NCBI RefSeq assembly: GCF_900166625.1
Contig: NZ_LT800499.1
Span: 449,618-513,617, forward strand
Direction of reading: 5' to 3'
Source of the DNA: Halobacillus massiliensis
GTDB lineage: Bacteria; Bacillota; Bacilli; Bacillales; Halobacillaceae
Length of the DNA stretch: 64,000 nt
The notes beneath the pieces were generated by a model, which was not told the origin of the DNA, made no database searches, and was given only the letters and a program-made list of their open reading frames with translations. This document shows, piece after piece, positions 1-64,000 of the stretch. Made by a program: the position numbers and the translations under genes. The stretch's first letter is position 1. Every line of letters begins with the position of its first letter.

Positions 1-2
1 TC

Positions 3-371
3 GATGAAGAGTCCGGGGTAGACTTTACGACTGGCGTCTCCTTATCTTTGGAAAATGGCATCATTGTCCAAGTGGATTGCAGCTTTGAAGCAGAAGGAAG
101 AAACGAATACCAGGTGATCGGTTCAGAAGGGTCCATCAACGTTCACGATGCTTACCGGCCTGATAAGCAGGACCATATCGGTAAAATTACATTAAGAAAC
201 GAGAAAGGCGTGCAGGAACTCATAGAAACAGGTGATCAATATCGCCTGCAGGTTGAAAAGTTTATGGAAGCAGCTGGACAAAAAGATTCCCTGACTGAGC
301 TTCATAACGAGACGCTGAGATACTTGAAAGTCATGGAAGAATCTATTCACCTGATCTATAGGGGGAAATAG
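3..371 (+). CDS. Gfo/Idh/MocA-family oxidoreductase, C-terminal part (gene starts before the window)
   Basis: The reading frame is open from the first bases of the window to the stop at 371, so only about 122 C-terminal residues are seen. The beta-strand-rich pattern with a conserved 'GSEGSI' followed by a helical tail fits the C-terminal domain of NAD(P)-dependent sugar or inositol dehydrogenases of the Gfo/Idh/MocA family. The Rossmann domain lies outside the window, so the substrate cannot be judged. The following amidase gene starts 2 nt after the stop, so the two are probably co-transcribed. Confidence 0.7.
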   Translation, partial: DEESGVDFTTGVSLSLENGIIVQVDCSFEAEGRNEYQVIGSEGSINVHDAYRPDKQDHIGKITLRNEKGVQELIETGDQYRLQVEKFMEAAGQKDSLTELHNETLRYLKVMEESIHLIYRGK

Positions 372-372
372 G

Positions 373-1773
373 ATGGAAGAGTTTCAAAGCCTAGATGGAA
401 CAGCTCAATTAGAGCTTCTCAGAAATAAAGAAATCAAACTGAGCGAAGTAAACGAATACTATAAAACACAGATCATTAGAAAGAACCCGGAACTTCAGGC
501 TGTCGTCCATACGATGTTTGATCATATGCCTGATGAGTATGACGAAAACAGGGGAAGGTTTGGCGGTTTTCCGTTTTTAATAAAAGATTTAAATGCCGTG
601 GAGGGGCAGCCTGTCTCTTTTGGCAGTAAAATAATGAAGGGCTTTAAAGCTTCCACAGACGATGAAGTCGTGAAAAGATACAAACGGGCAGGGCTCAACA
701 TTATTGGAAAAACAAACACTCCGGAATTCGGCTTTACACCGGCCACAGAGTCCAACTTTTTAGGTTTTGCGAAAAACCCATGGAATCCTGATTTTTCTCC
801 AGGAGGCTCAAGTGGAGGAGCGGCAGCGGCTGTCGCTTCCGGCATGATACCTTTTGCACACGGCAGCGATGGCGGGGGATCGATACGTATTCCAGCTTCC
901 TGCTGCGGGGTGTTTGGATTAAAACCGACACGGGGCCGATCGCCATTGTCAATGCGAATCAACAGCTTATCTGTTCACCATGCACTGACACGGTCAGTAA
1001 GGGACAGTGCCTTACTGCTGAATGTCATTGAAGGATCGCAGCTCGGAGACTCTTTTTCGACACCGCCTTTAGGAGGGCCATTTGAAAGATACTTAGAGAG
1101 GGATCCCAAGCCATTAAAGATTGCCTATATGGCAGACTTTGGAGCGGATTTGAATATCGACGAGGAAGTGCAGCAGGCTGTAGAATCAACGGCAAAGCTT
1201 TGCGAAGAATTAGGGCATCACGTCGAAATCGCTTATCCAGATTTTAATTTGCACCGTTTTATGAATGCCTATGTTACAGTTTGGGTCGTCGGCGGGGCAC
1301 TGGCCGTGAAAAATGCTGCACAGATGAACGGTAAAGAGGTTAACGACGAAACTACAGAACGACTGCTTTATTCCTTAATTGAAAAGGCGGATGGCTACTC
1401 AGTCTTTGAGTATGAAGAAGCACGGCAGTATTTGTTTGATGAAAGTGTGAAGGTGCACCGATTTTTTCAGAAGTATGACGTTCTTCTACATCCGGTAAAC
1501 GCCAAGCCGCCGCTTCCATTAGGATGCTATGATGGAGAGAAAAAGACAGTAGATGATATTTTGAAGGTATCTGCTGAATATGCTCACTTAACACCAATCG
1601 CAAATGTGACCGGACAGCCGGCGATGAGTGTACCTTTATATTGGGGAAGTAATAGCCTTCCCATCGGTTCTCATTTCATGGGGCGTTTTGGTGATGAAGC
1701 TACCCTTCTTCAACTGGCAGCCCAGCTTGAAAAAGCGCGTCCCTGGCAGAATAAATACAGTGAGCTGGCATAG
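373..1773 (+). CDS. Amidase (amidase-signature family)
   Basis: A 466-residue amidase that would hydrolyse an amide bond through the Ser-cisSer-Lys triad. Lys71 lies in 'FLIKDL', the cis-Ser in the 'GGSSGG' loop near residue 146, and the nucleophile Ser170 in 'DGGGSIRIPAS'. Length and signature fit the family (about 450-500 residues). It has no GatB/GatC neighbours and no signal peptide, so it is more likely a free-standing cytoplasmic amidase than GatA. The substrate is unknown. It follows the oxidoreductase gene after 2 nt, which suggests one operon. Confidence 0.88.
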   Translation: MEEFQSLDGTAQLELLRNKEIKLSEVNEYYKTQIIRKNPELQAVVHTMFDHMPDEYDENRGRFGGFPFLIKDLNAVEGQPVSFGSKIMKGFKASTDDEVVKRYKRAGLNIIGKTNTPEFGFTPATESNFLGFAKNPWNPDFSPGGSSGGAAAAVASGMIPFAHGSDGGGSIRIPASCCGVFGLKPTRGRSPLSMRINSLSVHHALTRSVRDSALLLNVIEGSQLGDSFSTPPLGGPFERYLERDPKPLKIAYMADFGADLNIDEEVQQAVESTAKLCEELGHHVEIAYPDFNLHRFMNAYVTVWVVGGALAVKNAAQMNGKEVNDETTERLLYSLIEKADGYSVFEYEEARQYLFDESVKVHRFFQKYDVLLHPVNAKPPLPLGCYDGEKKTVDDILKVSAEYAHLTPIANVTGQPAMSVPLYWGSNSLPIGSHFMGRFGDEATLLQLAAQLEKARPWQNKYSELA

Positions 1774-1837
1774 ATATTAATTAGGAAAATTTATTCTTGG
1801 CCTAAGAGCCTCAGGTTTTCTAAAGGAGGAATTCTAT

Positions 1838-1981
1838 TTGAGTTGGTTACATGGAATCTATACGACCCGCTATCTGTTTGTGGTCTTTTTTTCGATAACC
1901 TCTCTTAGTCTGCTTACTTATCAATCTATCGCTATATTCAATGCATTTGCGGAATTCTTTGAATTTCTCCGGAGAAGTTAA
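1838..1981 (+). CDS. Small hydrophobic membrane protein, 47 aa, unknown function
   Basis: A TTG-initiated 47-codon frame is preceded by a near-perfect ribosome binding site AAAGGAGG (1822-1829). It encodes one long hydrophobic stretch (about residues 11-35) and ends in a basic tail. The stop is followed 7 nt later by the left arm of a perfect 12-bp terminator stem, now split by the insertion sequence, which argues for a real transcribed gene. The pattern around 'SIAIFNAFAEFFEF' faintly recalls the first segments of MASE3-type sensor domains, so it could be a decayed remnant. I cannot decide between small protein and relic. Confidence 0.5.
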   Translation: MSWLHGIYTTRYLFVVFFSITSLSLLTYQSIAIFNAFAEFFEFLRRS

Positions 1982-1988
1982 CCTGTAC

Positions 1989-2000
1989 AAAGAGAGAGGC
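1989..2000 (+). terminator. Left arm of a Rho-independent terminator split by an IS element
   Basis: The arm AAAGAGAGAGGC (1989-2000) is the exact reverse complement of GCCTCTCTCTTT at 3477-3488, which continues into a T-run. Without the 2006-3471 insertion and one copy of its 3-bp duplication, the sequence closes into a 12-bp stem with a short loop followed by TTTT. It would end the small membrane protein gene. Confidence 0.75.
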
Positions 2001-2035
2001 GAATCGGTAGTGACCCCTGAAAGTTAGAGTTTTTA

Positions 2036-2837
2036 TTATGCAGCTGATTGGCTGGTTTGAGTTCGGTATTGTATGGGACTTAAACCAGCCAATTTTGCTT
2101 TTATGCGTTCATTATTATAGTAGTTCACATATCCCTCAAGTTTTCTTTTAAGCTCTTCATAAGAAACCAGTTCTTCTCCGTAATACATTTCCTGTTTGAG
2201 AATCCCGAAAAAATTCTCCATCGCTGCGTTATCTGCGCAGTTTGCTTTTCTGGACATACTTTGAAAGATTTGATGTTTCTTTAAGGTTTTCACCCACGTG
2301 TTATGTTGATAATGCCAGCCTTGATCGGAGTGGATGGTTGTTCGGTATTCGGCTTCCGTTCGACACTGCTTCATTCAACGGCTTTAAAACAAGGTCCAGG
2401 GTTGGTCGTTTAGAAATTCCAAAAGAGACAATTTCCCCATTAAATAAGTCCATAATCGGGCTTAAATAAAGCTTCTCATTTCCTGCACATTTGAATTCCG
2501 TCACATCTGTGACTAATTTTTGGAGCCGTATTGGCGTGTGGAACCTGCGTTTTAATCGATTATGAGCCACTTTCCCAACTGTACCTTTGTACGATTTATA
2601 CCGGGATTTTCTAGTGAATTTCTCACACTTCAATCCGAGCTCACCCATGATCCGATGAACTTTTTTATGGTTGATCCTATACCCCTGATTTCTAAGCTCG
2701 AAAGCAATGCGGCGATAGCCATATGTCCCGTTGTGCTTATGAAAGAGTTTCGTAATTATTTCTTTCCACTCTTTATTCGGATCTTCCTTCTGTAACTGCT
2801 TCTTCTGGTAATGATAAGTGGCTTCAGGAATGTCCAC
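2036..2837 (-). pseudogene. IS150-type transposase orfB (DDE domain), frameshifted
   Basis: The N-terminal two thirds ('PEATYHYQKK', 'GTYGYRRI', 'VTDVTEFKC', where the first catalytic Asp lies in TDVTEF) is in one frame. The rest ('TTIHSDQGWHYQ' with the second Asp, 'NCADNAAMENFFGILK' with the Glu, 'YYNNERIKAKL') is in another. The break is at about 2357-2372, where 'LNEA' should run into 'TEAEYR'. In this family orfB is made as an OrfAB fusion by -1 frameshifting; the -1 frame is indeed open from the heptamer at 2951 into this gene. The internal frameshift is a separate defect, either true decay or a sequencing error. Confidence 0.85.
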
Positions 2838-2854
2838 TCTTCGTAAAGCGTCTT

Positions 2855-3418
2855 TTACTTTGAATCCTTCTTGTTTGAGTTCGAATACCAGCGCTGCTTG
2901 TGCTTTTCGAGATAGGCATCCGGATTCTCCTGAAAAGCTTTTAACTTTTTTAGATAAGAATTCTCTAAACGTAGGAGTTCATTTTCACGTTCCAATTGTT
3001 CTTCCCGAGTTGGTGCTTTTTCTGTTTTGGGTAACTTTTTCTTAGGTTTATTTGACATAGAAGGCCGTCCTTTCGCTTTTTCCTGGAGGCCCTCGCTCCC
3101 TTCCTTCTGAAATATGTTGGCCCAGCTCGCAATTAAAGCAGGGTTGTTCAGTTGGAAGGCAATCGCAGTCTCCTGAAGAGAAGCTCCTGTCTGTTTCCTA
3201 AAGTTTAATACATCCATCTTGAATTGGACAGGGTGGACTTGTTTGGAATGCTTCCTTTTTAACCCTTCTTCTCCAAATGCTTGATAAGCACGAACCCAAC
3301 GTAAGATTTGAGCATCACTAGGAATGGAGTACTTTTTAGCTAATAAAACGTATCCTTTATGTCCTTGAAGATATTCCCTTACCACCTTCAATTTAAATTC
3401 CTTACTATACTTTGCCAT
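2855..3418 (-). CDS. IS150-type transposase orfA (helix-turn-helix)
   Basis: A 187-residue protein starting at 'MAKYSKEF'; ten further codons upstream are open but this start matches the family. It has two helix-turn-helix units (about residues 5-60 and 65-115) and a C-terminal leucine-rich coiled coil ('LERENELLRLENSYLKKLK') used for dimerisation. An in-phase A AAA AAG heptamer sits in the 'YLKKLK' codons, the expected site of -1 ribosomal frameshifting into orfB. It is intact although its orfB partner is broken. Confidence 0.87.
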   Translation of the reverse strand: MAKYSKEFKLKVVREYLQGHKGYVLLAKKYSIPSDAQILRWVRAYQAFGEEGLKRKHSKQVHPVQFKMDVLNFRKQTGASLQETAIAFQLNNPALIASWANIFQKEGSEGLQEKAKGRPSMSNKPKKKLPKTEKAPTREEQLERENELLRLENSYLKKLKAFQENPDAYLEKHKQRWYSNSNKKDSK

Positions 3419-3476
3419 AGAAAACACCCCGGAAGTTAGATTTTTCACTCTAACTTCCGGGGTGCACTACCATCAT

Positions 3477-3492
3477 GCCTCTCTCTTTTTTC
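3477..3492 (+). terminator. Right arm and T-run of the IS-split terminator
   Basis: GCCTCTCTCTTT followed by further T residues is the partner of the arm at 1989-2000. The two arms are now nearly 1.5 kb apart, so the original hairpin can no longer form co-transcriptionally. Confidence 0.7.
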
Positions 3493-3536
3493 TAATATTA
3501 GGTTCTCACTTAAACGTGGAGATGCAATGCTGCTCG

Positions 3537-3706
3537 GTTCCGTTTACCGTGACAAAGAGAACCGGGCCTGGGGAAACAACTCGCTTTCCATGGGTGAACG
3601 GTGAGCTTCCTCGGGCTTTTAGCCCTCCGGGATCTCCCCCTGTTCTATCCTCCCATAGGAGTCTCGCCGTTTCCCCTGGCCTTTATGTTTTTTGGAGTAA
3701 CGGAAC
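3537..3706. repeat. Paired structured repeat, locus 1, half A
   Basis: A 170-bp element bounded by GTTCCGTTT and a complementary AACGGAAC. Inside are short palindromes: GGTGAG...CTC.CC, GGGCT..AGCCC and CTCCCATAGGAG. The same sequence recurs near 9.8, 53.5 and 62.3 kb. Its reverse complement is clearly related to half B, so halves A and B are diverged inverted copies of one unit. Confidence 0.85.
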
Positions 3707-3754
3707 ATTTAGTGAGATAAGACTATCTCTTCTCAAGATTAATAAGACTACAGC

Positions 3755-3917
3755 ATTCCGTTTTAACTATCACCGGTAAAGAGGCTGGGAAATGGCGAGA
3801 CTCCTGCAGGGAGATAGAGCCATGGTGAGATCCGCGAGTGCAACGAGCTAGCTCACCGGCTCCCCGCGGAAAGCGAGCTATTTCCCAGCCGCTTTTTACT
3901 GCTCCAGCAAACGGAAC
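3755..3917. repeat. Paired structured repeat, locus 1, half B
   Basis: A 163-bp element bounded by ATTCCGTTT and AAACGGAAC, 48 bp after half A. The core reads GGGAAATGGCGAGACTCC...GGTGAGATCCGCGAG...CTCACCGGCTCCCCGCGG...TTTCCCAGCC. The outer GGGAAAT/ATTTCCC and inner GGTGAG/CTCACC arms can pair. Confidence 0.85.
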
Positions 3918-3949
3918 AGCCATTTTCCTTCATAAAAGTGAGGTAAACC

Positions 3950-4041
3950 AAGGGAAATGGTGAGGTCCGGGAGTTCACCGGCTCCCCGTGGAAAGCAAGT
4001 CATTTCCCAGCCGCTTTTCTCCGTTACTTGATAAACGGAAC
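3950..4041. repeat. Partial extra half-B repeat, locus 1
   Basis: A degenerate B unit lacking the middle section (GAGACTCCTGCAG is deleted), still ending in the terminal AAACGGAAC. It lies directly after the complete B copy and before the end of the methyltransferase gene. Confidence 0.75.
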
Positions 4042-4093
4042 CGTCATTCCTAATGGACGTAGAAATAGAATTAGAGTAAGACTAGCCACTAAC

Positions 4094-4846
4094 TCATTTT
4101 ATTGCTTCAAAAGTAAGAATCTCTGTTGATGCTGATGGAGAGCGGCCATATTCATAATCACTTGATACCGTAACCTCTGTAAAACCGGTCGATTTCAGAA
4201 TCTGTTTGAACTCTTCCACGCCATACCACCTCATAGGGAAACGTTCGAGTTCTGTTTGGACAAGTTCTCCGTTGCTCCAGCGTTCATACCTGTTATGAGA
4301 GACCGTGTATTGTTCAAAGACATTGTGTGCTGTCATCTTACTTTCAAGAGAAATCACATCTCCGTTCTCAAGCTTCCAGGTGCGAGTGGATACTTTACCG
4401 ATTGGGAAGTCCTTCGGGATAGATAGATCGAGCAGCAAACTACCGCCCGGGGTGAGACTTTTATAAAATTGATGTAAAGCTTTTAACGAATCCTTTCGTT
4501 TATGCAAGAGTAAAAACGTTCCTGTGGGAACAATTACAGCTTCATAGTAGGATTCCTTTGAATATGTAGTCATATCAGCTTGAAAAAGGCGAGGATTTAT
4601 TTTATGATTCTCGCAATTTCTGCGGCAGACTTCCAGCATGGCACTGGATAGATCAAATCCTTCAACTTCAAAGCCTGCTTGTGATAAGGGGATGAGAATT
4701 CTTCCTGTTCCTGCGGCCGGCTCCAGTATCCTCCCAGAGACTCCTTCCAGACGACTCTTGTAAAATTCCACATCTCCAAAAGAGAATCCAATGGGTTTAT
4801 CTATGTCGTAGACTTGCGTAGATAAATGATGATAGTAGTTGAGCAT
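4094..4846 (-). CDS. Class I SAM-dependent methyltransferase
   Basis: A 250-residue cytoplasmic methyltransferase with the SAM-binding glycine motif in 'ILEPAAGTGRILIPL' (about residues 38-52), an acidic residue ending the second strand ('VEGFDLSSAML') and a Methyltransf_25-type fold. It starts at ATG 4846 behind AAAAGGAGGCGGG. The substrate cannot be inferred. No partner gene is adjacent: repeats lie downstream, and a protease with its own terminator lies upstream, so it is probably monocistronic. Confidence 0.82.
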   Translation of the reverse strand: MLNYYHHLSTQVYDIDKPIGFSFGDVEFYKSRLEGVSGRILEPAAGTGRILIPLSQAGFEVEGFDLSSAMLEVCRRNCENHKINPRLFQADMTTYSKESYYEAVIVPTGTFLLLHKRKDSLKALHQFYKSLTPGGSLLLDLSIPKDFPIGKVSTRTWKLENGDVISLESKMTAHNVFEQYTVSHNRYERWSNGELVQTELERFPMRWYGVEEFKQILKSTGFTEVTVSSDYEYGRSPSASTEILTFEAIK

Positions 4847-4945
4847 GGACCCGCCTCCTTTTCTTTTATAATATCATAAGGATGAAGCAGGGGAAGGCGT
4901 CTAGTAGAATGGAAAGGTGAAAGTTCAGTAAATAAAAAAATCCAT

Positions 4946-4982
4946 AAAAAAGGCCGGCTGTTCCAAAAGGAAAGGCCGGCTG
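4946..4982 (-). terminator. Terminator of the subtilisin-like protease gene
   Basis: On the minus strand, two GCCGGC blocks flank a TTCC/GGAA inner stem, followed by a run of T residues, about 35 nt after the protease stop. Confidence 0.75.
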
Positions 4983-5015
4983 AATATATATTTATTAAAA
5001 GGGGGTCAACGATCA

Positions 5016-6134
5016 TTAATGGACAGCGGCTTCCACATTCACGAGTCCGTTACCGTAATCAAATGAATCGCCAAGGGGAGTAGCCGTTTCATTCAAGCGG
5101 TCGCGAACATCCTGATTGCTTAAACTGTCGTCATCTGCCAGTACGAGTGCAGCGGCACCAGCTACATGTGGTGCAGCCATAGAAGTACCGTTAAATGAAG
5201 CATAATCATTTTCAGGTACAGAACTTAAAATATCCACACCAGGAGCCATAACTTCAAGTTCATTTCCTCGGCTTGAAAAAGAAGCGACCTGATTGGAACT
5301 ATCGACAGCACCTACAGCCATAGCTGTCTCATACTTAGCAGGATAGCCGATTGTATTAAAAGGACCAAATTTTCCAGAGTTTCCGGCAGCGGCTACAACT
5401 AGAACACCGTTATGGTAGGCATTATCGACGGCTTCTTTAAGTGCAGCAGAACCTACAGATCCTCCAAGGCTCATATTAATGACATCCATGTCATTAGCAA
5501 TTGCCCATTCGATCCCTGCGGCAATTTCACTATAGGCGCCGCTTCCTTCACCATTGAGAACTTTTACTGCATATAAGTCCACATCCGGAGCAACTCCGAG
5601 CACACCGACGTTGTTATCGACAGCGGCAATCGTACCTGCCACATGGGTTCCGTGCCCATTTAGATCATCAAATGGATCAGGTTCAGAGCTGACAAAACTG
5701 GCACCGCCAGCGACATTTAAGTCTTCGTGGCCGGATTCAATGCCTGAATCAAGAACAGCAACTTTGACACCGTTCCCCGTATTCCCTGTGTTCTGAACAA
5801 CATCAGCATTTATTTGCGAAATACCTGGCGGGGAGGTTTGAGCTAATGCTTTTGCTTTATGGTCTTTTTCCACATATTCAACATTTGGATTGTTTTTTAA
5901 AGCTTTAACAGCCTGCTCAGGCAGGTTAGCTTTTACAACATTCATATACTTATACTGATGATCGACGTCTCCTCCAAGACTTTGGACAGATGCAGTAACG
6001 GCATCACCTTTAAACTTGATTAAATAGTCCGAACGGCTTTCTTTTGAATCAGCACTTACCATTCCACCAAAGGCTGCAGTTAACGCTAGTGTCAGTATAA
6101 AAATTAAACTAATCCACTTCCACTGTCTCTTCAT
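5016..6134 (-). CDS. Secreted subtilisin-like serine protease (S8) with I9 pro-domain
   Basis: A 372-residue pre-pro-protease. Residues 1-28 are a Sec signal peptide ending near 'MVSA', about 35-95 are an inhibitor-I9 pro-domain, and the rest is the S8 catalytic domain. The triad is Asp129 ('VLDSGIE'), His161 ('[10 protein letters not shown]') and Ser318 ('NGTSMAAPH'), with oxyanion Asn252 ('AAAGNSG'). Architecture and size match the alkaline subtilisins of Bacillus (AprE type). The mature enzyme has no cysteine and is acidic, in line with a salt-tolerant extracellular protease for peptide scavenging. It is monocistronic, with its own terminator. Confidence 0.95.
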
Positions 6135-6304
6135 CCACTTCCTCCTTTTCGATCACATCAACTACCCGGGTAAATGTTGTATGTAATTCTGAATTGTCAC
6201 AATTATATGATAACATGGATGTGGAGGGGTTGTTATTGGGAAATGAGGGAGGGGAGAAGGAGTCTAAAAGGCTCAAATTATCTGTAGTTGCACAAGTTTT
6301 CATT

Positions 6305-6337
6305 AAAAAAGCTCTTCTCAACCAAAGAGAAGAGCTT
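6305..6337 (-). terminator. Terminator of the orphan response regulator gene
   Basis: The perfect 11-bp stem AAGCTCTTCTC/GAGAAGAGCTT is followed on the minus strand by a T-run (complement of 6305-6310), six nt after the stop codon. Confidence 0.85.
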
Positions 6338-6342
6338 ACAGC

Positions 6343-6963
6343 CTAATGGGTATACCACTCATATAACTTCTTAGGTCTTCCGATTTTCTGATGGCGGATG
6401 ACTTGTTTTACTTTTCCTTCTTCAAGTAAATGCATCAAATAGCGATACACGGTAGGATAAGCAAGACCGACACTTGAGGAAATCTCATCTACTGATTTAG
6501 GAGTATCATTTTCCATTAAACAGGAGGCGACAGAGTCAAGGGTTTCTTTACTGATGCCTTTTGCTGTATACACGTCTTCTTCAACTGCCAGACGTTTTCT
6601 CATATTCACAATTTGTATGTGAAGATGAATTCTTGAGATTAAATCCAGAGGTTTTATCGGCTTTAATGAAAAATCAGTAGCCCCTTCCTGCCTGAACTGA
6701 GCCGCCACATCTTCACGGTCATCCTCTGTTAATACAAGGATGGGGACTTGTTGGTTTTCGAGCCGAACTCTTTTCACGAACTCCAATCCATCCATAATGG
6801 GCATATGATAATCGACAATCATAATATCGTAATGATTTTTATTAAATAAATAGAGCCCTTCACGACCATCGGAGGCTGTATCTGCATACAGTCCGTCTTT
6901 CTCGCATAAGCTCTTCATTAAATCACGCATGGATGGTTCATCATCCACGATCAGGAGCTTCAT
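6343..6963 (-). CDS. Orphan response regulator with C-terminal helix-turn-helix
   Basis: A 206-residue two-component regulator. The receiver domain (1-120) has acidic pocket Asp7-Asp8, phospho-acceptor Asp51 ('IMIVDYHMP'), Thr79 and Lys102. The C-terminal part (about 140-200) is a winged helix ('SVDEISSSVGLAYPTVYRYL'), as in the CitT/DcuR-type regulators. No histidine kinase gene lies next to it and it has its own terminator. The partner kinase and targets are unknown. Confidence 0.85.
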   Translation of the reverse strand: MKLLIVDDEPSMRDLMKSLCEKDGLYADTASDGREGLYLFNKNHYDIMIVDYHMPIMDGLEFVKRVRLENQQVPILVLTEDDREDVAAQFRQEGATDFSLKPIKPLDLISRIHLHIQIVNMRKRLAVEEDVYTAKGISKETLDSVASCLMENDTPKSVDEISSSVGLAYPTVYRYLMHLLEEGKVKQVIRHQKIGRPKKLYEWYTH

Positions 6964-7103
6964 CCTTTAACACCCTTTCTCTTACAGTCAACCAAAGCCG
7001 TATGAATTTACTCTAATATTATAATGTAAAAAAACTGTTGGCAATGGATTTAAGAGAAATGTTGCAGATTCGCATGGCTTTTCTACTCACTTTATTTATA
7101 AAG

Positions 7104-7145
7104 AAGAAAAATCACCCGTGGGCCGAACAGTCACAAGGGTGATTG
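7104..7145 (-). terminator. Terminator of the ArsA-like/MDR operon
   Basis: The stem AATCACCC...GGGTGATT is followed on the minus strand by TTTTTCTTCTTT, just after the reductase stop at 7156. Confidence 0.75.
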
Positions 7146-7155
7146 ATAATGAATT

Positions 7156-8145
7156 CTATATTGTGAAACCGATTTTTCCAAAATTTTTCGTGTCTCTTAA
7201 ATAGGAAAAAGCCTCTTTATATTCGGAGATATTAAACATTCTATCGACTTCGGGTCTAATATTATGTTTTTCAATGAATTGGATCATTTCTTTGAATTCT
7301 TCTACACTTCCCATTGTAGAGCCGAGGAGATTGTACTGCCCATAGAAAAACTTACGAATATCGATCGTAACCTCATCTTCAGTAGTAGCTCCAAATGTGA
7401 CAATCGTGCCGCCTTTACGGATAATTTCCAATGATTTATTAAAAGTTGCCTGACCAATGCTTTCCACGAGCAAATCAACAGACTCATCTTTAAGTTCTTC
7501 TTTCCAATCAGATTGTGTTAATACGGCTGCATCTGCCCCGAGCTTTTTAGCATTCTCTAACTTTTCTTCGCTTCGGGAAGTAACGATAACGCGGGCACCG
7601 GCTGCTTTTGCAAACTTAAGGGCAAATGTCAGGACACCACTTCCGATTCCCGGAAGCATCACCGTATCGCCTTCTTTTACTTTCCCTCTTGTGAACATAA
7701 CACGATAGGCCGTAAGTGCAGCAAGAGGAAGAACGCCGGCTTCTTCCCATGTTAAATGCTTCGGTTTATGTTCAACATTTTCTGCGGGAACGGTAATGTA
7801 TTCGGCAAAAGTACCGTGATCAGGCAAACCGAGGATTTCAAAGCCTTCAGGAGGAGCATCGCTGTTTTTCTTCCAGCCAAGTCCAGGATTAATGATAACT
7901 TCATCTCCAAGTGCCATATACCTTACGCCTTTACCGACAGAATCTATAACACCGGCACCGTCTGAGCCAAGAATGAGAGGAGGCTGGTCGGTTTTATGGC
8001 GGCTTGTGACTGCAATATCACGGCGGTTTAAGCCTGCGGTTTTTAATTTCACCCGCACCATATTATCCTCTATATCAGGCTGATTAAAATCTTTGAGGGA
8101 CAGCCCCTCAAGGCCTTCTGTTTTTTCATGAACGATTGCTTTCAT
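7156..8145 (-). CDS. Zinc-free MDR-family NAD(P)H reductase (quinone-oxidoreductase-like)
   Basis: A 329-residue medium-chain dehydrogenase/reductase: N-terminal GroES-like domain, then a Rossmann domain with the dinucleotide motif 'GIGSGVLTFALKFAKAAG' (about 166-183). The position that carries the catalytic Zn-binding Cys in alcohol dehydrogenases is Asn ('AGLNRRD'), so it should act as a zinc-independent enone, quinone or aldehyde reductase (YogA-like). Its ATG overlaps the stop of the ArsA-like gene by 1 nt (TAATG), behind AAGGAGG. It is thus the last gene of a four-gene operon. Confidence 0.85.
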   Translation of the reverse strand: MKAIVHEKTEGLEGLSLKDFNQPDIEDNMVRVKLKTAGLNRRDIAVTSRHKTDQPPLILGSDGAGVIDSVGKGVRYMALGDEVIINPGLGWKKNSDAPPEGFEILGLPDHGTFAEYITVPAENVEHKPKHLTWEEAGVLPLAALTAYRVMFTRGKVKEGDTVMLPGIGSGVLTFALKFAKAAGARVIVTSRSEEKLENAKKLGADAAVLTQSDWKEELKDESVDLLVESIGQATFNKSLEIIRKGGTIVTFGATTEDEVTIDIRKFFYGQYNLLGSTMGSVEEFKEMIQFIEKHNIRPEVDRMFNISEYKEAFSYLRDTKNFGKIGFTI

Positions 8146-9098
8146 TACGTCGTTTCCTCCTTGATTATAGATTGAAGATAGTCTGCAAATTTAGACAGTT
8201 TGTCCATGTCAGATACATCCTCTTCGAATAAAGGAACTCGAATAGTACGTTGTTTCTTAAATGTTTGGTCAATTTCATCGAGGTAATTTCTTTCCTGTCT
8301 TCGCCTTTTAGCAAGAAACTCGCCATCTGCGTAATCCGGAAGCACCTTATTAACAATCAGTGTTTTAATGTGAAGGTGGTGTTGGTCAAGCTGCCGGATG
8401 GCTTGTCTTGTTTCTAAAATAGGTAAGCGTTCAGGAATTAACACGAAGATAAAACCGGTCTGTTTGGAATCTAAAATTATTTCGCGTACAGCTGCAAACT
8501 TCTCTTTCCGTTTTTGCAGGATTTCATAAATGGGATCATCAACAGGCTCGCCATCATTAAGAAGCTGTGTATAATTATCATTAATTTTCTTTCTCTTTTC
8601 CAGCATGCCATCAATCCAGACACTCATTAATTCAGGAAGTGTCAGCAGACGGATAGTATGGCCGGTAGGAGCTGTATCAAATACTATCTTATCAAATTCA
8701 TCCGCCTCTTCTAAAATAATTGAGATCAGCCGGTCAAAAAGAGCTGCTTCATCGGCTCCCGGAGAAGCACTGGCCATATCGATCTGCCTGTGAACTTCTT
8801 CCACCATACGGGATTTAACGAGACCCTCTAAATTCTCTTTTACTCCTTGAATATATCGCTTGGATTCCCGGTTTGGATTAACTTCAATGCCCCAAAGATT
8901 AGGCTCAAGAGGTGTTTTGTCATGCTTGATTTTTTTATGAAAGATATCTCCTAAGTTATGGGCAGGATCTGTAGATACAATCAGTGTCCTGCTGCCGCTT
9001 CGGGCCAGTGCCAGGGCCAGCGCAGCAGAAGACGTTGATTTCCCAACACCGCCTTTCCCGCCGATAAAAAGGATTTTGTTTTGCAATAGTTCATTCAT
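8145..9098 (-). CDS. ArsA/Get3-type ATPase
   Basis: A 317-residue single-domain ATPase of the ArsA/GET3 group of SIMIBI P-loop proteins. It has the deviant Walker A 'GGKGGVGKST' with signature Lys15 and Lys20, switch I 'STDPAHNLGD', and switch II 'DTAPTGHTIRLLTLPEL'. It lacks the paired metal-site Cys residues of arsenite-pump ArsA, and no arsB, arsR or arsD is nearby, so a role in arsenite export is not supported. It is flanked upstream by two small Cys-Cys proteins and downstream by a reductase, which suggests handling of a thiol- or metal-linked client, or membrane-protein targeting. Confidence 0.9.
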   Translation of the reverse strand: MNELLQNKILFIGGKGGVGKSTSSAALALALARSGSRTLIVSTDPAHNLGDIFHKKIKHDKTPLEPNLWGIEVNPNRESKRYIQGVKENLEGLVKSRMVEEVHRQIDMASASPGADEAALFDRLISIILEEADEFDKIVFDTAPTGHTIRLLTLPELMSVWIDGMLEKRKKINDNYTQLLNDGEPVDDPIYEILQKRKEKFAAVREIILDSKQTGFIFVLIPERLPILETRQAIRQLDQHHLHIKTLIVNKVLPDYADGEFLAKRRRQERNYLDEIDQTFKKQRTIRVPLFEEDVSDMDKLSKFADYLQSIIKEETT

Positions 9099-9116
9099 CT
9101 GAATTCGCCTTCCTTT

Positions 9117-9380
9117 TTAACAGCATCTTATACCATCGAGTGGGGACTTTTCCATGCCCATCCGCAGATGCCAATCGTGAAATTTTTCAATGATATAAGG
9201 ATATAGCTCTAGCGTGTAATAAAAAGCCGGATTAGGGATCCCAAGCATATCGGAATAAATGAGTAGAAGAAAAAGATCATCTTCATCTCTCAGTTCCCTG
9301 GCGACTTCGTTTTTATGGGGGAGGCTCAATATTTCATCATACAATTCAAAAATTCGTTTCAATGATAGTTTTTTAGGCAT
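9117..9380 (-). CDS. Small protein ending in Cys-Cys-stop, partner of the ArsA-like ATPase
   Basis: An 87-residue mostly helical protein with an aromatic stretch ('NPAFYYTLELYPYIIEKFHDWHLRMG'), and the last two residues before the stop are Cys-Cys. It sits 18 nt before the ArsA-like ATPase and 12 nt after another CC-motif protein. I recall that small proteins with an invariant terminal CC ('CC-star' type) are found beside ArsA-like ATPases, but cannot verify this here. The terminal cysteines could bind a metal or form a thiol relay with the ATPase. Confidence 0.72.
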   Translation of the reverse strand: MPKKLSLKRIFELYDEILSLPHKNEVARELRDEDDLFLLLIYSDMLGIPNPAFYYTLELYPYIIEKFHDWHLRMGMEKSPLDGIRCC

Positions 9381-9392
9381 TCCCTCACAACC

Positions 9393-9773
9393 TTACATTA
9401 TCATTTGTTTAATCAGTGTATCATAATCGTCAGATAATTCTTCTTCGATATACACTCCATTGACAAACACAGCATTGTATTTCACGCGAAGAAACAAATT
9501 CTTTATCGCTGCCAGTGGGGTTATATTTTTCTTCTTCACATGAGTGTAAAAGTAATGATAAACCGCTAGCAGGTTCCTCGGATCGAGGAAGGTGACTTTT
9601 ACTGGGTTGTTGTAGTGATCATTCAATTTTCGATAAAGCCTTCCTAAACGTTGTCGGTCATCCTCATGGTGGGCAAATTCATCCTTCATTTCAACGAGGC
9701 CGTCACTGCAGATGCCGCCACAGCAGCCTAATCCAATTTCCTTTTCCGCTCGGATAATCATAACCTCGACCAT
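9393..9773 (-). CDS. Small CC-motif protein, first gene of the ArsA-like operon
   Basis: A 126-residue protein with a cysteine motif near the N-terminus ('GLGCCGGICSD', three Cys within six residues), followed by a helical, charged body. The start is placed at ATG 9773, 6 nt after AAGGTG; ATG 9779 and GTG 9782 are closer to that site and less likely. No family function is known to me. The Cys cluster and the terminal CC of the next gene suggest that both small proteins feed a thiol-bound ligand to the ATPase. Confidence 0.7.
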   Translation of the reverse strand: MVEVMIIRAEKEIGLGCCGGICSDGLVEMKDEFAHHEDDRQRLGRLYRKLNDHYNNPVKVTFLDPRNLLAVYHYFYTHVKKKNITPLAAIKNLFLRVKYNAVFVNGVYIEEELSDDYDTLIKQMIM

Positions 9774-9831
9774 TGCCATCACCTTTCTTATCTATAGTTA
9801 TAAATCTATTTCGTCGTAAGGATTTCAACCT

Positions 9832-10000
9832 GTTCCGTTTGCCTGGCTACGGAGAATCGGTCCTGGGGAAAGACTCGCTTTCCATGGGCGAACGGTGAGC
9901 TTCCTCAGGCTAAAGCCTTCCGGGATCTCACCCTGTTCTATCCTCCCATAGGAGTCTCGCCGTTTCCCCAGGCCCTTTATGTTTTTTTGGAGTAACGGAA
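9832..10000. repeat. Paired structured repeat, locus 2, half A
   Basis: A 169-bp copy bounded by GTTCCGTTT and AACGGAAT, with the same internal palindromes as at 3537-3706. It lies between the ArsA-like operon start and the end of cstA. Confidence 0.85.
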
Positions 10001-10050
10001 TATTGGGTCAGAAAAATCTTTTCCAGAAGAACGTTTAGTGAAAATACAGT

Positions 10051-10215
10051 GTTTCGTTTTTCACTATTAAAGTTAAAGAGGCTGGGAAATGGCGAGACTC
10101 CTGCAGGGAGATAGAGCCAGGATGAGATCCGCGAGTGCAACGATCTAGCTCATCGGCTCCCCGCGGAAAGCGAGTCGTTTCCCAGCCTCGTTTCTCCAAG
10201 CGAGATAAACGGAAC
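10051..10215. repeat. Paired structured repeat, locus 2, half B
   Basis: A 165-bp copy bounded by GTTTCGTTT and AAACGGAAC, 50 bp after half A. The inner arms read GGATGAG and CTCATCGG, so a change in one arm is matched in the other (compare GGTGAG/CTCACC at locus 1), which supports a selected base-paired stem. Confidence 0.85.
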
Positions 10216-10295
10216 CTCCTTTTTCCCTCTCTTAAAGACAAAACAAGAGAAACCAGCTCAATCATCATTGAGAAGCAATAAGGGAAGGACAGACA

Positions 10296-10330
10296 AAAGG
10301 AAAGCCGCACATTTAGGCGCGGCTTTCTTT
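10296..10330 (-). terminator. Terminator of cstA
   Basis: The stem AAAGCCGC/GCGGCTTT with a 10-nt loop is followed on the minus strand by CCTTTTGT, directly after the cstA stop. Confidence 0.7.
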
Positions 10331-10334
10331 GGTT

Positions 10335-12071
10335 TTAAGCACTTTTCTCAATTTTATTCTGATTACTATTAATAATAGAAGACACAGCAACCACAAGAAT
10401 CCACAGGGCAAATACTAGTATAATAGAGCCGAAAGTGAACAGCAGCCAGTCACTTTGAGCGGCCCATGGTGCCCATTGGGTTAATACTTGGATTCCCATA
10501 GCGTATAAAGTCATAAACATTAAGAAAGCCATCGGAATTATCGTCGGCCAATAGGCTCTGCCCTGGCGCTTCAGCCAGATGGAAATGAGCAGCAGGCTGA
10601 TCCCTGCAAGCAGCTGGTTGGATGTTCCAAACAGCGGCCACAGCAGGTAACCGCCTGAACCGAAACCGTTAGGTCCCTGAGGGATTAGCGTCAGCGCCGC
10701 ACTTGAGACAACAGCTGTAGTTGTTGCCACATGAGTTTTAGTAAGCGGCTTGATTTTATATTCCATCCCCAGCTCGGAAATAATATAGCGCATTAAACGA
10801 ACAGAAGAATCTAATGTTGTTGCAGCAAAGCTTACTACGATTACTGAAATAATGGTAGCTGCTACAGAAGCCGGAATTCCAAGTCCTGCAGCCAATCCGC
10901 TGGCCCCTTGGATAAATACCCCTAAGCCGGCACCGTTTGCTGCTGTGAATCCACTGTAAGTGGCTGTAAACTCAGCAGTAGAAGGAAAGAAAGTAATTAC
11001 GGCAATAATCGCAATTAAGGCTAAAGCCCCTTCACCAATAGCTCCTAAATATCCCACAAAGCGGGCATCTGTTTCTTTATCCAACTGCTTGGAAGATGTT
11101 CCTGAAGATACAAGACCGTGGAATCCGGAAATCGCACCACAGGCAATTGTGATAAAGAGAAGTGGAAACCAGGAAGTATCCGCATTCGAATTAGTAACAG
11201 GTGCTGTAATATCAGGGTTTGTAAAAAGCAGCCCCAAATATAACAATCCTAAACCAACGACAAGCTGGTGTGAGTTAATATAATCACGCGGCTGCAGCAG
11301 TTTCCAGACGGGCAGAGTAGAAGCAATATATACATACACCATTAACACGATGATCCAAAGGAAGAAAGCTGTAGATGTGGCATCAAGTCCAAATATTCCA
11401 GCAGCTCCTTCTCCTCCAAAGTAACGGACGAGGTCGATTTGCAGCACGGGAAAGTAACTGGCAATAATAGCCGTTCCATACATAATCGCAAGTGCTACTA
11501 ATGAAGGAAGCAGCATACCGCCACTTTTCTTATACACGCGGTATCCAATCCAGATCGCCAGAGGAATCTGGATAAATACAGAAAGTACGCTTGCAGGGAA
11601 AGAGATGAATAAGTTGGCGATAACCCAGGCAAACACTGCGTTTACCATTAATACGAGCAGAAGAATGATAAATAAAAACAGTATTTTAGCTCTCTGGCCA
11701 ATCAGCTTGTTAGCTAATGTTCCAACTGATTGTCCTTTGTTACGTACAGACAATACCAATGTACCAAAGTCGTGAACCCCCGCTGCAAAGACGGTACCGA
11801 GAAGTACCCATAATATTGCAGGCAGCCAGCCCCAGTAAACAGCGATGGCAGGACCTACGATGGGTGCGGCCCCAGCCACTGAAGTAAAATGGTGTCCCCA
11901 CAATACAAACTTATTTGTCGGAACGAAGTCTACTCCATCTTTATACTTGTGAGCAGGCGTCGTATAGTTAGGATCCAGACGATAAATCTTTTCTGCAATA
12001 AATTTGGAATAATACTTATAACCCAGAATAAAGACAATACCTCCGGCTACTGCAAGCCAGATCGCACTCAT
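10335..12071 (-). CDS. cstA: CstA-family carbon-starvation transporter
   Basis: A 578-residue integral membrane protein with about 15 hydrophobic segments and the CstA hallmarks 'FVPTNKFVLWGHHFTSVAGA' (split by one residue pair in some homologues) and 'GPNGFGSGGYLLWPLFGTSNQLLAG'. CstA proteins take up peptides or pyruvate when preferred carbon is exhausted. The ATG is preceded by AAGGAGGGG. A CcpA-type cre lies about 40 nt upstream of the start, placed to repress or roadblock transcription when glucose is present. Monocistronic. Confidence 0.92.
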   Translation of the reverse strand: MSAIWLAVAGGIVFILGYKYYSKFIAEKIYRLDPNYTTPAHKYKDGVDFVPTNKFVLWGHHFTSVAGAAPIVGPAIAVYWGWLPAILWVLLGTVFAAGVHDFGTLVLSVRNKGQSVGTLANKLIGQRAKILFLFIILLLVLMVNAVFAWVIANLFISFPASVLSVFIQIPLAIWIGYRVYKKSGGMLLPSLVALAIMYGTAIIASYFPVLQIDLVRYFGGEGAAGIFGLDATSTAFFLWIIVLMVYVYIASTLPVWKLLQPRDYINSHQLVVGLGLLYLGLLFTNPDITAPVTNSNADTSWFPLLFITIACGAISGFHGLVSSGTSSKQLDKETDARFVGYLGAIGEGALALIAIIAVITFFPSTAEFTATYSGFTAANGAGLGVFIQGASGLAAGLGIPASVAATIISVIVVSFAATTLDSSVRLMRYIISELGMEYKIKPLTKTHVATTTAVVSSAALTLIPQGPNGFGSGGYLLWPLFGTSNQLLAGISLLLISIWLKRQGRAYWPTIIPMAFLMFMTLYAMGIQVLTQWAPWAAQSDWLLFTFGSIILVFALWILVVAVSSIINSNQNKIEKSA

Positions 12072-12109
12072 ATTAACCCCTCCTTAAATGTCAATGTAAG
12101 CTAATCTGT

Positions 12110-12123
12110 TGTATGCGCTTACA
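12110..12123 (-). promoter_or_regulatory. Putative CcpA cre site of cstA
   Basis: TGTATGCGCTTACA matches the consensus TGWAANCGNTNWCA at 13 of 14 positions and lies in the cstA leader. cstA is a carbon-starvation gene, so catabolite repression is expected. Confidence 0.7.
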
Positions 12124-12316
12124 CATGTAGTTTTATTATACTACGGTAATTTTATAATTTTCAATTTATTTGACGAAATAATCAAAAAACTGCTGCATTA
12201 AGTTCCATGTTTCGTCATTATTGACATTAATAAGAAGAAATGGACCGGTGAAAAATAAGAAAAAGATCGTTATAATAAAGGCTGACGACATGAGAAAAGC
12301 GAAGGTGTTGCAGCAG

Positions 12317-12913
12317 ATGATTCTATTAATCGATAATTATGATTCATTTACCTATAATTTATTTCAATATTTTAAGCAGATGACTGAGGAGGTAGCGGTT
12401 GTTCGCAACACTGACATCACGATTGAAGAAGTGGAAAAAATGGCTCCATCGATCATCGTCTTGTCACCTGGGCCGGGAACGCCGGTAGAAACTGGGATTT
12501 GCCGCGAAGTCCTTGAGCATTTTCATAAACATATTCCTATCTTAGGTGTGTGTCTTGGACACCAGCTGATCGTTGAATTCTTTGGCGGGAAAATCGAAAA
12601 CTGCCGTCAGCCGATGCACGGAAAAGTAGTGGAAATCACCCACGATAACCGTTCGGCCTTCAAAGGTTTGCCAGGGAAGGTTAAAGTGACACGTTATCAC
12701 TCCTTACAGGCTTCAAGGTCTGGTCTGCCTTTATGTCTAGAGGTAAGTGCCGCTTGTGAAGAAGATGAAGCGATTATGGGGGTAAGGCATATTCATTATC
12801 CTGTTGAAGGTATTCAGTTTCATCCGGAGTCTATCATGACTGAATATGGATTTGAGATCCTTCAAAATTTTTATCAAAGAGCTATGTCCTGCCAGCTGGA
12901 GGTCACCCTATGA
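12317..12913 (+). CDS. pabA: Aminodeoxychorismate/anthranilate synthase glutaminase subunit PabA
   Basis: A 198-residue class I glutamine amidotransferase that supplies ammonia to PabB for 4-aminobenzoate (folate) synthesis, and possibly to TrpE. The start is placed at the canonical 'MILLIDNYDSFTYN'; longer in-frame starts exist but are unlike the family. The nucleophile Cys79 is in 'LGVCLGHQ', and the His/Glu pair in 'GIQFHPESI'. Its stop overlaps the next start by 4 nt (ATGA), so the two subunits are translationally coupled. Confidence 0.92.
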   Translation: MILLIDNYDSFTYNLFQYFKQMTEEVAVVRNTDITIEEVEKMAPSIIVLSPGPGTPVETGICREVLEHFHKHIPILGVCLGHQLIVEFFGGKIENCRQPMHGKVVEITHDNRSAFKGLPGKVKVTRYHSLQASRSGLPLCLEVSAACEEDEAIMGVRHIHYPVEGIQFHPESIMTEYGFEILQNFYQRAMSCQLEVTL

Positions 12914-14637
12914 ATCTGCCGAAGCTACAATTTGATTTTGAAAATTTCAAAGGTGATAAAGAGAGAATCGAATTCGCAGAACCTGTTTGTGTCATTATTG
13001 CTCGTTCTATAAATGAAGTAGAGACGTCTTTTAAAAAAGCAGAAAAGTACCTCCAGGAAGGTTATTATGTTGCAGGATACGTTTCCTATGAAGCAGCACC
13101 AGCTTTCGATGAGGCATATAAAGTCCATGAATCTCCCTGCTGGCCTCTTGTTTGGTTTGGAGTATTTAATAAGCCTGAAGAGCAAGGGAAGACAAAGACG
13201 TCGGCTGAATATAAAGTCTCTGACTGGACGCTTGAAGATAATTTTGAAAGTTATCAAGAGGGAATTCAGCAAATAAAAGCTGCTATTGAAGCAGGGGATA
13301 CGTACCAGGTGAATTATACAACTAGGCTTTCCGCAGACTTTTCAGGAGATGCCTTTTCTTTTTATCGTCAGCTTGCGGCTAATCAGAAATCCGGTTATGG
13401 GGCTTATTTAGATTTGGGAGATGGCCGGAAAATACTGTCTGCCTCACCTGAGCTTTTTTTTAGACGGTCCGGAAATACTTTGAAAACAAAACCAATGAAA
13501 GGGACGGCTAAGAGAGGACGCACTCTTGAAGAAGATGAAAAGCTGAAATCATTCTTAAGGCAGTCAGAGAAGGAACAAGCCGAAAATTTAATGATAGTAG
13601 ATCTGCTGCGAAACGATTTAGGAAGAGTAGCAGTACCGGGGTCTGTTCACGTAAGCCGTCTGTTTAAGGTAGAAACATATCCAACGGTTCATCAGATGAC
13701 GTCTACAGTAGAAGCAAAAGTGGAAAAAGATCTAACATTGTGGGAGATTTTTTCTGCTTTATTCCCATGCGGTTCGATAACGGGGGCTCCTAAAATTCGA
13801 ACGATGGAGTATATCGCGGGTCTGGAACAGTCTCCAAGGGAAGTTTACTGTGGAGCAATCGGATATATAACACCTGAGAAAGAGGCAGTATTTAATGTGC
13901 CGATCCGGACGGTAATGCTGGATGGCAGCAAGGCTGTATTTGGAACGGGAGGAGGTATTACCTGGGATTCCACACCATACGGAGAATATGAAGAACTGCA
14001 GATGAAAGCCCGTCTGCTGAGTGAAAGACGCCCTGATTTTCAGCTGTTGGAGTCCATGAGGCTTGAAAACGGCGCAATCTCACTGCTTCCTTATCACATA
14101 AAACGGCTTAAAGAGACAGCGCAGTACTTTAATTATACTCTTGATGAAAGAGAGTTACGAAAGACGATTGACCAATTGAGTCAAGACTATAAGAACGGAG
14201 CCTATAAGGTAAGGCTGCTCGTCAGTGAAAATGGACGGATAGCTACGGAAGCTGCCGAAATTACAGAAGATTTAACGGAAGCTGAGGCTTTTTTAGCTGA
14301 TTCTCCTGTCGATCCATCCAATCCATTTCTTTATCATAAAACCACTTACAGAGACGTATATAACACCCGAAAAAAAGGACGGAACGGACTTGTGTTATTA
14401 TGGAATGAAGATGAGGAACTGACTGAATTCACGATAGGCAACCTCGTCGTTAAAGCTAACGAAAGATTTTTAACACCTCCTGTAAAATCTGGGTTATTAA
14501 GAGGAACATGTCGGGAAAGCTTATTAAACCAAGGAATTATAGAAGAACAGATTATTTTCAAAAAGGACCTCTGTTCCTTGGACGAAATTTGGATGGTCAA
14601 TGGGGTCAGGGGATGGGTACGAATACACCTCGTATAA
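12910..14637 (+). CDS. pabB: PabB-PabC fusion: aminodeoxychorismate synthase component I and lyase
   Basis: A 575-residue two-domain enzyme. Residues 1 to about 370 are a chorismate-binding domain with 'PMKGTAKRG', where Lys marks PabB rather than TrpE, and 'GSITGAPKIRTMEYI'. Residues of about 375-575 are a PLP fold-type IV (PabC-like) domain with the probable Schiff-base Lys in 'FLYHKTTYRDVYN' and 'EFTIGNLVVK'. One chain would thus make aminodeoxychorismate and cleave it to 4-aminobenzoate and pyruvate. It overlaps pabA by 4 nt. Confidence 0.9.
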   Translation: MNLPKLQFDFENFKGDKERIEFAEPVCVIIARSINEVETSFKKAEKYLQEGYYVAGYVSYEAAPAFDEAYKVHESPCWPLVWFGVFNKPEEQGKTKTSAEYKVSDWTLEDNFESYQEGIQQIKAAIEAGDTYQVNYTTRLSADFSGDAFSFYRQLAANQKSGYGAYLDLGDGRKILSASPELFFRRSGNTLKTKPMKGTAKRGRTLEEDEKLKSFLRQSEKEQAENLMIVDLLRNDLGRVAVPGSVHVSRLFKVETYPTVHQMTSTVEAKVEKDLTLWEIFSALFPCGSITGAPKIRTMEYIAGLEQSPREVYCGAIGYITPEKEAVFNVPIRTVMLDGSKAVFGTGGGITWDSTPYGEYEELQMKARLLSERRPDFQLLESMRLENGAISLLPYHIKRLKETAQYFNYTLDERELRKTIDQLSQDYKNGAYKVRLLVSENGRIATEAAEITEDLTEAEAFLADSPVDPSNPFLYHKTTYRDVYNTRKKGRNGLVLLWNEDEELTEFTIGNLVVKANERFLTPPVKSGLLRGTCRESLLNQGIIEEQIIFKKDLCSLDEIWMVNGVRGWVRIHLV

Positions 14638-14648
14638 GGAGGCATTCT

Positions 14649-15017
14649 TTGAAGTACATCGTATTTTACGACGCACAGTGTCCATTTTGCTATTATTTGA
14701 AAAAAGTTCTCAGGAGATTCGATTGGCGGAGAATTATTAAATGGGTGTCCATACAGGAAGTGGAAAAAAACAGGAATTACCCTTATCTAGCAGGGAAGAG
14801 TTTGTCGGAAGAAATTCATATGTTAACTAGACAAGGAAAAGTCAGATCGGGTTTCGATGCGATTCGCGTTCTCCTGATTCAGCTTCCTCCTGTGTCTTTT
14901 CTTGGATTAATTAGCTACCTTCCACCTTTAAGCATGATAGGGCCCGCTTTTTACCGATGGTTTTCTTCACACCGTTATGAGTGGTTCGGCCGCTATCAGA
15001 CACCTAGGTATAAGTAA
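14649..15017 (+). CDS. DUF393 (DCC family) thiol-disulfide protein
   Basis: A 122-residue protein with the N-terminal 'FYDAQCPFCYY' motif (CxxC) typical of the DUF393 family, which has a thioredoxin-like fold of uncertain role. The start is TTG 14649, 6 nt after AAGGAGG; upstream codons in the same frame overlap pabB and are unlikely. It follows the pab fusion by 11 nt, so it is probably in the same transcript although no link to folate is known. Confidence 0.82.
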   Translation: MKYIVFYDAQCPFCYYLKKVLRRFDWRRIIKWVSIQEVEKNRNYPYLAGKSLSEEIHMLTRQGKVRSGFDAIRVLLIQLPPVSFLGLISYLPPLSMIGPAFYRWFSSHRYEWFGRYQTPRYK

Positions 15018-15099
15018 CCTCACTTCTTCCATTTACAAAAATATGAAAAAAAATTATTATGTAAATATAATACATCTTAGGAGCGAGGTATTTATTGGT

Positions 15100-15933
15100 A
15101 TGAAAGATGAATTGAAATATATTGGTGATAAAGTTATTGAACACCGCTCTATGCTCGCTGAGCAGCTGATCGAACTGGAAGGAGAGAGCTACAAACAAAG
15201 GCTGATGCTTGAAGGAGTGACAAGGGATAAGGTGCTTTCCTTCAGAGAAGAAATTTTTCTTTATCTTGCTGAAGCGTTAACAGAGGATTATCAGCTTGTA
15301 GAACAAAAAGTCATAGAATGGGCCAGAAAAGCTGGAGAATTCTCAGTGGAAAGCGGCATCCCGCTTAGTGAAGCGATCTCTGTAGTAGGTCATTATCGTA
15401 ATGCTGTCTGGAGTACTTTTGATAAGGAGCTTGATGGTAAGAAGTTTCATGCCATTACGATACTTGATGTGAACAAGTTTATTAATCCTTTAATTGATAA
15501 GATTATTATGCGGTTAAGTCAGATTTATATGGATCATCATAATCAAAAAATGATAAGCGCGCAGGAAAGACTGAGAGAAGTTTCAGTGCCGGTCGTTCCA
15601 ATAGCTGATGGAGTCGCTGTTCTGCCAGTAGTGGGAGAAATTGATCCAGACAGAGCCCAGCTCATTATGGAAACCTCTTTAGAACAAAGTACAAAGCATC
15701 AGCTTGAGTATTTAATTATTGATATTTCAGGTGTGCCTATTATTGATAAATCTGTTATATATTCTTTGTTTCAAGTAACACATTCCCTTCAGCTTGTAGG
15801 AGTAGAAACGACATTAACCGGTATACGGGCGGAAATTGCTCGTTCTATCGTTGAGCAAGGGATGGAATTTCGGGAAGTCAAAACACGAGCCAACCTCAAA
15901 CAGGCATTGGCAGAAATTGGTGCAGTTCATTAA
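15100..15933 (+). CDS. RsbR-type stressosome protein (RsbR N-terminal domain plus STAS)
   Basis: A 277-residue RsbR paralogue: an N-terminal globin-like sensor region (about 1-150), a linker, and a C-terminal STAS domain (about 165-277) as in the stressosome that controls sigma-B through RsbT. In B. subtilis RsbR two threonines are phosphorylated. By motif alignment the second ('LTGIR', Thr240) is kept, while the first ('VVDTMV' in RsbRA as I recall it) reads 'IIDKSV' (Lys217-Ser218). The start is ATG 15100 behind AGGAGCGAGG. No rsbS or rsbT is adjacent. Confidence 0.85.
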   Translation: MKDELKYIGDKVIEHRSMLAEQLIELEGESYKQRLMLEGVTRDKVLSFREEIFLYLAEALTEDYQLVEQKVIEWARKAGEFSVESGIPLSEAISVVGHYRNAVWSTFDKELDGKKFHAITILDVNKFINPLIDKIIMRLSQIYMDHHNQKMISAQERLREVSVPVVPIADGVAVLPVVGEIDPDRAQLIMETSLEQSTKHQLEYLIIDISGVPIIDKSVIYSLFQVTHSLQLVGVETTLTGIRAEIARSIVEQGMEFREVKTRANLKQALAEIGAVH

Positions 15934-15965
15934 AAAGAAGCACAGGGGAAACTGTGCTTCTTTTG
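15934..15965. terminator. Bidirectional terminator between rsbR-like gene and oxidoreductase
   Basis: The stem GAAGCACAG/CTGTGCTTC has A-run and T-run flanks and lies between two convergent genes. Confidence 0.85.
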
Positions 15966-15967
15966 TA

Positions 15968-16969
15968 TTATTCAGGGTCAGCTACCTTGACGAGCTGTTT
16001 CCCGATATTTTCACCTGTAAATAGTCCGAAGAACGCGTCTGGAACATTTTCAAACCCTTCTCGGATGTTCTCTTTATAAGTGATTTTTCCATCGTTCACC
16101 CATTCAGATAAATGGCTGAATCCTTCCTTGAAGCGCTCCTGGTAGTCGCCTACGATAAATCCTTTAATAAGAGCGCTGGCTTTAATGAGATGCATTTGAA
16201 TGCGAGGGCCTTGATCGCCTGGTTTATTGTAGGAGGAAATCGCTCCACACTGGGCGATTCGGGCAAATTTATTTAGAATTGGATAAACCGCATCAGATAT
16301 GGAACCGCCTACGTTGTCAAAGTAAATGTCCACACCATCTGGACAAGCTGTTTCCAGAGCTTCTGAAACATTTTCTTCTTTATAGTTTATAACAGCATCT
16401 GCACCGAGTTCTTCTTTCAGATACTTGGTTTTCTCCTCTGTACCAGCAATTCCTACGACGCGGCAGCCATAAATTTTTCCAATTTGGACAACTGTAGATC
16501 CTACAGCTCCAGCGGCTCCGGAAACGACTAACGTTTCTCCTTCTTTAGGAGCTCCTATGTCTGTCAGTCCAAAATAAGCTGTTAATCCTGGCATACCGAG
16601 GACTCCGAGGGATGCCGTTACAGGACCAAGGGATGGATCAATTTTCCTCACCTGTCCGGCTTTAATCGTCTGCTGTTCCTTCCATTCCAGTGCGCCTGTA
16701 ACAATATCACCTTTTTCCAGGTCGGAAGAATTTGATTCAACCACCTGTGCAATGGCACCACCTGCAATCGGTTCATTAAGCTGAAATGGATCCACATAGG
16801 ATTTGGAATCATTCATACGCCCTCGCATATAAGGATCCACGGAAATATACAGCATCTGAACAAGCGCTTCTTCTTCAGAAGGTGATGGCTGTTCTGTTTC
16901 TACTATTTTTAAATGTTCATGGGTCGGGGTTGTTTCCGGCCGTTTCACTAAATGAATTTCTTTGTTCAT
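15968..16969 (-). CDS. NADP-dependent MDR oxidoreductase (leukotriene B4 dehydrogenase/CurA type)
   Basis: A 333-residue zinc-independent reductase. The motifs 'VDPYMRGRM', 'GLTAYFGLTDIG', 'SGAAGAVGSTVVQIGKIYG' (NADP-binding) and 'YFDNVGG' are diagnostic for the 2-alkenal reductase/YfmJ group, which detoxifies alpha,beta-unsaturated carbonyls. The start is placed at ATG 16969 ('MNKEIHLV') behind AAGGAG; a 17-codon extension is possible but lacks family similarity. Monocistronic. Confidence 0.88.
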   Translation of the reverse strand: MNKEIHLVKRPETTPTHEHLKIVETEQPSPSEEEALVQMLYISVDPYMRGRMNDSKSYVDPFQLNEPIAGGAIAQVVESNSSDLEKGDIVTGALEWKEQQTIKAGQVRKIDPSLGPVTASLGVLGMPGLTAYFGLTDIGAPKEGETLVVSGAAGAVGSTVVQIGKIYGCRVVGIAGTEEKTKYLKEELGADAVINYKEENVSEALETACPDGVDIYFDNVGGSISDAVYPILNKFARIAQCGAISSYNKPGDQGPRIQMHLIKASALIKGFIVGDYQERFKEGFSHLSEWVNDGKITYKENIREGFENVPDAFFGLFTGENIGKQLVKVADPE

Positions 16970-17075
16970 ACATCTATCACTCCTTAAAGTGTGGATGAGT
17001 TCTATTCTATCTTGGATCACGGGTGTTTTTAAAATAATCAGCTTACAAAAAATTTATTAAGAGAGGTGAGGGTTG

Positions 17076-17762
17076 ATGAAAGTTGTGTACGGGGATAATT
17101 TTATCGCAGTGGAAGAGGCCGACCATTTAACCGATGTTGAGCTGTTTAAAGTTCTAGATCAATTAGAAAGTGAAGAGGTGAGGAACATATCACTGATGCT
17201 GAGTCCTCACCGCAGCCGCTCCGTAGTGAACAAGCTGTCTGATAGAAACTATTACTATACCGATACTACAATCTATTTTTATCATTCATTAGAAAAACTG
17301 CGTGTTAGGGAGAAACATAATATAGAATGGGTAAGGCTTGAGGAGAGAGATTTCAAGATGGTTTGGGTGCAGGCGATGCAGGGTTCATTAAATCACACAG
17401 GTCCTATAAATATCGATGAACAAATGGGCAGTGTGAAGAAAGAATTAGGGAGGACCTACAGGGATTCCTGTTTAGTCGTTAATGTTAATGGTCAAATAGC
17501 AGGAGCATGTATGCCGCATATAGAACCTGGAACAACAGAGGAAGGACGTCTTTTTTACTTTGGGCTGCTTCCTGAGTTTAGAGGGAGAGGGCTGGCTGGA
17601 GAAATTCATTTGGCTGCTCTTAAGAAATTGTTGGAAGATTTCTCTGCCTCTTATTATATTGGAGCAACAAGTATGCATAATATCCCAATGTTGAAGGTTT
17701 TCGAGCGAAATGGCTGTCGTGAAATTAGGAAAAAAGAAGTGTATAAGAAAAAGAGATGGTAA
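17076..17762 (+). CDS. GNAT-family N-acetyltransferase
   Basis: A 228-residue protein with a C-terminal GNAT fold. The acetyl-CoA loop is in 'LLPEFRGRGLAGEIHLAALKKL' (R-G-x-G-L/A) and the last strand in 'MLKVFERNGC'. The N-terminal half (about 1-100) is a poorly conserved extension. The start is ATG 17076 behind GAGAGGTGAGGG. The substrate is unknown. Confidence 0.8.
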   Translation: MKVVYGDNFIAVEEADHLTDVELFKVLDQLESEEVRNISLMLSPHRSRSVVNKLSDRNYYYTDTTIYFYHSLEKLRVREKHNIEWVRLEERDFKMVWVQAMQGSLNHTGPINIDEQMGSVKKELGRTYRDSCLVVNVNGQIAGACMPHIEPGTTEEGRLFYFGLLPEFRGRGLAGEIHLAALKKLLEDFSASYYIGATSMHNIPMLKVFERNGCREIRKKEVYKKKRW

Positions 17763-17889
17763 GCCCCTGCAATGAATCTCTCAATCTTTATAGCCATATA
17801 GTCAGTATTTTGATAAGGTGGATGTAACTTACATAATTTCAGCTCTGTTCCACATATTTAAAAATCTCTAAAAAGGTTGGAGAGAACTT

Positions 17890-18663
17890 ATGACTTTTAA
17901 ACAATTAGCCATAACGGCTGCTCAGGAGTATGAGAAGAATCCAAAAGTAGAAGCTGTCTATATTGCAGGCTCTGTCTCCAGAGGATGGGCGGATGAATAC
18001 TCAGATATTGAATTAAATATTTTATGGGCAGAAGCACCTGACAAAGATGATCGTTTATCTGTAATAAATGAAGTAAAAGGTGAAATTATAGAGTTTCATG
18101 ATTATGAGGAAGAAGAATGGTCGGAAACTTATAGAATAGAAGGGATAAAATTAGAAATCAGCAGTTTCCTTACTGAAACTGTGGTGAAGAGTATTCAAAG
18201 AGTTACAAAAGAATTTAATACAAATATAAAGGATCAATGTATTACCGCCTCCATTCATTATGGTCTGCCTCTCTATGGGGAAGAGCTGCTCGATGGTTTA
18301 AAAGCAAAAGTGCTCATCTATCCTGAAGAACTGAGTGACGTCATGTGCGAAGAATATTCAGAGCTGGGAAACCGCTGGAATAACAGCCGGGCGCTTCTGG
18401 AACGGGAAGACTGGCTGATGTTTTATACGGTGCTGTCTTCTGTGCAGTCAAACTTGATGGGGATTTTATTTGGACTAAACTTTATGTATGTTCATCATCC
18501 TGAATATAAGTGGCAAAAGCAGTCCCTTGAGGCTATGAACATTAAGCCGGAGAACGCTGAAGAAAGAATGGATCGTGTTTTTTTGGATAGTCCTTCTGTG
18601 GGGCTTCAAGAGATGGAATCCCTTGTAGATGACGTCTTGAAGCTGGTAAAAGAAAGAGAGTAG
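17890..18663 (+). CDS. Nucleotidyltransferase-fold protein
   Basis: A 257-residue protein with the polymerase-beta-type motif 'IAGSVSRGWADEYSDIELNI' (residues about 25-44). It supplies the GS dipeptide and acidic metal ligands, with a Glu in place of the second Asp. The rest is helical and resembles aminoglycoside-type or streptomycin-type nucleotidyltransferase relatives. Whether it modifies an antibiotic or another small molecule cannot be said. It stands alone, with a terminator immediately downstream. Confidence 0.72.
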   Translation: MTFKQLAITAAQEYEKNPKVEAVYIAGSVSRGWADEYSDIELNILWAEAPDKDDRLSVINEVKGEIIEFHDYEEEEWSETYRIEGIKLEISSFLTETVVKSIQRVTKEFNTNIKDQCITASIHYGLPLYGEELLDGLKAKVLIYPEELSDVMCEEYSELGNRWNNSRALLEREDWLMFYTVLSSVQSNLMGILFGLNFMYVHHPEYKWQKQSLEAMNIKPENAEERMDRVFLDSPSVGLQEMESLVDDVLKLVKERE

Positions 18664-18668
18664 TACAT

Positions 18669-18700
18669 AAAAAAGGAAGCCTGCATCAGGCTTCCTTTTT
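18669..18700. terminator. Bidirectional terminator
   Basis: The stem AAGGAAGCCTG/CAGGCTTCCTT has a 3-nt loop and A/T flanks. It separates the convergent nucleotidyltransferase and DUF779 genes. Confidence 0.88.
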
Positions 18701-18701
18701 C

Positions 18702-19067
18702 TTAAATCTCTGCAGCTTTCAATTCTTTATATTCTTCATCCGTAAAAGCTCTTGATCGAGACAAGAACCTTTTTCCTTCTACACCTTCTAAGGAGAACAT
18801 TCCTCCACGGCCTTCCACTACATCAATAATTAATTGTGTATGCTTCCAGTAATCATACTGCTGTTTATTGATATAAAAAGGAACTCCGCCAATTTCTCCA
18901 AGAAATACATCCTGACTGCCAATTAATAAATCACCCTCCTGATAGCACATCGGCGAACTTCCATCACAGCAGCCCCCTGATTGGTGAAACATAAGGGAAC
19001 CATGCTTTTCTTTGAGCGTATCAATAAGCTTGAGGGCTTCTTCTGTAGCCGTTACTCTTTCTACCAT
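18702..19067 (-). CDS. DUF779 protein
   Basis: A 121-residue protein with the DUF779 core 'MFHQSGGCCDGSSPMC' and 'LIIDVVEGRGGMFSLE'. The three Cys and one His could form a metal or thiol centre. In many Bacillales DUF779 genes sit next to acetaldehyde/aldehyde dehydrogenase genes, and here it follows one by 136 nt on the same strand. A role as helper or redox partner of the dehydrogenase is likely but unproven. Confidence 0.88.
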   Translation of the reverse strand: MVERVTATEEALKLIDTLKEKHGSLMFHQSGGCCDGSSPMCYQEGDLLIGSQDVFLGEIGGVPFYINKQQYDYWKHTQLIIDVVEGRGGMFSLEGVEGKRFLSRSRAFTDEEYKELKAAEI

Positions 19068-19203
19068 GGCGGGTAAGTCACCTCCATTAAAAGTAAGACA
19101 TAAAAGCTTTTAGGCGTTCCAGCTGCCGTATGAGATCTCATGCTGCTAAAAAGGGTTTGTCATCTAATTTGCAAACATGATCGCTGGCCACTGACTTTCA
19201 ATT

Positions 19204-20724
19204 TTAATAGAATCCAAGCTTTTTCGGGCTGTAGCTGACGAGAAGGTTTTTCGTCTGCTGATAATGGCCGAGCATCATTTTATGGTTTTCGCGGCCGACG
19301 CCGGACATTTTATAGCCTCCGAAGGCAGCGTGTGCTGGATAGGAGTGGTAACAGTTTGTCCATACACGACCGGCTTGAATACCGCGTCCAAAGCGATAGG
19401 CTGTATTTATGTCACGAGTCCAGATTCCTGCTCCCAGACCGTATAATGTATCGTTGGCAATGGACATGGCTTCTTCTTTATCTTTAAACGTAGTGACAGA
19501 GAGGACCGGTCCGAAAATTTCCTCCTGGAAGATTCTCATTTCGTTATTTCCTTTAAACATCGTAGGCTGAACATAGTAACCTTCTGAAAAATCGCCATCC
19601 ATTTGGTTGCGTTCGCCTCCGGCAAGAACTTCAGCGCCTTCTTCTTTACCGATATTTAAATAAGATAGAATTTTATCTAGCTGCTCTGAGGAAGCCTGTG
19701 CTCCCATCATTACTTCAGGATCAAGCGGGTTGCCAGTCTTAATCGCTTTAACACGTTCAACAGCTCTCTCCATAAATTTGTCGTAAATGGATTCCTGAAT
19801 AAGAGCCCGGGAAGGACATGTACAGACTTCCCCCTGATTAAGGGCAAACATAACCATGCCTTCAATCGCTTTATCTAAGAAATCATCGTCTTTATCCATA
19901 ATATCCTCAAAAAAGATGTTAGGAGATTTGCCGCCAAGTTCTAATGTAACAGGTATGATATTTTGAGAAGCATACTGCATAATCATGCGTCCGGTTGTTG
20001 TTTCACCGGTAAACGCTACTTTATTGATGCGAGGGTTTTGAGCAAGCGGCTTTCCAGCTTCTAAACCAAAGCCGTTCACAACATTCAAAACACCAGCCGG
20101 CAGTAAATCTTCAATTAATTCTAGTAAGTACATAAGCGAGGCAGGAGTCTGTTCCGCAGGTTTGAGAACAATGGCATTTCCTGCTGCCAGGGCAGGAGCA
20201 ATTTTCCAAACAGCCATTAAAATAGGGAAGTTCCAAGGAATGATCTGACCGACCACACCGAGCGGTTCTTTAAAATGGTAAGCAACCGTATCGTTATCAA
20301 TTTCGCCAATTGTTCCTTCTTCCGCACGTATCACCGAAGCAAAATAGCGGAAGTGATCGATAGCCAGAGGAATATCTGCATTCAGTGTTTCCCTGACGGC
20401 TTTTCCGTTCTCCCATGTCTCTGCTACCGCCAGCTGCTCCAGATTTTCTTCCATACGATCCGCAATTCGGTTTAAAACGAGGGAACGTTCGGTAACAGAC
20501 GTTTTCCCCCATTCATCTTTCACTTTATGTGCCGCATCCAGGGCAAGCTCAATGTCTTCTTCAGTTGAACGGGCAACCTGGCAGAAATTTTTCCCTGTTA
20601 CGGGTGAAACATTATCAAAATATTGACCCTTTACTGGTGGTGTCCACTTACCGCCAATGAAATTATCATAGCGGTCTTTGAAATGTACAATTGATCCTTC
20701 CGTATTGGGAAATGCATAAACCAT
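19204..20724 (-). CDS. NAD(P)-dependent aldehyde dehydrogenase (AcoD/ExaC-type)
   Basis: A 506-residue aldehyde dehydrogenase. The catalytic Cys is in '[13 protein letters not shown]', the general base Glu in '[10 protein letters not shown]', and the cofactor Asn in '[10 protein letters not shown]'. Length and motifs match the AcoD/ExaC acetaldehyde dehydrogenase group that co-occurs with DUF779. The start ATG 20724 follows CAGGAGGAA. A cre-like site lies 30 nt upstream, so repression by CcpA on good carbon sources is likely. Confidence 0.93.
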
Positions 20725-20754
20725 CGATTAATTCCTCCTGTTTCAACGTTTTAG

Positions 20755-20768
20755 TGCAAACGCTTACA
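20755..20768 (-). promoter_or_regulatory. Putative CcpA cre site of the aldehyde dehydrogenase gene
   Basis: TGCAAACGCTTACA matches TGWAANCGNTNWCA at 13 of 14 positions and lies in the leader of the dehydrogenase gene. Confidence 0.65.
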
Positions 20769-20946
20769 ATAAGCGTCAAAATGTTCCCATGCACTTGTTT
20801 TGAAATTATCACTGTCCCTGAATTTTGTCAATTATTAGATAACTTTCCTCTCGAAATCAAAATGGTTAGTTTTTCTCCTGCATAGAATAAGAGAATTTTG
20901 TTATAATGAATCTATTAAATCAAGGAACGAAAAGGAGAAAAGATAG

Positions 20947-21822
20947 ATGACTACAACCAATCGAATCCTGCTCGTTGATGGAATGGCCCTTCTTTTCAGG
21001 GCGTTTTATGCTACAGCTATGAGCAATTATTATATGATAAATAGTAAAGGAATTCCTACAAATGGCGTATACGGAATGGTAAAGCATTTATTTACGGCAA
21101 TCGATACGTATCAGCCGACACATGTAGTATGCTGCTGGGATATGGGGAGCAAAACGTTTAGAAATGATATGTTCCCGGATTATAAAGCAAATCGGGGCGC
21201 TCCTCCTGAAGAACTCATTCCTCAATTTGATCTCGCAAAAGAAGTGATCGAATCTCTCGATATCCCGAATATAGGGCAGGTAGGGTATGAAGCAGATGAC
21301 TGCATGGGAACACTGAGCCGTGAATACAGCGAGCATTCCCAAGTATTCATTTTAACAGGTGATCAGGATATGCTTCAGCTCCTTCAGCCGAATGTATCTG
21401 TACTTCTGCTGAAAAAAGGATATGGAAATTATGCTGAGTATAGAGAGGATTCTTTTTATGAAGAAAAAGGAATCACCCCCCAGCAGATGGTAGACTTAAA
21501 AGCGTTAATGGGCGACAGCAGTGACAACTATCCCGGGGTAAAAGGAATCGGGGAGAAAACCGCACTAAAACTGTTGATTCAGCATAAAACGATTGAAGGC
21601 ATCCTGGAGAATATGGATCAGCTTACAAAAGGGCAGAGGACAAAGATTGAGCAGGATCTTGAAATGCTTCACCTCTCAAGAAAGCTGGCACGCATAAATT
21701 GTGAAGCAGATGTTAACTGTTCACTTGAAGATGCTCTGTTCTTTATTAATGAGACGCGTATGGCAAATAAATTTGATGATTTGGAATTTCGTAACTGGAA
21801 GAAGAATTTAGTAGGAATGTAA
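20947..21822 (+). CDS. 5'-3' exonuclease (FEN family, YpcP-like)
   Basis: A 291-residue flap-nuclease/5' exonuclease like the N-terminal domain of DNA polymerase I, but without a polymerase. It has the acidic metal clusters in 'LLVDGMALLFRAFYA', 'CCWDMGSKTFR', 'YEADDCMGTL' and 'TGDQDMLQLL', then a helix-hairpin-helix region 'LMGDSSDNYPGVKGIGEKTA'. It would remove flaps or RNA primers in repair and replication. A TATAAT box lies at 20902-20907 and AAAGGAG precedes the start. Monocistronic. Confidence 0.93.
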   Translation: MTTTNRILLVDGMALLFRAFYATAMSNYYMINSKGIPTNGVYGMVKHLFTAIDTYQPTHVVCCWDMGSKTFRNDMFPDYKANRGAPPEELIPQFDLAKEVIESLDIPNIGQVGYEADDCMGTLSREYSEHSQVFILTGDQDMLQLLQPNVSVLLLKKGYGNYAEYREDSFYEEKGITPQQMVDLKALMGDSSDNYPGVKGIGEKTALKLLIQHKTIEGILENMDQLTKGQRTKIEQDLEMLHLSRKLARINCEADVNCSLEDALFFINETRMANKFDDLEFRNWKKNLVGM

Positions 21823-21824
21823 TA

Positions 21825-21858
21825 GGAAGGTCAGTCCATTTACTGGACTGACCTTTTC
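21825..21858 (+). terminator. Terminator of the 5'-3' exonuclease gene
   Basis: The 12-bp stem AAGGTCAGTCCA/TGGACTGACCTT is followed by TTCTTTTT. The stop codon of the convergent regulator lies in its loop region. Confidence 0.85.
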
Positions 21859-23120
21859 TTTTTGGAACGGAGGTTCTTTTTCTGTAAGGATATATAATGA
21901 TTGGCTTCCATAAAAAACGTCGCGGCTTTCTTGTAATGACGTTTTCTGTAATAAATATCACCGAGCAGTTCCAGATGCTCTTTGTAATCCTCGAATTCAT
22001 CAAGACGGAGAAAATCAGGCAGGATTTCTTTCTCAAGTTTTTCAATGAAAGATTCTTCGTCGGTCTTTTTCAGTATGATCTGTTTTAGAACAAATAGTTT
22101 ATGTTCAAATTTTAAACTGTTTGTATTGACCGCTTCTTCTTCTCCAAGAGATATGTAGTTCCACATAGAGGTTTCTCCAAAATTACCCCAAAAGGACGTT
22201 TTGGCAAGCAGAAAATAATTAGCAGCTTTCTCTGTTTGATTCAGCTCTAATGACTTATGGAGGAAATCATGAGCTTTTTCATATTTCTCCTGATGATAAT
22301 AAATGAAGCCCATATGATGATAAATCTTTCCACGTTCGGAAAGGCTCAGCTGGTTTTTTGGAACACGGAGAAGCTGTAAAAAAATGCGTTCAGCCGCAGA
22401 TTGAACATCCAGAGAGCTATAATTCCTGCCCAGCAGCATATAACATTGAGTTACTTTTGGAGAGTTAAACGAATTCTGAAACCCTTCGAGGGCAATTTCC
22501 GCATAGTAATTAGACTCTACATACATATGAAGATGAGTATAAGTAAGAGCGAGATGGAAGTATAGCTCATGGTCACTAAGCGAAAACTGTTCTAAAAGAT
22601 CTTCAGCTGAGTGTAAATGGGTTATAGCTTGTTTGTAATCGGCAGTTATAAAATAGTGGATCCCTACCGTTTTGAAATATAAAAAACGGTATTCATAGGA
22701 AGATTGAGAGTAATTTCCGTGGAGTTGATTTAAAACATCCTCTGGGAGAGGCTGTTTTTGAGTAGTAAGGATGTAGCGAGAGTGAATCACCTTATAAAGG
22801 CCCACAAGCTCAAAATTTTGATTCGCTTGAAGCTCTGCCTGGCATTTTATATAAAGATATTCCGCATTCTCTAAATCCTTTAGCTTAATCGCTTCATGCC
22901 ACTGCATCAGCTGGTCATAGATCCGTTTATCAAATTTCTCACTAAAGGTATCCAATTTGATATTGAGCTTATCACTCAGCAGTCGGTAAATTTCATCACT
23001 TGCTCTAAAATTATTACGTTCAATTTTACTGAGATAGGATGGGGAACAGATGCCTTTCGATAACTGTTCCAATGTTAATTTTTTGTATTTTCGGTGCTGT
23101 TTAATTAATTGACCTTTCAT
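21840..23120 (-). CDS. XRE-HTH plus TPR regulator of the RRNPP type, without adjacent peptide gene
   Basis: A 426-residue cytoplasmic regulator. Residues about 1-60 are an XRE helix-turn-helix ('LTLEQLSKGICSPSYLSKIERN'), the rest is a run of TPR-like helical repeats ('SERGKIYHHMGFIYYHQEKYEKAHDFLHKSLEL'), the layout of PlcR/NprR-type peptide-sensing regulators. The start is ATG 23120 behind AGAGGTGG. Unlike its paralogue near 37-38 kb, no secreted-peptide frame overlaps or follows its 3' end, since the convergent exonuclease terminator begins there. Its ligand, if any, must be encoded elsewhere. Confidence 0.82.
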   Translation of the reverse strand: MKGQLIKQHRKYKKLTLEQLSKGICSPSYLSKIERNNFRASDEIYRLLSDKLNIKLDTFSEKFDKRIYDQLMQWHEAIKLKDLENAEYLYIKCQAELQANQNFELVGLYKVIHSRYILTTQKQPLPEDVLNQLHGNYSQSSYEYRFLYFKTVGIHYFITADYKQAITHLHSAEDLLEQFSLSDHELYFHLALTYTHLHMYVESNYYAEIALEGFQNSFNSPKVTQCYMLLGRNYSSLDVQSAAERIFLQLLRVPKNQLSLSERGKIYHHMGFIYYHQEKYEKAHDFLHKSLELNQTEKAANYFLLAKTSFWGNFGETSMWNYISLGEEEAVNTNSLKFEHKLFVLKQIILKKTDEESFIEKLEKEILPDFLRLDEFEDYKEHLELLGDIYYRKRHYKKAATFFMEANHYISLQKKNLRSKKKRSVQ

Positions 23121-23267
23121 TAAAAACCACCTCTTCTTCATAAATATTATATTTATTATACCAAAAGAACTATTTGAAAAGTGAATAAATTAGGTAATTT
23201 ATCATAATTTTTGTTTTCTTTGTAAGTATTTAGTTAGGTTTATGGTATTAGAAAGCTGTAAGTGGCG

Positions 23268-23440
23268 GGGGAGAGGGTGAACTGTCGAAAGAGCAGGGAG
23301 AAGAGTCGAAAGGGAGCGGAGAACCGCCGAAAGCGAGGAGAAGAGTTGAAAGGGAGCGGAGAACCGCCGAAAGCGAGGAGAAGAGCTGAAAGGGAGCGCA
23401 GAAGCGTCGAAAGAGCAGGAAGGGACGTCGAAAGGAAGAC
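23268..23440. repeat. Purine-rich tandem repeat (about 40-bp period, 20-bp sub-period)
   Basis: Units of about 40 bp, such as GAGAAGAGTCGAAAGGGAGC followed by GGAGAACCGCCGAAAGCGAG, occur in two near-identical copies and degrade into a third and into the flanks. Each half-unit contains CGAAAG...GGAGAA, giving a 20-bp sub-period. The plus strand is nearly all purine apart from the CG and CCGCCG blocks. It lies between the RRNPP regulator and the SDR gene. Confidence 0.85.
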
Positions 23441-23449
23441 GGCATACAT

Positions 23450-23485
23450 AAAAAGGCTGTCGGGATTTTTTCCCCGACAGCCTGT
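23450..23485 (-). terminator. Terminator of the SDR gene
   Basis: The 11-bp stem AGGCTGTCGGG/CCCGACAGCCT is followed on the minus strand by TTTTTATG, about 30 nt after the SDR stop. Confidence 0.85.
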
Positions 23486-23513
23486 TCAACCAGTACAAAA
23501 TAAGTGACTGGTT

Positions 23514-24146
23514 TTATAAATTTTTCAATGCTTCTTCAATTTGAGTATCGCCGGAAATCAGCTCGAATGTTTTGTGATACGCGTTCGGTTCCTGCAGTGA
23601 AGAGATAATCGTTTTCGCTACATCGGCACGAGGGATTTCGCCTTTTTCCACTTTATCGCCGACCTTCACTTTGCTAGTGCCTTCTTCATTGGTAAGGCCG
23701 CCTGGACGAACGATCGTGTAATCAAGCTCTGTACTTCTTAAATATTCATCAGCCTCACCTTTCAATTCAAGGTAAAGTTTAAAGTTTCCTTCAGCTTCGT
23801 CTGCCTCGTCAACGTTCATAGCACTAAGCATGATGAATTTCTTAATTCCGAAGTTTTCTGTTGCTTTAATGAGGTTAATCGCTCCGTCACGGTCTACGGC
23901 TTCTGTTTGATCAGGGCCAGTGGAGGAACCGGAGCCTGCTGCAAAAATGACGGCGTCCATTCCTTTGACTGCATGGCCGACATCGCTTTTTAAGTCTGCC
24001 AGTACAGGAATACCACCAAGCTGTTCAATATTGCTTTTCTGTTCTTCTTTTCGAACCATTCCATAAGGCTCGTGTCCTTCTTCTTTTAATAATTGAATAA
24101 GTAGACTACCAGTTTTTCCGTTTGCTCCTGCTACAAGTACTTTCAT
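23514..24146 (-). CDS. Atypical SDR NAD(P)-binding protein (YhfK/NmrA-like)
   Basis: A 210-residue Rossmann protein with the atypical dinucleotide motif 'VAGANGKTGSLLIQLL' at the N-terminus, 'DAVIFAAGSG' and a YxxxK-like 'LYLELKGEAD'. It belongs to the SDR_a5/NAD(P)H-binding group (YhfK, YwnB). Enzymatic substrates for this group are mostly unknown; some act as redox sensors. Single gene with a terminator. Confidence 0.85.
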   Translation of the reverse strand: MKVLVAGANGKTGSLLIQLLKEEGHEPYGMVRKEEQKSNIEQLGGIPVLADLKSDVGHAVKGMDAVIFAAGSGSSTGPDQTEAVDRDGAINLIKATENFGIKKFIMLSAMNVDEADEAEGNFKLYLELKGEADEYLRSTELDYTIVRPGGLTNEEGTSKVKVGDKVEKGEIPRADVAKTIISSLQEPNAYHKTFELISGDTQIEEALKNL

Positions 24147-24207
24147 TTATAAATACATCCCTTTCTTTTTATGCGTCTTCTAAATGTTTAGCCTGTTGGC
24201 GTATTCT

Positions 24208-25158
24208 CTAAACATCCGAAGATGCTGGGAAGCAAAGTTCCTGATAGTTGCACATCGAACAAATTTTGGGATTGGACTGCATAGGGAAGGATTCAAGTGA
24301 CTTCGGCGCATTTTTTTCAGGTTCAGCCAGCAGAGACTGCATATGCTCAATGCTGATATTATAAAGCCGCTGGACATTCATTACATCATGTTCTGTTAAT
24401 GTGTGCTCGACTGATTTACCGTCAAGGAGATATTCATTTCGGATGATAATATCTTCTAAAGAAGAAATATTGTATTTCTGTTTCAAATATAAAGCATAGA
24501 GAGCCAGCTGGCTGCGGTCTTCTTCAGATGATTTTCCTGTTTTCCAGTCAACGATAATCCAGCGGTTATTTTGCAGGTCTTGATATACTAAATCCATCAC
24601 AATAAAAATTTTGATCCCGTTGACCTTCATATAACGAAATTTCTCCGACTCGAGAAAACGCATATCCTTCTTGTTTAACACGTCAGCAAAAGAAGTGCTG
24701 GCGAAAAAGTTTTTCACCGTTGTTTGCAGTCGATCGGTAATCTTCTGGATTTTCCCGGGCGGAAGTGTATTGGTCTGACTGTAGTAAATCTCATGAAGCA
24801 TTGTATAATGCTTGGGCCGATGCTGCCACAGGTGCTCTTTTTTCGTAGATTCAATGAATCCGCGGTTTAAATGGTGCCGAATCTCATCGACGACGCGTTC
24901 CTCACTAGGAATCTCTTTATTTTGCAAAACTCGCTGGATAATCTGATAGATTAAATCGTGAAGTACACTTCCAAAGTGCATTTCCAAGTTTGTGATTTTC
25001 TTTAAGCGATAGGTCTGGCGTGCAAGTGTATCTGCATCTGACAGCCAGCCGTTATGAGAAATGTAGTAATCATAAGCATACTTTCTCAGGCATGTCAGCA
25101 TTGTCTTATGCCTTGACAATGACCATGACAGTTCAGGATAATCTCTGACTTCAAACAT
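24208..25158 (-). CDS. Stand-alone PD-(D/E)XK nuclease with probable 4Fe-4S cluster (RecB/AddB/Cas4-like)
   Basis: A 316-residue nuclease. His67 ('GSVLHDLIY'), Asp189 ('IVMDLVYQD'), Asp204-Trp-Lys206 ('IIVDWKTGKSS') and Gln217 form the RecB-type active site. Cys23 ('CLRKYAYDYY') together with Cys300, Cys303 and Cys309 ('ICSMCNYQELC') reproduces the four-Cys iron-sulfur staple of AddB and Cas4. It is not fused to a helicase and no cas or add gene is near. The start is ATG 25158, 8 nt after AAGGTG. It sits 15 nt after an alkyltransferase-like repair gene, which suggests a DNA-repair role. Confidence 0.85.
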   Translation of the reverse strand: MFEVRDYPELSWSLSRHKTMLTCLRKYAYDYYISHNGWLSDADTLARQTYRLKKITNLEMHFGSVLHDLIYQIIQRVLQNKEIPSEERVVDEIRHHLNRGFIESTKKEHLWQHRPKHYTMLHEIYYSQTNTLPPGKIQKITDRLQTTVKNFFASTSFADVLNKKDMRFLESEKFRYMKVNGIKIFIVMDLVYQDLQNNRWIIVDWKTGKSSEEDRSQLALYALYLKQKYNISSLEDIIIRNEYLLDGKSVEHTLTEHDVMNVQRLYNISIEHMQSLLAEPEKNAPKSLESFPMQSNPKICSMCNYQELCFPASSDV

Positions 25159-25172
25159 ATAGAACACCTTCT

Positions 25173-25475
25173 TTATTCTTTCGCTTGGTATGTGTCTAAA
25201 TCGACTTTTCGATTGATGACTGTGATGCCTTCCATTTCAAGGGCCAGCTGTTGTTCAAAAGCAGCCTCTTCATCCTTAATAGCAATTTCTCCTTTTGCAT
25301 TAATGACACGGTGCCACGGAAGGTTATGTTTCCGGCTCATCGAATGGAGTATACGGACGACCTGTCTTGCGGCTCTGGGACTTCCTGCTTTAACAGCCAC
25401 CTGGCTATAGGTCATGACCCGTCCCTCAGGAATGGAGCGGATGACAGCCAGAGCATTTTCTGTAAAAGGCTTCAT
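25173..25475 (-). CDS. Alkyltransferase-like protein (ATL, MGMT family without the catalytic Cys)
   Basis: A 100-residue protein equal to the DNA-binding domain of O6-alkylguanine transferases. The active-site motif PCHRV is here 'LPWHRVIN' (Trp54 instead of Cys), the mark of ATL proteins that bind alkylated guanine without repairing it and hand it to nucleotide excision repair. The Arg finger is in 'SPRAARQVVRIL'. It lies just upstream of the Fe-S nuclease gene on the same strand. Confidence 0.92.
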   Translation of the reverse strand: MKPFTENALAVIRSIPEGRVMTYSQVAVKAGSPRAARQVVRILHSMSRKHNLPWHRVINAKGEIAIKDEEAAFEQQLALEMEGITVINRKVDLDTYQAKE

Positions 25476-25570
25476 AAAAAAACAGCTCCCTTTTGCAGTG
25501 CTTTCGTAGATTTAATATAGCAAAATCTGGTACACTTTTTTTAAACCTATAAAAGGACGGAGGTCTATGT

Positions 25571-26368
25571 ATGAGTATACCACGCGTGTTAACGATCGCT
25601 GGATCCGCAGCTCAAGGAAGCGCGGGTATCCAGGCAGACCTTAAAACTTTTCAGGAGCTTGATGTGTATGGAATGAGTGCGGTTACGGCTCTTGTTGCCA
25701 ATAACTCTATAACTGATAGGGGGATTTTTACACAGCCTCTTGAAGCAGTGGAAGCACAAATTCATGCCTCCTTTGAACATGTCGGACCGGATGTTTTGAA
25801 AACAGGGATGCTTTTTACGAAAGATATTATTCAGACAGTAAGCGGACTGATTCGAGATTATAAAATAAAACAGGTCGTCGTTGATCCGGTTATGATTGGA
25901 AAAATGGGCTCACAGCTTCTTAAGGATGAAGCGATTACAACACTTATCGAACAGCTGCTGCCATCTGCTTTAGTAATTACACCTAACCTAATGGAAGCTG
26001 GTCGTTTATTAAATGCACCGGTGCCTCAATCTCCCGACGAAATGAAATGGGCCGCCCGTGAGCTTCATAAGCTTGGAGCTGATTATGTTCTCGTTAAAGG
26101 AGGTTCTCTTGAAGACTATCCGGCTGTCGATATTTTATTTGATGGTGAGCAGATGATTGAGCTTGAATCCAAACGGGTGAACACCATCCATACGAGCGGT
26201 GCTGGATGTACGTATTCAGCTGCTATCACAGCGGAACTGGCCAAAGGGAAATCTGTGGAAGAAGCTGTCCGTAAAGCAAAAGAGTTTGTAACCGCTGCTA
26301 TTGAAGTGGCCCTTTCCTTTGACAGGGGGATTGGTTCTACAAATCATGCAGCCTTTCGGAAAAGATAA
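25571..26368 (+). CDS. pdxK: Pyridoxine/pyridoxal kinase (ThiD-like fold)
   Basis: A 265-residue ribokinase-family enzyme phosphorylating B6 vitamers (or hydroxymethylpyrimidine). It has the N-terminal 'TIAGSAAQGSAGIQADLKTFQE', 'VDPVMIGKMGSQLL', 'ITPNLMEA' and the anion-hole motif 'HTSGAGCTYSAAI'. The AAQGSAG version of the first motif is characteristic of the Bacillales PdxK group rather than ThiD. The start is ATG 25571 behind GGAGG. The next gene starts 10 nt after the stop, so the two are co-transcribed. Confidence 0.85.
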   Translation: MSIPRVLTIAGSAAQGSAGIQADLKTFQELDVYGMSAVTALVANNSITDRGIFTQPLEAVEAQIHASFEHVGPDVLKTGMLFTKDIIQTVSGLIRDYKIKQVVVDPVMIGKMGSQLLKDEAITTLIEQLLPSALVITPNLMEAGRLLNAPVPQSPDEMKWAARELHKLGADYVLVKGGSLEDYPAVDILFDGEQMIELESKRVNTIHTSGAGCTYSAAITAELAKGKSVEEAVRKAKEFVTAAIEVALSFDRGIGSTNHAAFRKR

Positions 26369-26378
26369 GGTGAACACG

Positions 26379-27026
26379 ATGTGCCATTTGTTTTTAGCTG
26401 GCGGAGGTCCGCCTATGCCAGGATGTCTTGCTGAAAGATATTTATCACTTACAGGTGAAGGTTCTATTGTTGTTCTTTACATTGAGAGGGAAACAATGGG
26501 GATTTCTGAATACCAGGACATTTATACAAATGTTTTTTTGGACTTAGACAGCTCGGTTTCTTTTACGTTTATTCCCTTGAAAGAGAGTTTTGATGAGGGG
26601 GAGCTTGACCTCATTCAAAAAGCAGGCGGCGTCATAATCGGCGGGGGAGACACCACACAATATCAAAAGAATGTTGTTGAGACAGAGCTGTATTCGATCA
26701 TTAAGAGTCTCTATGCGAAGGGTGTACCTGTGGCAGGGTTCTCAGCGGGAGCCTTAATTATGCCGGAGCTCTGCGTGATTTCTGCTAAAGACAACGAACA
26801 ACATAAAGTTATCTATAAAAAGGGGCTTGGCTTGTTAAAAGACTGTATCATCGCTGTACATTTGCTGAGATGGAACGATGAACAGCATTTGATTAAGTCT
26901 GTCAAATCGGCTGAAGTACAGCTGGGCTACGGGATTGATGATTCTTCTGGAATTTATTTAGAAAATGGACAACTTATTGAAAGTGAAGGGTATGTATGCT
27001 TGCATTATGGTAAAAAAGGTAAATAA
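26379..27026 (+). CDS. Peptidase E-like (S51, class I glutaminase fold) protein
   Basis: A 215-residue protein with the nucleophile elbow 'GFSAGALI' (Ser in G-x-S-A-G) and the preceding 'GGVIIGGGDTTQYQ', the two hallmarks of family S51 (dipeptidase E and cyanophycinase relatives). The start is ATG 26379 ('MCHLFLAGGG') behind AAGGTGA; longer upstream codons overlap pdxK. The actual substrate is unknown. Confidence 0.78.
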   Translation: MCHLFLAGGGPPMPGCLAERYLSLTGEGSIVVLYIERETMGISEYQDIYTNVFLDLDSSVSFTFIPLKESFDEGELDLIQKAGGVIIGGGDTTQYQKNVVETELYSIIKSLYAKGVPVAGFSAGALIMPELCVISAKDNEQHKVIYKKGLGLLKDCIIAVHLLRWNDEQHLIKSVKSAEVQLGYGIDDSSGIYLENGQLIESEGYVCLHYGKKGK

Positions 27027-27038
27027 GGAATGAAACAT

Positions 27039-27494
27039 ATGGCGAAAAAGAGACCATTTAATGAGCTTGACAGGAAAACAAGAACCATTGTCATTTTAAG
27101 CCTTTTTGCGGTCATTTTATTAGCATCTCTTATGATATTCTTTACATTTTTACTGTTCATGACCGGTATTTTCCAATTAACGGACGTTACTTACGAAACG
27201 AGACGTGCGTTAGTATGGTTCGCAATGCTGTTGATTTTAGTCGGTTTTCTTCTGGGAGCTCTCGGAAAGTTTATAAGTATTCTGCTTTACGCGATGAAGC
27301 TTCCCCGAAATGTCTACTTTCATGTCAAATTGACAATTTCTTTCTTCTTAGCCTGGGCGGCTGTTTATATTGTTAATCAAATTATCACTAGTGTCACGAT
27401 GCACTATTGGTCACAGTGGGTATTTGCTGGTGTACTGATAGCAGCAGACTATGCTATTGACGGAAGAAAACTGAAAAGAGAAAAACTCGCTTAG
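27039..27494 (+). CDS. Four-helix membrane protein, unknown (possibly YrvL-like)
   Basis: A 151-residue protein with a basic N-terminus and four predicted membrane segments (about residues 18-45, 60-82, 95-118 and 122-142). The start is taken at ATG 27039 because AAGGA (27025-27029) is too close to ATG 27030. It lies at the end of the pdxK-peptidase transcript, before a terminator. Size and topology recall the YrvL-type regulatory membrane proteins, but I cannot confirm this from motifs. Confidence 0.6.
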   Translation: MAKKRPFNELDRKTRTIVILSLFAVILLASLMIFFTFLLFMTGIFQLTDVTYETRRALVWFAMLLILVGFLLGALGKFISILLYAMKLPRNVYFHVKLTISFFLAWAAVYIVNQIITSVTMHYWSQWVFAGVLIAADYAIDGRKLKREKLA

Positions 27495-27514
27495 AAGCCC
27501 TAAGCGAGTTTTTT
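27484..27514 (+). terminator. Terminator of the pdxK transcript
   Basis: The 11-bp stem AACTCGCTTAG/CTAAGCGAGTT is followed by TTTT and overlaps the last codons of the membrane protein. Confidence 0.85.
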
Positions 27515-28460
27515 ATAATTGACCGGAAATTCTGTCGTATTTATCGATTTGTTTTTGACGCTGTGCATCCCAGCGGTTCTCCGGGTGTTCTTTGCACTCT
27601 GTTGTACATGCTGCATGGTGCTCGATTTCGCAATCCTTACAGCAGACGTATTGACGATTACATACAGGGTTGCTGCAATTAATCATGCGATCTTCGTGTG
27701 TGCCGCAGTGTTCGCATTTAGCGACTACTTTTTCTTCGACCTGGTTAATTGGAACAGAGATCCGCTCATCGAATACATACATTTTTCCATCAAACAGCTG
27801 CCCTTTCACTTCAGGGTCTTTGCCGTAACTCGTAATTCCGCCTTCGAGCTGGTATACATCTTCGACTCCATTTTTCATAAGGATGCCTGTCAGCTTTTCG
27901 CAGCGGATCCCGCCTGTACAGTAGGTAAGAACCTTCTTATCTTTCCACTTATCGGCATTCTCAGCGATCCACTCAGGGAATTCGCGGGAATGGTTAACGT
28001 CAGGCTTAATGGCGTTGCGGAAGTGTCCGATACGATATTCATATTCATTTCGACCGTCGATCACAATTGTATCTTCGTCCTGAAGCATTTCATAAAACTC
28101 TTTCGGCTTCAAATGCTTACCGCCGAAGGATTTAGGGTCGATGTCGTCTTCTTCAATGCTCCAGTTAACAAGTTCCGGTTTTACCCGGCAGTGCATTTTC
28201 TTAAAGGCATGTCCTTCATGTTCATCGATTTTAAAGTGCATATCAGCAAACCTGTCATCTGAACGTACATAATCCATATATTGCTCGACTTGTTCCACTG
28301 TACCAGAAACTGTACCGTTAATGCCTTCTGGAGATACGATGATACGGCCGCGTAGACCAAGATCTTTACAGTGTTTTAAGTGATTATCACAGTATTCTTC
28401 ATAGTCAGGCATATCAACATATTTGTAGTACAACAGAACTCGGTAATCTTTTGAGCTCAT
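27513..28460 (-). CDS. trhO: tRNA uridine-34 hydroxylase TrhO (rhodanese family)
   Basis: A 315-residue protein: an N-terminal ferredoxin-like acylphosphatase-type domain (about 1-95), a rhodanese domain (about 120-220) with catalytic Cys181 in 'YCTGGIRCEK', and a C-terminal Cys-rich zinc-binding tail ('CEHCGTHEDRMINC', 'CNRQYVCCKDCE'). This is the TrhO/YbfQ family, which makes 5-hydroxyuridine at the wobble position of tRNA in an oxygen-dependent way. A long open frame on the opposite strand (27519-28262) is a shadow. Confidence 0.93.
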   Translation of the reverse strand: MSSKDYRVLLYYKYVDMPDYEEYCDNHLKHCKDLGLRGRIIVSPEGINGTVSGTVEQVEQYMDYVRSDDRFADMHFKIDEHEGHAFKKMHCRVKPELVNWSIEEDDIDPKSFGGKHLKPKEFYEMLQDEDTIVIDGRNEYEYRIGHFRNAIKPDVNHSREFPEWIAENADKWKDKKVLTYCTGGIRCEKLTGILMKNGVEDVYQLEGGITSYGKDPEVKGQLFDGKMYVFDERISVPINQVEEKVVAKCEHCGTHEDRMINCSNPVCNRQYVCCKDCEIEHHAACTTECKEHPENRWDAQRQKQIDKYDRISGQL

Positions 28461-28576
28461 GATGATTCCTCCTATATGTGTATAACATTAAGTTAAATTT
28501 CATAAATTCCCATAGTCCATAATATTCGATTTTGTAAAGAATAGCAAATGCCAATCATTTGTAAATTGTTTACAAA

Positions 28577-28602
28577 TAAAAAACGCCCAAAGCGGGCGGT
28601 TT
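28577..28602 (-). terminator. Terminator of pncA
   Basis: The stem AACGCCC/GGGCGGTT is followed on the minus strand by TTTTTTATT, just after the pncA stop. Confidence 0.7.
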
Positions 28603-28604
28603 AT

Positions 28605-29150
28605 TTATTGTACAGATGCTCCCAGGGCAGATTCAAAGTGCCCTAACGCCCACTCGTGTCCCGCCTGATTAAAGCTGGCGACGGCCTCTTTATGAACAAC
28701 AATTTTGTAGCCGAGGTTATAAGCATCCATGGCTGTATGAAGCACGCAAATGTCCGTGCAGACGCCAACAAGGTGAAGTTCATTAATGCCGCGCTCGCGG
28801 AGTTTAACATCTAAGTCCGTGCCGCAAAAAGCACTGTATCTCGTTTTATCCATCCACATTACATGGTCTTTCGCTTTATTATCTTCGTAGACATTTTTCA
28901 CACTTCCAAACAAGTCACGGCCTTTAGTTCCGCGAATGTTGTGGGGAGGGAAAAGCTTAGCCTCCGGGTGATAGGGATCTTCTTTCTCATGAACATCCAC
29001 AGCGAAAACGACCAGGCCGCTCTCCAGAAAATTCTTTGCCAGTTGTGTAATAGTGTTCTCAATGCGCTGTCCAGGATCCCCGCACGTTAATGCTCCGTCA
29101 TCTGCCACAAAATCCACGGTATAATCGATTATAATTAATGCTTTCTCCAT
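28605..29150 (-). CDS. pncA: Nicotinamidase / isochorismatase-family cysteine hydrolase
   Basis: A 181-residue hydrolase converting nicotinamide to nicotinate for NAD salvage. The triad is Asp9 ('IIIDYTVDF'), Lys102 ('MDKTRYSAF') and Cys135 ('VCTDICVLHTA'). The metal site His is in 'FAVDVHEKEDPYHPE'. Length and motifs match the Bacillus YueJ-type PncA. Single gene with a terminator. Confidence 0.88.
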   Translation of the reverse strand: MEKALIIIDYTVDFVADDGALTCGDPGQRIENTITQLAKNFLESGLVVFAVDVHEKEDPYHPEAKLFPPHNIRGTKGRDLFGSVKNVYEDNKAKDHVMWMDKTRYSAFCGTDLDVKLRERGINELHLVGVCTDICVLHTAMDAYNLGYKIVVHKEAVASFNQAGHEWALGHFESALGASVQ

Positions 29151-29206
29151 ATAAAAAGCCCCCTGCCCAGTGTATATACACTTATATTAACACAAAGCGG
29201 TTTGAA

Positions 29207-30457
29207 TTAGACAGATGAGGTTTGCCGGCTTACAGCAGGTGACCTTTTTTGTAAAGTGAATAATAATACAGCACCGCAGAGGATTAACAGGCCGCTCGTA
29301 ATAAAGAATACGGCTGAAAAACCGTACAAACCGGAAACCATTCCACCCATTGCCGGGCCGATAATATTTCCGAGGAACCGCAAGCTTGTGTTATAGCCAA
29401 GGACTTCACCCTGCATAGCAATAGGCGCTTTTTGACGAATATAAGCCGTGCGGACAGGGATAATGCCTCCGATAGATACTCCGAGTAAAAACCTCAAAAT
29501 CACGAGCTGCCAAATGTTTGTAACAAAGGCGGCCGGAAAATAAACAAGCCCTGCCATAAACAGCAGGATCACGAGTATTTTAGTATAACCAATTCGATCT
29601 CCGATAGCTCCCCAGCGCCTTGCCATCAAAAGGTTTCCAAGGCCTGCTGCAGAAAAAGCAATACCAGAGAAAAGGGCCAGATTCGCAGGGCCGTGAAGGT
29701 CTTCTACATATAAAGAAAGGATAGGCTGAATGCTGAAATGTGCGACTTGAATAAATAAAGAAAGAACCATAACAACAAGCAGCACAGGCTGTCTTACAAT
29801 GTGAGAGACTACCTCTTTAGATGTATAACTTGATTTCTCACTCTGATCCTCTGATTCCATACGCTGTTCATGAATTCCGAAAAGAACTATAAAAGCAGAG
29901 AGAAATACAAAAATAGATACAAATTGGAAAGTCGTGCTATAGCCGATAGAGTCAGCAATGACACCGCCAATCATTGGACCGAGCAAAGTCCCTGTAATGC
30001 TCCCAGTCTGCAGAGTTCCAAGTACCTGTCCGGCTACCTTTTTAGGCGTCTGTGTGGAGATTAAAGCCTGTGACATAGGAATGAATCCTGTAAAGATTCC
30101 CATGAATAACCTTAAAAGAAATAACTGCCATACGGATGTAACGAATCCCATTAACAAGACAGATAGTGCTAACCCTGCTGCAGAAATAATCAGTATATTT
30201 TTTCTTCCGTACTTATCACCAATTTTCCCCCAAATAGGCGAAAATAGAAAAGCGGTCACGAAGGTTATCCCAAACACCCATCCTGACCATGTCTGTACAT
30301 AAGAACTTGAAAAGTTACCAAGCTCATCAATATATAAAGATAAGAAAGGAAGAACCATAGTGATGCTTCCTGCAACAAAGAAGTTAGCAAACCACATAAT
30401 TGCTACATTTCTTTTTGTCTGATCTTCCGGAATAACCGTATAAATCCCTTCTTCCAT
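29207..30457 (-). CDS. MFS efflux transporter (MdtG/DHA1-type)
   Basis: A 416-residue 12-segment major facilitator with motif A 'GKIGDKYGRKNIL' after helix 2, a second copy 'GAIGDRIGYTKIL' after helix 8, and antiporter motif C-like 'TGTLLGPMIGGVIAD' in helix 5. These mark it as a DHA1-type proton-drug antiporter. Ligands are unknown. It is divergent from the trehalose operon; no regulator gene is next to it. Confidence 0.85.
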   Translation of the reverse strand: MEEGIYTVIPEDQTKRNVAIMWFANFFVAGSITMVLPFLSLYIDELGNFSSSYVQTWSGWVFGITFVTAFLFSPIWGKIGDKYGRKNILIISAAGLALSVLLMGFVTSVWQLFLLRLFMGIFTGFIPMSQALISTQTPKKVAGQVLGTLQTGSITGTLLGPMIGGVIADSIGYSTTFQFVSIFVFLSAFIVLFGIHEQRMESEDQSEKSSYTSKEVVSHIVRQPVLLVVMVLSLFIQVAHFSIQPILSLYVEDLHGPANLALFSGIAFSAAGLGNLLMARRWGAIGDRIGYTKILVILLFMAGLVYFPAAFVTNIWQLVILRFLLGVSIGGIIPVRTAYIRQKAPIAMQGEVLGYNTSLRFLGNIIGPAMGGMVSGLYGFSAVFFITSGLLILCGAVLLFTLQKRSPAVSRQTSSV

Positions 30458-30586
30458 ATTTATTTCGACACCCTAATTATATAATAAATAAACAATCGAA
30501 TTAAGGGATTTGCTTATGTGTAAATAAGAGAAAGATCGGGAAGGTAATATTAATAAAAAGTATTTTAATAAAAACGGTTGCAAAAC

Positions 30587-30598
30587 TTGTATATACAA
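30587..30598 (+). promoter_or_regulatory. TreR operator 1
   Basis: The perfect palindrome TTGTATATACAA is the known core of the Bacillus TreR operator. It is one of two identical copies, 32 bp apart centre to centre, about 175 bp upstream of treP. Confidence 0.88.
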
Positions 30599-30618
30599 AT
30601 TATAATCTAAGTAGATTT

Positions 30619-30630
30619 TTGTATATACAA
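30619..30630 (+). promoter_or_regulatory. TreR operator 2
   Basis: A second perfect TTGTATATACAA. The spacing of 32 bp (about three helical turns) puts both sites on one face of the DNA, consistent with cooperative binding over the tre promoter. Confidence 0.88.
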
Positions 30631-30651
30631 GTTTATTATTTTGTGACATAA

Positions 30652-30665
30652 TGTAAGCGGTTAAT
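30652..30665 (+). promoter_or_regulatory. Possible cre site of the tre operon
   Basis: TGTAAGCGGTTAAT matches the cre consensus at 12 of 14 positions and lies between the TreR operators and treP, where CcpA would repress trehalose use on glucose. Confidence 0.5.
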
Positions 30666-30772
30666 GGTTGTTGAAAACTATTAATGGAGGTGGTTTCTCT
30701 AGGAAATAACCTGTACATTCTGGCTGCTGTATATATAGTCTGATGCCAATTTTACATTTAGGAGGAAGATGA

Positions 30773-32182
30773 ATGGATCATAAAAAACAAGCCGCAGAAA
30801 TACTTGAAGCTATAGGCGGTAAAGAAAATATTTCTGCAGCGACTCATTGTGTAACCCGTCTGCGTTTAGCTTTGCATGATGAAGGAATCGTAGATGATGA
30901 GAAGTTAAATAAGATAGATGCAGTCAAAGGTTCCTTTTCAACGAATGGACAATTTCAAATCGTCGTTGGACAAGGGACGGTTGATAAAGTTTATAAAGAG
31001 TTAGTAGCACTTGCCGGTATTGGAGAGTCATCTAAAGAGGATGTAAAAGAAGCATCTAAAGGAAAAATGAACCCGCTGCAGCGAGGCATTAAGACGTTAG
31101 CTGATATTTTTATACCTATTTTACCTGCCATCGTTACAGCCGGTCTTCTACTTGGGATTAATAACATATTAACAGCAACTGGAATCTTCTGGGATGATCA
31201 GTCGGTCATCGATGTATATCCGCAATGGGCCGACATTGCCAATATGATTATAATTATTGCAAATACAGCCTTTACTTTTTTACCAGGGTTAATTGGCTGG
31301 TCAGCAGTTAAGCGGTTTGGCGGAAGCCCAATTCTTGGAATTGTAATCGGACTTATTCTTGTGCACCCTGAACTGCTCAACGCCTGGGATTACGGAAAGG
31401 CAGTAGAAGAAGGAAGCGTTCCGACATGGAACTTATTTGGCTGGGAGATAGAGAAGATTGGCTATCAGGGTCAGGTGCTTCCTGTACTTGTAGCCGCTTA
31501 TGTGTTAACACAAATTGAACTATTTCTAAGAAAAAGAGTTCCTGACAGTGTCCAGCTGCTAGTTGTGGGACCTGTCGCCTTGTTAGTAACAGGATTTTTA
31601 ACTTTCATGTTTATCGGACCCGTAACGTTTGCTATCGGAAACTTTATTACAGATGGTCTTGTAGCTGTATTTGACAGCTTTGCAACACTTGGAGGCTTAA
31701 TTTATGGCGGACTGTATGGAGTACTGGTAATTACAGGTATGCACCATACATTCCTTGCGGTTGATATTCAGCTGATTGGAAGTACAGGCACAACATTCCT
31801 ATGGCCGATGCTTGCCCTTTCAAACATTGCCCAAGGTTCTGCAGCCTTTGCTATTATGCTTGCTTCACGAGATGAAAAGCTTAAAGGGCTCGGTTTATCT
31901 TCAGGTGTTTCTGCATATTTAGGTATTACAGAGCCGGCACTATTCGGGGTTAACTTGCGCTTTAAGTACCCGTTTGTCATAGCAATTTCTTCATCAGCTA
32001 TTGCTGGTTTGTATATTTCAGCACGGGGTGTCCTGGCTAACTCTATTGGTGTAGGTGGCATACCGGGGATCTTCTCGATCGTATCGGATTACTGGTTGGA
32101 CTTTTTAGTGGGAATGGCGATTGTAATCATCCTTCCGTTAGTCGCAACTTACCTGTATGCCAAACGCAAAAAAGACGTCTAA
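30773..32182 (+). CDS. treP: PTS trehalose-specific EIIBC component
   Basis: A 469-residue PTS permease that imports trehalose as trehalose-6-phosphate. The N-terminal IIB domain (about 1-80) carries phospho-Cys26 in 'SAATHCVTRLRLAL', and the rest is a IIC membrane domain with about ten segments. There is no IIA domain, so it must borrow one from another PTS. The start follows TTAGGAGGAAG. It is the first gene of treP-treA-treR, preceded by two TreR operators. Confidence 0.94.
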   Translation: MDHKKQAAEILEAIGGKENISAATHCVTRLRLALHDEGIVDDEKLNKIDAVKGSFSTNGQFQIVVGQGTVDKVYKELVALAGIGESSKEDVKEASKGKMNPLQRGIKTLADIFIPILPAIVTAGLLLGINNILTATGIFWDDQSVIDVYPQWADIANMIIIIANTAFTFLPGLIGWSAVKRFGGSPILGIVIGLILVHPELLNAWDYGKAVEEGSVPTWNLFGWEIEKIGYQGQVLPVLVAAYVLTQIELFLRKRVPDSVQLLVVGPVALLVTGFLTFMFIGPVTFAIGNFITDGLVAVFDSFATLGGLIYGGLYGVLVITGMHHTFLAVDIQLIGSTGTTFLWPMLALSNIAQGSAAFAIMLASRDEKLKGLGLSSGVSAYLGITEPALFGVNLRFKYPFVIAISSSAIAGLYISARGVLANSIGVGGIPGIFSIVSDYWLDFLVGMAIVIILPLVATYLYAKRKKDV

Positions 32183-32213
32183 GATTCAATATAGAAGTGG
32201 AGGAAGCTCATAT

Positions 32214-33899
32214 ATGACTGAACAAACCTGGTGGAAAAAAGCAGTAATATACCAGATTTACCCGAAAAGCTTTAACGATACAACAGGAAATGGTGTGGGC
32301 GACATCCAGGGAATTATCGAAAAGCTTGATTATTTAAATACACTCGGGGTTGACGTCCTTTGGCTCACCCCGATGTATAAATCACCTCAGAATGATAATG
32401 GTTATGACATTTGCGATTATTACGACATCCATGAGGAATATGGAACGATGGAAGATTTTGAACGGCTGCTTCATGAAACCCATAAGCGCGGAATGAAGCT
32501 GATTATGGATATTGTCATTAACCATACATCTACTGATCATAAGTGGTTTAAAGAATCCAGAAAGTCCAAAGACAGCCCTTATCGTGACTACTATATTTGG
32601 AAAGACCCTGTTGACGGCGGACCGCCAACGAACTGGCAGTCAAAATTCGGCGGGAATGCCTGGGAGTATGACGAGGAAACCGGGCAGTACTATCTGCATT
32701 TATTCGATGTCACTCAAGCCGATTTAAACTGGGAAAACCCTGAGGTAAGAGAAAATCTTTATGAAATGATGCGATTCTGGGGAGAGAAGGGTGTCGACGG
32801 ATTCAGACTGGACGTAATTAACCTTATATCCAAAGATCCAGAGTTTCCAGATGATGATGGAAGCATTGCCCCAGGTGACGGCCGTAAGTTTTATACAGAC
32901 GGTCCTAAGGTGCACGAATATATGCAGGAAATGAACAGAGAAGTGTTCAGTCCTTATGATTTAATGACAGTGGGCGAAATGTCTTCTACAACGATTGAGC
33001 ATTGTATCAGATATACAGCTCCTGAACGTAAAGAGCTGAGTATGACGTTTAATTTCCACCATTTAAAGGTGGATTATCCAAATGGGGAGAAATGGACAAA
33101 GGCACCGTTTGACTTCCTTCAATTAAAACAAATTCTGTCTACATGGCAGGAAGAAATGCATAAAGGAAGCGGCTGGAACGCTCTGTTCTGGTGCAACCAC
33201 GACCAGCCCCGTGTTTTATCAAGATTTGGAGATGATGTGAATTACCCTGAGGAGTCAGGAAAGATGCTTGCAACAACGATACACATGATGCAGGGGACTC
33301 CTTATATTTATCAGGGAGAAGAATTCGGAATGACAAATCCAAACTTTGAATCCATTGAACAATATCGTGACATTGAATCTCTGAATGCCTATCAGATTAT
33401 GAAAGAAAAAGGTATGCAGGAAGAAGAGATTCTAGAAATTCTTAAACAGAAATCACGGGATAACTCGAGAACTCCTGTACAATGGGACAGCAGTCAACAG
33501 GCAGGCTTCACAGAGGGAACTCCATGGATTCCTGTTGCCGATAACTATGATCAAATAAATGCTGAACGGGTGATGGGGAAACAAGATTCGATCTTCACTT
33601 ATTATCAGAAGCTGATTGAACTGCGCAAGACCCATGACATCATTACCTATGGTGATTATTCATTAATTGATGAAAAGAATGACCGGGTGTTCGCATACAC
33701 TAGAAAATCCAATGATGAAGCCTTGCTTGTCGTTAATAATTTTTACGGGGAAGAAACAGAATTCCAGCTGCCTGCAGACGTTAAGCTTGAGGGCGAATCA
33801 AGAATATTAATCAGTAATTATGAGGAGTCTTCTAAGGAGTATCAGAACATTATTTTACGACCGTACGAATCCATCGTTTACCATTTCACGTCGAAGTGA
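32214..33899 (+). CDS. treA: Trehalose-6-phosphate hydrolase (phospho-alpha-1,1-glucosidase)
   Basis: A 561-residue GH13 enzyme cutting trehalose-6-phosphate to glucose and glucose-6-phosphate. The start is ATG 32214 ('MTEQTWWKKAVIYQIYPKSF') behind GTGGAGGAAG; earlier in-frame codons overlap treP. The catalytic nucleophile Asp is in 'GFRLDVINL', the acid Glu in 'TVGEMSS', and the stabilising Asp in 'CNHDQPR'. The 'GDIQGIIEKLDYL' and 'QGTPYIYQGEEFGM' motifs are typical. Second gene of the operon. Confidence 0.94.
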   Translation: MTEQTWWKKAVIYQIYPKSFNDTTGNGVGDIQGIIEKLDYLNTLGVDVLWLTPMYKSPQNDNGYDICDYYDIHEEYGTMEDFERLLHETHKRGMKLIMDIVINHTSTDHKWFKESRKSKDSPYRDYYIWKDPVDGGPPTNWQSKFGGNAWEYDEETGQYYLHLFDVTQADLNWENPEVRENLYEMMRFWGEKGVDGFRLDVINLISKDPEFPDDDGSIAPGDGRKFYTDGPKVHEYMQEMNREVFSPYDLMTVGEMSSTTIEHCIRYTAPERKELSMTFNFHHLKVDYPNGEKWTKAPFDFLQLKQILSTWQEEMHKGSGWNALFWCNHDQPRVLSRFGDDVNYPEESGKMLATTIHMMQGTPYIYQGEEFGMTNPNFESIEQYRDIESLNAYQIMKEKGMQEEEILEILKQKSRDNSRTPVQWDSSQQAGFTEGTPWIPVADNYDQINAERVMGKQDSIFTYYQKLIELRKTHDIITYGDYSLIDEKNDRVFAYTRKSNDEALLVVNNFYGEETEFQLPADVKLEGESRILISNYEESSKEYQNIILRPYESIVYHFTSK

Positions 33900-33923
33900 T
33901 AGGATTAAAACGGTGAAGAAAAT

Positions 33924-34637
33924 ATGAAAAATAAATTTATTCTTATTTATAATGAGTTAGTACAGAAAATCCAGCAAGGTGAATATAAGGCAGGGGATAC
34001 ACTTCCATCCGAACACGAACTAACTGAACAGTTCTCTACTTCGAGAGAGACGGTCCGCAAAGCGTTAAATCTTCTTTCTCAAAATGGTTATATTCAAAAG
34101 GTAAGAGGAAAAGGATCCGTTGTGCTCGACCATAGCAAGTTTGAATTTCCGGTATCTGGGCTGACGAGTTTTAAAGAACTGTCGGAGCAGTTAGGTCAGG
34201 ATTTTAAAACGATCGTTCACGAAGTTTACCTTCAGAATGCAGATAATCAATTGAAAAAAAGATTAAACTGCAGCCATTCCATTAAGATTTGGAAAGTTAC
34301 GAGAGCCCGTGTAATTAATGGGGAGAGGATTATCCTCGATAAGGATTTCATTCGCTCAGATATCGTGCCGGAGCTGACTAAAGAGACAGCTGAAAATTCT
34401 CTCTACGAGTATTTTGAAGACAAACTCGGACTTGAAATCAGCTTTGCGAAAAAAGAGATCGTTGTTGAACCTGTCACGGATGAAGATAAAGAGCTGCTTG
34501 ACGTAAAAGAACATTCCCAGGTGGTTGTTATTCGCGGCTATGTTTATCTTGCGGATGCGACATTGTTTCAATATACAGAGTCGCGGCACCGGCCCGATAA
34601 GTTTCAATTTGTGGATTTTGCAAGACGTACTAAATAA
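33924..34637 (+). CDS. treR: GntR-family trehalose operon repressor
   Basis: A 237-residue regulator: an N-terminal GntR winged helix (about 1-70, 'LPSEHELTEQFSTSRETVRKALNLLSQNGYI') and a C-terminal UTRA effector domain that in B. subtilis binds trehalose-6-phosphate. It should bind the two TTGTATATACAA sites before treP. It lies 24 nt after treA and its transcript ends at the hairpin just downstream. Confidence 0.94.
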   Translation: MKNKFILIYNELVQKIQQGEYKAGDTLPSEHELTEQFSTSRETVRKALNLLSQNGYIQKVRGKGSVVLDHSKFEFPVSGLTSFKELSEQLGQDFKTIVHEVYLQNADNQLKKRLNCSHSIKIWKVTRARVINGERIILDKDFIRSDIVPELTKETAENSLYEYFEDKLGLEISFAKKEIVVEPVTDEDKELLDVKEHSQVVVIRGYVYLADATLFQYTESRHRPDKFQFVDFARRTK

Positions 34638-34639
34638 GA

Positions 34640-34678
34640 ATGAAAAGCCCGGGATGCAACGAAATCCCGGGCTTTTCA
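34640..34678 (+). terminator. Terminator of the tre operon
   Basis: The perfect 14-bp stem GAAAAGCCCGGGAT/ATCCCGGGCTTTTC lies 5 nt after the treR stop. Confidence 0.85.
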
Positions 34679-34752
34679 TGTAAAAGTTGTTGAATTATAT
34701 GAGGAAGTATATAATGCGGGTAATAGACACAAAGAAGAGAGGTGGAGCAGTT

Positions 34753-35256
34753 ATGATTACTATAGGATTAACTCAAAAGCTGGCAAAACAATTAAATATC
34801 GAACCTCAGAATCCTGAAGCATTCAAAGAAACTCCGAAAATTAATAAATGGCACGCCAATCTCATTACACTAAATCGGAGAAAATGCTTAATTTTCATGA
34901 ATGATGAGACGGGGATTACTCTATCCTTATTTGGACTTCGAAAGCAGCAGTTTGAAAATTTGGAAAGCGTCTTTAAAGGATCACTCAAACAACTGCTTCA
35001 GCTTTTAAAAATAGAAGAACATATTATAAAAGAGATGCTTGATTCGACTGAGCAAATTGTTTTTACAAAAACAGATAATCGAAGTGTTCTCGGAATGATG
35101 AAAGAAGTGAAGTGGTTTCTTGAGGATTCTGTAGAAGGCCTGCCTTATGAAGAAATTGACGCTGCGGAAATAAATTATATTACGAATGCAGAATTAGTGT
35201 ACAGTCCTCTAAAAGAATACACTCCAGTAAAAACTCTTCGCGAGTATTTTGCTTAA
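34753..35256 (+). CDS. DUF6933-type protein of unknown function
   Basis: A 167-residue protein with 'WHANLITLNRRKCLIFMNDETGITLSLFGL', the conserved core I associate with the DUF6933 domain; no activity is known. The start is ATG 34753 behind AGAGGTGGAG; a longer frame from 34687 lacks a good ribosome binding site. No obvious partner gene; the next gene belongs to sulfide metabolism and has its own putative operator. Confidence 0.7.
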   Translation: MITIGLTQKLAKQLNIEPQNPEAFKETPKINKWHANLITLNRRKCLIFMNDETGITLSLFGLRKQQFENLESVFKGSLKQLLQLLKIEEHIIKEMLDSTEQIVFTKTDNRSVLGMMKEVKWFLEDSVEGLPYEEIDAAEINYITNAELVYSPLKEYTPVKTLREYFA

Positions 35257-35272
35257 ATCATTGTTTATTTAA

Positions 35273-35288
35273 ATACCTTATAGGGTAT
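35273..35288 (+). promoter_or_regulatory. Putative CstR/CsoR-type operator before the persulfide dioxygenase gene
   Basis: ATACCTTATAGGGTAT is an inverted repeat (ATACC/GGTAT) with the spacing seen in operators of the CsoR/CstR family. The gene 39 nt downstream is a CstB-like persulfide dioxygenase-rhodanese, a known target of the persulfide sensor CstR in staphylococci. No cstR gene is in this window. Confidence 0.5.
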
Positions 35289-35326
35289 GTCATTTGTGTA
35301 ATCTAATTTAGCGGAGGGATGCTGCA

Positions 35327-36730
35327 ATGTTTTTTAAATCATTTTTTGATGAAAAACTTGCCCAAATGTCATACATGGTAGGATGTCAAAAGACGGGCGA
35401 AGCTTTAGTTATAGATCCAGCTCGAAATATACAGCCTTACTTGGAAACAGCTGAGAAAGAAAATCTTAAGATTCATTCCATAACAGAAACTCATATTCAC
35501 GCAGACTTTTTATCAGGAGCAAGGGAACTTGCAGACACTGTGAACGGAAAGCTTTATCTCTCTGATGAAGGAGAAGATGACTGGAAATACCGGTATGCCG
35601 ATCAATATGATCATCAATGGCTCAAGGACGGAGATAAATTTTATGTTGGAAAAGTCCGGCTTGATATCATGCATACACCAGGTCATACTCCGGAAAGTTT
35701 ATCCTTCCTTTTAACAGACGAAGGAGGAGGGGCTTCCGTACCTATGGGGATTTTTACAGGAGATTTTGTGTTTGTCGGTGACGTGGGACGTCCGGATCTT
35801 CTCGAAAAAGCAGCAGGGGCAGAGGGCACCTCAAAGAAAGGTGCCAAAGAAATGTATAAGTCCCTGGAGCGTTTTAAAGAACTTCCTGATTACGTTCAGC
35901 TTTGGCCGGGCCATGGTGCAGGCAGTTCATGCGGAAAAGCGCTGGGAGCTGTTCCATCTTCAACGGTCGGTTATGAAAAAGTAACCAACTGGGCACTTAA
36001 GAAAGATAATGAAAAAGACTTCACAGAAGAGTTGCTTGATGGACAGCCTGAGCCTCCTAAATACTTCTCTGAAATGAAAAAACTAAACAAAGAAGGACCA
36101 GCGCTGCTGAAGGAAGTACCGGAGCTTGAAAAAATTGAAATTACTAAGCTGCGTGAAAAAGCAGCTGGTACATCAGCCGTTATTGATACACGGCCAAAAG
36201 AATCGTTTCAAAAAGGCCATATTGAGAGGACATTAAATATCCCAATCAATAAAGGATTTGCCAACTGGGCAGGCTGGCTGATCAGCTATGATCAAGATAT
36301 TGTAATCCTTAGCGAGCAGGAAGACTTGGAAGAAATTAATCAAACACTGCAGTCTATTGGTCTCGACCAATTAACCGCATATACAGATGTTAAAGAACTT
36401 GAGCAGATAGGCGGATTAGAAACCTACCGAAACATTACTCCCGAAGAATTTGATTCAACTTTCAGGAGCAGTGACGATTATGTAGTGGTAGACGTTCGAA
36501 CTCAGGAGGAATGGGATGAAGAGCATATAGAGGAGGCTATCCATGTGATGATAGGTACACTTCCCGATCGCTTAAATGAAATCCCTGAAGGAAAAACTCC
36601 AATTGTGCATTGTCAGTCAGGGGTGCGCTCAGCCATTGCTGCGAGCATCCTGCAGGCCAATGGATTTAAAGGTGTTTTAAACTTAAAAGGCGGATTTGGG
36701 GCCTGGAAAAAGTTTAAAGACGCTTCTTAA
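35327..36730 (+). CDS. Persulfide dioxygenase-rhodanese multidomain protein (CstB-like)
   Basis: A 467-residue protein: an N-terminal metallo-beta-lactamase domain of the ETHE1 type (about 1-245; metal motifs 'ETHIHADFLSG', 'HTPGHTPES', 'LWPGHGAGSSCG'), then two rhodanese domains. The first (about 270-350) has lost its catalytic Cys, and the second (about 370-465) keeps it in 'IVHCQSGVRSA'. Such proteins oxidise low-molecular persulfides and move sulfane sulfur, protecting against H2S. The start follows GCGGAGGGA. Confidence 0.9.
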   Translation: MFFKSFFDEKLAQMSYMVGCQKTGEALVIDPARNIQPYLETAEKENLKIHSITETHIHADFLSGARELADTVNGKLYLSDEGEDDWKYRYADQYDHQWLKDGDKFYVGKVRLDIMHTPGHTPESLSFLLTDEGGGASVPMGIFTGDFVFVGDVGRPDLLEKAAGAEGTSKKGAKEMYKSLERFKELPDYVQLWPGHGAGSSCGKALGAVPSSTVGYEKVTNWALKKDNEKDFTEELLDGQPEPPKYFSEMKKLNKEGPALLKEVPELEKIEITKLREKAAGTSAVIDTRPKESFQKGHIERTLNIPINKGFANWAGWLISYDQDIVILSEQEDLEEINQTLQSIGLDQLTAYTDVKELEQIGGLETYRNITPEEFDSTFRSSDDYVVVDVRTQEEWDEEHIEEAIHVMIGTLPDRLNEIPEGKTPIVHCQSGVRSAIAASILQANGFKGVLNLKGGFGAWKKFKDAS

Positions 36731-36737
36731 GCTTACG

Positions 36738-36768
36738 AAGAGCTGCTCATGACGGGCAGCTCTATTTT
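36738..36768 (+). terminator. Terminator of the persulfide dioxygenase gene
   Basis: The stem AGAGCTGC/GCAGCTCT is followed by ATTTTATT, 8 nt after the stop. Confidence 0.75.
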
Positions 36769-36773
36769 ATTAT

Positions 36774-36806
36774 AAAAAAAGACCTCTGCTATTTAAGCAG
36801 AGGTAA
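36774..36806 (-). terminator. Terminator of the RRNPP regulator/pro-peptide transcript
   Basis: The stem ACCTCTGC/GCAGAGGT is followed on the minus strand by seven T residues, about 60 nt after the pro-peptide stop. It closes the regulator-peptide unit. Confidence 0.82.
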
Positions 36807-36867
36807 AAGATTTATAGGTATAGGATTAGGGGAGGTGTTATTAATTAACACACATTGAAAAATAAAC

Positions 36868-36984
36868 TTAAACTTGTTCAATCAAGGGTCTAGGCCATGT
36901 GTCTTCTGCGCTGTCATATACAATAGGTGCGGCGGCAGAAGATAACAGTATAGCAACTGCTAAGACAGCAAATAATTTTTTCAC
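36868..36984 (-). CDS. Secreted pro-peptide, 38 aa, probable quorum-sensing signal of the upstream regulator
   Basis: A 38-codon frame starting at GTG 36984, preceded at 8 nt by the strong site AGGAGGG that lies inside the last codons of the upstream regulator. Start and regulator stop overlap as GTGA. The product has a basic start and hydrophobic core ('MKKLFAVLAVAILLSSAAA', a Sec signal peptide) and a short exported tail ending 'DTWPRPLIEQV'. This is the layout of the PapR, NprX and Phr pro-peptides, which are exported, trimmed and re-imported by an oligopeptide permease. The active segment is probably within the last 5-11 residues. It is followed by a minus-strand terminator. Confidence 0.78.
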   Translation of the reverse strand: MKKLFAVLAVAILLSSAAAPIVYDSAEDTWPRPLIEQV

Positions 36985-38255
36985 AGAATGATCCCTCCTA
37001 AGTGAGAATGTTTATTTAACAATTGAATTGCTAACCTAAGGTAAGTTGAAGATTTCTTGTACATTCGCTTTTTTTCCAATAGGTCTGAAAGAAACATTGA
37101 ATAGCGAATAATGTAAATATGGTTCTTCTTTTCCTTGAAGTAAGGAATAACTTCTTCTTCTAAAAAACTCTCGATATCTTGTGAATCCTCTATAAGCAGT
37201 TGATAAAAAGTAAAGTGCAATTTATGAGCTGTCGAAGGATATGTAAGCAATTTTTTAAACCCATCCTCCACCCAGTAACTGCATCCATTCAAGTCATTCA
37301 TTTTATAATGTTCTGTAACCAGACCATGTATTGCATTTAATAATTCAAACTTTGCCTCTCTATCAAATGGATACTCTAAACTTTTTTTATAATTATTAAT
37401 TGAGGCTTCATGCTTTCCTCTTCGAGATTCTAAAACTCCCAGATTAATAAAAACTAAACGTAATTGAAAGTAATCATCAGTCTGTAAAGCAATTTTTTTC
37501 GCTAATTCGTAATTCTCTAAGGACTTCGTATAATTTTTTAGTCTGCTAAAGTTAATGCCCAATATAATATGACAATCAGCACTTCTAGAAAGGTCGTAGT
37601 GAGACTGATATCTCTCCAGTGCCTGTTCTGTATAAAATATTGAGGCGGAAATAAAATTCAGCTGACTTGTGCCCAGTGCTAAAAGATAGAATAGGTCACT
37701 TATTTCCCAATTTTTCACTTCAATAGCAGAACTATGGTTTTTGGCTTCCAATAACTCCTCGTAAGAATTATCAAAATCTCCGCGATAATACATAACTAAC
37801 CCGGTGATTAAATGGTAATAAAACGCCATCTCTTCATCAAATGTATCTTTATGCTGCTTAATATTTTCCCATGCTTCATAAGCCTCCTCTACCTCACCTT
37901 TTAAAAGCAAGTATCGGATGCGGAAAAGTTCATAGAAAACATACAATTGATGGTTTTCGAGCATACTCTTCTGCTGAAGGAGTTCATCTTGCAGCTCTCT
38001 GGCATCGTCTGTGCGCTTATGTACGATCGCTTCATACCATTCCAACAGTTTTTCCTTTGATGGATGGTTGATTGCAGGATCATTAAAGTCAATTCCAAGC
38101 CGTTCATAGAGCAGCTCCAAGACTTCAATGGCAGGCATAGTCTGATCATTTTCTATCTTAGAAAGGTAAGCAGACGAAATGATGCCTTCAGCGAGCTGGT
38201 TTTGTGTTAAACCTTGTTTAACACGATGAAACCGAAGCGCTTTACCATATTCCAT
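36981..38255 (-). CDS. RRNPP-type peptide-sensing regulator (XRE HTH plus TPR)
   Basis: A 424-residue regulator. The XRE helix-turn-helix spans about residues 5-60 ('LTQNQLAEGIISSAYLSKIEND'), and about 70-424 are TPR-like repeats ('ADCHIILGINFSRLKNYTKSLENYELAKKI') forming a peptide pocket. The start is ATG 38255 behind AGGTGTG. It overlaps the 38-residue pro-peptide gene by 4 nt, so receptor and signal are translationally coupled, as in PlcR-PapR and NprR-NprX. It is a paralogue of the regulator at 21.8-23.1 kb. Targets are not visible here. Confidence 0.87.
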   Translation of the reverse strand: MEYGKALRFHRVKQGLTQNQLAEGIISSAYLSKIENDQTMPAIEVLELLYERLGIDFNDPAINHPSKEKLLEWYEAIVHKRTDDARELQDELLQQKSMLENHQLYVFYELFRIRYLLLKGEVEEAYEAWENIKQHKDTFDEEMAFYYHLITGLVMYYRGDFDNSYEELLEAKNHSSAIEVKNWEISDLFYLLALGTSQLNFISASIFYTEQALERYQSHYDLSRSADCHIILGINFSRLKNYTKSLENYELAKKIALQTDDYFQLRLVFINLGVLESRRGKHEASINNYKKSLEYPFDREAKFELLNAIHGLVTEHYKMNDLNGCSYWVEDGFKKLLTYPSTAHKLHFTFYQLLIEDSQDIESFLEEEVIPYFKEKKNHIYIIRYSMFLSDLLEKKRMYKKSSTYLRLAIQLLNKHSHLGGIIL

Positions 38256-38578
38256 TTTCACACACACCTAGTTGATCAACTGTCGATTTGTAGATTATTT
38301 TATCTCCAAATCTATTTTCAGAATACACGTTCGATGATTATTTTTCAACTATATAAATAGGTTTCCCAAGTCATGCTATTTTCATAGTCTTAAGTAGGTA
38401 AAAAAGGACCAACTTTCACAGATTTTAGCCATGAAAGAACAAATTATACGGGAAAGTACCAGGTCTAAAGAACAGGAAAGTGAAGAAAGGATTCCTGTGT
38501 GCATGAGTAAATATACCAAATTAAGGGTATAAATGGTATAGGAAAATAGATAATTATAAAGAAGGAGGAGAACGAATC

Positions 38579-40528
38579 GTGGGGTTAAACGTAACACAGA
38601 AACTAATTAAAGACCATTTGGTCAAAGGAGAAATGACGCCTGGTTCTGAGATCGGGCTGAAAATCGACCAGACATTAACACAAGATGCTACAGGGACAAT
38701 GGTCATGCTTGAATTAGAAGCAATGGGCATTGACCGCGCCAAGACGGAAGCCTCCGCTCAGTACGTAGATCACAATATGATACAGGAAGATAGCAAGAAT
38801 CCGGATGATCACTTGTTCCTTGAGAGTGCAGCCAAAAAGTTTGGATTACACTTCAGTCGTCCTGGTAACGGAGTAAGTCATCCTGTTCATATGCAGCGGT
38901 TAGCGAAGCCGGGAGGCACATTATTAGGATCTGACAGCCATACTTGTGCTAATGGATGTATGGGAATGCTGGCGATGGGGGCCGGTGGAATTGACGTAGC
39001 TATGGCCATTGCCGGTGAGCCTTTTTACGTAAAAATGCCGAAAATATGGGGTGTTTATGTAACGGGAGAATTTCCAGAATGGGTAAGCGCGAAAGATGCC
39101 ATTCTCGAAATGCTTCGCCGTCATGGTGTAAAAGGCGGTGTAAATCATATCTTTGAATATTATGGTCCTGGAGTGAAAAACCTATCGGCAATGGATCGGC
39201 ACGTTATCGCAAATATGGGGGCAGAACTGGGCGCTACGGCTACAGTTTTTCCGTCTGATAAAGAAACAAAAAAATACATGAAGCTTCAGGGAAGAAAAGA
39301 AGATTGGATTGAATTGAAAGCGGATAAAGATGCGACATATGATCGTGAAGAGGAGCTGGACTTATCAAGTCTTGAACCTATGATTGCCAAGCCTTCAAGT
39401 CCTGGAAATGTCGTGCCTGTAAGTGAAGTGGAGGGTGAACCTATTTATCAGTCTTATATTGGATCCTCTGCAAATCCTGGTTACCGTGACTTTGCGGTTG
39501 GCGCAGAAATTGTTAAGGGCCGGAAGATTGCTCATGGTCTTTCCCTGGATATTAACCCAACATCTCGCCAGATCTTAATAGACCTCTCAAAAGAAGGACA
39601 TATCGCCAGTTACTTGCAGGCGGGAGCCAGGCTGCATCAGGCTGGCTGTAACGGCTGTATTGGCATGGGGCAGGCACCAGCGTCCGGCCGCAACAGCCTG
39701 CGGACGACACCAAGGAACTTTCCTGGACGTTCAGGCACGAAAGAGGACAGCGTCTTTTTATGCAGTCCGGAAACAGCAGCTGTTTCTGCTTTAAACGGAA
39801 AAATTACCGATCCGCGGAATGCAGGGTTTAAATATCCTAAAATAAAAGAGCTGGACGAGCCTACGGTAGATACTGGGCTGCTGGATTCTCCTCTTCCGCC
39901 TGAAGAAGCAGCAAGAGAAGAGCTAGTAAAAGGACCCAATATCGCTTCCATACCTAAGATGGAGCCTATGTCTAATGAAATGGAACTGCCAATTTTGCTG
40001 AAAATGGGAAATGACATATCAACGGATGAAATTTTAGCTGGTGGGGCACGAGTTCTTCCATACCGAAGCAACCTCCCGGAAATCAGCAAATTCACTTTCG
40101 AAATCGTAGATGAAACCTATTACGACAGAGCGATGAAGGAGAACATGAAATCTGGTCATGCCATCGTGGGCGGAACGAATTATGGGCAAGGTTCAAGCCG
40201 GGAGCACGCTGCATTGGCTCCGCGCTATTTAGGCATGAAGGTAGCCATTGTAAAAGATTTTGCTCGTATTCACTGGCAGAACCTTGTGAACTTTGGCATC
40301 CTTCCTCTTACTTTCCAAAATGAAGAAGATTATGACAAGCTCGAGCAAGGGGACGTGCTTATTTTCAGAGATCTTCTTCAAACCATTCATCAGGAGGAAG
40401 GTATCGAAGCAGAGGTAAAAGACAAAGGCATAAAGATAAGGTTAGAGCATGCTCTTTCTGCCAGACAGTTAGAAATGATGGAAAAAGGCGGATTGATCAA
40501 CTGGTTAAAAGATCGGTTACATGCTTAA
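38579..40528 (+). CDS. Aconitate hydratase of the shorter (about 650-residue) type
   Basis: A 649-residue 4Fe-4S hydro-lyase interconverting citrate and isocitrate, or a related 2-alkyl-citrate or homoaconitate. Cluster Cys residues are in 'GSDSHTCANG' and 'AGCNGCIGMGQAP', and the swivel domain has 'GGTNYGQGSSREHAALAPRYLG'. It is about 250 residues shorter than the usual Bacillus CitB and belongs to the mitochondrial/clostridial-like group, so it may be a second aconitase. The GTG start follows GAAGGAGGAG. Single gene with a terminator. Confidence 0.88.
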   Translation: MGLNVTQKLIKDHLVKGEMTPGSEIGLKIDQTLTQDATGTMVMLELEAMGIDRAKTEASAQYVDHNMIQEDSKNPDDHLFLESAAKKFGLHFSRPGNGVSHPVHMQRLAKPGGTLLGSDSHTCANGCMGMLAMGAGGIDVAMAIAGEPFYVKMPKIWGVYVTGEFPEWVSAKDAILEMLRRHGVKGGVNHIFEYYGPGVKNLSAMDRHVIANMGAELGATATVFPSDKETKKYMKLQGRKEDWIELKADKDATYDREEELDLSSLEPMIAKPSSPGNVVPVSEVEGEPIYQSYIGSSANPGYRDFAVGAEIVKGRKIAHGLSLDINPTSRQILIDLSKEGHIASYLQAGARLHQAGCNGCIGMGQAPASGRNSLRTTPRNFPGRSGTKEDSVFLCSPETAAVSALNGKITDPRNAGFKYPKIKELDEPTVDTGLLDSPLPPEEAAREELVKGPNIASIPKMEPMSNEMELPILLKMGNDISTDEILAGGARVLPYRSNLPEISKFTFEIVDETYYDRAMKENMKSGHAIVGGTNYGQGSSREHAALAPRYLGMKVAIVKDFARIHWQNLVNFGILPLTFQNEEDYDKLEQGDVLIFRDLLQTIHQEEGIEAEVKDKGIKIRLEHALSARQLEMMEKGGLINWLKDRLHA

Positions 40529-40533
40529 AAAGA

Positions 40534-40569
40534 AAAACTGTTGATGGGCAGCCATCAACAGTTTTTTTT
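40534..40569 (+). terminator. Terminator of the aconitase gene
   Basis: The 13-bp stem AAACTGTTGATGG/CCATCAACAGTTT is followed by TTTTTT. Confidence 0.9.
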
Positions 40570-41518
40570 ATGGTCTTGTATGAATTGGAGCGAGTTTCGC
40601 TTCAATTTCAGTTCTTTGATTTTCTAAAAATGGGGGAAGGGCGAGTTTTTCCCCGAGTTTATCAATATCTTCATCCGTATCAAACCCTGGACCATCTGTA
40701 GCCAATTCAAAAAGAATGTGATTAGGCTCACGGAAATAAAGTGATTTAAAGTAAAAGCGGTCGACGAGGCCGGAATTTGGGAATCCGGCTCTTTCAATAA
40801 TGGTATGCCACTTTGCTAATTCCTCTTCATCTGCTACTCGAAAGGCTACGTGATGCACACTGCCTCGTCCAGGTTTCTCTCTTGGAAGGTCAGGGCGCTC
40901 TTCAATATGAACTTCTGCTCCACTGCCGCCTTCTCCAGTTTCCATAACGCGGCGCCCATTTATTGTACCAGCTTCTCTAAAGCCCAAAACTTCTTTTAAT
41001 ACTTTTAGTGTTGGAGAGGCATCTTTTACCGTTAAATGGACAGGTCCCAGCCCTGTAATTCCGTACTCCAGGGGAACAGGAGAGTGAACCCATGGGTCTC
41101 CTGAAGCCACGCCTGAATTATTTTCGTCCGATACAAGATGTAAACGCTGGCCTTCAGGGTCTTGAAAGGCTAGGAACTTTCTATTCATGACTTCTTTGAT
41201 GTTTTCGTGATCTACGTTATTTTTTTCCAGCCTGTCCTTCCAATAAAGAAGTGCTGCGTCATTTCTCACTCGAAGCGAAGTGGCAGAAATGCTGTGAGTT
41301 CCTTCGTAAGTGCGGCCAGCTCTTGGTATTTCAAAAAATGTAAGGTCGGTGCCCGGACTTCCTTTAGCGTCTGCATAAAATAAGTGATACATGGAGGTAT
41401 CATCCTGGTTAACCGTCTTTTTCACAAGTCTCAATCCTAAAACCTGTGTGTAAAAGTCATAATTTTTTTGTGCACTTGCGGTAATGGCCGAAACGTGATG
41501 GATTCCTTTAATCTCCAT
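40568..41518 (-). CDS. Ring-cleaving dioxygenase of the glyoxalase/VOC fold (MhqO/LinE-like)
   Basis: A 316-residue protein with two VOC repeats and a metal site made of His8 ('GIHHVSAIT'), a second His ('SVHHVAFRV') and a Glu ('NHILFELATDGPGF'). This matches the Bacillus MhqO/YdfO and MhqA ring-cleaving dioxygenases that degrade (methyl)hydroquinones and protect against quinone stress. The start is ATG 41518 behind AAAGGAGG; an in-frame extension to 41560 lies upstream of that site. No MhqR gene is adjacent. Confidence 0.85.
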   Translation of the reverse strand: MEIKGIHHVSAITASAQKNYDFYTQVLGLRLVKKTVNQDDTSMYHLFYADAKGSPGTDLTFFEIPRAGRTYEGTHSISATSLRVRNDAALLYWKDRLEKNNVDHENIKEVMNRKFLAFQDPEGQRLHLVSDENNSGVASGDPWVHSPVPLEYGITGLGPVHLTVKDASPTLKVLKEVLGFREAGTINGRRVMETGEGGSGAEVHIEERPDLPREKPGRGSVHHVAFRVADEEELAKWHTIIERAGFPNSGLVDRFYFKSLYFREPNHILFELATDGPGFDTDEDIDKLGEKLALPPFLENQRTEIEAKLAPIHTRP

Positions 41519-41561
41519 AATTGCAGCCTCCTTTATCTTGAATTCGAGATAATTGTACAAG

Positions 41562-41593
41562 AAAAATAGAGCGCAGTCAAATCTGCTGCTCTA
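41562..41593 (-). terminator. Terminator of the XRE-PAS/Sda-like transcript
   Basis: On the minus strand AGAGCAGCAG...CTGCGCTCT is followed by ATTTTTC, about 20 nt after the Sda-like stop. This supports the small gene being transcribed and ending here. Confidence 0.7.
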
Positions 41594-41611
41594 AAGGTAA
41601 CGGTAAGTCAT

Positions 41612-41770
41612 TTATAGTTTCGCTTCCCGCCAGCGTTCAAACTTTTCTTTCTCTCTTTTCTTAACCTCTGTGTATATCCATTCAACAAATTCATCGTCTA
41701 ATTCCAGTTCTAATGCTCTTTGGTAAGTGATCTTTAGGATGCGAAGTGGTAAGTGATCCAATTTAATCAA
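41612..41770 (-). CDS. Small helical protein resembling Sda/SinI, 52 aa
   Basis: A 52-codon TTG-initiated frame 17 nt after the XRE-PAS regulator, behind AGGGGGCGG. The sequence pattern 'LPLRILKITYQRALELELDDEFVEWIYTEVKKRE' lines up with Sda, the sporulation-kinase inhibitor, over the two-helix hairpin: Y-x-x-A-x-E/x-L, D-x-x-F-V/I-E, E-V/I-K-R/K-R. It also weakly resembles the SinI dimerisation helix. It probably binds a protein, either a histidine kinase or the regulator encoded before it. A terminator follows. Confidence 0.6.
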   Translation of the reverse strand: MIKLDHLPLRILKITYQRALELELDDEFVEWIYTEVKKREKEKFERWREAKL

Positions 41771-41787
41771 TGATCCGCCCCCTGCAC

Positions 41788-42315
41788 TCAAATTTGTAAT
41801 TCTGTAGAAACAGTAGCCACCCCTATAACCTCTTTTTTTTGGTTATATATCGGCTGGCCATAGACATCATAAACCTTTTTTCCAGTCGTCAATGGGAAAG
41901 TAATTTGGCGGCGGACAGAATTACCAGTAGCAATTACTTCTCTTTTTAAATTCATAAGTCCTTTCGCGCCATCGTTATCATCTATCTGTACATCACTCTT
42001 TCCTATGATAAGTACAGCATTAAAATCAGGGTGTGGATTAAAGATCCACGTATACCTTAACTCCAAATCGCAGTGAGCTACTACAATAGGGGAATTAGTT
42101 AATGCCACTATAAAAGGTTCGCTTAAATGCTCGGAGAAGAAAAGAGAAGGATTAATATTAAGGAAATTAGCAATTTGCGAAGCTACAGTCATACTAGGAT
42201 TTCTAGTAGCACTTTCGATTTGAGCGTAATAGGCTCTATCAATATGTGCTCCGTCTGCTACTTGCTGCTGAGTGAAATTTTTACTTTTTCTTAGCTGAAT
42301 GAGCCAGTCTCTCAT
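41788..42315 (-). CDS. XRE-family regulator with C-terminal PAS domain
   Basis: A 175-residue protein. Residues about 1-65 are an XRE helix-turn-helix ('FTQQQVADGAHIDRAYYAQIESATRNPS'), and about 70-175 are a PAS domain ('HCDLELRYTWIFNPHPDFNAVLIIGKSD' to 'EVIGVATVSTEL') of the type used as input module in sensor kinases. The fusion of a XRE DNA-binding domain with PAS suggests a one-component sensor of redox state, a small ligand or a protein partner. It is upstream of, and probably co-transcribed with, the Sda-like gene. Confidence 0.82.
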   Translation of the reverse strand: MRDWLIQLRKSKNFTQQQVADGAHIDRAYYAQIESATRNPSMTVASQIANFLNINPSLFFSEHLSEPFIVALTNSPIVVAHCDLELRYTWIFNPHPDFNAVLIIGKSDVQIDDNDGAKGLMNLKREVIATGNSVRRQITFPLTTGKKVYDVYGQPIYNQKKEVIGVATVSTELQI

Positions 42316-42579
42316 TTTCTCACACCCAATATGTCCATAGTCATAGTCCTTAGTAACTTATTCTAATTCATAACGGTAATACCTTGTGGCAGTTTGCAAC
42401 AAATGAGTCCGACATTTTCTTTTTGTTGTTTTTAACTTCTTTTAATCTCTAAATCTCCTTTTATGTCAAGGGTTGTCGATATATTGGACCGGCTTTTTGG
42501 AAAAGCTTAATATCTAATATTTAGAAGTTCTGCTATGATAGTCTAAGTCTTAATAAATTAATAGCCGAGGTGCAGCGTA

Positions 42580-43191
42580 ATGACAAATGAATTTCTCAAT
42601 ATCATAGCTGTAAGTGCTTTTGCTTTTAGTGGAGCTATTGTTGCTCTTAGTGAACGTTATGATATATTTGGAACTTTTATATTAGGAATAGCTACTTCAT
42701 TTGCCGGAGGTATTATTAGAAATATAGCACTGGATGTACCAGTAGTGCATGTATGGGAACAAGGTTACTTGTTTTATGTGGCATTAATAACAATTGCTAT
42801 AGTGTATGTATTCCCTAAAAATTGGGTTTTATTTTGGAACAGGTGGAATATTTATTCAGATGCTGTTGGTTTATCTGCTTTTGCGATTCAAGGGGCTGCA
42901 TTTGCAGCTGCTCAGGGATTTTCACTAGGTGGAATTGTTTTTTCAGCCATTTTGACAGGAGTGGGGGGAGGAGTTACGAGAGACGTACTCGCTCAGCGCC
43001 GTCCTATGGTTCTCCATCAAGAAATTTATGCTGTATGGGCATTAGCTGTAGGGTTGGCGGTCGGATTTGAAATCGTAAACCTGGAAAGTATTGTGGAGAT
43101 TTATCTTTTATTTGTGGTGATTATTGGCTGCCGCGTTCTTTCGTATCATTTAGGATGGCATTTGCGCTTTAGAGACTTATACAGGCTGTAA
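42580..43191 (+). CDS. TRIC-family (UPF0126) cation channel
   Basis: A 203-residue membrane protein with seven hydrophobic segments arranged as two three-helix repeats plus one. Each repeat carries the kinked glycine motif of trimeric intracellular cation channels ('FAGGIIRNIALD' and 'VGGGVTRDVLAQ'). Bacterial TRIC proteins conduct K+ or Na+ and may balance charge in osmotic adaptation, which suits a halophile. The start follows GAGGTGCAG; a TATGAT box lies near 42534. Confidence 0.9.
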   Translation: MTNEFLNIIAVSAFAFSGAIVALSERYDIFGTFILGIATSFAGGIIRNIALDVPVVHVWEQGYLFYVALITIAIVYVFPKNWVLFWNRWNIYSDAVGLSAFAIQGAAFAAAQGFSLGGIVFSAILTGVGGGVTRDVLAQRRPMVLHQEIYAVWALAVGLAVGFEIVNLESIVEIYLLFVVIIGCRVLSYHLGWHLRFRDLYRL

Positions 43192-43249
43192 AGATTTAAG
43201 ATAATGTGTCATATATTGCGTGTTTTCCTTAAATTCGTCTTCTATAAAC

Positions 43250-43287
43250 AAAAAACCACGTTCTTATATTAAGAACGTGGTTTGCTC
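43250..43287. terminator. Bidirectional terminator between TRIC gene and cysK
   Basis: The 13-bp stem AAACCACGTTCTT/AAGAACGTGGTTT has a strong T-run on the minus strand (cysK side). Confidence 0.85.
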
Positions 43288-43288
43288 T

Positions 43289-44218
43289 TTAGTTACGGAA
43301 TAAATCACCTGATAAATATCTTTCTCCTGTATCTGGTGCAATACATACGATCACATCGCCTGGATTTTTACGTTTAGCAACTTCAATAGCTGCCCAGCAG
43401 GCTGCTCCGCCTGAAGTACCAATTAATAGCCCCTCTTCACGGGCTAAGCGTCTTGTGATTTCATACGCTTGTTCATCTGTTACTTGAAGGATTTCGTCAT
43501 AGACTTCTTCATTCAGAATCGATGGAATAAATCCCGGGCTTGTCCCCACAAGTTTATGCTTGCCTGGCTTTCCTCCGGATAAAACAGGAGATCCGGCTGG
43601 TTCTGCTACATGAATGGACAATCCATTAAAGTGCTTTTTGAGCTCTTCGCCGGTACCTGTAATCGTACCTCCGGTTCCGGCCGTTGAGACAAAGGCAGAC
43701 AGGGGCTTGCCAAGTTCGTTCATAGCTTCAATAATTTCTGTTGCTGTTGTATGCCGGTGGGCATCGGGGTTCGCGTAATTTTCAAACTGCATCGGCATAA
43801 AGGCATTATCGGTTTTTTCTACTAGCTCTTTTGCTTTTTCAATTGCCCCCGGCATTTTATCATCTCCTGGAGTTAAGACGATTTCAGCACCGTAGGCTTT
43901 TAAAAGGTTGATTCGTTCCTGTGTCATAGTATCAGGCATTACAAGGATAGCTTTATATCCGCGGGCTGCTGCATTCATGGCAATCCCGATTCCTGTGTTT
44001 CCACTGGTTGGCTCAATAATCGTGGAACCATCTTTTAACAAGCCGTCTTTTTCTGCCTGTACCATCATATTATAGGCAGCTCGATCTTTCACACTGCCGC
44101 TGGGGTTAAATTGTTCAAGTTTTAAATAGATGTCAGCGCCGCCTTGTGGAGTCACTCGGTTCAATTTTAAAAGTGGAGTATCTCCAATAAGGTCAGCTAT
44201 ATTATTTACGACGCGCAT
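43289..44218 (-). CDS. cysK: Cysteine synthase A (O-acetylserine sulfhydrylase)
   Basis: A 309-residue PLP enzyme making cysteine from O-acetylserine and sulfide. The Schiff-base Lys44 is in 'PSGSVKDRAAYNM', the substrate loop in 'EPTSGNTGIGIA', and the phosphate-binding Gly loop in 'STAGTGGTITGTG'. The start is ATG 44218 behind AAAGGAAGTGACC; an in-frame extension to 44308 is unlike the family. It ends at a strong terminator. Confidence 0.93.
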   Translation of the reverse strand: MRVVNNIADLIGDTPLLKLNRVTPQGGADIYLKLEQFNPSGSVKDRAAYNMMVQAEKDGLLKDGSTIIEPTSGNTGIGIAMNAAARGYKAILVMPDTMTQERINLLKAYGAEIVLTPGDDKMPGAIEKAKELVEKTDNAFMPMQFENYANPDAHRHTTATEIIEAMNELGKPLSAFVSTAGTGGTITGTGEELKKHFNGLSIHVAEPAGSPVLSGGKPGKHKLVGTSPGFIPSILNEEVYDEILQVTDEQAYEITRRLAREEGLLIGTSGGAACWAAIEVAKRKNPGDVIVCIAPDTGERYLSGDLFRN

Positions 44219-44312
44219 AAGGTCACTTCCTTTTAACGTTTGTCTAACTAATAGTTTAACATAGCCGCAGCATTCAGATGAAATAGAAAAAATGCAGGAA
44301 AAACACAACCCC

Positions 44313-44969
44313 TTATTCGGTTGTGTCTTGAAGTTTAAACTTTTGTTCTATAATTGATTCAGCCAGGCCGAAAGAACGGTCTGGAAAGGATATTTTAAAA
44401 GCCAGCTGATCCGCGTTTAAATTGAACCTTTCCACTTCTACATCAAAGTTGCTTCCCGTATCCATCTGAGTGACGGCAACATAAATATTTTCATCTCCCG
44501 GGTTTACGGTAACCCATTCAGGTAATTTATAATTATCTGCCACAAATTCCATGACTTTACGGTTAGGCAGAGGAAGCTGTCCTAAGGATATACCTTTCTG
44601 CTGCAGAACCAGGTCACCGTTCTCCTGTACTTGCGGATCCAGTTCCACTTTAATCGGGATCGTCTGTTCAAAGGCACGAATATTGCCTTTGAGCGTAACA
44701 TTTCGGTCAAGTGAAATAGAGTAGTTAAAAACCGTATCATTTGAAAGCTCTTTTAAATACTCATTTGCTAGATGCTCCATGTTTGCTTTTGTACTGACGA
44801 CTGTAAATTCGGCTTCTGTATCTTCCTTCTCACGGTCTACATTGACAAGAGTATAAGAGCTGGGAAGAAAAACAAGGGAAAGAAGCACCCCAATGACAGC
44901 TATGTTCACAAAGGCTAAGATAAAGAATGAAGTTTTCCATCTGTTATTGAAGAAAAGTTTTTTTAACAT
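44313..44969 (-). CDS. ypmS: YpmS-family membrane-anchored protein (DUF2140)
   Basis: A 218-residue protein with one N-terminal membrane anchor (about 13-36) and an extracytoplasmic beta-rich domain. Similarity to Bacillus YpmS rests on size, topology, the 'LPLPNRKVMEFVADNYKLPEWV' region and the SGNH-hydrolase (YpmR) neighbour. ATG 44969 follows TAGGTGG; an alternative GTG start lies 12 nt upstream. Function unknown; it is likely tied to the hydrolase encoded just before it. Confidence 0.82.
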   Translation of the reverse strand: MLKKLFFNNRWKTSFFILAFVNIAVIGVLLSLVFLPSSYTLVNVDREKEDTEAEFTVVSTKANMEHLANEYLKELSNDTVFNYSISLDRNVTLKGNIRAFEQTIPIKVELDPQVQENGDLVLQQKGISLGQLPLPNRKVMEFVADNYKLPEWVTVNPGDENIYVAVTQMDTGSNFDVEVERFNLNADQLAFKISFPDRSFGLAESIIEQKFKLQDTTE

Positions 44970-44985
44970 AACACATTCCACCTAA

Positions 44986-45903
44986 TTATTCCTCTGGTTG
45001 TTCGATATCATCCCGAATATACTCTAACACGCGCTCGGCCATTTGTTTGTACCCCCGTTCGTTAGGGTGAAAGTTATCGGTCTCCCACAGTAACTCCTGT
45101 TCATGACCTTCAAATATATCTCTAATGGGAATGAAGGTAATGTTATCGCGCCCGTCAATTACATTTTGACTTTCCCTGTTCCATTCGTTCATAATCTGTG
45201 CGAGAGCAGGGATATGGTCAAAATACTGATTGAACGGGTTATACAAACCGATTAAATAAATGGAGGCATCAGGATTAGCATCTTCAATTCTAGTGAAAAT
45301 TTCTTCAAGTTCCACTCCATAATCTGCGCGTGCGGGAGGGAAATCATTATAATTCAGACTGGTGAAGTTGTTCTCAATCACCTGCATGACGTTATTAGCA
45401 CCAATAGTAATGAGTACAATATCTGCACTTTCAAGCGATGAAATCATTTCATTAGATTCCATACGCTTAAGCAGCTGATCTGTCCGATCACCGCGCTTGC
45501 CGTAGTTCTCAATCGTAAAATCGCCCTGCTGGTTGCTTTCTCTGAAACTTTCTTCTAAAATTCCTACATATCCACCATTTTCGGATCGATCTCCCACTCC
45601 TTGAGTGAGTGAATCACCGATAGCCACTATATTCAAATCATTACGGAGGAAGAGGTTTCTGGCATTTTCAATAACACCTGAGAATGCTTCGAGAAGCTCA
45701 TCGCCTACCGTTTCTTCTGCAGGTTCTTCAACTGGATTCTCAACCCCATCTGCGGTGTTTTCCTCTTCTTGTTCCTGATCATGAGAAGGTTCAGGAATAA
45801 CCTGAGTTTCATTCTCAACAGGGTTGTATATGAGAGTGATCACGATGAGAGCTAAGAAACATAGAGAAAAGATCATCAATGTCAGCCATTTAGTTTTTTT
45901 CAT
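44986..45903 (-). CDS. ypmR: YpmR-family SGNH/GDSL hydrolase, membrane-anchored
   Basis: A 305-residue protein: an N-terminal anchor or signal (about 6-24), an acidic Glu/Pro-rich linker (about 30-70), then an SGNH hydrolase domain with block I 'AIGDSLTQGVGD' (Ser nucleophile), block III 'ITIGANNV' (Asn) and block V 'NFHPNERGY' (His). It would deacylate an extracellular lipid, glycan or peptidoglycan substrate. It forms an operon with ypmS. Confidence 0.88.
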   Translation of the reverse strand: MKKTKWLTLMIFSLCFLALIVITLIYNPVENETQVIPEPSHDQEQEEENTADGVENPVEEPAEETVGDELLEAFSGVIENARNLFLRNDLNIVAIGDSLTQGVGDRSENGGYVGILEESFRESNQQGDFTIENYGKRGDRTDQLLKRMESNEMISSLESADIVLITIGANNVMQVIENNFTSLNYNDFPPARADYGVELEEIFTRIEDANPDASIYLIGLYNPFNQYFDHIPALAQIMNEWNRESQNVIDGRDNITFIPIRDIFEGHEQELLWETDNFHPNERGYKQMAERVLEYIRDDIEQPEE

Positions 45904-46084
45904 TTATGATCACACCTGTTGTTTTATAAATAAGTTCGCTTATCATTATATTATGGATAAATACATTTTTAGGCACAATTACCTTTAAATTATATTATAT
46001 CATTTAAAAAGATAAAATAGACATTCGAACATCAGAGATATTAGATGTCGGTTTATTGGAAAATTTTGAAGAAAGGAGGCATTC

Positions 46085-48352
46085 ATGATGGGAGAAGAGA
46101 TAAAGATATCCGTCAGAGAGCTTATGGAATACGTCCATAAAGGAGGAAGCATTGATAACGGGTTTCGAACGAGCACTTCTTTAACCGAAGGAACAGCTAT
46201 TCACCAGGCTGTCCAAAAACAATACGCTCCTACAGATAAGAAAGAAGTCCCTTTACGATACGACTATGATTTGGGGGATTTTACTATTATTGTTCATGGA
46301 CGCTGTGATGGTCTTTTACAGACAGAAGATGGAATAGTTATCGATGAGATTAAGTCTACATCACGCCCCCTTGAAGAAATGACAAGCGATGAGTTTCCTG
46401 TGTATTGGGCACAGGCAAAAGGATATGCTTACATTTATGCAAAACAGGAAGAGCTGGCGGAAATCCGTGTTCAGCTTACTTATGTTCAGAAGCAGTCCAG
46501 AGAGAAAAAACAATTTGTAGAGGTTTACTCGTTGAGTGACCTTGAAATATTTTTTAATCAAACGATTGACCAATACCTCTCTTTTGCTAAATTAATTGCA
46601 CAATTACGAGAAGAAAAAGAAAGGTCTATTTCTGAATTGAAGTTCCCTTTTCCCCAATATAGAGAAGGCCAGCGTCAGCTGGCAGGAGCCGTTTACCGGA
46701 CGATCCAGGAAAAAAGGAATTTATATGCACAGGCTCCTACAGGCATTGGTAAGACAATGTCTACGTTATTTCCGGCAATTAAGGCCATGAGTGAGTACGA
46801 AAGAATTTTTTATTTAACAGCCAAAACAGTCACACGCTTGACGGCTGAGGAATCACTTCAGCTTCTGGAGGAGAATGGGGCGAAGCTTCGATCGGTGACC
46901 ATTACGGCAAAGGATAAAATATGCTTTAAAGAAGAATCTATCTGTCAGCCTGAGCATTGTGAGTTTGCTGAAGGATACTACGATCGAATTAATGGAGCAA
47001 TGGTCGATATACTTAGAAATGAAACTCAAATCACTCGTCAGGTTATTGAAAGGTATGCCAGAAAACATAAGGTATGTCCATTTGAATTTTCTCTGGATCT
47101 CAGCGACTCGGTAGATGTTGTGATCGGTGACTATAACTATATCTTTGATCCGAGAGTCTCTTTAAAAAGGCTGCTTCCAGAGCGGAAGAAGAAAACGGCT
47201 CTTCTGATTGATGAAGCCCACAATCTGGTAGAGAGGGCCAGAGAAATGTATTCTGCAGAAATTAAGAAAAACGATTTCTGGCAGATAGAAGAAGAATGGG
47301 AAGCTAATGAACCCTTGAAAAAAGCGGCTAAAGCCGTAAAGAAGGATTTGCAGGCCCTTGACCATGACGAAAAAGTAAGAACGGTTAGTGAAATTCCAGG
47401 AGCATTAGAAGAAAATCTTGAGCGGTTTATAGAGGCTGCGGAAGTAGAGCTAAAAGAAGACCGGGATGAAGAACAATCTGAAGCTCTGCTTGAATGTTAT
47501 TTTTCAGCCCAAAATTTCTTGAAAATTTTTATAATCGCAGATGACCATTTTAAGCAGATAGTAACAACAGAAAGCAATAATACTTCCCTTAAGTTATTCT
47601 GTCTGGACCCCTCAGAAGTTTTAAAACAAGTCGTAAAGCCTTTCAGGGCCAATATATTTTTCTCAGCTACCTTATCACCATTTGCTTATTACAAAGATAT
47701 GCTGGGCGGCGGGGAAGAAGATTATATTTTACGTCTTCCTTCACCGTATCATTCTGAACAAATTGAGGCGGTCATTTCCCCGGTCTCCACACGGTATAAA
47801 AATCGTGAACATACAGCGGGGAAGATCGCTGAGCGCTTGTATGAACAGGTGAACAAGGTTAAAGGAAATCACTTGTTTTTCTTTCCTTCCTATCAGTACA
47901 TGCGGATGATATATGAAGAATTTCAAAAATATAAAGATATAGTAACTGTTGAACAGGAGCAGGGGATGACAGAAGAAAGACGTGATGATTTTCTGGCTCA
48001 GTTTGTCGAAGACGGTAAGCTTGTCGGATTTGCTGTACTGGGCGGGGTTTTCTCTGAAGGAGTCGATTTGCGGGGAAATCGATTAAATGGAGTGGCTGTA
48101 GTAGGAATAGGGCTCGCGCCAAGAAGCTTTGAGAAAGAGCTGATTAAAGACTATTTTAATGAAAAAGGTAAAAATGGCTACGACTATTCCTATGTTTTCC
48201 CCGGTATGAACAAAGTTCTCCAAGCTGGTGGAAGGTTAATTCGCTCAGAAACAGACTATGGAATGATCCAGTTAATCGACGATCGCTTTCTTTCGAGGAA
48301 GTATTTGCAGCTGCTTCCGGAAGAATGGAAGGATTTTCGAGTGATCCGATAA
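46085..48352 (+). CDS. PD-(D/E)XK nuclease fused to XPD/DinG-type Fe-S helicase
   Basis: A 755-residue fusion. Residues about 1-175 form a RecB/Cas4-like nuclease with His40 ('GTAIHQAVQ'), Asp75 ('GRCDGLL'), Glu88-Ile-Lys90 ('IVIDEIKSTSR') and Gln110. The helicase follows: Walker A 'APTGIGKT' at 217-224, four cluster Cys at 280, 287, 292 and 331, and the Walker B DEAH at 376-379. The C-terminal motor domain has 'GGVFSEGVDLRG' and 'QAGGRLIRSETD'. It is a superfamily-2 5'-3' helicase with its own nuclease, probably for repair of damaged or protein-bound DNA. AAAGGAGG precedes the start; single gene with a terminator. Confidence 0.92.
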   Translation: MMGEEIKISVRELMEYVHKGGSIDNGFRTSTSLTEGTAIHQAVQKQYAPTDKKEVPLRYDYDLGDFTIIVHGRCDGLLQTEDGIVIDEIKSTSRPLEEMTSDEFPVYWAQAKGYAYIYAKQEELAEIRVQLTYVQKQSREKKQFVEVYSLSDLEIFFNQTIDQYLSFAKLIAQLREEKERSISELKFPFPQYREGQRQLAGAVYRTIQEKRNLYAQAPTGIGKTMSTLFPAIKAMSEYERIFYLTAKTVTRLTAEESLQLLEENGAKLRSVTITAKDKICFKEESICQPEHCEFAEGYYDRINGAMVDILRNETQITRQVIERYARKHKVCPFEFSLDLSDSVDVVIGDYNYIFDPRVSLKRLLPERKKKTALLIDEAHNLVERAREMYSAEIKKNDFWQIEEEWEANEPLKKAAKAVKKDLQALDHDEKVRTVSEIPGALEENLERFIEAAEVELKEDRDEEQSEALLECYFSAQNFLKIFIIADDHFKQIVTTESNNTSLKLFCLDPSEVLKQVVKPFRANIFFSATLSPFAYYKDMLGGGEEDYILRLPSPYHSEQIEAVISPVSTRYKNREHTAGKIAERLYEQVNKVKGNHLFFFPSYQYMRMIYEEFQKYKDIVTVEQEQGMTEERRDDFLAQFVEDGKLVGFAVLGGVFSEGVDLRGNRLNGVAVVGIGLAPRSFEKELIKDYFNEKGKNGYDYSYVFPGMNKVLQAGGRLIRSETDYGMIQLIDDRFLSRKYLQLLPEEWKDFRVIR

Positions 48353-48396
48353 ATCATTTCCTGGGAAATATTAATCTATATTGTCGAATATTAATT

Positions 48397-48438
48397 AAAG
48401 AAGAGCAGATTTCGTCAAATGAGTCTGCTCTTCTTTTC
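48397..48438 (+). terminator. Terminator of the nuclease-helicase gene
   Basis: The 13-bp stem AAAGAAGAGCAGA/TCTGCTCTTCTTT is followed by a T-rich tract. Confidence 0.8.
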
Positions 48439-48517
48439 AATTTCTGAAGATTAGGAGTTTCGAAGGTCCTTTTTTTGGTAATGGGTTAAAAGTAACAAAA
48501 AAGTCAGGAGGTCAATT

Positions 48518-49774
48518 ATGTCATCTGAAAAAGTAAAAAACCGATGGTTAATCGCTCTTGGTGGAGTTGGGATACATATATCCATCGGCTCAGTCTATGC
48601 CTGGAGTAATTTCACCTCTCCGCTTGGTGAGGAGTTCGGCTGGAGTTCCCAGCAGGTTCAATTAACATTTAGTCTGGCCATCTTATTCCTAGGTTTGTCA
48701 GCAGCTTTCTTAGGCTGGTTTGTAGAGAAGTATGGTCCCAGAGTTGCCGGGATTACCGCTGCCATATTTTTTGGGATTGGAGTATTTGGATCAGGATTCG
48801 CTGTCCAAATCGGATCGTTATGGACTCTATATTTCTTCTATGGAGTGTTAGGAGGAATTGGTCTTGGGGTCGGATACATAGCCCCTGTTTCCACATTAGT
48901 CAAATGGTTTCCTGACAGGAGAGGACTCGCTACGGGTATGGCAATTATGGGATTTGGATTCGCTGCAGCCATCGCCAGCCCGGTCATGGACTTTCTAATC
49001 GGATCTGTTGGAATTGCCTTGACCTTTTATATTTTGGGCGCCAGCTATTTTGTAATCATGATCTTATCATCTCTATACTTATCAAGACCACCAGAGGGAT
49101 GGACACCGTCTGGTTATAAGCCACAGGAAAACAAGGACGTAGAGTCACAGGATTTAGCTAATTTAAGAGCAAATGAGGCAGTAAAGACTGCAAGATTTTA
49201 TTACTTGTGGATCATACTTTTTATTAATATAACTTGTGGAATTGCGATTATCTCTGCAGCTAAGCCGCTGGCTCAAAACAGTGTGGGGATGAGTGCTGCG
49301 GCAGCTGCTTCACTCGTTGGAATTATGGGAATTTTTAATGGAGCAGGACGTCTTGCCTGGGCATCTGCATCTGATTACATTGGAAGATCTAATACCTATA
49401 TCATTTTCTTTGTTCTGCAGATTCCTCTTTTCGTTCTTTTGCCGATGACAGGATCAGTCACCTTGTTTGTCATAATGTTTGGAATTATATACACATGCTA
49501 TGGAGGGGGATTTTCTACACTTCCTGCGTTTATCGGTGATTTGTTTGGTACGAAGGAGCTTGGAGCCATACACGGTTATATTTTAACGGCCTGGGCAGCC
49601 GCTGGTTTAGCAGGCCCGCAGTTTGCTGCTCTTATGAACGATGTAACAGGCAGTTATGCAAGCAGTATGGTTTACTTTGCTGGCCTATTCTTAGTTGCAC
49701 TTGCTGTTTCTATCCTTACTAAAGTAGATATTAAAAAGAAACAAAAGAAAATAAAAGAAGCACGAGCCAGTTAA
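48518..49774 (+). CDS. OFA-family MFS transporter (oxalate/formate antiporter-like)
   Basis: A 418-residue 12-segment major facilitator with the OFA hallmarks 'GSVYAWSNFTSPL' in helix 1 and 'LGGIGLGVGYIAPVSTLVKWFPDRRGLATG' around helices 4-5 (split here only by function). OFA members exchange oxalate/formate or carry other monocarboxylates such as pyruvate. There is no oxalate-degrading gene nearby, so the substrate is open. AGGAGG precedes the start. Confidence 0.85.
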   Translation: MSSEKVKNRWLIALGGVGIHISIGSVYAWSNFTSPLGEEFGWSSQQVQLTFSLAILFLGLSAAFLGWFVEKYGPRVAGITAAIFFGIGVFGSGFAVQIGSLWTLYFFYGVLGGIGLGVGYIAPVSTLVKWFPDRRGLATGMAIMGFGFAAAIASPVMDFLIGSVGIALTFYILGASYFVIMILSSLYLSRPPEGWTPSGYKPQENKDVESQDLANLRANEAVKTARFYYLWIILFINITCGIAIISAAKPLAQNSVGMSAAAAASLVGIMGIFNGAGRLAWASASDYIGRSNTYIIFFVLQIPLFVLLPMTGSVTLFVIMFGIIYTCYGGGFSTLPAFIGDLFGTKELGAIHGYILTAWAAAGLAGPQFAALMNDVTGSYASSMVYFAGLFLVALAVSILTKVDIKKKQKKIKEARAS

Positions 49775-49795
49775 GTAAACCTATAAATTAAAAGG

Positions 49796-49834
49796 TTGAC
49801 ATAAGTGCGACTCCTCGCTATTCTTGAAATAGAA
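49796..49834 (+). promoter_or_regulatory. bioY promoter with overlapping palindrome
   Basis: TTGACA (49796-49801), a 17-bp spacer and TATTCT (49819-49824) form a good sigma-A promoter. The -10 lies inside the palindrome CTATTCT-TGAAAT-AGAATAG (49818-49837), so a dimeric repressor bound there would block transcription. The flanks (CTCCTC before, GAGGAG after) extend the symmetry to the ribosome binding site. It does not match the classical BirA operator. Confidence 0.6.
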
Positions 49835-49853
49835 TAGCTGAGGAGGAAGCCTT

Positions 49854-50444
49854 ATGAGTCAATCACGTATGTCTACATATGATCTTACAATTGGAGCCCT
49901 ATTTGTAGCTCTGATGGCTGTTGGAGCAAATATTACCGCTGTCGCCCCATTTTTATCTATTTTAAATGTGCCTCTAACCTTGCAGACTTTTGTTGCAATT
50001 TTAGCAGGTATAATTCTTGGACGGCGTATGGGTGCTTTTTCTATGCTTGTTTATGCTGCTTTAGGATTAGCAGGAGTTCCTATATTTGCTGGCTTTTCTG
50101 GAGGAGCAGCAACTGTAGTTACACCAACTTTCGGCTTTATTTTATCTTTTATTGCCGTTGCCTATTTTTCAGGAGCTGTCGTAGAAAAGAAACGGACTTT
50201 TGGAAGGTATATTACTGCATCACTAATAGGACTAGCGCTCAATTACATTATTGGAGTGAATGGAATGTACTTAGCCTTTAATTTTTGGATGGGCGAAGGT
50301 GCTGGCATGCCTTATGTTCTTGCATGGTCAAGTATGGTTCCGTTTATTATTAAAGATTTTGCCCTTGCCATATTAGCAGGTTCCTTTGGTTATCGCATGG
50401 AAAAAGGAATATTAAAACGTACACCTTTACGTCAGGCCGTATAA
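49854..50444 (+). CDS. bioY: Biotin transporter S component BioY
   Basis: A 196-residue membrane protein with six segments and the BioY motifs 'FLSILNVPLTLQTFVAILAGIILGRRMG' (across helices 1-2), 'YAALGLAGVPIFAGFSGG' and 'PTFGFILSF'. It binds biotin as the S component of an ECF transporter; ecfAAT genes are not in the window. The start follows GAGGAGGAAG. The promoter carries an unusual palindrome, and a terminator follows. Confidence 0.93.
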   Translation: MSQSRMSTYDLTIGALFVALMAVGANITAVAPFLSILNVPLTLQTFVAILAGIILGRRMGAFSMLVYAALGLAGVPIFAGFSGGAATVVTPTFGFILSFIAVAYFSGAVVEKKRTFGRYITASLIGLALNYIIGVNGMYLAFNFWMGEGAGMPYVLAWSSMVPFIIKDFALAILAGSFGYRMEKGILKRTPLRQAV

Positions 50445-50470
50445 AAGTGAAATTGGATACGGATTATAAT

Positions 50471-50502
50471 AAACTGCTCCTAAATGGGCAGTTTATTTTT
50501 TT
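50471..50502 (+). terminator. Terminator of bioY
   Basis: The stem AAACTGC/GCAGTTT is followed by ATTTTTTT. Confidence 0.82.
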
Positions 50503-50551
50503 ACCCTCTTTCCATATCCTGTATAATCGGCATAAAAGAAGGGGGGACGTC

Positions 50552-51604
50552 ATGAAAAAATTATGGAGTTTATGGATGTTTTCTGTCCTGGTTGCGGGCT
50601 GCCAATCGAATGAAGAATCAGATGAGGGAGCTAATGATACGCAGGACAGCGGAGAGTTCTCAATTGCAGCTGAGAATCTTGAATCACCTTGGGATATTGA
50701 GGCAGATGGCAACCAATTCTTTATTAGTGAACGTGAGGGAACAATTGCGAGAGTGGAAGATGGACAAGTAGTAAGAGAACCTGTTGAGACGAAGGAGCCG
50801 ATTGTACAGATAGGGGAAGGCGGGCTGCTCGGTCTGAAGCTTCATCCGGATTTTCAAAATAACCACCTCGCTTTTGCTTACCATACTTATGAAACAGAGG
50901 AAGGTTCGATTGGTAATCGGGTGATTACGTTAACTTATAATGACAGGGAGTGGAGAGAAGATTCGATTCTGATTGAAGAAATACCAGGGAATAACTTTCA
51001 TAATGGCGGGCGAATTGAAATAAGTCCTGAAGGGTTTCTTTTTGTTACGACGGGCGATGCACAGGAAGAATCACTCGCTCAAGATGAAGGTAGTCTTGCC
51101 GGAAAGATATTAAGGATGACGTTTACGGGAAATATTCCTGATGATAACCCTGAGGAGGATTCCTATGTATACAGTTATGGCCACCGCAACCCCCAGGGAT
51201 TGGGCTGGAGCGAGGATGGTGAACTGTATGCTTCCGAGCACGGACCTTCTAATCATGATGAAATAAATAGAATCGAGCCAGGGAAAAACTATGGCTGGCC
51301 GTTGATTGTAGGAGATGAAACAGGAGACGGACTTGTATCTCCTTTATTTGAAACAGGAAATAATACATGGGCACCTTCAGGAATAGCTATAGTTGATAAT
51401 AAAATTTATATTGCTTCCCTTAGAGGCAGCGCACTTCGCACCTTGAATCTGCAGGGAGAAGATAATCAAGTGGTCACAAATGATTATGGACGGATAAGAG
51501 ATGTGGAATTGGCCGATGGTGCCATTTATTTCATCACGAATAATACAGATGGCCGCGGCAATGCAGATTCCAACGACGATCGTCTCATTCGGTATGAATT
51601 TTAA
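50552..51604 (+). CDS. Lipoprotein of the PQQ-type glucose/sorbosone dehydrogenase family
   Basis: A 350-residue secreted lipoprotein with lipobox 'VLVAGC' at residues about 12-17, then an acidic linker and a six-bladed beta-propeller. The propeller has 'PWDIEADGNQFFISEREG', 'GLLGLKLHPDF', 'HNGGRIEISPEGFLFVTTGD' and 'GHRNPQGLGW...SEHGPSNHDEINRI', the GSDH signature. It would oxidise an aldose outside the cell if PQQ is available; Bacillaceae usually do not make PQQ, so the cofactor is uncertain. The start is ATG 50552 behind GAAGGGGGG. Confidence 0.88.
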   Translation: MKKLWSLWMFSVLVAGCQSNEESDEGANDTQDSGEFSIAAENLESPWDIEADGNQFFISEREGTIARVEDGQVVREPVETKEPIVQIGEGGLLGLKLHPDFQNNHLAFAYHTYETEEGSIGNRVITLTYNDREWREDSILIEEIPGNNFHNGGRIEISPEGFLFVTTGDAQEESLAQDEGSLAGKILRMTFTGNIPDDNPEEDSYVYSYGHRNPQGLGWSEDGELYASEHGPSNHDEINRIEPGKNYGWPLIVGDETGDGLVSPLFETGNNTWAPSGIAIVDNKIYIASLRGSALRTLNLQGEDNQVVTNDYGRIRDVELADGAIYFITNNTDGRGNADSNDDRLIRYEF

Positions 51605-51614
51605 TATAAACAAA

Positions 51615-51660
51615 AGCTTGTTGACAGCAGAAGTGCTGATCAGCAAGCTCATTCTTTTTT
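51615..51660 (+). terminator. Terminator of the sugar dehydrogenase gene
   Basis: The interrupted stem AGCTTG-T-TGA...TCA-G-CAAGCT is followed by CATTCTTTTTT. Confidence 0.7.
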
Positions 51661-52057
51661 ATTCTTCTGTTATCCATTTGCCATAAGTAAATGCCATAAT
51701 CGCAAAAGCGATAAATGCAAGCATTAATACAGTACCGCCAACTATAAAGAAAACCAAGTTAAAGATCTCAAGTCCGCTGATCGGCTGAGTATAATAAAGC
51801 CACATTCCAGCAGTCAGGCCGAAAACACCAATGAAAGAACTCCAAACATGAAACTTTGACAGCTTGGAATCTTTAGGTATATTGAATACTTTATAAAACA
51901 TGGCAAAGGCAAAGAGTGAAAGCCAGCCCACTACTAATATGTGTGCATGAATAGCTGATAATTGATAGCCTCCCCCGCCTGCCATATGAGACCCTATAAA
52001 AGCTCCGATAAGAGCATATATAGCTGATGTACGAACAAAAAAACGAGTACGATCCAC
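51659..52057 (-). CDS. Small four-helix membrane protein resembling heme-copper oxidase subunit I helices
   Basis: A 132-residue membrane protein with four segments. The second contains 'SAIHAHILVVGWLSLFAFAMFYKVF', which resembles the His-containing helix II of heme-copper oxidases and nitric oxide reductases (HAH...GW). Other His are in 'GSHMAGG' and 'SKFHVWSSF'. With only four helices it cannot be a complete oxidase; it may bind heme as a small stand-alone unit. No other respiratory gene is adjacent. Confidence 0.65.
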   Translation of the reverse strand: MDRTRFFVRTSAIYALIGAFIGSHMAGGGGYQLSAIHAHILVVGWLSLFAFAMFYKVFNIPKDSKLSKFHVWSSFIGVFGLTAGMWLYYTQPISGLEIFNLVFFIVGGTVLMLAFIAFAIMAFTYGKWITEE

Positions 52058-52228
52058 TTACAAAAACCTCCATCAATTGCTTATTCTTCTGCCATTATAC
52101 TAAACCCTTTTTACAAAAGAAACGAAGAGGGGGAAAGAGTCGAAAAGCGTTCATATATTCCTGATTTGGCACACTGTCCTTGATAAGCTATCATTTGGTA
52201 TAAGAGTAATGAAAAAAGGGGAGCTATT

Positions 52229-53344
52229 ATGAAACAACGAATTGATCAGGTAGTTACATATTTACAAGAACATTCTATTGATGCTGCTTTAGTAAATTCT
52301 CCAGAGAATTTCTTTTACTTAACTGGTTTTCTTACCGACCCACACGAGCGTTTAATCGGTTTACTTGTTTTTCCGGATAGAAAACCGATCGCTGTTGTCC
52401 CCGGAATGGAAACCAGTCAGTTAAAAGAAGCAGGCTGGTCAGGGGAAGTAATAGGATATGCCGATCACGAAAACCCCTGGAAGCTTATGGCTGGAGAAAT
52501 GGGAGAAGAGTTCACGGCCGATTTAAAGTCTGTTGGAATTGAAAAAGAAGTACTATCCTATGGACGCAGTGAATCCTTTTTAGCTTTATTTAACGAACCA
52601 GAAGTAAAAGATATCGAAGGCCAGTTAAACGAAATGCGTGTAGTTAAAGATGAGGAAGAAATTTCTATTCTTAAAGAAGCGGCAGAGCTTGCGGATGTCG
52701 GAGTTCAGGCTGGTTTGGATGCACTAAAGGAAGGCATAACAGAGATGGAAGTCCTGGCCAGAATTGAATTTGAATTAAAGAAGAAAGGTGTCCCTGCCAT
52801 GTCTTTCTCTACAATGGTGCTTTTTGGAGAAAAGTCAGGCCAGCCACATGGAAACCCGGGAAGACGACGTTTGCAAGATGGAGACTTTGTACTTTTTGAT
52901 TTAGGGGTAGTTTGGAAAGGGTATACTTCAGATATTACAAGGACCTTTGCTTACAGGTCGGTTTCTCCAAAACAGAAGGAAATATATGAGACGGTGCTTG
53001 CAGCTCTTGAAGCATCTCTTCAGATTTGTAAACCAGGCACCCGCATCGGCGATCTTGATGATGCAGCAAGAAAAGTAATCACGGATGCCGGATACGGCGA
53101 GTTATTCCCTCACAGAGTCGGTCATGGCCTGGGCATTAATGTCCATGAGTTCCCTTCCATGAGTCATTTAAATGATGGCACTTTAAAAGAGGGCATGACG
53201 TTTACAATTGAACCTGGAATTTATGATCCTTCTATTGGCGGTGTTCGTCTGGAAGAGGATGTACTTATCACCTCTGAAGGATATGAAACTTTAACGAAAA
53301 CATCAAGACAGCTGAAAATTATCGAGAAAAAGCCTGAATCTTAA
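52229..53344 (+). CDS. M24 family Xaa-Pro aminopeptidase/dipeptidase
   Basis: A 371-residue cytoplasmic metallopeptidase: a creatinase-like N-terminal domain (1 to about 130, 'NSPENFFYLTGF') and a pita-bread catalytic domain. The metal ligands are in 'VLFDLGVVWKGYTSDITRTF' (two Asp), 'HRVGHGLGINVHE' (His), 'FTIEPGIYDP' (Glu) and 'VRLEEDVLIT' (Glu). It cleaves X-Pro bonds in peptide recycling. AAGGGGAG precedes the start; a terminator overlaps the stop. Confidence 0.9.
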   Translation: MKQRIDQVVTYLQEHSIDAALVNSPENFFYLTGFLTDPHERLIGLLVFPDRKPIAVVPGMETSQLKEAGWSGEVIGYADHENPWKLMAGEMGEEFTADLKSVGIEKEVLSYGRSESFLALFNEPEVKDIEGQLNEMRVVKDEEEISILKEAAELADVGVQAGLDALKEGITEMEVLARIEFELKKKGVPAMSFSTMVLFGEKSGQPHGNPGRRRLQDGDFVLFDLGVVWKGYTSDITRTFAYRSVSPKQKEIYETVLAALEASLQICKPGTRIGDLDDAARKVITDAGYGELFPHRVGHGLGINVHEFPSMSHLNDGTLKEGMTFTIEPGIYDPSIGGVRLEEDVLITSEGYETLTKTSRQLKIIEKKPES

Positions 53345-53366
53345 ACAGATTCAGGCTTTTATTTTT
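53327..53366 (+). terminator. Terminator of the Xaa-Pro peptidase gene
   Basis: The 13-bp stem AAAAGCCTGAATC/GATTCAGGCTTTT is followed by ATTTTT. It overlaps the stop codon. Confidence 0.88.
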
Positions 53367-53430
53367 AGAGAGAATTGTTTCCTGCTGGTCATGATCAAGC
53401 GGCTCCGGTTACATAAATATAGAGAGCCTT

Positions 53431-53491
53431 TCCTCCCATAGGAGTCTCGTCGTTTCCCCTGGTCCTTTATGTTTATTGAAGTAAAGAAACA
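53431..53491. repeat. Half-A repeat fragment, locus 3
   Basis: Only the last third of an A unit is present (TCCTCCCATAGGAGTCTCG to GTAAAGAAAC). It lies upstream of the complete pair at 53.55 kb and is probably the remnant of an older copy. Confidence 0.7.
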
Positions 53492-53547
53492 TTGTAATAG
53501 TGAGGATTAATCCGGTAGAAAGTTAGAAATTTGAAGGAAATTCCCTT

Positions 53548-53718
53548 CTTCCGTTTGCCTTAATAAAGAGAACCGGGCCTGGGGAAACAACTCGCTTTCC
53601 ATGGGTGAACGGTGAGCTTCCTCGGGCTTATAGCCCTGCGGGATCTCACCCTGTTCTATCCTCCCATAGGAGTCTCGCCGTTTCCCCCGGCCCTTTATAT
53701 TTTTTTGAGTAACGGAAC
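53548..53718. repeat. Paired structured repeat, locus 3, half A
   Basis: A 171-bp copy bounded by CTTCCGTTT and AACGGAAC, closest in sequence to the locus 1 copy (both share CCGGGCCTGGGGAAACAAC). Confidence 0.85.
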
Positions 53719-53763
53719 ATTAACGTAAGAGACTAAAGGTAGAGGATTTTCCTCCAAACATAG

Positions 53764-53927
53764 TGTTCCGTTTATACCCTCATGGTATAGAGGTTGGGAA
53801 ATGGTGAGACTCCTGCAGGGAGATAGAGCCAAGGTGAGATCCGCGAGTGCAACGAGCTAGCTCACCGGCTCCCCGCGGAAAGCGAACTATTTCCCAGCCG
53901 CTTATCTCCGTACTTGATAAACGGAAC
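53764..53927. repeat. Paired structured repeat, locus 3, half B
   Basis: A 164-bp copy bounded by GTTCCGTTT and AAACGGAAC, 45 bp after half A, with the standard inner stem GGTGAG/CTCACC. Confidence 0.85.
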
Positions 53928-53959
53928 AGCTCTTTCTCTTTCACCTTTAAGAAGAAAAA

Positions 53960-54094
53960 GAAGCGATAACGAGACTCCTGCAGGAAGATAGAGGCAGGGT
54001 GAGATCCGTGAGTGCAACGAGCTAGCTCACCGGCTCCCCCGCGGGAAAGCAAGTCATTTCCCAGCCGCTTTTCTCGGTACTTGATAAACAGAAC
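53960..54094. repeat. Extra half-B repeat, 5'-truncated, locus 3
   Basis: A B unit lacking its first bases (GGGAAATGG is lost), ending in AAACAGAAC. The arrangement A-B-B' is the same as at locus 1 (3537-4041). Locus 3 fills the space between the peptidase and the lia operon. Confidence 0.8.
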
Positions 54095-54227
54095 AATCTC
54101 TTAAGAAAAGCGACCCTAATGTTAAAATACGCCTCTGGTCTTAGTCTAAAATATATCTCCAGCTCATTATGTGCCGCCTACTTAACAGCTATCATGAAAT
54201 TAACAAAGCAAAGGAGGGACACAGGAT

Positions 54228-54569
54228 ATGAAGAAGTTTTTGCTGTTTACAGCAGGCTTGATCGCTTTAGCAGTGGCTCTGGCTCACTTAGGGCCAATGA
54301 TCTTGCTCGGTGTTAGTGTCTGGCTGCTGTACATTGTCTTTAAGAAATTTACGAGAAGTGATTCAACAGCCGGAAAAATTGGCTGGTTAATATTAGGCCT
54401 GATCATTTTAAGTGTAGCTATGTCTAATATTTACGCTGTCATCGGCTTAGCAGCTTTATACGCAATTTATTGGATCTTTAAAAATTGGACAAGTCAGGAA
54501 GAGACCCCCGTTAAGACGGATGACCCGTTTGTTAATTTTGAAAAGCAGTGGGCTGAATTAAACAAATAA
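54228..54569 (+). CDS. LiaI-like small membrane protein
   Basis: A 113-residue protein with three or four membrane segments (about 4-40, 52-68, 70-86) and a short acidic cytoplasmic tail. It is the first gene before a PspA/LiaH gene and a LiaFSR system, so by position it is the LiaI-type anchor that recruits the phage-shock protein to the membrane; sequence similarity alone is weak. AAAGGAGGG precedes the start. The motif TCTTAGTCTAAAA near 54140 could be part of a LiaR box, but I cannot confirm it. Confidence 0.68.
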   Translation: MKKFLLFTAGLIALAVALAHLGPMILLGVSVWLLYIVFKKFTRSDSTAGKIGWLILGLIILSVAMSNIYAVIGLAALYAIYWIFKNWTSQEETPVKTDDPFVNFEKQWAELNK

Positions 54570-54584
54570 TAAGGAGAGATTGAA

Positions 54585-55226
54585 GTGGCAAATTTATTTA
54601 CACGAATTAAGGACACCATCTCAGCAGATTTTCATGAGGCTCTTGACCAAAAGGAGCAGAAGAATCCAGTAGCAATGCTTAATCAGTATTTACGTGAAAG
54701 TGAAAAAGAGACAGAAAAGGTACGTAAACTGGTAGAACGCCAATATCGCCTAAAAGATGAATTTTCAAGAGAACTTCAAAAGTCGCTGGACATGGCAGAG
54801 AAACGTAAGGGCCAGGCTGAAATAGCTCAAAAAGCCGGTGAAGCATCTATGTATGAGTTCGCAGTAAATGAGCAGCAGGAGTATGAGGCCAGAGCAGAAC
54901 GTCTTAAAGCGTCCCGCCTTGAGTCCATGGAGCAGCTGGAAACCCTTGAGAAAAAATATGAAGTGATGAAGCATAAGCTTAAGGACATGCAGCTAAAACG
55001 AATGGAACTGATGGGGAGGGAAAATATAGCGCGCGCTCATTATCGGATGAACCAGGTGATTGAAGAGAGTGCGGACAAGCCGTACTCACGGTTTGCCGAG
55101 CTTGACCGTTATATTGAGGATATGGAATATAAGGTGAACAGCTCTTACTATCGCGGTACGTTTGATAGTAAAATTGCAAAGCTTGAGAAAGATATGAAGG
55201 AAGAGACAAGCGTTACTTCCAATTAA
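54585..55226 (+). CDS. liaH: PspA/LiaH phage-shock-protein homologue
   Basis: A 213-residue almost entirely helical coiled-coil protein of the PspA/IM30 (ESCRT-III-like) family, as shown by the N-terminal 'NLFTRIKDTISADFHEALDQKEQKNPVAML' (amphipathic helix then helix 1; two runs here), heptad repeats of about 25-160 and the conserved short C-terminal helix. It oligomerises on damaged membranes. It lies 15 nt after the liaI-like gene and before a terminator that separates it from liaFSR. Confidence 0.9.
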   Translation: MANLFTRIKDTISADFHEALDQKEQKNPVAMLNQYLRESEKETEKVRKLVERQYRLKDEFSRELQKSLDMAEKRKGQAEIAQKAGEASMYEFAVNEQQEYEARAERLKASRLESMEQLETLEKKYEVMKHKLKDMQLKRMELMGRENIARAHYRMNQVIEESADKPYSRFAELDRYIEDMEYKVNSSYYRGTFDSKIAKLEKDMKEETSVTSN

Positions 55227-55243
55227 TAAGTCATGGTATGATT

Positions 55244-55269
55244 AAAGGCGCAGAAACCTGCGTCTTTTT
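55244..55269 (+). terminator. Intra-operon terminator between liaH and liaF
   Basis: The stem AAAGGCGCAG/CTGCGTCTTT (one G-T pair) with a 4-nt loop is followed by TTA. It would limit read-through from a highly induced liaI-liaH transcript into liaFSR. Confidence 0.78.
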
Positions 55270-55301
55270 ACATAATTCACCTAGAAAGGAGGAGGGCTCT
55301 T

Positions 55302-56021
55302 ATGTTTAAGCGATTATCTACCGATACGATTAATACGATTTTAATTATAGGAGCCGTCCTCCTTATTTTAGAGATTGTCTTTTATAACGGAGGACTTATT
55401 TTTTCTGTTATCTTTGCAGGTGTTCTCATTTATTTTGGTTGGAAAAATTATAGATCTTTATGGGGGAAAGTGTTGTTTTGGATTGGCTCTGTCAGCGTCT
55501 TTTTCACCATTTTAAATATGATGGCGATCCGTTTTCTTATTCTTGTGGGGCTGGGTATGCTCTTGATAAATTATTATCGTTCCAAAAATACTCCTCAAAA
55601 GGTTGAGCCGGTTATTAGGGATGACACTCCTTTAAATTCTGAGACTTCACCGATTTTTGAGCAAAAGTTTTTTGGAGGACAGTCCACTCCGGAGTATTCA
55701 TACAGGTGGCATGATATTAATATTCACGGAGGGTTTGGAGATCGAATTGTTGACTTAAGTCATACCGTCCTGCCTGATGATGAGGCCGTGATCTCCATTC
55801 GTCATTTTGTTGGTAATATTCATATTTATGTGCCATATGAGGTCGAGGTATCGATCCATCACAGTGCTCTGCTTGGTAGGGCAGCTATCTTTCAGTATCA
55901 AAAAGCCAAGCTCCTAAACCAAATGGTGAGCTTTCAAACGGAACACTATAAAACAAAAAAGCCGAGAGTGAAAATCATTACATCTCTAGTTTCCGGTGAT
56001 ATAGAGGTGAAGCGGGTATGA
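55302..56021 (+). CDS. liaF: LiaF-type inhibitor of the LiaS kinase
   Basis: A 239-residue protein with an N-terminal four-segment membrane domain (about 10-95) and a C-terminal beta-helical domain (about 130-239, 'WHDINIHGGFGDRIVDLSHTVLPDDEAVISIRHFVGNIHIYVP' in parts), as in LiaF/VraT. In Bacillus it keeps LiaS off until cell-wall antibiotics act. The start follows AAAGGAGGAGGG. It overlaps liaS by 4 nt (ATGA). Confidence 0.9.
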   Translation: MFKRLSTDTINTILIIGAVLLILEIVFYNGGLIFSVIFAGVLIYFGWKNYRSLWGKVLFWIGSVSVFFTILNMMAIRFLILVGLGMLLINYYRSKNTPQKVEPVIRDDTPLNSETSPIFEQKFFGGQSTPEYSYRWHDINIHGGFGDRIVDLSHTVLPDDEAVISIRHFVGNIHIYVPYEVEVSIHHSALLGRAAIFQYQKAKLLNQMVSFQTEHYKTKKPRVKIITSLVSGDIEVKRV

Positions 56022-57064
56022 GTACTTGGCAGAAACAATTGGGTATGAGTCTGCTCTTAGCTTTTGGGTTTGCACTCACTCTTTTGATGATTACATTTAT
56101 CGCTTTTCCTCTCGAAAATTGGACAGATTTATGGAACAAGAGAATCCTCGACATGCCATATATCCTTCTTGTTGTGGTCCTATCGGTAACGACCGGAGTG
56201 TTGACCGGCGGAGGCCTGGCCTTTCAGTCACAGAAAAAAATTCATTATGTAGAGCATCAGCTCGATGAAATTCATAAAGGAAATCCTGTCGCTTATGACG
56301 GGGAGGATTACCGGGAGCTTATAACGATAGAGGAAAAAATGAAACAAATTGAAGATAAATTTAATAAGCAGGCAGAAACAGCTCAGCGCCTTGCAACAGA
56401 GCGGGCAAAAGAACGAGAGGAAAGCCTGCAGGAAGTTGTGCTTAAAGAAAGAAACCGTCTGGCAAGGGAGCTTCATGATTCTGTAAGTCAGCAGCTCTTT
56501 GCCGCTTCTATGCTAATGTCAGCAGTAAATGAGAACGAAGACGCCCAAAAAGACAATGAATTAAAACAGCAGCTTTCCATGATTGAAAATATGATTCATC
56601 AATCACAGCTTGAAATGCGGGCTTTGCTGCTGCATTTGCGTCCTGTCGCTTTAAAAGGGAAATCATTATCAGAAGGCTCTAAAGAACTTTTAGACGAGCT
56701 TACACAAAAGGTCCCGATGAAGGTCGACTGGAAGCTTGAACCTCTCAATTTAGATAAAGGGATTGAGGATCATCTGTTCAGGATCTTACAGGAAGCCATT
56801 TCAAACACACTGCGACATGCTAAAGCCGACAAGCTTGAAGTTATGCTGATTCAGCGGGATGAAAACGTCATTTTACGAGTCATCGATGATGGGGTTGGGT
56901 TTGAAGCAGAGGACGCCAAAGCAAGCTCGTATGGTTTGCAGAATATGAAGGAAAGAGCTGTTGAAATTGGCGGCAGCTTAAAATTGGTTAGTTTAGAAGG
57001 GGAAGGGACGAGGCTTGAAGTGAAAGTACCTCTCCTGAGCAAAGGAGGAAATGGCGATGATTAA
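56018..57064 (+). CDS. liaS: Sensor histidine kinase LiaS
   Basis: A 348-residue membrane kinase: two membrane segments (about 10-31 and 48-68) with a very short extracytoplasmic loop (intramembrane-sensing type), and a HAMP-like linker. The HisKA_3 dimerisation domain carries phospho-His153 in 'RNRLARELHDSVSQQL', and the ATPase domain 'ISNTLRHAKAD' (N box) and 'DDGVGF'. It senses envelope stress together with LiaF and phosphorylates LiaR. Confidence 0.92.
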   Translation: MSTWQKQLGMSLLLAFGFALTLLMITFIAFPLENWTDLWNKRILDMPYILLVVVLSVTTGVLTGGGLAFQSQKKIHYVEHQLDEIHKGNPVAYDGEDYRELITIEEKMKQIEDKFNKQAETAQRLATERAKEREESLQEVVLKERNRLARELHDSVSQQLFAASMLMSAVNENEDAQKDNELKQQLSMIENMIHQSQLEMRALLLHLRPVALKGKSLSEGSKELLDELTQKVPMKVDWKLEPLNLDKGIEDHLFRILQEAISNTLRHAKADKLEVMLIQRDENVILRVIDDGVGFEAEDAKASSYGLQNMKERAVEIGGSLKLVSLEGEGTRLEVKVPLLSKGGNGDD

Positions 57065-57689
57065 AGTTCTTTTTGCTGATGATCATGAAATGGTACGGAT
57101 TGGTGTTTCAGCTTATTTATCTTCGCAAAAAGATATTGATGTAATTGCGGAAGCTGATGATGGAAAAGAAGCCGTAAAGCTGGCGCTTGAACTTAGGCCG
57201 GATATCATTTTAATGGATCTGGTAATGGAAGAAATGGACGGAATAGAAGCCACAAGTCAAATTATCCGTCAGTGGCCGGAAGCGAGAATCATAATAGTCA
57301 CAAGCTTCCTTGATGATGAGAAGGTTTATCCTGCTCTAGAAGCCGGAGCGGTAAGCTATATGCTTAAAACTTCTAAAGCCGGTGAGATTGCTAATGCGAT
57401 TCGGGCTACTTATGAGGGTCAGTCTATTTTAGAACCGGAAGTGACTGGCAAGATTATGAACAAAATGCGTACATCACATAAAAAAGCTCCACACGAAACT
57501 TTAACAGCCAGGGAAAAAGAAATCCTTTTGCTGATGACAGAAGGTAAAAGCAATCAGGAGATCTCCACTGAATTATTTATAGCTCTCAAAACAGTAAAAG
57601 TGCATGTCAGCAGCATATTGTCCAAATTAGATGTGCAGGACCGTACACAAGCCGTAATTTATGCTTTTAAACATAATCTGATCAAATAG
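57057..57689 (+). CDS. liaR: NarL-type response regulator LiaR
   Basis: A 210-residue regulator: receiver domain with Asp54 ('IILMDLVMEEMDG'), Thr and Lys of the switch ('VTSFLDDEK', 'MLKTSKAGE'), and a LuxR-type helix-turn-helix ('LTAREKEILLLMTEGKSNQEI'). The start is placed at ATG 57057, 8 nt after AGGAGG, rather than ATG 57051. It overlaps liaS by 8 nt. It would activate the liaI-liaH promoter. Confidence 0.92.
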   Translation: MIKVLFADDHEMVRIGVSAYLSSQKDIDVIAEADDGKEAVKLALELRPDIILMDLVMEEMDGIEATSQIIRQWPEARIIIVTSFLDDEKVYPALEAGAVSYMLKTSKAGEIANAIRATYEGQSILEPEVTGKIMNKMRTSHKKAPHETLTAREKEILLLMTEGKSNQEISTELFIALKTVKVHVSSILSKLDVQDRTQAVIYAFKHNLIK

Positions 57690-57716
57690 CCTTTCCTAAT
57701 GAGGAAGGGCTATTTA
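57686..57716 (+). terminator. Terminator of the lia operon
   Basis: The hairpin AGCCTTTCC/GGAAGGGCT, directly after the liaR stop, is followed by ATTTAAAT. The T-run is weak. Confidence 0.65.
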
Positions 57717-57819
57717 AATAGAAGGATCCAAAGGAAAGAAGCCAGCAGAATAAGGTAAAAAATAATTAGTTTTTTATAAGGAGGAAACACGAATAACACC
57801 TTCTTTACCAATTGTTTTA

Positions 57820-57846
57820 TTCCAGTTTATGTACTATAAACTGGAA
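57820..57846. promoter_or_regulatory. Perfect 27-bp palindrome in the leader of the RQC-like gene
   Basis: TTCCAGTTTAT-gtact-ATAAACTGGAA has perfect 11-bp arms and no T-run, so it looks like an operator for a dimeric regulator or an RNA hairpin rather than a terminator. It lies about 190 bp before the next start codon. Confidence 0.55.
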
Positions 57847-58036
57847 CGATGAATCAGCGCTTGATTTCTTCTGTTTAGGGAATAACAAGAAGAAGGAAAG
57901 ATACCGATGAATGAAGAAAGTAAACAAGAGTGGAATTTTTGAGTTTTATGAGCCCATTTCTTCAATAATCATTGGTATGTTTTCATACTTTTTCTATAAT
58001 AGAAATATATCTTTCCATTACAAAGGGGAAATCATT

Positions 58037-59563
58037 ATGGGACTGCCTAGTACCTTGACACATGAAGACGAACGTTACCCGTATATTGTTCTTACTCCCA
58101 TTGGGAAAAAGAACAAGCATATTCGCTCAATTGGCCATAAATTCGAAAGAAGCATCTTATCGCGTTTAAATGAGGCTGTTGCTGAATATGTAGAAAAGAA
58201 AGGACTGAATGTTAAATCATTACAGGACTTTTTGAATATTAAGGGAAAATCGATCCTTCCTGTTTCATTTCTAAAAGACGATATGATATACCCTCACTTA
58301 ATTAAACCTGAATTATTTCTATGGAACAGCCTGCCTGAAGAGCACGGTCTTCCCATGGATTCTAAATATGTTTATGAGCAAAATATCACTGTCCTGTCAG
58401 CCGATCAGCTGGATCAGCATGTCAGGGAAGTTATTGATGATTATTTATTTTTAGCTGAAATCAGTAAAAAAGACAGAAATTACTGGCTTTCGAAAATTAT
58501 TTCATCCTATCACCACCATCCCATCGTTAAATTAGCTAAAGAACAGAAAGAAACTGTAACAGCTGTGGAACAAATGAAACAGTCGGCACTGATTTCTCTT
58601 CTAAAATACCCTGAGGACATCTCATTCTGGAGATACCGGGCCGGTATTGCTTTAAGGCCGTTCCTTTCACTGCCGAACCAATGGCTAAATGAAGAAAAGG
58701 GAACGTGTGATCATAAAAAAACTCTGACATTTAATGCAAAAGAAAAAAAGATAAATTACACGTGTGATTCGTGTGGTGTTCAATTTTATTATTTTCCAGA
58801 GTCGAATGAAGTCCGTTTGGAAAATGAGTTTGATGACAAGCTTGCACTGCGTCGCATAAAAACGATTCACAAACAGTTCAACGATATAGCTGATCAAAAT
58901 GCTGATTTATTACAACAGCTTCGGCAGCTGTCATTTCTAAATAACCGCCTTGAACAAGTCAGCAGCCAGCTGACAGAAGCTCTGCACCTCGCTAAACAGA
59001 TTGAACGTCTGCAAGTTGATAAAACTGTTATAACTGCTTATCCTCTTCTGGAAATGTATGAAAAGCTAAGCAATTCAACGTTGCCGGTTGAATCCTTTCC
59101 ATCCAGCCTGATTTGGCTGGCTCAAGTCGAACTCGCAGATGTAGCTATGGTAAAACAAGCAGAAAAGTGGGAAAACCAGCTGCCGGAAGATCTAGGACCA
59201 GCTGTCAGTCATATGCTGCAGGAGCTTCACGAGAAGTTAAATGAAGCTGCTTATCAGGAAGACGATATAATTATTTCAATTAAAGGGCTTCAATTGAAGT
59301 ATGCTGCAGCTCAACAGATGCTTGATCTTATCCATTACTATGGAACAGATTATCCAGCTCACACTCTCGTGCAAGTATTAGCCGGCAAGTCAACAAATAA
59401 GATTCGACGTCTGCACCTGCATGAAACACGCTGGTTCGGCCTTCTGTCAGATTGGCCGGAAAAGCACATTCAACGGCTTTTACGGCAGTTAGAAAAGCAA
59501 GGATGGCTGATGAAGCAGCAAAAAGGATATTCCATCAGTGAATTTGCTGAGGAGGTTATGTAA
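58037..59563 (+). CDS. Unknown 508-residue protein with zinc ribbon and RQC-like winged helix
   Basis: The start is ATG 58037 ('MGLPSTLTHEDERYPYIVL') behind AAAGGGGAAA; the frame is open further upstream but without a ribosome binding site. Visible parts: a His-rich stretch 'SYHHHPIV' in the middle, a four-ligand zinc-ribbon candidate ('TCDHKKTLTF' then 'YTCDSCGVQF', about residues 216-240), a leucine-rich helical region (about 260-430), and a C-terminal segment 'HTLVQVLAGKSTNKIRRLHL...LLRQLEKQGWL'. That segment resembles the RQC winged helix of RecQ or YpbB. A nucleic-acid role is possible; I do not recognise the family. Confidence 0.68.
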   Translation: MGLPSTLTHEDERYPYIVLTPIGKKNKHIRSIGHKFERSILSRLNEAVAEYVEKKGLNVKSLQDFLNIKGKSILPVSFLKDDMIYPHLIKPELFLWNSLPEEHGLPMDSKYVYEQNITVLSADQLDQHVREVIDDYLFLAEISKKDRNYWLSKIISSYHHHPIVKLAKEQKETVTAVEQMKQSALISLLKYPEDISFWRYRAGIALRPFLSLPNQWLNEEKGTCDHKKTLTFNAKEKKINYTCDSCGVQFYYFPESNEVRLENEFDDKLALRRIKTIHKQFNDIADQNADLLQQLRQLSFLNNRLEQVSSQLTEALHLAKQIERLQVDKTVITAYPLLEMYEKLSNSTLPVESFPSSLIWLAQVELADVAMVKQAEKWENQLPEDLGPAVSHMLQELHEKLNEAAYQEDDIIISIKGLQLKYAAAQQMLDLIHYYGTDYPAHTLVQVLAGKSTNKIRRLHLHETRWFGLLSDWPEKHIQRLLRQLEKQGWLMKQQKGYSISEFAEEVM

Positions 59564-59587
59564 GGGCTATGTGACAGCCCTTATTTA
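59562..59587 (+). terminator. Weak terminator-like hairpin after the RQC-like gene
   Basis: AAGGGCT/AGCCCTT is followed by ATTT. It may separate this gene from the DUF4166-kynA pair. Confidence 0.5.
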
Positions 59588-59618
59588 CATAAAGTAAATA
59601 TACGAGGGGGAATCTGCC

Positions 59619-60266
59619 ATGAGATCAATTTTCGAAAAAGCTCTCGGAGAAAAGTTCAGTCAGCTTCATCCAGAGCTTCAAAGGAAATTTGGTGTGACCA
59701 GCGATCAGAATCTGATGCTTCTGGGACAGGGGAGGATGTCTGAAATCAGAGGAACAACCTGGCCATTGCGCCCGTTTTTGAATATAGGCGCACACGATCA
59801 TTTAATTTTTGCTGAACGTGGAAGAGAAGTGCCTTTTACAATGGAAAACTATGCTTATCAAGATGAACACGGGAACGAAACAATTAGTTACGTCCGACGC
59901 TTTTTCTTTCCGTACACCATACGCGGATTTGATGCGGCCATGTATTATGATAAGAACGAACAAGCAATTGTAAATGAACTTGGTAAATCCGGCAGACTAT
60001 ATACAAAACTTGATGTTGATGTTTCAAAAGAAGGCGGCCTCCTTATCCATTCAAAAGATATTCATATAAAAGGTTCTTCTTTAAAATTTCAAAATATCAC
60101 AACTTCCTTATATGAACACTATAACGAAGACGAGCAGGCTCATCATGTACATGTACATGTCGATCACCCTCTATTTGGGACACTGCTGATGTATGAAGGG
60201 TTAATTTACACAGAAGTTCTGCCGATTACAGCAACACATATTCCGCAACGGGGATTACTATCTTAA
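59619..60266 (+). CDS. DUF4166 protein
   Basis: A 215-residue beta-rich cytoplasmic protein with the DUF4166 pattern: N-terminal 'LGEKFSQLHPELQRKFG', a central FPFTMEN-like segment ('VPFTMENYAYQDEHGNETISYVRRF' in two blocks) and a C-terminal 'HPLFGTLLMYEGLI'. In other bacteria this domain is sometimes fused to an SDR; its function is unknown. It lies 6 nt before the kynA frame, so the two are co-transcribed. Confidence 0.78.
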   Translation: MRSIFEKALGEKFSQLHPELQRKFGVTSDQNLMLLGQGRMSEIRGTTWPLRPFLNIGAHDHLIFAERGREVPFTMENYAYQDEHGNETISYVRRFFFPYTIRGFDAAMYYDKNEQAIVNELGKSGRLYTKLDVDVSKEGGLLIHSKDIHIKGSSLKFQNITTSLYEHYNEDEQAHHVHVHVDHPLFGTLLMYEGLIYTEVLPITATHIPQRGLLS

Positions 60267-60281
60267 AGAGGGATGAGAGAA

Positions 60282-61118
60282 ATGACACATAAAGAAAAGA
60301 CAGGCAATGAGAATGTACATGTTGATTTTAAAGATCGTATGACTTACGGGGAATATTTACAGCTTGACAAGCTGTTAGATGCGCAAAAAAGACTTTCCGA
60401 TCATCATGATGAGATGCTTTTCATCATCATCCATCAAGTAAGCGAATTATGGATGAAGCTTGTCCTGCATGAATTATGGGCAGCTGTAGACCTCATTAGG
60501 GAGGGGGAGCTGCAGGAAGCCTTCAAAATGCTTTCAAGGGTTTCAAAAATCCAAACACAAATTATTCATGCATGGGATGTCCTTTCCACCCTTACACCTG
60601 CTGAATATATTCAATTCAGGGATAAACTTGGCCAAGCTTCAGGGTTTCAGTCTTACCAATACCGTATGGTTGAGTTTGCTTTAGGGTACAAAACCCCTCA
60701 TGTTTTAAAAATATATGAAAAAGATCCCGATCTGCATGAAAAGTTAAAGCAGGCGTATGAGGCACCAAGCATCTATGATGCGGCAATCGAGAGGCTTAAA
60801 ACCGCAGGGTTTGATATTAACCCACAGCTGATTAATCGTGACTTTACTAAAATTTATGAAGCAGATGAATCCGTAGAAGCGGCCTGGGCTGAAGTATATA
60901 AAAATACGGAGCTTTACTGGGATTTATATCAGCTTGCAGAAAAGCTTGTGGACATAGAGGATTGGCTTCAGCAGTGGCGGTTCCGTCATATGAAAACAGT
61001 TGAAAGAATTATAGGACACAAAATGGGGACAGGCGGATCCTCAGGGGTAGGGTACCTTAAAAAAGTTCTTGACCACCGATTTTTCCCAGAACTATGGGAC
61101 GTTCGTACGAAAATTTAG
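60282..61118 (+). CDS. kynA: Tryptophan 2,3-dioxygenase
   Basis: A 278-residue heme enzyme that opens the indole ring of tryptophan to N-formylkynurenine, the first step of the kynurenine pathway. The motifs '[17 protein letters not shown]', '[19 protein letters not shown]' (His near the substrate), '[12 protein letters not shown]' and '[27 protein letters not shown]' (proximal heme His, in two blocks) are diagnostic. The start is ATG 60282 behind AGAGGGATGAGAG. The usual kynU and kynB are not in the window. Confidence 0.93.
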
Positions 61119-61215
61119 TAAACAAACCATTTGTTTATAACAAAACCGTTAATTAATCATTACATTTATGTTACACTATTTGTTGGAATTAATAACAAAT
61201 TGAAGAGGGAAGTTT

Positions 61216-61956
61216 ATGAATCCTATTAATATATATTTATCACTCCTCGGTGTAATACTATTAGCGGCTTGTTCAATAACAATGGCTGATACTGACAATA
61301 ATAAGACTAGTACAGCTTCCGGTGCTGCTCCATACCAAATTATAACTGAACATGAACAAGAAGAGATGGAAGCATACGAGATATCCATTGATTATCCCCA
61401 GACGCCTAACGACCAGATTGACCAATCAGTGATCGATTATGTTAATCTGGCGAAAGATGTTTTTAAAAAGAAAAGCTACGAAGCGGCTAAGGATAAGCGC
61501 CACAGCTTGAAAGTAGACTACGACATTCTCCATGAGGATGAACGTTTATTTGTTGTGAAAATGACTGAGGTCATTAAAGTAGGATCTCAGCCTGAAAAAA
61601 CAATGACAATATTAAATTTTGATAAAAATAAAGGGAAACGTCTTGATTTAAACAGTATTTTTTCTGTAGACAGGGCCATTTACACGAAAGAACTGACCGG
61701 CTTTATTGAAGAAGAAACAGAAAGTCCGCTTCCTTCTAGTTTGAAAAATGCAGGGAAACTGTCTGTGGAGAAAGAATCTCCTCTTCTTTCGAATGTTGCG
61801 TTAAAAGGGGATAAGGTTGAAATTTATTTTTCAGAAGCTCAGCAGAAAGAATATGCGATTGATAAAGAAAGTATACAAATTAATAAATCAGATATTGAAA
61901 ATTTATTGCGTTCCCAATATGCACAGGCCAGAACTTCCTGGCTTGCAGATCAGTAA
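61216..61956 (+). CDS. Lipoprotein with DUF4163/DUF3298 (PdaC/RsiV-like) domain
   Basis: A 246-residue lipoprotein: lipobox 'LLAAC' at about residues 15-19, an acidic spacer, then a region 'ITEHEQEEMEAYEISIDYPQ' leading into the DUF4163-DUF3298 fold ('MTILNFDKNKGKRLDLNSIF', 'VEIYFSEAQQKEYA') found in PdaC and in the anti-sigma factor RsiV. It acts outside the membrane; no deacetylase or sigma-factor domain is attached. Single gene with a strong terminator. Confidence 0.82.
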   Translation: MNPINIYLSLLGVILLAACSITMADTDNNKTSTASGAAPYQIITEHEQEEMEAYEISIDYPQTPNDQIDQSVIDYVNLAKDVFKKKSYEAAKDKRHSLKVDYDILHEDERLFVVKMTEVIKVGSQPEKTMTILNFDKNKGKRLDLNSIFSVDRAIYTKELTGFIEEETESPLPSSLKNAGKLSVEKESPLLSNVALKGDKVEIYFSEAQQKEYAIDKESIQINKSDIENLLRSQYAQARTSWLADQ

Positions 61957-61986
61957 AAAAGCAGCTCATTCGGAGCTGCTTTTTTT
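61955..61986 (+). terminator. Terminator of the lipoprotein gene
   Basis: The stem AAAAGCAGCTC/GAGCTGCTTTT is followed by TTT, right after the stop. Confidence 0.9.
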
Positions 61987-62071
61987 GTGCTATTGACGTT
62001 TGAAAAAAAGCGTCTCGGGACTTTTTTCACCATTTCCCTTTTTCTTCTCATTGCTCAGAAGTGAAAAGACT

Positions 62072-62233
62072 GTTCCGATTACTTTGAGAAAATAATGAGG
62101 CTGGGAAATGACTCCCTTTCCACGGGGAGCCGGTGAGCTATCTCGCTGCACTCGCGGATCTCACCCTGGCTCTATCTCCCTGCAGGAGTCTCGCCATTTC
62201 CCAGTCTCTTTACCGAGATGGTGTAAACGGAAC
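62072..62233. repeat. Paired structured repeat, locus 4, half B (reverse orientation)
   Basis: A 162-bp reverse-complement copy bounded by GTTCCGATT and AAACGGAAC. With half A following it, the whole pair is inverted relative to loci 1-3. Confidence 0.85.
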
Positions 62234-62282
62234 GCTGTAGTTTCAGTAATCCTCTAAAAGAAATGGTCTTCTCTTACTCAGT

Positions 62283-62400
62283 GTTCCGTTAGTCCCAAAA
62301 AACATAAAGGGCCAGGGGAAACGGCGAGACTCCTATGGGAGGATAGAACAGGGTGAGATCCCAGAAGGCTTTAGCCTGAGGAAGCTCACCGTTCGCCCGC
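62283..62400. repeat. Paired structured repeat, locus 4, half A (reverse orientation, truncated)
   Basis: It starts at GTTCCGTTA, 49 bp after half B, and runs to CTCACCGTTCGCCCG. The last 45-50 bp of the unit, including the terminal inverted repeat, are missing, and the copy stops at the hom stop codon. Confidence 0.82.
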
Positions 62401-62401
62401 T

Positions 62402-63382
62402 TTAATGGCTTAACTGTGGTCTTTTTGCCGCCTGATTTTGCAGGATTTGTACCGCATCTTCAATCATTGCACTTGCAGTAGAACTTTTGCCCGCACCAGG
62501 CCCCCGAAGAGTAATTGAACCCGCGATATCACTTTCAACCGTAATGGCATTATCCACTCCTTCAATGGAATAAAGTCCGTGTGAAGAAGGGAAGGAGACA
62601 GGGCGGACACTTGCTTGAATTTCCCCTCTATTATAGGTGAGAGTGGCAACATGGCGGATCTTTTCGCCTTTTCTCTTTGCTTCTTCAATATTTTCCTTTT
62701 GAAGGCCTGCAATCCCTTCACGTGGAACGGTATTCCAGTCCGGCTGTTTGTTATAAAGAAGCTGGCTTAGGATCATCAGCTTATAAAACGCATCGTGACC
62801 TTCGATATCATTTGTAGGGTCAGCTTCCGCGTAGCCTTTCTCCTGGGCTTCCTTAAGGGCAGTTGAAAAAGGCTTTCCTTCCGACTGCATAGCTGTCAGG
62901 ATGTAGTTGCTAGTTCCATTTAAAATAGCTTCTACCTTTGTAATTTGACTGGCCTGCATTAATTTTGAAAGAAGTCCAATGACCGGTGTTCCGGCAGCCG
63001 TGGTAGCTTCATAACCGATCCCAACATAAGAGTGGGCCTGAGCTAACAGGGAAGGACCATAAGCGGCAAACATCACTTTATTAGCCGTGACTACATGGAT
63101 TCCTTGAGCAATGGCTTTAGACAAATAAGTGAAACTTGGTTCTTCTCCGACAGTTGCTTCAAAAATGATATCAGGCTGAACGGAAAGAATGTCCTCAAAC
63201 TGATTTGTCAAAAAGGTGTCTTCTTTTATCGGCCGCTTCTTCTTCAGATCCTGGACGAGTACTCCGCAAATTTCTATGTGATCGCCGGTTAGCTTCTCTA
63301 GTTCCTGATGTTTTTCTAATAATATATCGTGGATGCCTTCACCTACGGTACCGAAACCGAGGATAGCTGCTCTAATCGTCAT
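62402..63382 (-). CDS. hom: Homoserine dehydrogenase
   Basis: A 326-residue enzyme reducing aspartate semialdehyde to homoserine. It has an N-terminal NAD(P) motif 'AILGFGTVGEGI', catalytic-domain motifs 'VTANKVMFA', 'YEATTAAGTPVIGLL', 'ILNGTSNYIL' and 'EAQEKGYAEADPTNDIEGHDA' (Lys/Asp/Glu pocket). It lacks the C-terminal ACT domain of the classic Bacillus Hom (about 430 residues), so it should not be feedback-regulated by threonine in the same way. It follows a metX-type gene by 7 nt, which indicates a methionine-branch operon. Confidence 0.92.
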   Translation of the reverse strand: MTIRAAILGFGTVGEGIHDILLEKHQELEKLTGDHIEICGVLVQDLKKKRPIKEDTFLTNQFEDILSVQPDIIFEATVGEEPSFTYLSKAIAQGIHVVTANKVMFAAYGPSLLAQAHSYVGIGYEATTAAGTPVIGLLSKLMQASQITKVEAILNGTSNYILTAMQSEGKPFSTALKEAQEKGYAEADPTNDIEGHDAFYKLMILSQLLYNKQPDWNTVPREGIAGLQKENIEEAKRKGEKIRHVATLTYNRGEIQASVRPVSFPSSHGLYSIEGVDNAITVESDIAGSITLRGPGAGKSSTASAMIEDAVQILQNQAAKRPQLSH

Positions 63383-63389
63383 TCTGCTT

Positions 63390-64000
63390 TCACTGCTCCT
63401 TGTTTAATTTTTCTTCGACCCATGAACCCCACTCATCGAATTCCACAAGAAATCCATCGTGGCCAAAATCAGTGTTCACATGGTGATGGGTACCGCCTGG
63501 CACATAACGACTGAAGGTTTCGATAAGATCTTTTGGATATAAAAGGTCATGCTCAAAGCTGACGGTGTACAGCTCTGCTTTAAATTTTCCTGCTGCTTCC
63601 TCCAGACTGCCACGGCCATGACTGATATCGTGGTGATTCATGGCTTCAAGCAAATAGAGGTAGCTGTTAGCATCAAATCTTTGTTTGATTTTTTCTCCCT
63701 GATAGTCTAAGTAGGACTGAATGTTATAAAGAGACTCTGTCTGACTTCTTGCAAACCGCTTCTGAAAGAGCGTACCGCTGCGGTAAGTCACCATACCGGC
63801 CATTCTTGCAATTTCAAATCCATTCAGGCGGTCTGTCCGGTCATAGTATCCTTCTTTAAAAGAGGGGTCATCCTGGATGGCCCGGGCTCCGATATGGTTA
63901 AACGCAATTCCGTAGTCGCTTAAATAAGGGGTGGCTGCCATGCAGAAGAGCTGGTTCATGAAGTCTGGATACAACAATCCCCATTCAAGTGTCTGCATAC
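63390..64000 (-). CDS. metX: Homoserine O-acetyltransferase MetX-type, C-terminal part (gene starts beyond the window)
   Basis: The last about 200 residues of an alpha/beta-hydrolase acyltransferase of the MetX family, with the catalytic Asp in 'SFEHDLLYPKD' and the catalytic His in 'DFGHDGFLVEF'. The nucleophile elbow lies outside the window. MetX would acylate homoserine made by the downstream Hom, committing it to methionine. Whether the acyl donor is acetyl-CoA or succinyl-CoA cannot be judged from this part. Confidence 0.85.
   Translation of the reverse strand, partial: MQTLEWGLLYPDFMNQLFCMAATPYLSDYGIAFNHIGARAIQDDPSFKEGYYDRTDRLNGFEIARMAGMVTYRSGTLFQKRFARSQTESLYNIQSYLDYQGEKIKQRFDANSYLYLLEAMNHHDISHGRGSLEEAAGKFKAELYTVSFEHDLLYPKDLIETFSRYVPGGTHHHVNTDFGHDGFLVEFDEWGSWVEEKLNKEQ

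Follow-up and report, generated by a model that had tools for sequence, protein, structure and literature searches.

A probable NprR-like quorum-sensing pair with overlapping receptor and propeptide genes in Halobacillus

In the PlcR-PapR system, a receptor with a helix-turn-helix (HTH) and TPRs is encoded beside a small propeptide gene. Rap and NprR constitute a clan of nine-TPR folds (NprR in clan B), PlcR is placed among the five-TPR folds, and Rap proteins carry no HTH, according to the accessible sections of PMC12700828. NprR is described as a dual protein, a Spo0F inhibitor without peptide and a DNA-binding activator with peptide, and the minimal active form of NprX is SKPDIVG (accessible sections of PMC4970707). 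In three Halobacillus strains nprR is listed among the genes found by similarity, and the peptide is not mentioned in the accessible sections of that source (PMC12167742). The literature searched contained no work joining Halobacillus and RRNPP, and no described Halobacillus peptide signal was among the matches listed. The pair described here may be in the list of a large RRNPP survey, available in part (PMC10075063).

The window, i.e. the whole 64,000-nucleotide stretch of Halobacillus massiliensis DNA that was analysed, carries a receptor-propeptide unit on its minus strand. The features of this unit, in window coordinates, were as follows.

36981..38255, minus strand: RRNPP regulator gene, 424 aa from the ATG at 38255 to the TGA at 36981, with an XRE HTH and a (predicted) nine-TPR domain
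36868..36984, minus strand: propeptide gene, 38 codons with a GTG start, encoding a signal peptide and a pro-part of 19-20 residues
36928..36984, minus strand: Sec signal-peptide part of the propeptide, MKKLFAVLAVAILLSSAAA, with the cleavage site placed by eye
36880..36897, minus strand: putative pheromone core WPRPLI, from comparison of peptides
36981..36984, minus strand: GTGA start/stop overlap of the regulator and propeptide genes, a -4 overlap in 34/34 clade genomes
36993..36999, minus strand: Shine-Dalgarno sequence AGGAGGG for the propeptide gene, 8 nt upstream of its GTG
36813..36839, minus strand: conserved 3'UTR element, AACACCTCCCCTAATCCTATACCTATA, between the propeptide stop and the terminator
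36818-36832, minus strand: invariant 15-mer of the 3'UTR element, CCCCTAATCCTATAC
36782..36804, minus strand: intrinsic terminator hairpin, showing compensatory changes between species
38320..38348, minus strand: sigma-A-like operon promoter TTGAAA-17-TATTCT, a conserved consensus match
38361..38372, minus strand: conserved (G)ACTTGGGAAAC, a candidate operator, upstream of the promoter
38270..38312, minus strand: conserved 5' leader containing hairpins, of which the last is AGTTGATCAACT, ending just before the receptor ribosome-binding site

The initial annotation had described an HTH and TPR regulator overlapping a 38-codon frame by GTGA, an AGGAGGG ahead of the small frame and a minus-strand terminator closing the unit, and each of these was found at the positions given above. 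The Shine-Dalgarno sequence sits within the C-terminal Leu-Gly-Gly codons of the regulator, and the regulator ended in LGG at 51 of 53 loci and in IGG at the remaining two. An in-frame GTG at 38267 is an alternative regulator start, giving 428 aa. MEYGK was present at the regulator start in all loci compared for the upstream region. The translated propeptide is VKKLFAVLAVAILLSSAAAPIVYDSAEDTWPRPLIEQV, with Met as the first residue in the cell. Its export was judged solely from the signal-peptide-like N-terminus, by eye; the hydrophobic core and small residues of this part were conserved in the peptide alignment.

Pfam matches in the regulator comprised HTH_3 at the N-terminus (E 2e-10, residues 14-61 of the 428-aa reading), TPR_12 and RapH_N, and the HTH was among the best-conserved parts of the protein. 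A structure model was prepared from an alignment of 66 rows, made up of proteins from the window and the loci (pLDDT 89.4, pTM 0.79). An earlier model from an 11-row alignment was poor (pLDDT 59.7) and was not used. After the HTH, the model contained about 19 helices, which aligned to the nine-TPR chains of Rap and NprR. The closest solved structures were Rap-peptide complexes (Z 35.1), apo NprR 5dbk (Z 34.4) and NprR-NprX 4gpk (Z 32.5); PlcR stood at rank 38 of the Foldseek listing, with a TM of 0.38 to the query. The fold match spans residues of about 59-420, and the HTH is therefore outside what the fold comparison tests. By sequence, the best solved relative was NprR (E 1e-22 with a profile), followed by Rap. 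From the model, the regulator is predicted to fold as a nine-TPR receptor of the Rap/NprR kind, not as PlcR; between the two architectures originally named for this locus, PlcR-PapR and NprR-NprX, it is the latter that was retained. A PlcR-type receptor with five TPRs was rejected because of the nine-TPR match, and a Rap-Phr type, without HTH, because of the HTH_3 match.

A tree was made from a selection of 46 proteins that included 14 Halobacillus receptors. These receptors formed one clade (100/100), next to those of the sister genus g5 and other NprR-like receptors (95/86). The TPR part of Bacillus thuringiensis NprR fell outside, grouped with two Halobacillus paralogs at a support of 94/75 on long branches. 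As a feature of RRNPP(A) systems, a TPR receptor (with HTH) adjoining a small gene for a putatively exported propeptide was found; as features of the NprR-NprX subfamily, an HTH with a predicted nine-TPR fold and a downstream, putatively exported propeptide with a short Pro-containing core were found.

Within the window, 293 of 1928 NTGA sites open a frame of 30-60 codons. For this reason a GTGA overlap in a single genome is weak evidence, and the same count favours reading the small frame as a chance ORF at the 3' end of the regulator. The family search covered 44 genomes, of which 34 form the clade with the system (11 of the own genus, and 22 plus 1 in two sister genera). In the 10 other genus-group genomes, the regulator was 67-73% identical and the peptide frame stood at -4. 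No relative was confirmed when named genomes were scanned with a single sequence. An alignment-based scan gave 23 loci, all on Halobacillus contigs and all with the small frame (23/23), several of these contigs duplicating assemblies in the genome set, so that the counts are not independent. The frame was at -4 in 53/53 loci (50 ATGA, 3 GTGA), many of which are the same genome twice; together with 4 further loci, 34 genomes were covered. All 34 Halobacillus-clade genomes held a signal-peptide-like frame of 38-42 aa at -4, and collapsing duplicates left 33 distinct peptides of 38-42 aa. Because 34/34 clade genomes keep such a frame at the same overlap, the 38-codon frame is a true gene, and the expectation that related regulators would carry a secreted frame at their 3' ends was borne out. 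Frame, start position, core and Shine-Dalgarno sequence were conserved over the 33 distinct sequences. The chance-ORF reading is refuted by this conservation and was rejected, its probability being negligible.

Codon patterns had also been proposed as a sign of coding constraint. Synonymous changes outnumbered non-synonymous changes in L008/L009 (12 vs 2) and L011/L012 (5 vs 3), whereas pairs such as the peptides L044/L048 (7 synonymous vs 22 non-synonymous) had no synonymous excess; the expected coding constraint was found, though not in every pair. The pooled peptide values were pS 0.63 and pN 0.34, and the resulting pN/pS of 0.55 is weak evidence alone because synonymous sites are near saturation.

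In one genome (G025; locus L108, G025:C1:1210300-1212800) the regulator frame was interrupted, and the last codons, overlap, peptide frame, upstream motif and 3'UTR element were intact. The interruption could be decay or a sequencing error.

The pro-part contained [W/Y/H/F]-P-x-P in 32/33 distinct peptides, the exception (L039) having YPPL. The residue after the P-x-P core was Leu in 28/33, and [LI][VI] stood there in 25/33. The final 3-6 residues, behind the core, were variable, and the conserved part of the peptide is for this reason regarded as an internal core. A variable mature part with conserved end residues had been anticipated; variable part and conserved residues were both present, but the latter were internal. 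In the sister genus g5, 3/4 genomes held such a receptor at the search threshold, and the -4 overlap and Leu-Gly-Gly ending were found in all 3 loci read. One g5 tail was EKHPKPDVTLV, with HPKPDV as its core. The other two (2/3 loci) carried tandem repeats, AGEDHPRPDVQLY-AGEDHPRPDVTFS and AGEGDHPAPSVQNY-AGEEDHPAPSVQI, of the DHPRPDV or DHPAPSV type at the place of the pheromone core. Pheromone precursors with tandem repeats are known (PMC11343458, accessible sections). The repeated unit suggests a g5 signal of about (E)DHPxPxV, and by analogy with these repeats the Halobacillus signal would be (E)xWPRPLI.

Distant NprR-like receptors (33-37% identical, 15 loci) adjoined propeptides whose cores included AEHPDPTS, DNDYPDTQEV and three tandem SEPDHPKIV; L085 was the single locus of the 15 at which no candidate propeptide was recognised within the length limit. 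Among 8 other family loci, L113 and L114 ended in SDEDHPEY at -4, L121 had KDHPTPPEV, L116 and L122 had other tails, and L112, L115 and L120 had no propeptide-like frame. Four plasmid homologues comprised one with a P-x-P core, one with the tail EEEFPPFSSKL, one with an unrelated-looking tail and one with no small frame by the filter used. The best plasmid match was that of Priestia koreensis FS-1, with a receptor 32% identical over 96% and, downstream of it, an annotated 42-aa hypothetical protein ending EEEFPEPTVAQVLI. Two NprR-NprX systems are carried on plasmids of strain FS-1 (PMC10075063, accessible sections), and we infer that the FS-1 locus is one of the two. The tail of the window propeptide had been described as unlike any known peptide. 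This did not hold, as NprR-like neighbours have the cores HPRPDV, FPEPTV and HPDPTS. Because related receptors adjoin peptides with related cores, the putative Halobacillus signal is best described as an NprX-type variant. That receptor and signal have a new specificity of their own is plausible.

Two further NprR-like receptors were observed in other Halobacillus genomes (L014 and L016), with propeptides at -4 whose tails contain PDNDDFPEANS and EPDNDEYPDI; each type occurred in one genome of those examined. A second RRNPP-like HTH and TPR regulator was also present in the window, at 21840-23141 on the minus strand, 15 kb away from and 25% identical to the first. A counterpart was found 15-17 kb from the first regulator in 6/10 other genus-group genomes. 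No secreted frame was found behind this second regulator, and the convergent next gene ends 17 nt off; from its sequence context it is an orphan receptor. Short direct repeats of the GAGAAGAGTTGAAAGGGAGCGGAGAACCGCCGAAAGC type were seen by eye at window positions 23262-23445, in the gap that precedes the orphan receptor gene.

Upstream of the operon, ACTTGGGAAAC was present at 53/53 loci, and GACTTGGGAAAC had 45 exact sites in the 34 clade genomes, 32 of them at the operon locus. Promoter-like matches in the upstream region were not in excess (5 vs 7.1 in shuffles). The 5' leader contained three small helices giving two hairpins, with 97.8% of cells paired and four pairs changed on both sides, and its shuffle control does not remove the relatedness among the sequences. 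The leader palindrome AGTTGATCAACT had 55 exact sites in the 34 clade genomes, 32 at the operon locus.

Downstream of the propeptide gene, the 15-mer CCCCTAATCCTATAC was identical in 33/33 distinct loci, and most neighbouring flank positions were conserved in 27 to 32 of 33. The element is C-rich, with the nearly invariant tag AACACCUCCCCUAAUCCUAUACCUAUA and the stretch CCCCTAATCC within it, and lies 16-75 nt from the peptide stop. The 15-mer occurred exactly once per genome in 34/34 clade genomes, always just downstream of the regulator, and was absent from 10 of 10 other family genomes and from 22 loci of non-clade homologues. The element is retained both with convergent and with co-directional downstream genes, and is therefore most likely part of the operon transcript. 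In the adjoining terminator, 6/9 pairs had double changes (shuffled mean 4.1), with 31 such cells vs 7.7. The element itself was unpaired in the consensus structure. Rfam gave no match at gathering score in the window, and near the element weak sub-threshold matches only; the element string was not found in the literature searched.

No second exact copy of the element was found in the 44 genomes. A 19-mer with up to 3 mismatches gave 12 matches in 6 genomes, 6 at the operon and 6 elsewhere, the latter equal to a reversed-pattern control (6); one non-operon match that was inspected lay inside a transporter-like gene. For a 12-mer, with 1 mismatch allowed, there were at least 176 matches (operon copies included) vs at least 152 for the reversed control in 11 genomes, which was not counted as enrichment. 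Such C-rich tags are able to pair with Shine-Dalgarno sequences, as the icaR 3'UTR reportedly does. Pairing in cis was scanned in 33 transcripts, in windows that ran from -80 to about +1270 relative to the receptor gene. Mean duplex energy reached its minimum (-13.4 kcal/mol) at the receptor ribosome-binding site and start codon, and pairing of the element with its own mRNA was no better than that of shuffled elements (mean z -0.39; -0.68 at the pheromone Shine-Dalgarno sequence). The pheromone Shine-Dalgarno window ranked from 1 to 59 of about 290. It is tentatively proposed, as a possibility rather than the expected outcome, that a dedicated regulatory RNA element plus covarying terminator forms the end of the pheromone mRNA and serves either as a small RNA derived from the 3'UTR or as a retro-regulator of the operon itself. 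If true, one transcript would carry receptor and pheromone together with an RNA arm of their quorum-sensing circuit. Alternatively, the element may be a protein-binding DNA site or an antisense promoter.

Taken as a whole, the locus is very probably an NprR-like RRNPP quorum-sensing pair, chromosomal in Halobacillus, with receptor and pheromone translationally coupled. The initial proposal, in which a secreted propeptide is coupled to an RRNPP receptor, is supported by the two genes with their conserved -4 overlap, by coding constraint, by the predicted receptor fold and by the co-occurrence of both genes. A single transcript would yield the receptor and, by the start/stop overlap, its propeptide. 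The propeptide would be exported by Sec, trimmed so as to leave a short peptide around [W/Y/H]PRPL[V/I], and taken back up by an oligopeptide permease. The peptide would then bind the TPR groove of the receptor and alter DNA binding by the HTH, giving a transcriptional output. Re-import is possible because the genome encodes, over the cut-off, five SBP_bac_5 (oligopeptide-type) binding proteins; one Spo0A was also found. Points against an NprR-like pair are the several NprR residues not kept in the receptor alignment, the position of NprR outside the clade in the tree, the peptide pairs without synonymous excess and the untidy distant homologues.

The small frame might instead encode a co-transcribed secreted or membrane peptide, e.g. 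a small effector or an antimicrobial, that is not the ligand of the regulator; the conserved part is short, and the receptor-peptide pairing is read from the genes. Such a role is very improbable, given that the overlap with the receptor gene is fixed in 34/34 genomes, that the peptide has a short PxP core, and that similar peptides stand beside homologous receptors, some tandem-repeated like known pheromone precursors. It is also unlikely that the receptor is mainly a Rap-like inhibitor of the sporulation phosphorelay, relieved by the peptide, with the HTH secondary. This reading draws on the RapH_N match, on Rap structures being as close as NprR by fold, on the presence of Spo0A and on part of a residue comparison, made in a sequence alignment of 33 distinct receptors whose register could be off by one. 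In that alignment the NprR W79 and Y223 equivalents were kept in 33/33 and the RapH E137 column was Glu in 31/33; the NprR E188 column held Glu in only 7/33. With the same uncertainty of register, the D107 equivalent was N in 32/33, that of Y118 was R in 29/33 and the RapH Q47 column was H in 33/33, all of which oppose a Rap-like inhibitor, as does the strong conservation of the HTH. The R126 equivalent was N in 28/33, that of N407 was S or T in 33/33 and that of Y410 was L in 33/33 (register likewise uncertain). The NprR residues not kept include several for peptide binding, dimerisation and Spo0F contacts. Because few of the residues with which NprR contacts Spo0F are kept, a Spo0F or sporulation arm is doubtful. 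The peptide pocket likely differs from that of NprR, as expected for a different peptide.

As an NprR-like pair, the locus would provide Halobacillus with a concrete, testable quorum-sensing pair whose likely pheromone core is readable from comparison. The peptide dialect is nearly constant across the genus. The sister genus and the distant NprR-like receptors add a graded series of cores, which is material for receptor-ligand co-evolution, and the 3'UTR element, if functional, would give an RRNPP operon a further layer at the RNA level. The locus is a new branch of the known NprR-like family with an ordinary architecture and, at its end, a conserved putative RNA element.

With PlcR-PapR, the locus shares an HTH and TPR receptor adjoining a small propeptide gene, but PlcR has five TPRs. 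With Rap-Phr it shares the nine-TPR fold and the RapH_N domain, but Rap proteins are without HTH, and the RapH Q47 column is His in the Halobacillus receptors. The Priestia koreensis FS-1 pair resembles it in the receptor and in having an aromatic-P-x-P-x-V core in the propeptide tail EEEFPEPTVAQVLI; it differs in being plasmid-borne, in having the propeptide 11 nt after the receptor stop with no overlap and in the absence of the 3'UTR 15-mer from a 4.25 kb stretch of the locus. NprR-NprX of the Bacillus cereus group differs from the Halobacillus pair, which has the core [W/Y/H]PRPL[V/I], a 4-nt gene overlap, its own clade in the tree and a conserved 3'UTR element, and in whose receptor alignment the equivalents of D107, Y118, R126, N407 and Y410 are not kept. 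The two have in common an HTH and nine-TPR receptor (predicted in Halobacillus), about 425 aa long and adjoined by a small exported propeptide, with export being putative here, and NprX SKPDIVG shares with the Halobacillus core the Pro and, two residues on, I-V.
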